Shown here in pieces: positions 1-42,883 of a DNA stretch of 42,883 nt. The stretch is taken from assembly GCA_000697475.1 (NCBI GenBank), contig JNEU01000575.1, forward strand, positions 1 through 42,883, in the 5' to 3' direction. The notes beneath the pieces are model-generated. The model searched no databases and had not been told where the DNA came from. It was given only the letters and a program-made list of their open reading frames with translations. Positions within the stretch are counted from its first letter, which is position 1, and each line of letters opens with the position of its first letter. The stretch comes from Lichtheimia corymbifera B2541 (taxonomy: Eukaryota > Mucoromycota > Mucoromycetes > Mucorales > Lichtheimiaceae). The translations under genes were made by a program, and so were the position numbers.

Positions 1-480
1 GGTATGATCCTGTTGTTTCTCGCAAGATTGATCGTCCGACTACATCATTGGTCGAGGTCGACCAACATTCTGGGAGGGGGGTAATGTCGCAGCAACATAC
101 CTGATCTTCTTGATCGGTATTATCTTTTGCATACAATCATCTTGGCATCTTTATGCTGCGCCCTCCATCATTACTTCGCCACACTCAATATATATTACTT
201 AGCCCCATCATACAATTATAAATAGTGGACCTGATCATAGAATAAAACATTATCTTACGTTCTCTCTATTTTATTGTCTATTTGCCTGTGTGGCACTTCT
301 ATCCTTCGTGGTCTATATTCCTGTGTGGTCTTATCCTTCGTGGTCTATTCTATTCCTGTGTGGTCTTATTCCTTCGTGGACGTCGTCTATTATTCTCCTG
401 TGTGGATCCAAAAAGAAAGACGACAGATGAGATCTGAAAGTGGTCACGTGGTCCGGGCCTCCTTTGTTGTATATCCTTTT
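1..480 (+). mobile_element. Possible 3' end of a Ty3/gypsy-like retroelement with LTR
   Basis: Frame 3 is open from the window edge to a TGA at 102-104 and could be the tail of a Pol polyprotein. It runs into a purine-rich tract (GGGAGGGGGG, 72-81) followed by TAATGTCGCAGC, the arrangement expected of a polypurine tract at the start of a 3' LTR beginning near 84. Inside the putative LTR there is a TATA-like TTATAAATAG near 216-225 and an AATAAA at 241-246, as in a U3-R layout. I cannot see the 5' part of the element, the exact 3' LTR boundary or a target-site duplication, so the assignment rests on layout only. Confidence 0.33.
285..405 (+). repeat. Tandem repeat of about 35-42 bp, 3 units plus a partial one
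   Basis: Units start at 285, 320, 355 and 397 (partial), each beginning CCTGTGTGG. The three full units share a centre like CCTTCGTGG and a TCTAT-type end. They make an apparent 77-codon reading frame that is only the translation of the repeat. They fall in the R/U5-like part of the possible LTR. Confidence 0.7.
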
Positions 481-785
481 GCGTCGTCTGGCGGTATAAG
501 ACCGTAGCCAGGGATGTAAACACCTCTTTACAACTACCCGCTCAATATAGACAAGAACTATGATTTACCGGATCAAAAGCTAAAGATTTATTCTCGGTGT
601 TGCAGCAGCCTTTTATAAAGGCTGCTCAGCACCTCAGCATGTGCACATTACAAATCTAAAATATCATCCGACACCTTTTGGCGTCGTCTGACGGTATAGC
701 ATCGTAGCCAGGGTCTTTACAACCAGCAGCTCAATATAGACAAGAGGTATGATTCACCGGATCAAAAGCATAAAGGTGATATATA
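475..785 (+). repeat. Pair of about 110-bp direct repeats
   Basis: 475-591 and 674-785 are related in the same orientation. Both contain GCGTCGTCTG, then GTAGCCAGGG, then CTCAATATAGACAAGA, then ACCGGATCAAAAGC, with small indels. About 80 bp of unrelated sequence, including AGCAGCCTTTTATAAAGG, separates them. They may be a duplicated piece of the neighbouring retroelement or a tandem non-coding repeat. No function is evident. Confidence 0.7.
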
Positions 786-1466
786 CAGTGTGCAGAGTAA
801 TCTATGGGAGCTCCTATTTGTTAATATCAAGAATAGATAATGTATTATCGCAAGCTGCTACACATAATTAAGCTATTGTATACAAGGTATCTGCTCTTCA
901 CGTAAAGAAAGGCTGTAAGGCAAGTAGATAACGCTCTTGGAGACAAAAGGGCATATACTTTGCTAATGCACTAGGCGTACAAGTGATATCTATCACCTGC
1001 CGATGTATGCAGAGACAACATTGCACATGGCTTCTCAGACGATTCCTGGTAAATACGCTCCATCAGCTCATGCATTAATTTATGAATGCATCATCCAACA
1101 ACAGACAGCAGAAATACCCACGCCCACAATGCACAATAAAAGGATGTTGTCGCCGTCCATCATACTCCCATACGCCTCTTTCCTCTGCCATCCTTTTTGA
1201 TTGCTTATAAGGTCAAATGTCCAAGGTTTGTGTTTATCACATCTTTCAACCTGTGAACAAGTGCTGACCGTTGTGGACATCCATCATAGTAATGCTTCTT
1301 TGTAACGTGGTCGTCATTGTGATATTGGATCCTTATATTGAGGTAAAGCCTGATCATGTTGCGTGATGAATCGATACTCATATACAGCACCTATAGCTAT
1401 CTCTTCGTGAAGCATCTGCAAAAGCTGGTCTAGGTACCGTGGTGTACTTCTGGTGTTAAAGTTGTC
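786..1466. other. Gene-free stretch
   Basis: I see no supportable gene, RNA or repeat here. Short open frames on both strands lack splice logic or recognisable motifs. Confidence 0.5.
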
Positions 1467-2068
1467 ATGGTGCAAATACCAAAGTTCTCAACCAACCAAC
1501 CCCCAAACTCCCATGGTGGTGACTTAAAGGTTTCCTACATCCACATTAACGGAGTGTTCGGTTTGCTTGCCACGTACAAGGCTATTGTGAACAAGTTCTA
1601 TTACGCTAGACATGAACAATTCCGTGATCTAAAGTTATGGTTCCTCTACGCTCGGGGTACATTAATCACACATTATGATGTCCAGATGTATTTGGTAATA
1701 TAATTATGCTCGTATACTAACCACACTTGATGTAGGTGATGCTGTTCATCTCTGGATTCTCTCTCTATTTACTCCTGACGTATTATTACTAGAAAGGGTC
1801 TACAAAGTTCTTGTACCGAATGATGTTACCAAAGCTTTTCTTTTATTGGATATAATGAAAATGATGGATGTGATCAAGGTAAGATTTATTATTCATATAC
1901 GCATATTTGAACAATACAATTGACTTTAGCTTGTTAGCTGGACATGAAAGGACATATGAGGCGCTGTGTGCGGTAGATAAAACGCACACTGAACATTTGG
2001 AAGCTGTGCTCCTTGATGAAGCAGGCTACCAAAGGACGGGCATGAGGACCAAGCTCACGTGCTGGTAG
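1467..2068 (+). pseudogene. Decayed hypothetical gene with intron remnants
   Basis: An ATG at 1467 opens about 76 codons up to a good intron at 1695-1735 (GTAATA donor, exact TACTAAC branch site, TAG acceptor). A second intron at 1879-1929 (GTAAGA...TTTAG) is also convincing. The segments between and after them contain long open stretches that read like protein (for example DAVHLWILSLFTPDV at about 1738-1782, and a 45-codon frame ending TAG at 2066-2068). However, the phases do not join: exon 2 continues only in a shifted frame, and exon 3 likewise. This fits a gene broken by at least two small indels. I do not recognise the family. A missed alternative splice site is the other explanation. 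Confidence 0.33.
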
Positions 2069-2452
2069 TGGGTATGCAACGCTACTCCTCCAAAGTCTTG
2101 TTACATCAGGGCCCCTTCCTTAACAATCCCACTACACCAATGATATCCTTTGCTGTCATAGTATTTTAGCTGTAAATTTACTACGATATCCAAAACACAT
2201 ATATTTGTACCATGATTCCTTAATTTAAAGAAATGCAAAGAGTGAGATTATCTGCTGCTAGTATTTACAAAGATTGTGTATACAGAGTATCCAATGCTCC
2301 CAAGTGGATTATAGATCTCGAATGAAACATGCTAGGTGTTTTCCAGCAAGGAGACAGGGACACATAACGATGTCTACAGTGGCCGACAAAGAAAGAAGGA
2401 TGAACATGGGTCCAAGAGTGGTAATATGAAATAGACAATTATATTTGATATA
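2069..2452. other. Intergenic, 3' flank of the histidine kinase gene
   Basis: No gene-like signal is visible. The stretch separates the decayed gene from the stop codon of the convergent histidine kinase gene and presumably holds its 3' UTR. Confidence 0.45.
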
Positions 2453-5400
2453 CTATGAAATGGGTATAACTTGGGTAAAGATATGTATGGTTGCTTCAAG
2501 TTCATCTTTTTGTATGGGTTTGCTAATGTATGCATTCATGCCAGCATCAAAGCATTGTTCTCGGTCGCCTGGCATCACGCATGCTGTCATGGCAATAATG
2601 TAAGGTTGTTTCCCAATCAAGGTATCCGGTGTTTCACGAATCATGCGCGTCGCTTCCAATCCATTAAGCTCCGGCATCCATACATCCATGAAGATCAAAT
2701 CAATAGGTTGACCTTGTGCTGCCGAGTTGATGACCAAATCATATGCTTCTCGCCCATTCTGTGCCATGAGTGGTTGAACATTCAATTTGCTGAGCATGCG
2801 TGAAACGACTTTACGGTTGATTGGATTGTCATCCACAAGTAATGTTTTCACTTTGACGAGACATTCAGACAAGGGTCGTTGTGATGACAAGGTGTTCTTT
2901 TCTTGTAATGCATGTGGTTGCAATAGGTGCTGTTTTTGTTGTTTTTCAGTAACCGTAATGCCATCGCTTGCTGAAACTTTTCCAAGTTGATCATGAAGAG
3001 CGTGAATCAAGGATGAATTCTTAAAGGGCTTATAGAGCACAGCTGATCTTGCAACGGTAGCATTGAGTGGATGCCGATGATGCGACCCGTTTTCGCTGCT
3101 GTGGGATCGCCTATCCCTAATGCAAACAGCTGGCAAGGTGGATACAGGACATGGGAACCACCGTTGAAGTGCATCCAAGGCAATATCGCTTGTTGTTGGT
3201 TGTGGGCCAAGGGGATCAATGATCTCAAGATCCACATCAATGAGCAGCAAGGTCGGCCCATCATCATTGGTTGACTTTTCTTCTTTCAATATATCCATCG
3301 CTTGTTCAAATGTATAACATCGAGTGTCGATCATCCCAAGGCTGTTCAAGATACGTTTCCATGCTGTTTGAAGCGTTTGATCCTGTGCAATCACCAATGT
3401 ATGATGTGTCTCAAATTCCTTCAGCTTGTATTGCTCAGCAAATGTCAGGGTCTTTGGTTGCTTTTGCATCATGACTCGAAAGAAAAAGGTCGATCCTTCA
3501 TCCACAATGGATTCGAACCACTATATACGAGTAATTCCCTGTTACTATTGTCCACTGCAAGATATCCGCATAGCACATACCATATCACCATCCATCATGC
3601 GCGCCAATTGACGGCTAATCGTCAAGCCAAGACCTACATAAATGTAACTTTAGTATATCTGTATTGCCTATATTCATATCGTCCGCTTTACCTGTTCCTC
3701 CAAATCGCCTCGTGGTAGATACATCCACTTGAGAAAATGACTCGAAAAGCTTGTCGGCCTTATCCATTGGTATGCCGATGCCAGTGTCTTCAATTGCAAA
3801 CAAGTAGGACACCCATTCCTCCTCTCCTCCTCCTTCCTTTTTGGAAATAGCAGCAGCTTGATCTGGATCTCGGCACACCCTTACTGACACATAGCCTGAC
3901 GCGGTAAATTTGAATGCATTGGAAAGCCTACAAAGTCCTGTCAGTAATTTGGAGCAATACATAATGCGATATATACCTACATGTTGAGCAGTATTTGCCG
4001 AAGCCGTACCAAATCACCATATACTTGAGCAGGTAATTCTCTCTCCACCTCATACCACAGCAGCACGCCTTTGGCAAGAAAGTTGTCGGACACCAGTTTC
4101 ATTGCACTTTCAATTGCAAATGTCTAGAAGAAAAGAGAGTAAACAAAAGATCAACACGATTTGATAAAGTCATACCAGGTCCAATGGATTCTGCTCCAGT
4201 GATAGGTTCCCTGATTCAATCTTGGAATAATCGAGGACATCGTTGATAAGAGACATTAAATGATTACCTAAAGTAGCGTTCATCAATATGCGTAAAGCAT
4301 GACGACCCAGACAAGCACATACCAGAGGATTCGATTGTTTCAGCACATTCATACAAGTCCGAAGGTAGATCGCTCTCCATCAAAATACGTGACATGCCAA
4401 TTACAGCGTTCATTGGTGTTCGTATCTCTAAATATATGTAATCAGCATTTGGGGGGGGGGGCTTGTGCATGAATAATAAATGGGATTACCATGAGACATG
4501 TTTGCCAGAAAAGATTGCTTTGAAGCAGCGGCCGTCTCTGCAGCCTCTTTTGCCACTTTGAGATCTAACGCATAATATATCATCATTATGCTGTTCTCCC
4601 ACCCGAACCCAAGCCATACCTTTAAGCAATGTTTGTGTCCTCGCCTTTTCCTCCTCTAGCTCGATTGTCCTTTGTTGTAAATTGGCTGTTCGCTCCCGTA
4701 CCAGTTCCTCCATGTCATTGGCGTACTTTTCAAGCTACAAAGACTATAAGTAAATGCTATAGAACTACCGCAATAATACTTACCAGAATAGCCATTTTGT
4801 CCACTACATTGTCGAGGCCACCATAAGGATCAAAGGCTTTGATTCGTTGCTGGATATCACATGGTGTTGTTAGCCACACGCAACCCCTCTACTAATAGGG
4901 AAGACTTACTTTTAGCGATGAAAAAGAAGGCCGCATGCTGGGATCGCGATCGAGACACTCTTCGATTATCTTGTTGATTTTGCTAACGGCATAGCCATCC
5001 TGATCCATATCTTGAGCAAATCGAGGTTTCAAGTCGTCACTGCTGATGAGGCGGAAAATAGCCTTGTGGGACATTCTCTGCTCTTGGTACTCCTTGAATG
5101 GCTTTTCACGGCTGACAATCTCGTTCATAATGATACCAACGCTAATAAGAAGATCTTGTCAATGTGTGGAATGCTCATCATGCATTTGAAACCATACCTG
5201 TATACATCAGAGCGTTTGGTTGGCATAGCAACGCAGGCGTCGAATGGGAGTATTGTCACGGTCTCAGGGGCTAACCACAAGAGCTTTTCATAAGAATCGA
5301 TAATCCTCGGTTGGACAGTGTTGGATGAATCTTGTAGTGGCAGGTAGTTTTTGCGTATCGAGGAAAGCGTCAATGGATCAAGAGTTGAGATGCGAGTGCG

Positions 5401-8400
5401 CATAAGTCCATAGTCGGTGATCTTTAATTCCCATTTCCCGGTAATCATGCATGAATGTGATGTCAGACATCCGTGATACTGAAACTTTGAATTGTACAAG
5501 AAATCCATTCCTTTATAAACCATAGATGAGTACGAGTGTAATGCATGCTTGTGCCGATTCACGTACCTTGGATCAAATCATTTATCAAGGAAAAGCGGAA
5601 TATCCAGCTCAAGTCGATATCCGTGTCATCCAAAACGTCAGCTAAGGAGCCTTTGCTACAGTATTCTAAGGCCCGAGTCAACCATGTTTATCCCATGTAT
5701 ATTTGTAGCTAACACTTTACCTTCTACGATCAACGTGCGATGTGACTCCACGCAAAGACCAACAAGCTCCACGAGATTTGCATGCCTTGCTTCCTTCATA
5801 AGAGCAACCTCCTTCCTCACATCATCATAGACCCGCAAGCGTTTGAATCCAAGTGGTTTTATCAGCACAGGCAGATTGCGACTATAGAATACCTTAGTCA
5901 TGATGCACTTTTTATAGCGAATTGGGCATACTTACTGTGATCCAACGGTATACGCCATGTGCTTTTGTGCTTTGTGGCAGGAAGATTCATCGCATTGTGA
6001 TTTTGGCCTATAATAGTATTACAAGGTGAATATCAAGACATTATGGATCATTCTTTCCTATCGTAGTACCTTGCTAAGCCTAGCATTTCTTTTTGCATGA
6101 TAAGATCGGGGTCTGATACGCTGTTGGTGTTTGCAGCTGCCAAGTGATGATGCCTTGGTAACGTGGTAGCGATGGGCGTATCCATTCGAGAGATCGTGCT
6201 GCGTCGTTGCGATCCACGTTGTTGTAACGTGGCTGGTCTTGATCCAATCTTTTCCTTGTCGTAAAAGGTGTTGTTGTTTGTTGTAGCAAATATATCCTCT
6301 GCAGAGCAACTTCGCACAGGTGGGGTGGCAAGCACAGTGGTTGGATGAGGTGCCACAAGGTCCTGATAAGAGAGCATCCAATCCTGATCGTATAAACGGC
6401 TCTGCTTACGTATACGCTTGCGACATGTCCAGGCAATACCGGTTACGACTGCAGCGAATGCGATAATGCTGATAGGGATCAGCACGCCCATGAGCAACCT
6501 TTTACGCGCAGCATCTTTATCAGCTTTATACCGAAGGCAGTTGGGGTTCTTGCGACCTGCTTTGTCACTGCTGCATAATGCACAAGCTATGGATCCAGGT
6601 AAGGCAAAGGTTCCATAGGGGCACTCGGCACATGATGGCTGGTCGACTTTGTTGTTGAAAGTATTGACGGGACAAGGATGGCATTGTAGGGATGTCTGAG
6701 TATGATTTGCATTGTCCAAGCAATACAAGCTCTTTGAGAGTGTACGATAAAACTGGCCAGGGGGACAAATGCTTGTGATCCGCGACGCACTCACTTTGGT
6801 ATATCGCCATGGTTGATGATGAATGGTCTTTCCAAATAGAATGTCCAGCGATGAAAGAAATCCCATAGAGAAGAGGTTCATAGACCTAGTAATACCCCTT
6901 AGCCATATTTCATCTTTTGCATTGCATGCAATCAACCTACCACATGGCTTTGATACGCCCTTGTAAGAATGCTTGAACTTGATCATACAAGTCGGCTGAC
7001 GTATATAAGCGAGTAGTGTTGCTCATGTAGCCCTTCATCACGCGCTATTATGACGTCGCTGATGAATAAAGATGTTACATGAAAACAGGATGATGAATGA
7101 AGACTTACATTGTTAATCATCTGAAATGCGTATTCTGAAAATGTGACATAGGCGTCTGCTAGGTATTCTCTGGAATGCAATGTGGCGAGGACTCTTTCAA
7201 ATTCAATATCCATGGTCTCGGGTGTCGAAATGTTGATAATATGCACCACGTTATTCGAGTCGAGATTTGGAGTCGAACGTTGCTGCTGAAATTGATCATA
7301 AAAGAAATGACAAAAGTCGCTTTCCTTGCCGGTCGTGCGTTCAGAAAGGCATACAGGCGACATGACCTTATCCTCAATCATCACCTGTGCTACTGATGAT
7401 GCAAGCTTTTTCTTATCGACGGCGATAAACGATTCCATCCTATGAAGAAAGCAAATAAGCTTCTTGGTCATTGTTGATGTCAAAAAGGTACAACTTACGG
7501 TTTGGATAGCTGAATCGGCTCAAAAAAAGTACCAACGTGGGCAAGAGGCAACTCGCTTGCATTCGTAATAGATGCACCATAATTGACAACTGAAGGATCG
7601 CTAGATTGAAGGATGATACCATTGACACCTTGCTTTGCAAAGCTTGCTAGCTCTTGTCGTAAACGATGTGGATGGCCAAGGTAATCGCCCATATCTTGAT
7701 TGAAAATGGTCCAATTGAGCTTGCGTGCAAGATCTCCTGCTCCTGCCATCAATCCAGAGCCATATGTGTCTCCTCTTGTGTTGGGTACAACGGCTCCCAC
7801 ATAAGCTGTCCTATCATTCAAAGGCACCAACGTCGTCTGCTCATTGTCGAGAATGTATGGTAACGTGTCATTGGTAATGAGATTAGGCCCGGTCTTGATA
7901 GTCTCATTCATAAAAACATCATGGCCCGTCAAAATCTATTGTATACATGAGGATTAAAATGGCTGCATGTAAAGAAAAAACATATGACTTACCCGAAGAT
8001 ACATGTAAAACACTGGAAGCGCTGTCTGATAATAAGGAAGCTGTGATATGCCAATGGTATCTTGATGTTCGGCAAATAACCTCGTCATGTTGGATCCACC
8101 AATGTCGAAAAAGGCCGCTCCAATCCGTTCCAAAGAATCGCTTGCCAAGAGATCTAGGACAGCACCTGCAACAATATCCACACCAATCTTGAACGAGTTA
8201 GCACTCTTCATCCCATTGATCACCATTGTTTCATGCAACTTACTGATCCTCCTAGTGACACGACCGAATCAAAGGTACCATTGGACAAGAAGGTATCACG
8301 AACCTGAATAAGGGGCTGAGCTGTATTGTTGTAATCATGCAGGGGCAGTAGCACTGCTTGATGATCCAGGACGGTTTGTAGACTATCGAATCGATGGTAG

Positions 8401-9151
8401 AACGTTGCATTATCCAAATCACCGAGTTGAATCACCAAAGGTCGTTCATATCCTCGATCACGTAGCTCTCTCCCAAGCATGGTTGCTGCTTCATTGTCAT
8501 CTTGCAATACACGTGTCAATCCAAGGCGTTTAGCATATTCAAGGCCGGTGTTGAAGACAAGGACTGGGATATCATGTTCAAGAGCATATTGGGTTGCTTC
8601 AAAGACTTGATCATTTGGAATCGTGAGAATGATGCCGTCAACTCGCTGTCAAAGGGTAACACAAATGTTAATAGACCCGTGTAACATATGAAACAATGAA
8701 CCCCTTCCCCCCTCCTCCTGCATAAATCACATGCATTGTCTACGGCTGTCTGGATATCCTTGGTCATTTTACTGCCGGTGTTGACAAGATGTCTGTTCCA
8801 CTCGACGTGGATATCAGTGATAGCTGCAGCATCGCGTGCACCTTGTTCAGGCTGATGGAAGAACGAAGCCATTGCAGAATCGTGCGAAATGACAGCAATG
8901 CGTGGACGCCGGCCTTGGATGGAAGAAGCATGCTTGTCATTGCATGAAGGAATGTCGGGTTGTCGCTCATGCTGCTCGTGTTTGTTGTCCAAAGCAATGT
9001 TGGAAGAAGCTGGTATTCCTGTATCTGCCCATGGTATTGCCGACGCCATCACGTCATTATACGTAGGTGGAGTTGTGTCATTGTTGTTGGATAATACAAG
9101 CGGTGATAGAGCAAGAACAAAGAGAAAAATCAAGAATGAAGGGGTTGCCAT
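2453..9151 (-). CDS. Receptor-type hybrid histidine kinase with guanylyl-cyclase-like pseudokinase domain
   Basis: Predicted membrane sensor of a multistep phosphorelay, about 1,843 aa in 21 exons: 9151-8735, 8645-8244, 8187-7993, 7935-7499, 7439-7109, 7044-6941, 6885-6070, 6007-5936, 5881-5721, 5665-5567, 5510-5198, 5141-4910, 4849-4784, 4734-4620, 4564-4490, 4427-4323, 4267-4176, 4123-3981, 3927-3692, 3633-3581, 3520-2453; all phases agree. Seen: signal peptide 1-21; two periplasmic-binding-like regions (about 83-370 and 370-620); Cys-rich stalk about 668-745 ([22 protein letters not shown]); TM about 757-783; kinase-homology domain about 910-1195 (YHGCL replaces HRD, ITDYGL, APE, SDVYSVGI); coiled linker ([13 protein letters not shown]); HisKA with SHEIRTP, His about 1278; HATPase (NAFKF, DTGIGIP, GGTGLGL); a degenerate receiver about 1525-1660; a canonical receiver about 1712-1838 (VDDN, MDVWMP, MTA, SKP). 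ATG 9151 precedes the signal peptide; an upstream ATG at 9217 is less likely. Exon 1 ends at a GC donor, or at GT with end 8744. Ligand unknown. Confidence 0.9.
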
Positions 9152-9665
9152 CCTGGTATCAAGAACAACACCGCTCCTATGGACACACGATAGGCGAGAA
9201 GAAATGAACCAATCCACCCACCACTTTCATCATCACCATCATCCTCCATAGTGTAAATTCTCCGGCTACGCTATGCTTATCCAACACTCGTCAGATTGCA
9301 AAGAAAATGTAAACTTTTTAGTTTTATTCATCTGTATTGTATCATGGTTTATCATAAACAATATCATACTGTGACATTGACAAGAGGATAGAGGGAAACT
9401 GGATGTTGATAAATGAGTGCATCTGTGAGAGAGAGGGGGAGAGGAAATGAATGTGAATGCAAGTACAGGCTAGTCTACATGGGTAGCATATATATATCGT
9501 CAAGATACAGCAAGGGAAATAGAATGAGTGGAGAGTATCATGCAGGAGAATGGGGTATGTGTGTGCGTTAACGATTGTAACTGTTGTCTAGGAATAAAGG
9601 GAATGTAAGAGAAAAGAAAAAGGAGTGGAGTATATAAAAAGAAGAGACGTGGAGGTGGTGGTGGA
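9152..9665. other. Intergenic: histidine kinase promoter side and Myb 3' flank
   Basis: About 510 bp between the start of the histidine kinase gene and the stop of the Myb-like gene, both on the minus strand. A run of CAT/CAC triplets lies at 9226-9249, in the presumed 5' UTR of the kinase. No TATA box is clearly placed and no further gene is seen. Confidence 0.45.
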
Positions 9666-10376
9666 TTAATGTTGATGATGATGCTGCTGTTGACCAGGTT
9701 GCCGTTTTCGAACCATATTTCCTGCAGCAACCTTGTGAAAACGAGAATCACATTCACGCCATGAACGATTGGGGAGTTCCTGTGCTACTGCTTTCCAAGC
9801 TTGCTTGAACAATTTTGAATGCTTTTTCATGGCCATAGCTAGCATTTGATCTTCGGTGCTTGACCATTCTCGATGTTCCATGGTTTTGGTTTGTAACGTC
9901 TTGAAACGACCCCAACAACATCCACGAGAACGATGCGGAAGATATGTTGATGAGATCATAGCCCATGAAAGGCCTTGGCTATATCCTCGTTGTAAAAGGT
10001 AATCTTCCTCCTGTGTCCATGGTGTTCGTGTTTGTGGTCCAGAACGATTACGAGGCGGTGTTGCGATAGGTTGTTGTTGTTGCTGTTGTTCGGGAGGATG
10101 GATCATGAGTGATGGCAATGAGTAGGGCGAACTAGGTGGCGATGATGCAGGCGTCAATGAGGGTGATGCATTATAACAAATCGACATGTCGGGTGAGCTG
10201 CTTTCTTCAGAGGATGCTGTAGACATGGTTGACCATTGTTGACGGATATTTTGGGGATGGTTATCCATGGGTGGTGGTGTTTTTACACACTCGTTGGTAG
10301 CGTGGTTGGTAACAATAGACGTTGCATCGGAAGGATGGGAAGCTGTCAAAGGGCAAAGAAGGTTTTTGAGATCCAT
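9666..10376 (-). CDS. Myb/SANT-type transcription factor
   Basis: Single-exon gene for 236 aa, predicted nuclear DNA-binding protein. Two Myb-like repeats occupy the C-terminal half: about 117-160 (TPWTQEEDYLL...W..I......RS...C..R) and about 168-215 (REWSSTEDQMLAMAM...W..VA..L.NRSWRECDSRF). Each has the acidic helix after the first Trp and the regularly spaced aromatic residues typical of SANT domains. The N-terminal half is low complexity, rich in Ser/Pro with a Gln run at 97-102, typical of an activation or linker region. The protein ends in a basic and Gln/His-rich tail. The ATG at 10376 is followed by an uninterrupted frame, and the upstream strand is pyrimidine-rich, as in a 5' UTR. The target genes cannot be read from the sequence. 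Confidence 0.85.
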   Translation of the reverse strand: MDLKNLLCPLTASHPSDATSIVTNHATNECVKTPPPMDNHPQNIRQQWSTMSTASSEESSSPDMSICYNASPSLTPASSPPSSPYSLPSLMIHPPEQQQQQQPIATPPRNRSGPQTRTPWTQEEDYLLQRGYSQGLSWAMISSTYLPHRSRGCCWGRFKTLQTKTMEHREWSSTEDQMLAMAMKKHSKLFKQAWKAVAQELPNRSWRECDSRFHKVAAGNMVRKRQPGQQQHHHQH

Positions 10377-13300
10377 AATAGCAATGTGGTGGATAAGATA
10401 ATGAAAAAGAGAGACTAGGGAAATGGGTCAGTGTATGAAGATGGAGCAGCAGAAATAAGCGGTATTTATATGCATGGATGCAATCCATCTACCTCCCCAG
10501 ACTCTTGTCAATTGAGAGTGAGGAGACTGTAGTGACACCATGATAGCATCATTTGTGTACACATTCACCCGCTACGATGTAACACGCATAACCATTTGTC
10601 ATCTAACTTATTATCTGGTTTACCTCCCCCCCTCTCCCACCCCTTATTATCCCTCATTGTACCTCTGCTTTGGATCTTTGACAGTGCTGCCGATCCCCTT
10701 GTATCAAGGCAAGTCCATCAATCATTTTTTGGGGGCCATGTGTACGTGTATGTGTGTGTGTGTGGCATACCATTTAGCGCATGATGTTGCTTCTCACTTT
10801 GTATGGTTCATTCGCAAACAGCACTCGTTGCATCACACTAGACGCATACACACATGCGCACGCACACATATTTACATACACGCTCTCTTTGGCTGCTGCC
10901 CCTTGTCATTGATGGTCTTAAAGAATGAAGAAGAATTCTCCTTCGTGTCTCCTTTACATGAGATTGAAATACACGTCCGTTCCTCCACGTTTCATCATCA
11001 TTAAATGAATAGGAAGCAACGTACGTATAAGAGAGTTTGATGAAGCTTAATCATAGCGAGCAAACTTTCATCTGTGTATGGTAGCCAAAGCACTGAAATA
11101 GCTAGGCGATGTCATTGTTGTGCGAATAATGATGCAAGTGCCTGTTGTGTCAACTCCTATAACATCACCTGCTGCTGCTCAGCTTGGATCATCATACTTT
11201 TGCAGATCTTTTTTCGTTTCTGCTGGTGTGCTCTTTGTTCCGCTGCATGGGTGTATCAGGAGCATGCATGACAGATTCCTGTGAATGAAGGAGACCCTGA
11301 ACCCTTACGATTCCTTTTTAGGTCACTAGCCCATTTGGAAAGACTAGGGTCCACTTGCGAGAGGGAAGAAAAACGTGTGTTACACTCAGCAGTATTTCAT
11401 CGTTCTCATCGACCATCACCGAAAACCATAAAGGGAGGGAAGGAAAGAAAGAATAACAAAAAGTTGGAGGAGATAGGAGGAATAATTCTGGTGACGAAAA
11501 AGAATGCATCATGGATAGAGTTAGTTGATGGTGTTCTAAACGCTTACAATGTATACAAGAGAAGAGCACGAGTATGCCTTGTTTACATGGATTTCATGCA
11601 CGGGCATTGTTCACCTGTTTCAAAGCACAGATCCTTTTATTATTATTATTTTTATTATTATCATTGTACATACAAAGCCCTGGTAGGCTAAACTGAGTGT
11701 AAGCATTAACAGGGTACGGTTAATGTCACCATTTTGTTTGGGGCTAGAAACTGCTTCCCTCCTCACGTACCCTGAATCGAATAGCTGCTTGCGTGCACGA
11801 TCATCGATTATGGTGGGGTATGGTTGATCGTCCAAAGTGTTTCCAACTTTAGCCAGTGACGCGCGCCACATTGACAAAAAAAGAAATCCAAACTTGTCCC
11901 CTGTGACATTAAAAAAAAAGGGGCGGGGGAGATGTGATGTGAGGATCTGGAAATTGCAAAGAGGAAAGGGGTAGTAGGGGGTACGCGTGGATGTGCACCA
12001 AAGGGAAAAAGAAGGAAAGGGGTGGGTTATCGCGCGACAAAACGACTTGTACCCATGCAACATAAAGGAGCCACTTGAAAGGGAGCCAAGACGAATACAC
12101 CGCCAATGAACAATAATCACAAAGACACCTGACCGCGTTTTCCCTAAAGGTGGTGAACATCTTGAGTCGAGTGAAACCACCCCTTGATTATCGCACGGAC
12201 ACCCTTGTTTCCTTTGGCTTTATTCACTTGTGATGATTGTTATGGTCGATTCCTAACCATGGTCTTCATCATTCACGAAAACAGGAGAATGATATGAGTA
12301 AAAGAGCAAATAGGAAGGAGAAGAGAGTTATCACGTATACACACGTACACACACCCCTGTGCTCAAAGAGCCCCTGACGCTTTAATATTTGTATGTATGT
12401 TCTTTTAACTATTGGCAACCTCATATGATATGGTTTTAGACTCTCCACAATGCGCCATTACCTAAACCTTAATTTTGCTCCGGGCCACTGGTATAGCATA
12501 ACTGCACCTGTCAACTTAATATTCCTCTCTTTTCCATGCATGAATGATTGTGATTGGATAAAAAAAAGCAGTGAATGCCTTTACTGCTGCCATGTCTCCC
12601 ATTTCTTATCGCTGCTACTACCACCACCACTACTACAATGGTGGTAAGGAAAATCCGTGTAAGCGTATAGACTCCCAATGACAACAGGAGGAGGGCGTGT
12701 AGATATGAGCACATGTGCAGCATGATGCATACTTTTTTTGTGTCATCCTCGGATCTAGAAGAGCGTGGACCGTGCTGTCTTTGTCGACATGCATTATGCA
12801 GAAGAATATTGTTTGGTGCTCATCAGATGACCACAGTCAAAATTGTTCTCAGAGTGCACTGACTTTGAAAGACTAACTTTAATGGAACGAGGGTGAACAA
12901 GTAGGGATTCTTAGAACAGCAATTGATGGTGGTATATGGTATACTACGCGTTTTGCACTTTCCCTCCTTCGCTTGACCCCATATCACCTGGTTTGCCGAT
13001 TATTGTTATTAGTGAAAGAGAAGATCCCTGAGATGCAGGGGAAAACAAATGCGATGGGACCTGCCAGAAATGGCATGTCTTATCTTGCATGCAATGCAAA
13101 AGGGCATGGTAATACAGAATTGACAATTGCTACATAAGTCCGATAGTGTGTCATTGTTGCAATATGCTATACACACAGTGAAAGATGCCACATATATAGC
13201 TCATCAGCCTATGTGAACCTTTAGTGCACGTGCAGAAACCGGTTGAAGACCTCCACTGTGGTATGAAAAGGGCGGCAAGAGCGATGGATAGGAGGGTTGA

Positions 13301-14532
13301 TCGGCCGTGACAAGGAGCGAAACAATGCTCTCTCCGCATCTGGTTATGGATGTGTAATGTAACTTTGACGATTTTCTCATGCACGTCCCTCATCATTTGA
13401 GAGGAAATTTTATGATCCCCTCCCTTCTTTTTCCATCATCAAAAAGGAACGTTGGGTTATCGTTCCTTTTTCCTCCGTTTCATGACTCCCAATTTAACAA
13501 CGTTTGTTTCAAATAGCAACGACAAAAACAGGGACCATATAATGAAAGAGCAATAATCAGGATGGCATTACTGAGAAAGAATGTGGTACCTATTTCATTT
13601 CCTGATTCTTGGGCTCATCATATCCTTTTTGCGACATAAAGAGTGTCCTGTCGCACATGCCAGTCAACCATGTTTCAAATCCCTTGTTTACTGGCACGAT
13701 TGTACACCTTGTCGAGTTGCCGGCGGTGTCCCTGCTCAGCATTGCACCCTCTTATTACACAATGACTACACCAAAGTTAATCCGTGTTTTCGTCATTATG
13801 CACAGTTGACCATGTTTCATCTTGAACAATGATCACCCTAAATCTCGATCCAGCAGCTATAGGGGTGGTAGTGGTGAGAGGAGTTCAGGTGACCAATGAA
13901 GGGCTGGTAGTAGCCTGTCCACGTGATACCAGTAAAAGTGATATGTCTCGGTGATGACTATGTATATGAATGTATGGATGGGGTTATTATAACACCGGCT
14001 ATGACTAAACAATGATGGAGTGCACGTTAATGTCAGTATGGCATGTTGATTTAAAGCCAAACTGCGCTTCTGTGAAGGCACGTGATACGATGATGCTCCC
14101 GCTGTTATAATATAAAGCATCCTTGTGCCGCTCTTATGAGCCGGGCTTAGTAGTTAACCTCATTTTCTTCAAAACTGATCACTAAAAAAGGTGATCGTAT
14201 TGTAGGTGCATTTATGGATGACCCAATAGTATTATTCGGTACATAAATCGCATTCCTGACGAGGTGCCTGCCAACGTTGATCTCCGTTGTTTGTAACAAT
14301 CAAACAACATAATGGGGAAAAGACTCGGATATTACATATAATGTCATTGTCTGTATAATTCATTGTTTAAGCAGCTTCATAATGGATCAAAGAGGGTGGG
14401 TAGGGGTAGCATGGATACGGGTGCATAGTCACGCGAACGCGATTAACAACCGCATTTATCGATCATGTTTGAAGAGCGCGTTCTCCTTTTCACTCTCTAT
14501 CCACAACCCAGTTTATTGTGGGACGACTCTCA
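10377..14532. other. Long intergenic region, 4.2 kb, no supportable gene
   Basis: Short frames occur on both strands (the longest is 186 codons, minus, 11620-12180) but all are rich in low-complexity translation, lack spliced continuations and show no family motif. Visible structure is limited to microsatellites: a GT run near 10747-10762, CA-rich sequence at 10848-10878, TTATTATTATTTT at 11637-11658, poly-A at 11909-11918 and ACCACCACCACTACTAC near 12619-12636. It presumably contains the Myb promoter at its left end and the kinesin promoter at its right end. Undetected non-coding RNA genes cannot be excluded. Confidence 0.5.
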
Positions 14533-15320
14533 ATGAGTAACACACGTTTCCTTGATACACTAAGAAAGTATGATTTGCAGCAGGTACAGTATCAACAATG
14601 GGTTTGCAACAAAGCAATGTTATGCTAATGGCGATATTATGGTAGTATTATCCCAGGTACAAAAACGCCCGTAGTCAAGTAGTAGCAATGGTATTGAACC
14701 CTCCGCTCATGTGAATACTATAGTCTTTATTCTCAAGGCATGTCAACTTTGAACGTTTTGGCAGAGGTAAGTAAGAAGAAACAAGAGCTTTAGGAAGAAC
14801 CAAGATTGACGATTGGGGGGGGTTCATTTAGCTATCCATGCAGGATTGTACTCGACTTGGCGTACGTTCGATTGATGACAAGCGTAGATTTATGGCCTTG
14901 GCTGACGATGCTAAGCGACAACTGCAAAGCAAAGCAACCGTATCACAGCATACTCCTATCAAGCGATCTTCAGCAACGACTCCTCCACATACGTCGACTG
15001 CAAGGAAACGACAACATGTCATTCCGCCTTCAGAGAAACAAGCTCGACGCATGACCATTGCACCACAGACCGTTCAACGAGCCAATATCACACGTACTGG
15101 TATCCCATCCTCTATAACAGCGGTCAATAGCAATGCATCCTCCACTACGACTACAACTACCACCACCAATGCACGCAACAATCGACGTTTATCTTATCTT
15201 CCTCGCCAACATCGATCTCCAATCCGTCAACCACAACACCGGTCTCCTATTCGCAAACCAAACACAGCATCGTCATCATCAGCTCATAGCCCTATACGTA
15301 AATCAACTACAACCGCCACC

Positions 15321-15352
<32 letters not shown>

Positions 15353-17755
15353 TTCATTACCCCATAGTCCTATTCGTCGACCAATAACATCATCACCTGG
15401 ATCCAGTCCCTTACGCCCCACTACCAACAGCAAAACACCACCCAAAATGCCAAAGTTTATGGAAGAATCAGGTGTGGAAGTAAAGCCAGCTGAAGAGCCT
15501 GTTCAAGTTCAAAAGCAGCCAACACGTTATTTGGATGCATACGGTATCCCAGTCAACGCACCACCTAGACAACGGCGACTTAGCAACGACGGATTATCTG
15601 GATCATCACCTGCGACTGGCACTTCGATCATGTCATTTGAAGAATATATTCGCGCACGTGCTAATAAGACGACAATCCAAGCTTCAAGCGGCGCAAATAA
15701 CGGCAACAGTGATCTACATCAACGTATCCGTGTCTGTGTCAGGAAACGCCCTCTCAGCAAAAAGGAAATTAATCATGGCGAAATGGATGTTGCGCCTGTT
15801 GTCAGTGCAAGAACGATCCAGATTAATGCTCCCAGGTTGGTTACAAAACACACATACACATCATCACTCATGATCTAATCTTTTCAATTCCAGGACACGT
15901 GTGGATCTCACTCGATTTACGGAGCAGCACTCGTTTACATTCGATGATGTCTTTGATAGCAGCACTACAAATATTGATGTGAGTGAACCAACTTTCTATG
16001 ACATAGGTCGGCCCCAGCTCACGATTATGTGATGATAGATCTATCGGCGAACTGCATATCCATTGGTGGAATATATGTTTGGTGGTGGGAAAGCAACATG
16101 TTTTGCATAGTAAGTATAGGAGGGGTACGCCGCTTTTGAGACAAGGGAGTTTAACTTGCGTTCGATAGCGGTCAAACGGGTAGTGGCAAGACGTACACCA
16201 TGTTGGATCCCAAGCACGGTCTCTATGTACAAGCTGCTCATGATATTTTCCACATGCTTGGCAAGCCCCAATATTCACATCTCTCTGCCTGGGTTGGCTT
16301 TTATGAGATCTATCAAGGACAGCTTTATGATTTGCTCAATCAAAGGAAGCGGTTAACACCTCGTGAGGATGGCAATAGCAATGTTGTTATTGCAGGCTTG
16401 AAAGAGTTTCCGATCAAGGACGTTGACAGGTTGATGGAGGTCTTTGACTTTGGTAGCCAGGCCCGTACAACAGGTAACGTGGATACCAACATGGAATATC
16501 ACAAGTATACTGATGCGTGTTTAATAGGCAAGACGGGTGCCAACAACAACTCTTCTCGATCACATGCAGTCTTGCAAGTGTTGCTTAAATCCAAAGGAGA
16601 CAATACGGCCATCCATGGAAAGCTCAGCTTTATTGATCTGGCAGGAAGTGAACGGGGTGCTGATCGAGGCGAGGCAAATCCAAAGACCAGGTTTGTATTT
16701 ATAGATGGAAAGGCAATTATCGATCAATGCATGCTTATATTGTTTGCGCTTAGAATGGAAGGTGCTGAAATCAACAAGAGCTTGCTGGCATTAAAGGAGT
16801 GTATTCGTGCCCTTGATCAAGATAAACGACATACGCCTTTCCGAGGAAGCAAGCTGACGCAAGTTTTACGAGACTCATTTGTCGGTGACTCGCGAACGTG
16901 TATGATTGCGACCATTTCACCCAACAACCCCAACAGTGAGCATACTTTGAATACTCTACGATATGCTGATAGGTAAGGACAAGCGGGATCAACCAAAGAA
17001 CATATTTTAACTAGGTTAATAGAGTCAAGGAACTCAAAGGCGAATCTGATCCACGGTTGCTAGCTGAAGCAAAAACAGAATCACAGGATTTGATGCCACA
17101 AGATGATATTGCCAGCAATGCCAACTCGGATGCTTTGTGGGATGACGACCAGACTGAAAACCTTTTGGATATTGATTTCCCCAGCCAGATGAGCTCCACC
17201 GCATTAGAAACCCCCAAATCACACCATCCAGCAGCTGGAAGTGGAGGCGATAGTGACATGCCTGACAGGCAACGGCACATGATGCGACGACTATCATCAC
17301 CACCTGCAGAGGTATTTGAGCTGGCACCCGAAGAACCCTTTCAGGATGAGGATACCATCATGACACACCATGATAAACAGGATCCACCACAAAAGCATGA
17401 ACCACAGCCCATGGAATTGCAGCAAGAAGAGGAGGACGCCAGCAGCAAAGAAGTCTCGGTACAACAGATACGCGATTTTATCAGCTTACATCGTGCACAA
17501 ATCAAAGAGCTTGATACTTGCATACAACGCGAAAAGAGGATGGTGTCCAACCTGTCATTAGCGGTCTCCAGTCATTATGATTGCAGTGAAAACAATGGAC
17601 CTGAAGAGAGCAAGGAGAGCCATGAAAAAACCGTTTCATTGTACCAGTCGTATCTCAAAGATCTTGACGACGTGCTCGATGAAAAGTATCATTATGTCGA
17701 GGCTTTAAGAGAAAAGGTCAAACGAGAAATGAGAATCATGCCTGATAGTATATAA
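14533..17755 (+). CDS. Kinesin-13 family microtubule depolymerase
   Basis: Predicted ATP-driven microtubule-end depolymerase of spindle and cytoplasmic arrays. Exons: 14533-14588, 14724-14766, 14832-15835, 15894-15978, 16039-16109, 16169-16473, 16528-16690, 16754-16972, 17023-17755; phases close to give about 892 aa. Motor from about 330 ([15 protein letters not shown]) to 650: P-loop GQTGSGKT 421-428, NNNSSRSH switch I, DLAGSERG switch II about 558. TRVDLTRF sits where kinesin-13 proteins carry the KVD loop, which supports this family over other kinesins. The N-terminus ([17 protein letters not shown]) resembles the SAM-like domain of fungal kinesin-13s, which is why two short upstream exons are proposed; those and the ATG at 14533 are the weakest part. 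Residues about 145-230 hold repeated SPIR motifs and an Ala run. The C-terminal 240 residues are acidic, then coiled-coil. Confidence 0.88.
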
Positions 17756-19187
17756 TTCAAATATTCCCAACACCATGTACTTTTACATAAACATGCTATT
17801 CAATTGTAATCGATTTGATCTGAAGGAGGAGGAGGATATGGATGAAACAAGCAGACCCCCATGTGGATTACTGCATTTGGTAAAGATGACAGTGGAACAA
17901 ATTGCTTTTGCATCATCACATACATTTGGGCGGTTGAGATAATGATGCTTAGTCGTGCATCTGCATGTGGTCAAAATTCTCGGGTGATCGATAAATATGT
18001 ATGTTTATGCATGCTGAGCTCTGAGACATTAGAGCCTACTAATTACTCTACATCCATGATACAACAATGCCCGTTGTTGTTATTATATGCTTTCCATCAT
18101 GTTGCGCCATACACGTGGCAGACCGGGAAAAAACACAAACACCTGGAATGAAATTGCTGTGGGAGCGATGGGATGGGAAGAAAGACCAAAAATGGGAGGA
18201 ATTACTGTGGCAAGGTGTGTGGATCGTCCTGAGGATATGTCAATGGGAAAAACAACACTCGTGTGCAACTTGACAACGTGAGAGTCGCCATCGCCATCCA
18301 CGGTATTCCCAAAAGTAAGCAAGGAAACTATCACTAAAATAGTAACGATAGCTATCAGTGCTATAACCGGGACAGTGGCTGCTGATTTATATGCATATGC
18401 ATGTCGCGACAACGTGGCCTATTGTTTTGGCGTTGCTAGGAAACAATGTGAGAGATCGAGGAAAATGAGGGGCCCCATTAAACAATTCTTCGACCCGTGT
18501 GTGTGTAGCGTTGCATAAGCGTAAAATATCATGTAATCTTTTAATCATGAGATCGCATTTCTTTGATGAATGGCGCATGTGTGACAAGGTCCCTTTTTTA
18601 CATTTTCTCTCTCTGCCACTTTTCATCTCGATGCATTTTATTGATTCTTGGAAGCATCTTATCAACGGCATCAGCATGAGAATATTAACAACACGTACAT
18701 CCCACATTTCCTATCAGCCAACGAAATGCAAACCCTTATTTTTGTGTAGCCTGCATCCTTGCTCTCCCACACACAGGCCATATGTCCTTAATGTGCGCGG
18801 GTTTGACACCCGAATACAAAACGATGCCACTACTGCTTTGTAAAGGCTTCGATCAGCGACCCAAAAGTATGGGATAAAAGAACATCCGTTACGACGATAA
18901 TAGGGCTTAGTTACCAACCACATTCAATTGCAAATGGTCATACTCCCCAGCTGCACAGACTAACCGAGGCTGTGTTATGTGGGGGTGTTAAAGTGTGTGG
19001 GGGGAATGGCAGTATAAGATGATGATTGGCCTTGTTTGCCGCGGGAATAAGCATACGACATTTGCCCTGAGAAAAAGTCAATGGCGGCAAATAAAAGAAC
19101 GGGAAGTTTTGGAACCGCTCTCTTCTTTTTACTTTATTCTGGTCCGGTCCCTTTTCCCACTTGAGACATTTGTTAGCACAAAAATAC
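17756..19187. other. Intergenic, kinesin 3' flank and WRKY-like promoter side
   Basis: About 1.4 kb with no supportable gene. Overlapping short frames on both strands around 18080-18710 show no motif or intron logic. The WRKY-like gene is preceded by a pyrimidine-rich stretch (about 19119-19160), as a 5' UTR would be. Confidence 0.45.
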
Positions 19188-20393
19188 ATGAACGACTATC
19201 CACAATACGCTGCACCACAATCAACATCAACATCAGCAAGCAGAGATATGAAATCGGTTCCGCTTTACCAACATGATCAAATACCTTATTCCTCGTTCCA
19301 ACAACAACAACAGCATCAACCTACTAAAAGACCATCAGAAGATTTATCATCCAACCCAATTAACGGTGATCTACAAGATGTCATCTTTTATTATCAGTCG
19401 CAGCCAGATATGCTACGCTTGATATTGCAAAGCAAGGTTGAAGAAGATCGACGCAGAGCAGAAGAAGCCAAGCTGCGTGCCAAAGAACTTGATCTACTCA
19501 TACTCCAACAACAACAGCAACAGCAACAACCACAACCATCACAGCAAACGACTTTCACCCATATTACCCAAACACCCACCCCTGTATCTTTTGATGAACC
19601 CTCTTCCTTTACTCGCCGACCTACACCTGATACCTTAATAAGCGATCATCGCTCACCAACTACGTCTCTATCCATGGGTGGTGCAAGCACTCATTCTGAC
19701 CATAGCGAGATGTTTTCGCCCATGACTACATCCGCTGTACCGGCTGGTCCGGGTAACGTTGCCATGTTTCCAATGGATAGGTAAGCGTGCGTGTGTGTGT
19801 GTTAAGCATTATCATGTATGTTGACAACTTTTATGGCAAACTAGTTATCCTCCTGTATCCAAACCTTCGATATCATCATCACCAATCATGCCCAACAATA
19901 ACACTACTGCCATGATGGATGATAATGTATTTCATTTGCAATCCAGTGATATGTTTTCATCACCTTATCCATCACAACCACTACAACAAAATGCATCATC
20001 ATCATCATCACCACCACCACCTATCCAACGATATGAGCCTTATTATCCACATCGACCACGAAGACGACGAGAAATGCAAGCCGTAACCAAGATTGTCGAG
20101 ACTCGGGAATACCCTTATGCCGATGGCTACTTTTGGAAGAACAATGGCAATACGATCCAGAAAAAGACAGGCAACAAGAGCGTCTACTACAAGTGCTCAA
20201 ATAGTGCCAAAGTAAGAGATTTGCTACCCACATCACAGCTTGAACAATGGCTTACATGAATAATTTTTTCTTGTTCTAGGGCTGTCCGGTAAACAAGACT
20301 GTAACATGGAAAGGCAACGGCGAGTATTTGATTAAATACCGTGGCGAGCATTTGCCAGATTGTGGCCATGTACAGCGTGTTTTGGATATGTAA
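19188..20393 (+). CDS. WRKY/GCM1-superfamily zinc-finger transcription factor
   Basis: Three exons (19188-19780, 19845-20211, 20280-20393) encode about 357 aa, predicted to be a nuclear DNA-binding protein. The last 75 residues form a WRKY-like finger: DGYFWKNNGN at about 290 in place of the plant DGYxWRKYGQK strand, then KSVYYKC with C315, GCPVNKTV with C322, and YRGEHLPDCGH supplying H344 and H350 (or C348). Spacing is C-x6-C-x21-H. An intron falls just before GCPV. The N-terminal two thirds is low complexity (Gln, Ser, Pro, His) around one predicted helix (residues about 64-110, VEEDRRRAEEAKLRAKEL), probably a coiled coil for dimerisation. ATG 19188 is chosen because the frame upstream contains no other ATG. 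The zinc ligands and fold are clear. The DNA site may differ from the plant W-box because the WRKY heptad is not conserved. Confidence 0.82.
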
Positions 20394-22757
20394 ATACTAC
20401 TATATGTTATATTATTCCCTCCTATTGGCATCCCAATCATCCCCGCTTTCCTTCATCAATGTCCTTTGTATTCTTACGTCTATAGATCCTTTACCCAATT
20501 ATACCACAAATCACCCCCACTCCTATGCATTATTACACACGCACACACACGCATATACACAAACCGAAAAAGAATAATCATATGACAAATGGGGAGATTT
20601 TCGCAATGTTGTTGCACAAAATCCTCTCGCTCTCTCCATGAATAACGCTTATGTAACACAACGTGTCAAGTGTGACAATTTGAAACCTGTTCAAGCTGAT
20701 TGGTCTGGATGAAACGGAATCTGTAAAATGTACGAGTCCCCCACGTCCACCCCACGCTGTTCTGGGTTATACTTTTCGGCTGGAATTGAAGCAATTGGGT
20801 TAGGTGTGTGTGGATGATGAAATAATGTACCCGGTGCGTACTGTACATGTACCCTGATCCCGTCGTGGGAGCAGCACAATTGCTCGCCCACTCTTTCCAA
20901 ACATGGCCCAAGCTCATCTACCAGCAAGACCCTTCCCAATAACCCAACACGCTTAGTCATGTGCACCGCGCTTTCGGATTAAAGGGTTCATTCTCGAGAG
21001 ACATGCAAGCTTAGCAAAATGTTATTATGTTTTCTGCCACCGCTCCGATACATACACGTGAGAATGTTAAGCATGTTCCCCGTTCAACAACTCCTAAATT
21101 TTTCCGCGGATGTATGATCTTGTATGACGTTGGCCATCTTCAGGGTCGACTTTGGATGGTATTCATCATTGCCCTTTTATGTGACTGTAAGTAGAACTTA
21201 CTAACGATTATAATTACCCCAATGAGGCCATCATGTTGACAACATCCTCATCATCCCATGCAAGCATCCCGTGTCAACCATCGAAAGTATGGGACAGATA
21301 CCAAAGATTATGATGATGACAACCATAGTTGATACTACTTAATACTCTTTGTATACCACCATCCATCCATCCATCCATGTATATAGATATTTCCCTCACA
21401 ACTGCATTTACAAGATAAAGGGCCTTTTAATGTTTGATATTGCTTCGTCTACAATTACACTATGATCATAGATCCATATCCATCCGCCTATTGTACTGCC
21501 ACTGCTAAGGATGCTGCTGTGTGAGGATCATCGCCCGTTGGAGCTTTACTATTTGCACCACACCACATTAGAAGTCAGCAAAAAGGTTCGATGGATCAAA
21601 TGTATTGTGCCTTACCCCCCAATTACACGGATTTGGTACACGCCTCATCGTCATCCTCCGTCTCCATCTCATCCTCTTCTTCTGCTTGTTACACTTGTCC
21701 ACGGCTCATTGCAGCGGGTCGAGAGTCGATGTCACCATCGCTTGCCATGTATTGTTCAAAGATCCGATATATGTATGTTTGTGCTTGCACCGATATCGCG
21801 ATCGAGCACCTACCAATCCAGTTAAACACCACACTTCTCATGCTCATGTCGCATACGTACAATTTGACAGTTGGGGCACCATTTCATTGCGTAAATCTTG
21901 TATCAAAAATCATGGACTTGTACTCGATTAGGGCAAGTGGAGGTCCAGTGTAACCGTTCGCTATTATCATCCATGCACCATTGACGAGGTCTGGCACGTG
22001 TCAAGTCGTCCATCCCCATCATCACGATTGTATTTTTTTCCTATAAGTCATGAACAATTGATGAGGACGCTTTCTTCAGAAACGTATAGATATACTTACG
22101 TGTGGTTACATATCAACGTCTGTGGTTCTCGAATTGATGTAGCCGCCCATCATATTCAGGCCATGTCACACTGGTACGGAATTCGTCGACCAAGATAAGA
22201 AGAGAACGACGAGCGATCCTTGCTCAGAGGATCTAAATGGTAAATGATAAGTTGGCATTGAACCACCAAGTGATTGTCGTAGTAATATTTACTTTCAACA
22301 GGTACTGCTTGATGGCGTTTTGTTGTAGCTCTAAAGGGCGCTCGGCTCCATATGCTCAATATCAGGCTCGTCGGGTTATTTCATATCACATCTTCTTGAA
22401 AAAGTCGTCGTCGGGCACGTGCTGCACACTTGGCGAGTTTGCGTTGCTTTTCCCCCATGTCTTGATGGTTGAAAGGATGATCACGTAGCTAGATTATACC
22501 CAAGTTAGCCATGCAAATAATGAAATGTGTCTCTTGTTTACGTACATCCTTGCGTTCTCCAAATTAAGGATCTGGTTGACGATCGACTCTTGAACGAAGA
22601 AAGCAAAGCAATAAACACACGTAGGGTGCACCAGTTTGTGTGTGTGTGCGCGCGCGTTTGGGCTCGTGTGGATGATGAAACAATGTCTTTGCGTACACCA
22701 AGGCTTCCTCTTTACTGTTGTCACTCGTCTGCTGTTGCTCAAAGCTCCTTGGACTTG
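20394..22757. other. Intergenic, 2.4 kb, ambiguous short frames
   Basis: No supportable gene. Two stretches deserve a mention. 21591-21953 (plus) is a 120-codon frame with a Ser run and two other long frames over the same bases; it lacks a recognisable domain. On the minus strand near 22390-22490 a frame reads EKQRKLAKCAARARRRL, basic and protein-like but without boundaries, perhaps a gene remnant. Microsatellites: CCAT repeats at 21360-21378 and GT/GC alternation at 22637-22659. Confidence 0.4.
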
Positions 22758-24250
22758 TCTTCGTGTTGCTCATTCCTAGACGCATGAGCTGCTGCGTTGC
22801 ATTAACGACAATCGAAAAAGTGGTCTACAGTAGAGAAAACGTCTGTTGAAGAAAAGGACAAGCATACCACCCTCTCAAAGCTTCATTTACGTTGTTTGCC
22901 GAGTGACAAAGCTTACATTAAAGCTGCTGCTGTCGAGCAAGTACAGTGTTGAAGTAGTGTATTCGTGGTGCTGATGTGTTCGTTGACAACTTGGAAGAGA
23001 TGAGACAAGATGCATAGCTGCTGGTGTCAGCTATCAAAACCCGTTCGAGTGAATTTGAGTCCCCGCTCTACTTGGGCGCAAAATTCCATTCCTGCACACT
23101 GTTTATGTAGATAGCTTGTTTGTTGCTATTAGGAACACCGTCTCGGTGGAGGGTGAAAAGTGAAATACAGTGTAGGATGAGAACGCATATATTGATCATA
23201 TGGTGTCCCGCACCAAAAGCCATCATGTCCGCTACACCATATAACGCATGAACAACACAACGTATAGACAACAGGTTTTATGGTTCGATGAAAAGGTAGC
23301 AACAAACAAGAAAACGCGGCCTAGGGACTAACTATGGTAAATGAAGTATAAATACTATGCATCCAATGCCATTTCGTGTTCCGAAAAACGCCATCAGCAC
23401 GACTATTACGCAGTGACACAGAACAACTAGCGAATATCAATGTATGCAAACGCAGGCCAATTCTTCGTCATTCGCCCAAAGGAAAACTTTTTATCAATGG
23501 TATACATACGTGTGATTAACTATATGAAACGGGTGGATACCGGCATATCATATGTACTGCCATTGAACGCGATTTAGGTTCTTGCGTTCATGCATCCTCA
23601 GGAGCATTTGGACATTGATGCTGTCACTGCAGCTTTATACGTAAACGGGATCTACTACTATTAACCTCCTCTTGGAGATTTGCATAAGACGGCTACATCC
23701 ATTCCCGAAATGATCAATTACTTGTCGTCAACGACTAATGGTAACCGTTGACATGACTTGGAAAGGTTGCTAATGATATATTTGTTTAGGGGCCTCTTGT
23801 GGGTATTTGAGCGTGTTTCGATGTAACATAAGAACTTGTTTCAAATATCATTGTTTGGTATACTTCGTGTGTATTTGAATGTGCTCGGAGATACTCTTGA
23901 AAATGAGGTAGCTTCAGTTAGCTATGTAATGCAAAGATTGCTCTCAGTTTGACCTATTAACATGCTCGATAGCATATCCATTTGATAGTGCTCTTAGATG
24001 GTATCGCTATGAATGAAAGGGTATGATGAACCTATGATATCCAGACTAAACTAAACAGCTCGATGAATATGGTTGATGACATTGGCGAATCGGTATGTCA
24101 AATGGGAGCTGAAAAAGAGAAGGGGACAGTACACAAAGAAGGAATCCAGGTCATCTGATGCATGTGTTACAATGCAAAACGTCGGCATAATGTGGCTAGA
24201 AGCTCTCTGGGCTGAAGTTGACGAGACGGCCAGGCGTTCGTTCGAGACAA

Positions 24251-24257
24251 TTATAAG
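24251..24257 (+). promoter_or_regulatory. TATA-like element of secreted-protein gene A
   Basis: TTATAAG lies about 60 bp upstream of the ATG at 24312. The corresponding position in copy B (31724-31730) is TTATAAA, so the element is kept in both copies. Confidence 0.4.
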
Positions 24258-24311
24258 AGAGGCCCAAAGAGTTCGAGTATTTGCTATCTAATCAAGCTCG
24301 TTCTCTGCTGC

Positions 24312-24755
24312 ATGATGAAGTTCTCAAGTCTCCTCGTTGTCTTTACCGGTCTTTTACTTACTGTTGTCTCTGCCGCACGATACGAGGCCATTCTTAATTT
24401 CCGACCAACGCCTCCCATTTACCCACAGCCTTATTTCACTGTGATTGAGTTGCCAGACATTGGAAAATCGCTTCGGGTCAATTTATGGCAAACTCGCAAC
24501 CCTCAGACTCTTACTGAAGCTTACGGAGACAAACAATCCAAAGGCTATGTTGAGGTTGACGACATCTCCGCTTTTAATGGACGATACGCAGGGCTTGTCA
24601 ATGATAATACAGAATATCTTCATTTGAGAATCCAAGGTGATGGCCAACTGTTTACTTTCATTGGTCAAAGTGCAACGAAGCGACCAGTTACAAACATGAA
24701 GGTTCGAGCAGACGTGCGTCCACTGGTGGAGGATGACCTATTTAGCTGGTGGTAG
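24312..24755 (+). CDS. Small secreted protein, copy A
   Basis: Intronless gene for 147 aa. Residues 1-21 form a classical signal peptide (Lys at 3, Leu/Val core, ending VVSA), so the product is predicted to be secreted as about 126 residues. The mature chain has no cysteine, alternates hydrophobic and polar residues in a way that suggests a beta-rich fold, and ends in an acidic-aromatic tail (DDLFSWW). I do not recognise a family and assign no function. Copy B at 31785 is its only relative in the window. The signal peptide and the central VEVDDISAFNGRYAGLVND block are identical between the two, while the segments around them differ at many residues. It could be a cell-surface or host-interaction protein, but nothing in the sequence proves that. 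Confidence 0.8.
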   Translation: MMKFSSLLVVFTGLLLTVVSAARYEAILNFRPTPPIYPQPYFTVIELPDIGKSLRVNLWQTRNPQTLTEAYGDKQSKGYVEVDDISAFNGRYAGLVNDNTEYLHLRIQGDGQLFTFIGQSATKRPVTNMKVRADVRPLVEDDLFSWW

Positions 24756-25248
24756 TTTCGGTGCTTATCACGTCACCCTTTCATAGCTTGTGATAGCATG
24801 CATTGGATTTCTTTGTCTTTATCTCCATAAAGCATCATACTTGATTTCTATAAAAAATAGTGTGGCATCTATATATCTTTTCCCATGAAGCGAGGTGTAG
24901 GATATAATGCGAAGTTTGGCTTGGTAGAGGCATTGTAAGGATGTCTTATGTAGCCAATTAGAGCAGCAAGTCACCTTCACGCTTTTGGTATTAGGCCCAT
25001 TGTTGCCGTTTCTCTCTCTCTCTCTTTTACTTTTCGCATATCAACAACCTTTTTTACAGGTGGCCGACCTCGCCTCACCTTTCAAGTTTTACGTGCTCAG
25101 TCAAACAACAACCGCTCGCTTCTTTACAAGCGCATTCGATCCAATCATACAGCGTCGTTGCTTCTTCTATATACGATTCATCCCAATTGTCGACGCTACC
25201 GCAGCATCGCTCACTCAATAACCTTATATTACAACTCTTCCCTATTTC

Positions 25249-27985
25249 ATGTCCCACGATTTCCAATCTTCAACTTCCATTCTACTGACAAACGACGATC
25301 AACAACAACTTGAGCAACTGCAGCAACAACAACCCCCTCTTGACACTACTCAATATGGCTCCAACAACAACACTCCTTCAAAGCCAACTGACAAACGCAA
25401 AGGAAAACAAGCCTTTGATCCAAAGTATGTGGGAGGGGGAATATATCAGTGCTTGCGTGTGGCAGTGTGTATACTCATATTGCGGCGTTTAGTGCACCTT
25501 GCTACATCCAGCAATTGTCGATAGAAGTCTTAGCCCATGTCTTTGCACGTCTTGATCCAACATCCTTGGCTACAGTGGGTGGCGTTTGTCGCTTCTGGAG
25601 ACATATTGTCATGGATGATACCTGTTGTAGGTATTCGCACCCTTTGGAAAACGATACATCAATATTCAATCGCATTGGGTTTATAGGGAAGGATGCTTTT
25701 CTCGCCTACTTTGACACATTGCCATTCAAGCGTCTACGTAAGGATAGCTGGAAATCAGAGTACATTTTACGTACACATCTTATCAGGTAATACAATGGAA
25801 CAGTAAGGATGATGGCAATGATGCTGATGATGAATGATATAGACGGTGGGAAAAGGGTCGTGGTACTGTCATCCAATTCAATCCCAAGGTTGGATCCATC
25901 AAAGGTCTTGCTGTCGATTATGAAAATTCAACCATGCTTGTAGCTAGTGCTGAACAAGGCAAGTATGCAACAATGAGCCCATCGATCGGTTGCTTACATG
26001 ATAAGACCAGGTCTTGGTGTCCGATGTAATCCAACTACAGGAAAGGTCGAGCGTCATTTGATGTACAGCACAAACGATAACGTCCCATGCCCTGTGAGGA
26101 CTGTGGAAATGGATGGGTATGTTATTATTATTATGAGATGTTACGTGTTCTAACAACAATGTTAGGCAACGTATTTTGTGGGGTTTTCATCCCGGATTTA
26201 TCACCATGTCCATGCGAGGCAAATCGGCGGGTGGTCGACAGCTGCGCGTGTTCTCCGATTTTCATCAAGGCGCAGTGACGGCTTTGGCATTATCCACCTC
26301 TTTGCGTGAAGTCGTATTGAGTGCAGGCGAGGATGGAGCAATCAAAATCTGGGATGTGATTACTGGTACTTGCGCAAAAAGTATGATCGGTAAGTAGTCT
26401 TGAACCCACCCATATCCTATAATGCATCATCTCATCATTTTATGATTATCAGGGGTGATGGCTACACCGACTTGTCTTGAGATTACCAAGGATTTCCGTG
26501 TTATTGCTGGTTATGCAAGTGGTGATATCGTCGTCTGGGATATCCATGTTGGTCAAATTGCCAAGGAACGCCGTGACGAGATGCTACGTCGCCAGCATTT
26601 AGATGCTCAAGCAACAATCCCATCGACTACAACAACGGATTTATCCACACGCCGTCACGTCATATCACCCAAAACTGTGGATACAGGCACTGCCGTTCAA
26701 ACTATCAAGCATGATGCTGATCTGGATGTGATGCTGGTGACATATGCAGGATCACACGAGGTGTGGAAATATTCTATCAAGACTGGCGAATGCCTTGCTG
26801 TTTATGGTGGCGATAAGGGACATATTGGTACCATCACGTGTATGGAATGGGATACGACATTGCCTAGTGAAACAGTGCCTTTGCAAAATGCCTTGAAGGT
26901 GAAAAAGAGTGGAGTTACCAATGGAACGTCATCCAAACAACAACACACCCCGATTTCCTCTCCTGTCAAGACCATGCGTGTGATGGTTACTGGTGATGCA
27001 GAAGGCACTGTTTGCGTGTGGGATGGTGATGCGGTTCAAAAGGATGGCAAACCTATTGCACCTTTGCGTGTTTTACAAGGACACATTTGCCCCATTAGTG
27101 CCATACATGTGGACGGATGCAAGATTGTCAGTGGAAGGTAATTGTGTTGGGATTTTATGAATGATTTTGCACTTGCTTACATTTCCAATAGTGATGATGG
27201 TTGGATCAGGTTTTGGGATCCTTTGACCGGCAATTTATTGAATGTGTTGGGCAACAAGTAAGTAATTCAACTTTAATGTCTTGCTATTGCTGACAGTGGG
27301 TTTTCGCAAAAGGATTCCTCGCAATGCCCCAGTGGATCGTACGGATGTGAGCATGATGCGTGTGACCAATATCCACTGCGACGAATATCGTGGTGTGGCT
27401 ACCATTGGACATCAAGTCAAAAGTTGGGATTTTTCACCTGACAAGCAATTCTTGGATAAGCGCAATCTACGTCAAAAAGGCAAAGTTGGCAACGGCAATG
27501 CACGTCAGCTACACTATGAAATGAAACAAGACCTTCGTGAGAGTGCAGAAGCTATCAAACAAGAGCGTTTCGAACGTGAACAACATGCGAAGGAGGTGCA
27601 CAAGATGTCATTGGGTGGTCTGTCGGATGAGGAAATGCTTGCATATGCCATGATGCTTTCTCAAGAAGAACAAGGAGCTACCAAGGATAAACCTGTGATT
27701 ACGAACGCTGATTATGTGGATGAAGAAGACGAGGCCTTGATGCAAGCCATGATGGAAAGCTTGAGAATGGAGGAGGAAGCTAAGGCTGCTCGAGAACAAA
27801 CCATTACGCCGCCAGCTGCAAGCTCGTCTGGATCGTCAGAGTTGGATCATTGGCCCATGCTGGGTGAGGGTAGTGGCGCAAGCAGTAGCGGTAGCAGTAG
27901 CAGGGCTGAGATAATGGCGGATGCAGACGATGCTTACGATGCCGAACTCCAATATGTTTTGCAACTTAGCCAGAAAGAAATGTAG
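25249..27985 (+). CDS. F-box / WD40 / UIM protein, Ufo1-like SCF substrate receptor
   Basis: Predicted substrate-recognition subunit of an SCF ubiquitin ligase. Exons: 25249-25424, 25493-25623, 25687-25786, 25843-25958, 26011-26116, 26166-26389, 26453-27137, 27192-27257, 27313-27985; phases close to about 758 aa. F-box at about 63-105 (LSIEVLAHVFARLDPTSL...VCRFW), then WKDAF...SWKSEYILRT...RRWEKG, typical of F-box/WD proteins. WD40-type repeats follow (LSAGEDGAIKIWD, IAGYASGDIVVWDI, VTGDAEGTVCVWDG, SGSDDGWIRFWDP). The C-terminus has three ubiquitin-interacting motifs: about 636 (DEEMLAYAMMLSQEE), 671 (DEALMQAMMESL) and 745 (AELQYVLQLSQKE). F-box plus WD40 plus C-terminal UIMs is the architecture of yeast Ufo1. 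Intron 2 is in-frame, so its exact donor (GTTGTA, 25624) is less certain. Intron 4 (25959-26010) uses a GC donor, GCAAGT. Confidence 0.88.
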
Positions 27986-28249
27986 ATGATTCCTTATTAT
28001 ACCAGTAAATAGAATTGATGTTTGATATTTGATCATTGAATATGTTTGATACGAATGTTACATACATCTGTTTGTCATAATGAGTTAGGTAAATGTAAAT
28101 TGATCATTCTTGACCTCTTAACCATACCATGGTCAACTTGAAAAGATCCTTAAGGGCAATCATGGGCGGACCTTACTATAGGCTTACAGAGAAAAGTATC
28201 CATTATGCACTCTCTACCAATAGGATCAACCTTTCAACTCCTGTCACTT

Positions 28250-28791
28250 GGCTCGTTACACAAACAAATCCTTCTACATCTTTAGCGCTAATGTGAGTGG
28301 GGCGATTGACAATGAATAAAGACCACCTTTCATATAGCATCACACTTACAGCATATGGTAAAACATAAAGATGCCTGTTTCTCCAAACTTTACAATGAAA
28401 CGTGGGGTCATCAATCGAACAAAGTTGCTCGTCCGGTCCAAAAATATCTTGTGTAGAAGTTTCACGATCGTCGTGGTCGATCCTAGATTTCGCAATGTCA
28501 CCACCAGCCAAAGTGGATCGGCGGTCGACCTCTTGGGTTTTTTTAGACGTCCATTTCCGAAATCGGGCTTCATGGTGAAACTTGCACACAAGGTCGGCTT
28601 GACCCCGACGAGCAACTTTGTTCGATTGAAGACCCCACATTTCATTGTAAAGTTTAGAGATACAGTTATCTTTATGTTTTCACTATGCTCGCTATCAGTA
28701 TGATGCTATATGAAAGGTGGTCTTTGTTCATAGTCAATCGGCTCGCTTATATTAGAGCCAAAGATGCAGGAGGGCGTGTTTGCATAACACA
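28250..28791. mobile_element. Fold-back (long terminal inverted repeat) element, copy 1
   Basis: The unit begins with a block X (about 28250-28343), continues into a half-palindrome (about 28377-28465), a loop of about 105 bp, the reverse complement of the half-palindrome (about 28574-28663), and ends with block X inverted (about 28702-28791). The terminal inverted repeats are thus about 200 bp and mildly diverged (roughly 80-85% by eye). No transposase is encoded; open frames inside are mirror translations. It resembles a non-autonomous fold-back or MITE-type element. I cannot point to a definite target-site duplication. Confidence 0.6.
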
Positions 28792-29718
28792 TCTGGTTGG
28801 GTTGACCTGGAAGGGTCAATGCATGACAGGTACGCGAACGCCATTTCCAATGCATACATTGGCAGCTAACATGCACTTTTTCCCATTCCCAGCTTTTGCC
28901 CAATCCACTTCATGGGAAAGATGCGTCTGCTCCAGACATTCATTTCCATGATTCAACTTTCTTGATCCGAGCCAATTTGACTGAGTTACGCTCAAACAAA
29001 GAGCATATCAGCCCATAGATAGTGCATGCATGCACTATCTATCGGCTGATATGCTCTTTGTTTGAGCGTAACTCAGTCAAATTGGCTCGGATCAAGAAAG
29101 TTGAATCATGGAAATGAATGTCTGGAGCAGACGCATCTTTCCCATGAAGTGGATTGGGCAAAAGCTGGGAATGGGAAAAAGTGCATGTTAGCTGCCAATG
29201 TATGCATTGGAAATGGCGTTCGCGTACCTGTCATGCATTGACCCTTCCAGGTCAACCCAACCAGATGTGTTATGCAAACACGCCCTCCTGCATCTTTGGC
29301 TCTAATATAAGCGAGCCGATTGACTATGAACAAAGACCACCTTTCATATAGCATCATACTGATAGCGAGCATAGTGAAAACATAAAGATAACTGTATCTC
29401 TAAACTTTACAATGAAATGTGGGGTCTTCAATCGAACAAAGTTGCTCGTCGGGGTCAAGCCGACCTTGTGTGCAAGTTTCACCATGAAGCCCGATTTCGG
29501 AAATGGACGTCTAAAAAAACCCAAGAGGTCGACCGCCGATCCACTTTGGCTGGTGGTGACATTGCGAAATCTAGGATCGACCACGACGATCGTGAAACTT
29601 CTACACAAGATATTTTTGGACCGGACGAGCAACTTTGTTCGATTGATGACCCCACGTTTCATTGTAAAGTTTGGAGAAACAGGCGCCTTTACGTTTTATC
29701 ATATGCTGTAAGCGTGAT
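28339..29718. repeat. 690-bp near-perfect palindrome without spacer
   Basis: Every position p between 28339 and 29028 pairs with position 58057-p on the other arm, with no indels. The centre is GATAGTGCATG|CATGCACTATC between 29028 and 29029. By eye the arms are identical except for about six substitutions, five of them within the outer 35 bp and one close to the centre (near 29014/29043). The arms contain the fold-back element plus about 240 bp of further sequence. Such a structure could extrude as a cruciform and would promote recombination. It could also be an assembly artefact. Confidence 0.9.
29266..29718. mobile_element. Fold-back element, copy 2 (inverted, truncated)
   Basis: Mirror copy of the element at 28339-28791. 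Block X is at about 29266-29355, one half-palindrome at about 29394-29483, the loop at about 29484-29591 and the second half at about 29592-29680. The outer X block is missing. Beyond 29718 the sequence instead continues into a stretch shared with 34345-34565. Confidence 0.55.
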
Positions 29719-29945
29719 GGAGTTGCTTTCTCTAGTGGATCGTGTCGGCTGCATGAACGGAAAGATGGAGAGCTGAGTGAAATGGCACGTGATTGTTACA
29801 CAAACACGTCTTTGACAGGTTGCTGCACAAATGGATAATGTTGATGATTGCCTTTAGGAATGTATGCATGTAAACAACATCCAATGATGAAGATGTGTCA
29901 AGGTACGTGCACGGCAACAATGGTTCCATATCACATTTGGATGTA
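29585..29945 (+). repeat. Dispersed repeat R1 (copy of 34220-34565)
   Basis: The outer end of the right palindrome arm and the following 230 bp reappear, diverged, at 34220-34565 in the same orientation. Shared stretches include GTGTCGGCTGCAT, GACAGGTTGCTGCACAAATG, GATGATTGCCTTTAGGAA and ATCACATTTGGATGT. Both copies flank duplication copy B, one on each side. Confidence 0.8.
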
Positions 29946-31723
29946 GGAAAGGTCGAACTTCATAAACAACTTTAATTAAGAGGATGGATAATAGTGCAAG
30001 CTGCAGGTTGGATGAATTGATAATGTAGTAGTGTTTGAGAAGGAGGAAAATCGGTGAGCATATGATCAATGATGGGTGAATGTTGACGATATGGAATAGG
30101 AAACGTGGTGCGTGCATGGTCAATGAAGATTGATGAGGGGTATGTTTATTTGGTTGGTTGGCTGGATTACGTTGCTACCATCATGCCTATATTTTGGTGC
30201 GTGCGTATCAATTTCCCTCTTCGTGTTGCTCATTCCTAGATTCGTGAGCTGCTGCGTTGTATTATGAGAATCGACAAAATGGTCTATAGTAGTGAAAGCG
30301 TCGTCTGTTGAATAAAAAAGACCAGCGTACCACCTTCTCAAAGCTTCTTTTACGTTGTTTTTCCAGTGGCAATATTACATTAAAGTTTCTGTTCGAGTGA
30401 TTACAGTGTTGAAGTAGTGTATTTGTGGCGTTGATGTGTTCCTTGACAACTTGGAAGAGATGAGACAGGCTGCATAGCTACTGGTGTCAGCTATCAAAAC
30501 CCGTTCGAGTGAGATTGGGTCCCCGTTCTACTTGGGCGCAAGATTCCATTCCTGCCACAAAGGCGTAAAGCAACACCATCTACTAAAATGATAGCTTGTT
30601 TATAGCTATTAGGAACACCGTCTCGGTGGAGGGTGAAAATTGTGTGGAATGACAACCCATATATAGATCATATGGTGTCCGTATTATCTCGAAACCCATC
30701 TTACCCGCTACACCATATAAGACATGAATAACACAACGCGTAAACAATGGGCTTTATGGTTCGATGAAAAGGTAACAACAAGCAAGAAAACGCGGACAAG
30801 GGACCAACTATGGTAAATATTATGCACATAATGCATTTCATGTTCCGAAAAACGCCATCAGCAAGACTGATACCCAGTGACACAAATAGCTAGGGAATGT
30901 CAACGTATGCAAATACAGCCCAGTTCGTCATTAGCCAAAGGAAGCCATTTTGGTGATGGTATAGGTGTGATTGACTATATGAAACGAGTGTATACCCACA
31001 TATTATATGTACTACCATTGAATGCGATTTAGGTTCTTGCGTTCATGCATCTTCAGGGACATTTGGTGCAAAGCATGATTATACGCTTTTGAATATTGAT
31101 CCTGTCACTGCGTCTTTATGCATACATAAGCGAGATCTACTATTGACCTCTTCTTGGAGATTTGCATAAGACGGCTACGACACCCATTCCCGGAATGATC
31201 AATTACTTCTTGTCATCAACGACTAATGGCAATCATTGACATAACTTGCAAACTTACTTCATGATATATTTGTTTAGAGTCCTCTTGTGGGTATTTGAAC
31301 GTGTTCCGATGTAACATAAGAACTTGTTTCAAACATATTTGTTTGGTATCCTTTGTGTATATTTGAATGTATTCGGAGATGCTCTTGTAGATGAGGTAAC
31401 TTCAGTTGCTAATGCATAAGTTGCTCTCAATGGGACCTACTAACATGCTCGATAGCATATCCATTTGATTAGTGCTCTTAGATGGTATCGTTATAAATGA
31501 AAAGGTATGAATGAACCTATAATATTCAAGCTAACCCAAGCGTGGTTGACCAGATTGGCGAATTGGTATATCAAATGGGAGCTGAAAAAGAGAAGGGTAC
31601 AGTCCACAAAGAAGGGATCCAGGTCGTCTGATGCATGTGGTACAATGCAAAACGCCAGCATAATGTGACTAGAAGCTCTCTGGGTTGAAGTTGATAAGAC
31701 AACTAGGCGTTCGTTCGAGACAA

Positions 31724-31730
31724 TTATAAA
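31724..31730 (+). promoter_or_regulatory. TATA-like element of secreted-protein gene B
   Basis: TTATAAA about 60 bp upstream of the ATG at 31785, at the same relative place as TTATAAG in copy A. Confidence 0.4.
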
Positions 31731-31784
31731 AGATGTCCAAAAAGTTCGAGTACTTGCTATCTAATCAAGCTCGTTCTCTGCTGC

Positions 31785-32228
31785 ATGATGAAGTTCTCAA
31801 GTCTCCTCGTTGTCTTTACCGGTCTTTTGCTTACTGTTGTCTCTGCCGCACGATACCCGGCCGCTCTTAAATTTTTACCATCGCCTCACATTTACCCACC
31901 GCCTTATTTCACTGTGATTGACCTGCCAACCATTAGAAAAACGCTTCGCGTCAGTTTATGGCAACTCGACCAACCTCAGACTCTTACTGAAGCTTACTAC
32001 GGAAAAGTATCCAGAGGCTATGTTGAGGTTGACGACATCTCCGCTTTTAATGGACGATACGCAGGGCTTGTCAATGATGATACAGAATCTCTCCAGCTGA
32101 GAATCCAAGGTGATGGCCAACTGTTTACTTTCATTGGTCAAAGTGCAACGGTGGAAGAAGTTACAGACTTGAAGGTTCGAGCGGACGTAATTCCAGAGGA
32201 GGACGATGACCTATTTAGCTGGTGGTAG
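31785..32228 (+). CDS. Small secreted protein, copy B
   Basis: Intronless, 147 aa, same length as copy A without any gap. The 21-residue signal peptide is identical at the protein level and the mature protein again lacks cysteine and ends DDLFSWW. About 31 residues differ from copy A, concentrated in residues 24-78 and 98-143. Charge patterns change (for example a basic KRP in A becomes an acidic EE-containing stretch in B). Only about eight synonymous differences are visible. The frame is intact and the flanking promoter-like sequence is conserved, so both copies are likely expressed genes. Function unknown. Confidence 0.8.
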   Translation: MMKFSSLLVVFTGLLLTVVSAARYPAALKFLPSPHIYPPPYFTVIDLPTIRKTLRVSLWQLDQPQTLTEAYYGKVSRGYVEVDDISAFNGRYAGLVNDDTESLQLRIQGDGQLFTFIGQSATVEEVTDLKVRADVIPEEDDDLFSWW

Positions 32229-32600
32229 TTTCGGTGCTTATCACGTCACCCTTTCATAGCTTGTGATAGCATGTATTGGATTTCTTTGTCTTTTGAATAT
32301 AAGTGCTCTCCATAAAGCATCATACTTTATTTCTATAAAGAATAGCGTGGAACATCTTTTCCCAATGAAGCGAGGTATAGGATATAATGTGATGTTTGGC
32401 TTGGAAGATGCATTGAAGGATGATGGCCTATCCAATTAGAGCAAGTCATTTGCACTCTTTTGGTATTGGTCTTTCTTTCTCGCTTCATTTTTCGCATATC
32501 AACAACCTTTTGTTACGGGTGGCCGATCTCGACTCACCTTTCAAGTCTTACGTGCTTAGTCAAACAACAACCGTTCGCTTCCTTATAAGCGCATTCGATC

Positions 32601-33849
32601 TATTCTCTCGAATTAATATCTTGCAATAAAATTGTTCGAGAACCAACTCTGCCTTTCGTCTACCAGTACGTGAACTAGGAAGCTATGACAAAAGGGCAAA
32701 AGCATCCCGATACAATGATGTAGATGGTCGAAACTCGCTTTCCAACCTTCGAGTTTCTATTGCCCTTTTACTCCAGACCCCAACCCAAGTGATCCACATC
32801 TTGCACATATGAACTGATTGTAATCTTTTAAATTTATGTTGAATTCAATGAAAAAGTCGAAGAATAGCACTACGTTTATCGAGTAAGTATGATAAGGGAA
32901 TAAGCTACGGGTGAATCACATAGAGGGCAACAGGGTTAATTGAGCCATTGCATTCTTGTTTGCTGCCGTCCTAATCATCCTTCATCCATGACTGTAGAAT
33001 AGCTGCTGCATGCATTGACCTGGGTATTCCAATAGCGTCCATGACTGTAAAGCACCTTTCGCAAGATATCATCCATTTGGTCGATCTCATCCGATCCATC
33101 ATCATCCTCGACCGTATCCTCGTGATCGTTCCTGTGGACGACGCATCAGGTAACCAAAGCAACACTCCAGGATATCCTATCACTGCACTTGGTTGCATCC
33201 ATCCATCAAATCCAGTGTGTTGATTGAAGATAGCCATGTGATAGCTGATGATATGCTCCCTTCTCCATCCGGCTGCTGGTCAATCCTCCTTGGTCATTTT
33301 GCAACGCGGCGCACCCAGGTGAAGACCGTGTATATTGTGTACTTGATAGATGGTATTGCATCATGCATTTTAAAGCAAGTTGCTGCAGGTAACTTGAGAT
33401 GATGGAGTAAAGACCTTGCTAATACCAACAGCTTCTACGTTGGTCGTGGCAGAGGAGTGTGCAAGAGCGCGTGTTGTAGTAGAGTGATAAGGCTGTGAAC
33501 GCTGTTTGAGACAATGGATAACTAATGGCAACTGCTGCAATGAATGCTGTTACGCTTGATGGTGGCAGAGGATTGTACAAAAGATGATGGAGTGTCAAGA
33601 AACGCGGGTGATGTCGTGGGGTGCACGTGCCAAAAACTCGCCATTCAGTCAAAGACAATAGGATCAGGACAGTTGTAGAATTGACATGGTGGGCTAAAAC
33701 AGGACAATCGTTCGTAGGCAGTAGCTGTACTTGAATGGGGCAACAGTTGAGAATGGGAGGAAGATGTGTTAATTTGGAAGTGGGAAGGGATGGAAATTAA
33801 ATACGTTGACTTGCCAGACATATGTTTGAACACTATAAAACAAATCCAT
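32601..33849. other. Intergenic, no supportable gene
   Basis: Short frames on both strands (for example 32971-33237 minus and 33193-33402 plus) overlap one another and show no motif or splice logic. This stretch lies between duplication copy B and the diverged repeat units at 33850. Confidence 0.45.
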
Positions 33850-34320
33850 GACCTTGAGATTGCATACCTTGAACCTCAAATTTTCACACAAGATACTCTT
33901 GGTCATGCTGAACAAATTTGTATTAATAACAAACTCACACTTCATTTAAAAGTTTTGAATGGGAGGGTATAATGTGGGGTTTACTATGATGGACGGAAAT
34001 TCCGTACCCGCCCGGATTCATTGAAATGCCATTTAGTATGAATTACCTTGGGATTGCCCGTCTTGAACTTGAAACTTGGTAAGAATGTTCTCTGAGTCAT
34101 GCTGATCATCTTCATTCATATAAAAACTGCACACTTCATTATGATAATTTTAAATGCAGGGCGGCCCAAATATAGGAGAGACGCTGGATGGACGGGAGCG
34201 TCCCCGAGATTGCACACCTTCATCGTGAAACTTCTACACAAGATACTTTCAGCCCCAACGAGCAACTTTGTTCTATTAAAGACATCACACTTTATTGTAA
34301 TATTTAGAGATACAGGCACC
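33850..34320 (+). repeat. Three diverged repeat units related to the palindrome ends
   Basis: Units at about 33850-33965, 34044-34161 and 34203-34320 share, in order, a GAGATTGC-like start, CTTGAAC or similar, CAAGATACT or an equivalent, a CATGCTGA/AACGAGCAA block, CACACTTCATT and a TTTTAAATG/TTTAGAGAT end. The third unit is also clearly related to the half-palindrome of the fold-back element (ACACAAGATA, GAGCAACTTTGTTC). Units 1 and 3 translate in one frame to similar peptides (LEIA..L...TQDT....EQ), so they may derive from an old coding repeat. Confidence 0.5.
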
Positions 34321-34565
34321 TTTATGTTTTAGATATGCTGTAAACGTGATGGAGTTGCTTTTTCCTAGGGGATGGTGTCGGCTGCATTAACGGAAAGATG
34401 AAGAAGTGAGTGAAATGGCATGTGGTGGTTAGACAAACACGTCGTTGACAGGTTGCTGCACAAATGGATAACGTTGATGATTGCCTTTAGGAAGGTACGC
34501 AAGTAAACAACATCCTCCAATAATGAAGGTGTGTGTAGTATGGCAACATCACATTTGGATGTTGT
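34220..34565 (+). repeat. Dispersed repeat R2 (copy of 29585-29945)
   Basis: Same orientation as R1, diverged by scattered substitutions and indels. It overlaps the third unit of the preceding repeat and preserves the junction between fold-back end and flank that is seen at 29718. Confidence 0.8.
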
Positions 34566-35581
34566 ACGTGGGAGAAAGCAATTTCTTGTTCATGTAATCC
34601 TAATCAATTCAACGGAGGGATCACTTCACTTTATCTCTCAAGGTCATCCCACTACTCGCATGTATATATATAATTCTTGCATTCCCGATTCATCGAACCA
34701 CCTTTATTATCCCATCTTCGAAGTAATACTATGTAATCGACGAGCGTTCACAACAGCGGATTTATTGGGTGCTGTGTGCTATCCAAACCGGTTGTCTGGG
34801 ATTGATGCCGCGCTCATTCACACTTGCAGTAATCATTATATGTATATCATCAAGAACCTGCTATTTGGCAAGTGGTAAAGAGGGCTATATGGATCAGAAA
34901 TAGCTCATGCGTTCCTCTTTGTAATCATCTCTGTAGTTCTTTATTGCTTTGTTACTTATGTCCATTGCTGTCTTTGTGATATGTAACCTTATTTCCTGAT
35001 GGGTTCTTTGTGGTATATGCTTGGGTGCCGTCTGGTTTTCAAGAAAGAATGGTGCAGACCGAGTGGTCCAAGCCAATCATCCCGTGCCGTCCATATTTCA
35101 GATCCCCTCCCTCGTACATCAATGTCAAGCAAACATTTGCTTTAACACAAGGGTGTAATTGCCAACAGTAGCAAAAAAGCAGTCGTTGTAGTGGAAGATT
35201 ATTATGTATTGGCCGACACTCATTGGTCAAATGGATCAACTACTGACGATTGAGCGTATGCACCAACAACTCCCCTATCATCATGTAAGTACTACATCAA
35301 TATGGAGCAAATGCAGCATTTATGAATCGAGTGATAAGGAAGATACTCAGTGTTGACATTCAAAATATACGACAAGATACTGAGCGTTGTTTTATTTGGG
35401 TTAATAAAGAATTAAAAGTGATTGAGATGGATGCTACATGCTTTATGGATATGGCTCTTGATCGATCACTTGTGCTGGGTGGGTTGTGTGTGTGTGTGCG
35501 TCAATTTAATCGCAGACAGGCTGCGGCATTTTCCCGACGTCTTGCACACGCCTTATCTTCCTTTCTATTCCCACTATAATT
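34566..35581. other. Intergenic, Atg6 promoter side
   Basis: About 1 kb. Frames at 34531-34878 and 35322-35579 (plus) have no recognisable domain and no splice logic. The stretch before 35582 includes a GT run (35484-35499) and presumably the Atg6 promoter and 5' UTR. Confidence 0.4.
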
Positions 35582-37415
35582 ATGCAAGCGTTCACATGCC
35601 AACGTTGTAAACAGCCATTACGCATCGACGACTCATTAGCAGACTTGGATTCAGCATCAGCCGATCTATTGACGGGTAAGCTCTTTTTTGACGTTGTGCA
35701 ATGAGGATCGTCCTTGTTAAAGAATTGTGTGTAATGTGTCATTCAGCACCTCTTTCGGCCGAGGAACAATACCAGCAGCAGTTACGGCAGCAAAGTTCAC
35801 GACACTCGACAACAAAGGATGCTCTAACAAAGCGACATGTTGGAGTGGGGAATAAGCAATCCATGGCAGGTGGCAGCAACAATCGATCTATGCGTGATAG
35901 TCTTCCTCTTCCTTCCGAATCGTTCGTGGTATTGACTAGGTCACAAGTGGGTCAAAATCAGGTGCCCTCGTCATCTTCACCATTGGCATCCTACTCTTCT
36001 TCATCTCCTGCTACGACTACATCCACTGCCATACCACCATCATCATCATCTGCTACTAGCAACCATCACCTCACGACTAGTCCTCATGCTACATCCACCA
36101 GTAACAACCAACATCATCAACATCATACCACCACTACCGCTACTACTACTACAACCACAGGGGCGAACAATACAGGATCATCATCATCTACACATGACGA
36201 TACAAGCAATCGCAACAACAGCCTATCGCATCGTTTACGAGTTGCCAATCGTTTATTCAACATTATTTCATCCAAATCCAGTATTGATCATCCAATGTGT
36301 CAAGAATGTACGGACTTGTTGCTCGAAAGTCTCGAAAAAGAATTGGAAGACGTGAGTCGAGAACGTGATGCCTACATTGAATTCTTCGCCAAGATCAAGG
36401 AAAATCGAGTGGATGATGATATGCGACAAGAGCTTGAACGTGTGGTGGAGGAGGTATGTATGAAGATTCATTTACAACCTTGCTTTTATTGACATGGTAT
36501 CTCTCTCTGATAGCTCAAGGAAGCCGAGAAGGAAGCTTTAGCCGAGCTGTCCAAGGTTCAAAGCGAGCACGAGTTGGTACAGCAAGAATTGGAAGAACTG
36601 GAGAGAGAATTGAAAGCATTGGATGATCGAGAAGAGCGTTTTTGGGAACAATACAACGATTATGAGATCAAGCTGGAGAACTTTCAGAATGAGCGTGATT
36701 CTATCAACCTAAAGTATGATCATGACGTCAAGCAATATGAGCGACTTCAACGTACCGTTGTATACAATGATGCGTTTTGCATATCTCAGGATGGGCCATT
36801 CGGTACAATCAATGGGTTTCGCCTTGGAAGACTCAGTTCGCATCCTGTGGAATGGAGTGAGATCAACGCAGCGTGTGGTCAAACCTTATTACTCCTTTAC
36901 ACGGTGGCCAACAAGCTCAAATTTCAATTCAAAACGTAAGTCAGACAAGGATGCATTGGAAAATGAGAGAGTATTAACATGGGTAAATGCAGATATCGAC
37001 TTGTACCCATGGGATCATTTTCTCGAGTGGAAAAGGTGGATGGCGATATCGTAAATTCTTATGAATTGTAAGTAAAAGGAGAAAGGGTGTATGGATGATG
37101 AGGAAAGCTAACACAACATCACGTAGATATGGATCTGAAATTGGCTTGAGTCGGATGTTCCTGAATCGAAGATTTGATCATGCTATGGAAGGGATGCTGA
37201 ATTGCCTAAAGCAGTTGACCGACTTTGCAGAGGAAAGAGATCGAAGTTTGAGATTTCCGTACCGTATTCACAAGGACAAGATTGGCGATTTATCAATTCG
37301 TGTACAATTTAATCAAGATGAAGCATGGACACGCGCGCTCAAGTATATGCTCACGAATATGAAATGGGTGCTGGTGTTTGCAAGTAGAGCCAACGTCTCC
37401 GTGGAATCTCATTAG
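35582..37415 (+). CDS. ATG6: Atg6/Beclin-1 (Vps30), PI3-kinase complex subunit
   Basis: Predicted subunit of the class III phosphatidylinositol 3-kinase complexes that nucleate autophagosomes and act in endosomal sorting. Exons 35582-35675, 35747-36453, 36514-36935, 36993-37067 and 37127-37415 join in phase to about 528 aa. Seen: N-terminal CQRC and later HPMCQEC (the CxxC pairs of the family), a coiled coil at about 215-330 (LEKELEDVSRERDAYIEFF through ERDSINLKYDHDVKQYERL), then the evolutionarily conserved/BARA domain (NDAFCISQDGPFGTINGFRLG, WSEINAACGQTLLLL, YRLVPMGSFSRVE, FNQDEAWTRALKYMLTNMKW), ending close to the usual C-terminus. Between the first CxxC and the coiled coil lies an unusually Ser/Thr/His/Asn-rich low-complexity stretch of about 120 residues. 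The start is the first ATG before CQRC. Confidence 0.95.
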
Positions 37416-37700
37416 ATTTTATTGTTCTATATACCTTGTTATGATGCTATTTGATAAAAAATACAATCCTGTATAGTGTAAATGGTGGTGTTGTCATGGA
37501 GATGGGATTATAGTATATAGTGGTAGGGTGGCGACCATATACAGCAACCAGTCGGAGCTCTCCTGTTGCCAAATGCGGACGAGTTGCTGGAAGTAATCGA
37601 TCCTTCTCTTCCACCCATCCTTCAAGTAAGCCATCCATCCATCCATTCATCCATCCATCCATCCCCCCACTTACATAGTTAACATTGTAGTCTTGGAAAA
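37416..37700 (+). promoter_or_regulatory. eL32 upstream region with ATCC repeats and likely 5'-UTR intron
   Basis: This short intergenic segment must hold the Atg6 terminator and the eL32 promoter. An imperfect (CCAT)n tract spans about 37631-37663. A donor-like GTAAGCC at about 37626 and an acceptor ...AACATTGTAG at 37690 suggest an intron in the 5' UTR ending ten bases before the ATG, common in fungal ribosomal-protein genes. Confidence 0.45.
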
Positions 37701-38167
37701 ATGGTGACTCCCGTCGTCAAGCACAAGATTATCAAGAAGCGTACTGCTCCCTTCAAGCGTCACCAGTCTGACCGCTTCGCTCGTGTCGGCGTAAGTTTGA
37801 GAGAGAAAGAGAGCATTGGCACCACGAATGGAAGCTGACAAGAGATGTGGGAATATAATAGGAATCGTGGAGAAAGCCCAAGGGTATCGACAATGCCATG
37901 CGTCGTCGTTTCAAGGGTCAAGCTGCCATGCCCAAGATCGGTTATGGCTCTGCCAAAAAGCCCCGCCACATGTTGCCTAACGGTTTCCGCAAGTTCACCG
38001 TCAGCAACGTCAAGCAACTCGACCTTTTGTTGATGCACAACCGTAGCTACGCTGCTGAGATTGCCCACAACGTCTGTGCCAAGAAGCGTGTCGAAATCAT
38101 TGAACGTGCTGCTCAGCTTAACGTCAAGGTTATCAACGCTGGTGCTCGTCTCAGATCCCAGGAATAA
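37701..38167 (+). CDS. RPL32: 60S ribosomal protein eL32
   Basis: Two exons (37701-37790 and 37862-38167) give 131 aa, the normal length for eL32. Family motifs: [20 protein letters not shown] at the start, [20 protein letters not shown] just after the intron, then [16 protein letters not shown], and a C-terminal [17 protein letters not shown]. The intron lies at the VG/ESW junction, phase 0. Codon use is visibly different from neighbouring genes: a strong preference for C-ending codons and CGT/CGC for Arg, as expected for a highly expressed gene. The product is a basic component of the large ribosomal subunit. Confidence 0.97.
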
Positions 38168-38379
38168 ATGTGCTCGCTCATTTTGCATTTTGTTCTTCAA
38201 CAATATCAACAACAACAATGACGATGATGATGTATGTGCGTGTGTATGCGATGGTATCATTTTTTTTTTTTGGTTTGATTTGGGGTTGGTTTTGCATGAC
38301 ATTTAGCGTGGAATGGGAAAGGATATCACAAATCAGGGGATAGCAATCACAACTACGGGATCATATGATGGTGGTGGCT

Positions 38380-39582
38380 TTATGAGGAGGAAGACTCTAT
38401 CAAAACAGAGGAGACATGGGGTGTATTAGCCAAGTGTGTATGTGTGCATGGATGGGAGAGAGAGAACATACCTTGTTCAGAAGAATCAGCCCGCTTTAAC
38501 ATTTCTTGTACCTGAGATCAATCACCATAATGAGTGATACTTGCCAAGAAGCGCGCAAATAAAATGAAATGCCCGTGGAAAGTTACCTCTTGAGCTTCTA
38601 CAGCTACACTCGCATCAAGATCGGCATATTGACGGCATATCGGACACGCGAATCCGGGATAGTGTTGTAACAATGGACGACAGCACTTGAAGTGAAAAGT
38701 ATGAGAACAAGGAGCCACAAAGAGTGCTTGTGTTGGTGCAATGGGATAAAGGCAAATGCAACAATCCTCAATACGTGAATCTTTTTTGTCATTGTCGTTG
38801 TTGTTGTTCATGACAGTGTCCAGCACAGTGATATTGTTGGTTGGTGTGATCAAATTGCGTAACGATTGGAACGTGTTGACGCTATCATTCTACCCATGAG
38901 TGTCCTTTTTCTTCTCCTCCTGCTCATCCCAAAATGTATTTACCTATAAGCACTTGGTTGATGTTGCCATGTCCGATTCAATTCAATGCGCATCTTGACA
39001 GCTCGATAGATTTCTACATATGTATCCATGAGTACATTATAGAAGCATCGCTTGTATAAATTACCTTCATATCCACCCTGGTAATCCACTCCTAATTGGA
39101 TAATATCACCGTCCTTGAGTTGAAAAGGTTTCGATTCTTGATTGGGGGCGCTCAATCGTACATGGTTTAAAAAGGTACCCGAGGAGGATCGTGTATCGCG
39201 GATATAAAGCTTATCAACCATGAGATCAAACATGCAAAAGAAAGGGGAGGGGGAGAGATTTGTAACCTACCTTGCCATCCTCAGTCCATAACTCAGCATG
39301 TCCTCGACTCACTACTTTGCTTCGAAAAGTAATACGGTTGGGTGTCAAGAAGCGATCAGTGAAACGACCAATTTTGATAACGGTGTTCTCTCGAACGTCT
39401 CGTTCAATGACTCCAAAGACAAGTGATCGCGATGACTCGAGGTGTGGTACTATACGAATATGCGGCGGTGGTGGAGAAGACGTTGTGTTTGAATGACCAG
39501 TGTCATTGGGAGGAATGGTGTTTTCAGACGAGTGGGACGTGGGTCGTATGGAGTGTGAAGATAAAGCAGACATGGTGAGCAT
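38380..39582 (-). CDS. FHA-RING ubiquitin ligase, Dma1/Chfr-like
   Basis: Predicted E3 ligase that reads phospho-threonine through its FHA domain; family members (fission yeast Dma1, budding yeast Dma1/2, animal Chfr/RNF8) act in mitotic checkpoints and septation. Exons: 39582-39271, 39209-39065, 39013-38944, 38881-38587, 38511-38472, 38396-38380; phases close to about 292 aa. FHA at about 55-150: IKIGRFTDR, SKVVSRGHAELW, LYIRDTRSSSGTFLN, GDIIQLG. RING-H2 at about 210-250: CCICLYPI...APCSHTFHFKCCRPLL...FACPICR. The last two exons (VQEMLKRADSSEQ, then ESSSS and stop) are short and less certain. A second in-frame ATG at 39573 is an alternative start. It is convergent with eL32, with stops about 210 bp apart. 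Confidence 0.88.
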
Positions 39583-40111
39583 AATATTATGTTGATTAAT
39601 GTCGTGGTAAAGAATAAAGAAGAAAGAAAGGAAAGAAAGAGAAGAGAGAGAAAGAGCAATGAAAGGAAAATAAAAAAGGGGTTGTGTGTGTGTGTGTGTG
39701 TGTGAATGAATGACAATGTGAGTTTGTTATGGTTTGGTTTTGGATATAGTAGTTCTGGTGGTGGTGATGATGATGGGCCACAACAACCTCATTCTGACCT
39801 GGCAATACCCACCCACACAATCATCATCAGGCCATGTGAACAGTTCACAAGGGCATGCCTGAATACCTCTATATTCTTCTTAGCCTTCTCGGGTGATCCC
39901 CTTTCTTTTTTCCCTTGTTATATCCAAACAAAGAATTCATCTTTCCATCCAACGCATGAACCATACTCATGGACATTCCCTTTTATGTAACGTCAATGTC
40001 AATACCGCCAATGTCAGCTGATTCAGCCACTTGGCTTTTTCTCACACCTTTGCATGCACACCACACTTGAGCTTAAATGTCCTTGTTTTTGCATAATAAT
40101 GGTGGGTTTAA
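39583..40111. other. Intergenic between Dma1-like and hydrolase genes
   Basis: About 530 bp. It holds a purine-rich GAAAG stretch (39611-39678), a (GT)n run at 39681-39704 and GGTGGTGATGATGATG at 39759-39774, all in the presumed promoter/5' UTR of the Dma1-like gene. No gene is seen. Confidence 0.45.
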
Positions 40112-41297
40112 TTATGCAGCCCACGTATGTTTTATTTCTTGTACAATATGTCTCACTGCACTTTTGCCAGTAGGACTCACATCAGCAAAACTACAAAAGC
40201 CGTGAATGGCTCCCAGATAGCGAGTGGCAACCACTGGAACACCCGCTGCTAGCAACTTGCGAGCATAAGCTTCAGCTTCATCACGAAGGACATCAGCTTC
40301 ACCAGTGATGATCATTGTGCGTGGTAAGCCGCGGAGTTCGTCAACGGACGCCTGCAGGGGTGATACCAACGGATTCTGACGATCCTCGTGATTAGGTACA
40401 TATTGATCCCAGAACCATTGCATTCCTTCGCTGCTTAGGAGGTAACCTTCTTTTTTACCAAATTGATGGTAGGACTCAGTATCAAAGTTGGCATCCATCA
40501 CTGGATATAAAAGAGCTGCAAATTGGATCGCATTTTCAAGTCCTCGCTGTTTGGCTAGCACTACATAATAATATCACTGCTCGTCAATATGACATACATC
40601 CATGTATGAAATGTAATAACCGAATTGCCGGGAAAGAGCAAATGATGTCATGTAATATCATGTAATACTTACAGCACAATGCAGCAGCCAAATTACCACC
40701 AGCGGAATCTCCCACGACAGCAATTTTTTATGTATTCGCACGGAGTAATGCATTGCCTTGATTGAGTACCCATTCAAGCGTATCAAAGCACTCTTCAAGT
40801 GCCACTGGATGCTGTACTTCAGGACTTAGGCTATAATCAATGGAGATCACAATGGCACGTGCATCATTGGTAAACTAATAGATATGATCTATCAGTTATG
40901 ATTCAATGGGCTCGTTTGTAATATAAGATTACCGTCGACCGCATTGGTATGTAGCCTTCACGGCAACCTGCTGCCCAACCACCACCATGGCTGTAATTAT
41001 CAACAATATGAGATCAAGCCTCTTGGGCGACCAAGTTATAACTTACATGTGGAGAATGACAGGAAGAGCCTCATCTTCATCCGTTAAATGGGCAGGGCGA
41101 GTGACGACCAGTCTTAGGTTGTCACCTGCGCGAGTAGGGATATACTTTTCTTCCTCAAGCATACTGGAAATGTATTCCTGAGGAACCATGCTTGTATCCT
41201 TCATTTGCTGGCGTATTGCTTTGTAATCGGTAACATCCACGGGTGGCATCACCTTCAACAGTGCTTCAATGGATGGCTCTAATCTTATCGTCGTCAT
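40112..41297 (-). pseudogene. HSL-type alpha/beta hydrolase (lipase/esterase) with an in-frame stop
   Basis: Exons 41297-41047, 40990-40933, 40874-40673 and 40560-40112 join in phase to a 320-codon frame of normal family length. All catalytic features of the hormone-sensitive-lipase family are present: oxyanion motif HGGGW, nucleophile motif GDSAGG (exon 3), acid residue in ITGEADVLRDEAE and histidine in GAIHGFCSF. A TAA at 40730-40728 (codon 152) lies two codons before IAVVGDSAGG and breaks the frame, although the reading phase on both sides is unchanged. A single base change to CAA, GAA or AAA would explain it. The donor, branch and acceptor sites are otherwise healthy, so the loss is recent, or is a sequencing error next to a T6 run. 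If functional, it would hydrolyse short or medium acyl esters. Confidence 0.75.
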
Positions 41298-41797
41298 GAT
41301 GGATCGTATAGTGAGAATATGGGACCGATGCTTGGTTCTTTTATATACGTTTCATTTGATCCAGCCGGCCCGCCGTCGCAAGTTTTCGGCCCGTAAATTG
41401 CAGTATATACACACCCAAAAAGCTATCTTATGCTAGAGGCTACATCAACTGAATCAGCCCTTTTAATATATCAATCAATGGCATAAGAGCTATATAAACA
41501 TGAGGTAATTGTCAACATCCATTCGCTCTTTATTTCAATACGGTCATTGATGATTTTATGTGCTGGGATCATTTTATGGGCAAGCAGCCAATGAATACAA
41601 GGCCGAAAGTTTAAGCGTTGATGGTAGACCAATGCCTGAATGTCGCTCTTTTATATATGTTCATAAACATCTCAGTTGCAAGTGGAGCAGGGCTTACATA
41701 CAACTTTTGGTATACATCTATGGTGTAGTGTAGTGTAGTGTAGTGTAGTGTGGTGGTGGTTGGGAGGGGAGGGGTTGCGGTGAGGGAGTAGTTGTTT
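41298..41797. other. Intergenic with (TAGTG)n microsatellite
   Basis: 500 bp between the hydrolase start and the HSF stop. A pentamer repeat TAGTG, five units, occupies about 41725-41750 and is followed by GGTGGTGGT. No gene is seen. Confidence 0.5.
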
Positions 41798-42717
41798 CTA
41801 AACAGGACCTGCATCCGTATGCATGTTGTATGATATTGGACTCTGTGGCGATTGCTGCTGGTGGAAATTGAAGCCATCCACTGATAAATGGTCATTGCTC
41901 ATGCTGTGTTGCATATTCAAGCCTCCAGGGCTCGGTTGTGGAGTATAAAAGACATCATCATCCGATAACATAGTGCTTGGACTTGGTGGAATGGGCGTGT
42001 TGAGAGCTGTCATGGGACTTAGTGATGCAGGAGACTCTCCAGTGGCACTGTGTGTAGATGACATGTGTTGCATTGTAGACAAGTGGTGTAAATTTTGGGT
42101 TTGTACTGTCAATGGCATTGAAGGGCGTGATGGGAGTGATATATTGGGAGTATTGTACGTGTGTTGTTGCTGTTGTTGCTGTTGCTGTTGCTGGTCAGGT
42201 TGATGATTGTGGTGATGTTGGTGATGGGGATCGGCTGTAGTGACAAATATAGGTGGTGGTGGATGCGTATCTATGGGTTCTGGTTTGATATTTTGATCCG
42301 GCCCTAATGAAGGTACACCAAAAGTCAACTCATGTTCACTTGCCTCCTCTATTGAATGACTTACATGATACGCCATGTTGATGGATCATATAATTCATCA
42401 ATTGCTTCATTGTTTGTTGCTGTGCTGCTTGTCGTTTTCGAGTGTCTTGCAATTCTCGTACCAGCTCGTTAAAGTTTTGCTGTAATTGGGCCAATTGTTG
42501 CATCATATCCGATTGTGCTACTTGCATCACTGCCATATGTGTACCGATATCGCTTTGATCACGTCGCACCACATCAGTATCCAATGCTTTGCGCTTGATC
42601 TCTTCCAGTAAATCTCCTCTCCCACGAAGGAACTTTGGATGTGAAAACTCCCAGATCTGATTCTCAGCTAATGCCCGATGTCCGCGTGGTGATTTGTTGA
42701 CCTTGTGGAAGCCGTAC
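41798..42717 (-). CDS. Heat-shock-factor family transcription factor, C-terminal part (partial)
   Basis: Two exons are visible (42717-42365 and 42303-41798, in phase). The 5' exon begins with an acceptor at 42718-42720 and encodes the end of an HSF DNA-binding domain: YGFHKVNKSPRGHRALAENQ, WEFSHPKFLRGRGDLL. Next comes a heptad-rich oligomerisation helix (MMQQLAQLQQNFNELVRELQ...QQQTMKQLMNYMI), then a Pro/Gln/His/Ser-rich tail with a run of ten Gln. There is no receiver domain, so it is closer to Hsf1/Sfl1-type factors than to Skn7. The first two thirds of the DNA-binding domain must lie on upstream exons beyond the right edge. The residues expected just before the intron (family ...RQLNM) are not in the window. 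Function inferred: promoter binding at heat-shock-type elements. Confidence 0.85.
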
Positions 42718-42780
42718 CTAATGCAAGATGATGATGGTGATGAGATATAGGATAATACCAATAGATCAATCCTCTTCCTC

Positions 42781-42784
42781 TCTC

Positions 42785-42864
<80 letters not shown>

Positions 42865-42883
42865 TCCTCCCCCTCCTCCTCCT
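42781..42883. repeat. (TC)n, (AC)n and CTCCTC microsatellites
   Basis: A TC run of about 60 bp (42781-42843), an AC run (42844-42864) and TCCTCCCCCTCCTCC to the window end. They lie inside, or just 5' of, the intron upstream of the HSF exon. Confidence 0.9.

Follow-up and report, generated by a model that had tools for sequence, protein, structure and literature searches.

RGC-type pseudokinases are usually regarded as part of animal cGMP receptors. These receptor guanylyl cyclases (RGCs), such as GC-A/NPR1, have a single transmembrane (TM) helix, a pseudokinase called the kinase-homology domain (KHD), an S-helix linker of the form EKYAN..E.LV..RT plus EE[KR]..T..LL, and a C-terminal cyclase. 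PMC1435932 describes the animal KHD as a negative regulator of the guanylyl cyclase dimer. PMC1592074 reports the ERT S-helix in RGCs as well as in histidine kinases (Sln1p among them), and states that mutants fail to turn off.

Here, we describe a gene from Lichtheimia corymbifera B2541, located in a window of 42,883 nucleotides (the whole stretch analysed; assembly GCA_000697475.1, contig JNEU01000575.1). The predicted protein resembles RGCs in its single TM helix, its RGC-type pseudokinase KHD and its S-helix linker, aligned by profile. It differs in having HisKA-HATPase-REC-REC in place of the cyclase, a tandem ectodomain of another PBP family with a Cys-rich stalk, and a linker that is one heptad longer. 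With fungal hybrid histidine kinases (Sln1p, groups I-XVI) it shares the HisKA-HATPase_c-REC core and, as in Sln1p, an upstream S-helix. The difference is an RGC KHD placed between membrane and S-helix. Pfam finds no PAS, GAF, HAMP or phytochrome sensor domain in the fungal receptor.

Bacterial hybrid kinases of the BarA/TorS/GacS type align in the core and part of the S-helix, and GacS and ShkA are among the folds listed for a structure model of homologue P0009; kinases of this type have different sensors and are not known to carry an RGC KHD. The sugar-binding SBPs of ABC transporters, and XylFII-LytS, share the sugar-binding PBP type I fold (XylFII-LytSN complexes are among the fold matches, by title), whereas in the fungal receptor two such domains belong to the receptor chain. 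Green-algal two-component cyclase opsins join histidine kinase and guanylyl cyclase signalling parts in one chain. There, the kinase parts lie upstream of the cyclase; in the fungal receptor the kinase takes the cyclase's place.

Gene model, ectodomain and output

The gene, a predicted receptor hybrid histidine kinase with an RGC-type KHD, occupies positions 2453..9151 on the minus strand, as do all features below. Splicing 21 exons together, from 9151 down to 2453, yields a single frame without interruption that encodes 1843 amino acids. The 20 introns are GT-AG and 49-89 nt long. Two splice pairs are possible at exon junction 1; the pair chosen is the one that recovers AVDxxVDGI, a motif in the consensus of the family. 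A predicted protein of Phascolomyces articulosus (P0001) is collinear and covers residues 59-1839 with 56% identity. The first-pass annotation had proposed one continuous, phase-consistent gene of 21 exons with these ends, and splice joining, Pfam order and the Phascolomyces homologue bear this out. Note that the exon model is a prediction backed by homologues.

In the joined protein, Pfam returns the domain order first annotated: Peripla_BP_4, Ephrin_rec_like, PK_Tyr_Ser-Thr, HisKA, HATPase_c and Response_reg, with a second PBP and a first REC below cut-off. The full predicted chain begins with a signal peptide, followed by two sugar-binding-type PBP domains and the Cys-rich stalk; after a single TM helix come the KHD, coiled linker, HisKA, HATPase_c and two RECs, the first degenerate and the second complete. 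Hydropathy indicates a signal-like N terminus and one strong TM segment. The predicted signal peptide spans residues 1-21 (9089..9151; hydropathy >2 at residues 1-3, end placed by eye) and the single TM helix residues 757-783 (6423..6503; hydropathy up to 2.56). A weak hydropathy peak lies near residues 266-270, within the first PBP domain.

That first PBP domain (Peripla_BP_4; residues 83-360, 7870..8905) has a sugar-binding PBP type I fold, and is the part of the ectodomain covered by our fold search. The second PBP-like domain (residues about 395-660, 6792..7767) reaches 22.1 bits for Peripla_BP_4 when scanned alone (E 1.3e-4), below the curated cut-off of 35.1 bits. Its family profile aligns with that of the first (probability 98.5, 248 columns), and it is an alpha/beta domain in the structure model of homologue P0029. 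Direct sequence comparison of the two parts gives only E 0.58; their kinship is visible by family profiles. The Cys-rich stalk (Ephrin_rec_like; residues 669-745, 6537..6767) contains 9 Cys and scores 23.4 bits (Pfam 5e-5) against a cut-off of 23.1.

The Pfam scan of the protein has Peripla_BP_4 and lacks PF01094 (ANF_receptor), a domain type usual, not universal, in RGCs. Similarly, the ectodomain profile does not align with that of RGC ectodomains (probability 1.9, both profiles being shallow). Hence, we reject an animal-type ectodomain, and the initial proposal that the protein keeps the whole receptor chassis must be given up. The ligand is probably a small molecule, maybe sugar- or polyol-like, a class deduced from the remote similarity of the first PBP.

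At the C-terminal end, HisKA (residues 1269-1333, 4209..4520) has an H-box with a predicted phospho-accepting residue, His 1278. HATPase_c (residues 1380-1505, 3470..4018) has N, G1, F and G2 boxes. The first receiver (residues about 1550-1660, 3005..3337) is degenerate, with IIDxD in the family consensus. Scanned alone, it scores 15.5 bits for Response_reg (E 0.02), below cut-off, and is probably a pseudo-receiver. The second (residues 1715-1833, 2486..2842) is complete, with LLVDDN, FMDVW and SKP motifs and a predicted phospho-accepting Asp 1767. When aligned directly with each other, the two receivers yielded no match. Taken together, a HisKA with His, a HATPase_c with N/G boxes and a REC with Asp and Lys mark the protein as a candidate hybrid histidine kinase. 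The H-box is present in 111 of 113 fungal homologues. Pfam detects no class III cyclase domain in the protein, and PF00211 is listed for 0/113 fungal homologues. Hence, the domain matches, kinase boxes and lack of PF00211 agree with the original assignment of a hybrid histidine kinase output without cyclase. In the genome we found two Hpt loci. We also found three class III cyclase loci in it, all adjoining PP2C frames, as in Cyr1-type adenylyl cyclases.

Kinship of the kinase-homology domain and linker

The KHD (residues 919-1202, 4823..5955) matches Pfam PK_Tyr_Ser-Thr (E 1.5e-29) and has HGC for HRD and DYG for DFG. A search of PDB sequences retrieved 732 at E<=1e-5. GC-A is at the top with 143 bits, in an alignment that runs through the linker, and GC-C has 85 bits; the best ordinary kinase, RIPK1, has 60, an 83-bit gap to GC-A seen among the best 60 of 732 matches. 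In the P0009 fold search GC-A is ahead of ordinary kinases: its first rows are 29, 37 and 38, and the first ordinary kinase, again RIPK1, is at row 43 (among 50 matches listed). Profiles of KHD plus linker, fungal versus RGC, align with probability 100 over 298 columns (35% identity). With the KHD as query in the own genome, the best piece of a paralogue has 86 bits and the next other kinase 28, with a similar ranking among retrieved loci. Note that a plant kinase-bearing protein (P0132) also reaches 62 bits with a Mortierella query. Hence, kinase-level similarity alone is not specific.

In our trees, fungal KHDs and RGCs share one branch (support 100/99), and the fungal KHDs alone form another (100/99). 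Forcing fungal KHDs to group with ABL1, BRAF, RIPK1 and LIMK1, an alternative chosen after the first tree was known, is rejected (p-AU 6.9e-8). The query protein was joined by 27 of 113 fungal proteins in the first tree and by 30 of 113 in the second, both built without P0023, P0029 and P0030 from the first protein search. Six fungal rows and one own-genome row of the first tree extend past the kinase domain, limited only by column filling. For the second, overlong rows were trimmed and the long-branch own-genome kinases L047, L056 and L060 left out. The outgroups comprised few sequences: 4 kinases from animals plus 15 or 12 from the own genome. On sequence evidence, the KHD is truly homologous to that of RGCs, as first suggested, and not a generic Ser/Thr kinase.

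The S-helix coiled linker (residues 1205-1262, 4539..4816) is assigned from sequence motifs, profile alignment and a predicted helix in P0009. In that model the linker lies inside a continuous KHD-to-HisKA helix, with a block pLDDT of only 51-69. As in other S-helices, an ERT signature sits in a heptad linker between sensor and output. The profile alignment with RGCs has a 7-column gap at the linker. Similarly, the distance from ERT to LL is 19 residues in 83 of 99 matched fungal linkers and 12 in all seven matched RGC linkers (7/10 matched). We conclude that the linker, judged by these residues, is an RGC-type S-helix that is one heptad longer.

The distance from ERT to the H-box is 45 in 97 of 99 matched fungal linkers; the motif expression missed 15 of 114 proteins (113 fungal plus the query). 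P0077 and P0015 have distances of 59 and 62. The P0077 linker has two extra 7-residue repeats, and P0015 has 17 extra residues, intron-like and possibly unremoved. A count of 45 before the H-box in 111/111, allowing any RT pair, was dropped; P0077 and P0015 had matched via another RT pair. Among 80 prokaryotic kinases, 15 have an ERT helix; in these the distance is 24, 31, 38 or 45, all 3 modulo 7, a series into which the fungal value of 45 falls. Shared ancestry explains some of the 7-residue spacing.

YAN (or YGN, YVN, YAD) stands ahead of ERT in fungal and RGC linkers, and YAN is present in 0/15 prokaryotic ERT helices. Because ERT helices occur in histidine kinases, we did not accept the YAN/ERT motif by itself as proving kinship with RGCs; the linker is given weight only in combination with the KHD. 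Hence, one part of the first-pass claim for a linker signature stands, since homology continues through the linker, while the motif alone falls short of proof. Alignment with a BarA-type model starts inside the linker, at residue 1240 of P0001. For this reason, and because histidine kinases have ERT S-helices, part of the linker may derive from the histidine kinase side.

Family distribution and alternative readings

Across Mucoromycota we found 113 homologous proteins in 27 genera, from Mucorales and Mortierellales. Since our protein searches relied on short exact words, with protein length limited to a set range, this distribution is a lower bound. A KHD-only search limited to short proteins gave 7 matches; judged by eye, six resembled fungal fragments and one an animal sequence. 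These were left uncounted and are uninformative on ordinary kinases. Public labels of the family are hypothetical protein, histidine kinase, guanylate cyclase and RGC/RGC protein kinase. The system had been proposed as a candidate for an undescribed one. Indeed, we found no description of the architecture in open-licence literature, but the proteins were already in public databases under these labels. PMC5285503 and PMC4965123 are catalogues of histidine kinases from Mortierella, Umbelopsis and Lichtheimia, and their figures may already show proteins of this family.

Other readings of the locus must be weighed. Two neighbouring genes, or an assembly join, could be mistaken for one, the gene model being a prediction from sequence. 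The collinear full-length Phascolomyces homologue speaks against two separate genes, the domain order recurs in many independently named assemblies, and the 45-residue spacing spans the KHD/histidine kinase border in 97/99; we give this reading a negligible chance. An ordinary fungal hybrid kinase whose sensor is a generic domain related to Ser/Thr kinases (as in group X and dual kinases), resembling RGCs by convergence or chance, is extremely improbable. Fungal histidine kinases with such a domain are known, according to PMC4965123, and the ERT linker is shared with histidine kinases, but the 83-bit gap to GC-A (best 60 of 732 matches), the 100/99 branch with RGCs (p-AU 7e-8) and the YAN-type residues ahead of ERT argue against it. 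It is very improbable that the KHD is an active Ser/Thr kinase, making a dual-output receptor. The L. corymbifera protein retains Lys in beta-3 and, within DYG, the Asp of DFG, and 46 of 112 fungal KHD rows (R-D-G and R-D-S) have Asp at the HRD position. However, Cys replaces the HRD Asp in the query protein, and Lys, HRD-Asp and DFG-Asp occur together in 0/112 rows, each being short of at least one catalytic residue; activity is rejected on residues only.

A further reading concerns origin and leaves function as in our main explanation: an RGC gene from an animal or other holozoan was transferred to the Mucoromycota ancestor, where a histidine kinase then replaced the cyclase. In the second tree RGCs are paraphyletic, and fungal KHDs group inside them with the EukProt protein P0131 (96/81). 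However, the position of the root depends on an outgroup branch that is long (1.5), the branch of P0131 is long too (1.95), and the gene may instead have been inherited vertically from an opisthokont ancestor and lost in other lineages; we regard transfer as possible but less likely than not. Finally, the main role of the kinase core might be that of a phosphatase or scaffold acting on shared HPt proteins, rather than of a phosphorelay output. Bifunctionality is common among hybrid kinases and the first REC is degenerate, but the H, N, G1, F and G2 boxes and the complete second REC are conserved in a 13-protein alignment, and we think this improbable.

Proposed mechanism and significance

We consider it likely that the protein is a hybrid histidine kinase, gated by a ligand and built on the KHD and S-helix chassis of RGCs. 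It would be a single-pass cell-surface receptor, with an extracellular PBP tandem that binds a small ligand. The ligand-induced change would run along the Cys-rich stalk, cross the membrane in the single TM helix and reach the RGC-type pseudokinase and S-helix coiled coil. This module, with one extra heptad, is joined in the predicted protein to the HisKA/HATPase/REC core, so that ligand would set autophosphorylation of His1278. Phosphate would then pass to Asp1767 of the second REC and on to an HPt protein. The class of ligand, the direction in which regulation works, the mechanics of the dimer, the pathway and the phosphorelay are the inferred parts of this scheme. A histidine kinase may have replaced the cyclase, or both outputs may have joined an older KHD/S-helix module.

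The present analysis corrects public labels that name some family members guanylate cyclases. It is an evenly balanced question whether RGC pseudokinase and S-helix form an output-neutral dimer switch, common to animals and Mucoromycota, into which any parallel-dimer effector (cyclase or histidine kinase) can be plugged if heptad register is kept. In fungi, such a switch would couple an extracellular small-molecule signal to a phosphorelay. A fungal family with this pseudokinase and linker on a histidine kinase would point to a general role of the module in controlling dimeric outputs, and what the KHD does, be it ATP binding, repression or dimer rotation, could be tested using quite another read-out. 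Mucoromycota, which include soil saprotrophs and opportunistic pathogens, would gain a class of receptor kinase for extracellular small molecules.

A predicted single gene for a receptor-histidine kinase

The receptor-histidine kinase gene lies on the minus strand (9151..2453) and, in the predicted splice model, has 21 exons separated by 20 GT-AG introns of 49-89 nt. Joined, the exons are consistent in phase and give a single open frame of 1843 aa, with which the homologue P0001, from Phascolomyces articulosus, aligns over residues 59-1839 (56% identity). This confirms the single continuous gene proposed in the first-pass annotation. Note that, at exon junction 1, sequence alone leaves the choice ambiguous; the pair chosen restores the family motif AVDxxVDGI. 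A Pfam search of the joined protein finds, in one chain, a periplasmic-binding-protein-like (PBP) part (Peripla_BP_4, best stretch residues 85-276), a stalk (Ephrin_rec_like, 694-722), a kinase domain (PK_Tyr_Ser-Thr, 923-1195, E 1.5e-29), HisKA (1269-1333), HATPase_c (1380-1505) and a receiver (Response_reg, best stretch 1715-1833). Scanned separately, the segment after the first PBP matches Peripla_BP_4 below the cut-off (22.1 bits, E 1.3e-4), and the two PBP parts are alike by family-profile comparison (probability 98.5, 248 columns). The first receiver, likewise scanned separately, also falls below the cut-off (Response_reg, 15.5 bits, E 0.02). Hydropathy indicates a signal-like N terminus and one strong transmembrane segment (residues about 757-783); the profile also rises weakly around residues 266-270, within the first PBP domain.

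Directly upstream of the receptor gene is an intact frame with Myb/SANT-like repeats by eye (9666-10427, minus strand). On the plus strand, kinesin motor protein exons are discernible by eye at 14832-17755. Two closely similar short open frames (24222-24755 and 31707-32228, plus strand), about 7.5 kb apart, have the signal-like start MMKFSSLLVVFTGLLLTVVSA and are copies of a small secreted-looking protein.

Kinship of the kinase-homology domain

By sequence comparison, the kinase-homology domain (KHD) is related to that of receptor guanylyl cyclases (RGCs). Among PDB sequences (best 60 of 732 distinct sequences at E<=1e-5), the KHD and linker match human GC-A best, at 142.9 bits, in an alignment that begins in the beta-3 strand and takes in the linker; GC-C (84.8 bits) and then RIPK1 (59.9 bits) follow among the matches listed. 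The same query, in a word-filtered, length-limited search of 5.8 billion proteins, found 39: 30 from Mucoromycota, eight that carry a Guanylate_cyc domain (an unnamed one and seven of named animals) and a single further protein at E 1e-3. A Mortierella query found 98, namely 94 from Mucoromycota, one insect cyclase, the EukProt protein P0131 and two other kinase-domain proteins (E 1.7e-11 and 8e-5). In the B2541 genome, the best piece of a paralogue scores 86 bits with the KHD query and the next match, a kinase, 28 bits; for fetched loci, the values are 96 and 50 bits versus 28.

The KHD phylogeny has 58 rows (31 fungal, 11 RGC, 16 other kinases; 56 in an earlier version). Fungal KHDs form one group (support 100/99) and share a branch with RGCs, rather than with ordinary kinases (100/99). 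Within this tree, RGCs appear paraphyletic and P0131 stands beside the fungi (96/81), but the tree is rooted on a long branch. Constraining fungal KHDs with ABL1, BRAF, RIPK1 and LIMK1, a group named only after the first tree was inspected, is 45 log units worse (p-AU 6.9e-8). In the best 50 rows of a fold comparison with the homologue P0009, histidine kinases come at the head; GC-A first appears, at rows 29, 37 and 38, ahead of RIPK1, the first ordinary kinase (row 43).

Judged by its catalytic residues, the KHD of this family looks like a pseudokinase. The window protein has HGC at the HRD motif and DYG at DFG, while retaining the beta-3 Lys. Among 111 fungal proteins and the window, no row combines Lys, HRD-Asp and DFG-Asp; of the 14 that are gapped at one of these positions, every one is also missing a second of the three residues. 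The most frequent triplets are R-D-G (40 rows), K-R-G (21), gap-R-G (10) and K-C-D, that of the window (8).

The linker and its heptad register

The fungal/RGC profile alignment continues through the coiled linker, or S-helix, with one 7-column gap. RGC linkers resemble EKYAN.LEELV..RT....EEKKKT..LLYRMLP and fungal linkers end like [KR]ARTQ.LLKDLK, some having YGN or YVN. Spacing from ERT to LL is 19 residues in 83 of 99 matched fungal linkers, out of 114 proteins including the window; one of the 99 has 18 and 15 show no LL within the range tested. It is 12 in seven of ten RGCs, the seven matched by motif expression; two of these were counted by eye, since another LL confused the automatic count. 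ERT and the H-box are 45 residues apart in 97 of 99 fungal linkers (P0077, 59; P0015, 62). The P0077 linker contains two additional 7-residue repeats, a natural length change in heptad units.

Among 80 prokaryotic kinase loci picked by similarity, 15 have an ERT helix, called by motif expression. Their ERT-to-H-box distances are 24, 31, 38 and 45, all 3 modulo 7, and none of the 15 has YAN. An AlphaFold model of P0009 has a single helix, residues 384-472, which connects the end of the KHD with the H-box (at 454), with block pLDDT of only 51-69. Since the BarA-type family model aligns from inside the linker, the S-helix itself may contain the joint between RGC-side and kinase-side parts. According to an excerpt of PMC1592074, the S-helix lies upstream of Sln1p-type kinases as well as of RGCs, and each has mutants that cannot be turned off. 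In our reading, the fungal arrangement attaches a histidine kinase to an RGC KHD/S-helix module, in a register that would work.

Distribution and relation to known receptors

Across Mucoromycota, two combined searches gave at least 113 fungal proteins in 27 genera, which we take to be Mucorales and Mortierellales. All except P0029 and P0129 have the H-box (111/113), and PF00211 is listed for none of the 113. Source labels include histidine kinase, guanylate cyclase, RGC/RGC protein kinase and Receptor-type guanylate cyclase gcy-13; UniRef calls P0008 and P0029 guanylate cyclase. Together with P0016 and P0020, these two have database entries that list no HATPase domain, and all four are probably truncated gene models. 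P0131 (EukProt Nk52_evm107s221), with a prefix we take to be ichthyosporean, combines KHD, coiled linker and cyclase. Pfam finds no PBP domain in its ectodomain, so the ectodomain differs in this lineage too.

The B2541 genome (35 Mb, 432 contigs) has a second family gene, L032 (C363:215500-225400, minus strand), nearest to Lichtheimia hyalospora P0006. The two match in 14 pieces of 53-100% identity, 11 above 66%, with the next protein far behind in summed score. Hence, this genome carries at least two subtypes. It also has 22 HisKA matches, some being pieces of one gene, and two Hpt loci were found. Three class III cyclase loci each adjoin PP2C frames, as in fungal adenylyl cyclases. Among the best-scoring candidates of the genome search there was no receptor guanylyl cyclase.

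Excerpts of the literature describe unprecedented hybrid histidine kinases with transmembrane helices in early-diverging fungi (PMC5285503) and define RGC domains (PMC1435932). One states that fungal guanylate cyclases are undescribed (PMC8778642), contrary to a fungal rhodopsin-guanylyl cyclase (PMC4046227). No histidine kinase carrying an RGC KHD is described in the excerpts of PMC5285503, PMC4965123, PMC8510515, PMC6944256, PMC8778642, PMC1435932, PMC1592074 and PMC2699053.

The first-pass annotation saw a whole RGC chassis with the cyclase replaced. RGC kinship of the KHD and the histidine-kinase architecture stand; the whole chassis does not, the ectodomain being Peripla_BP_4-type. Kinship and architecture are the best-founded facts, and ligand, direction of control and pathway are putative. 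Two known kinds of protein are joined within one family.
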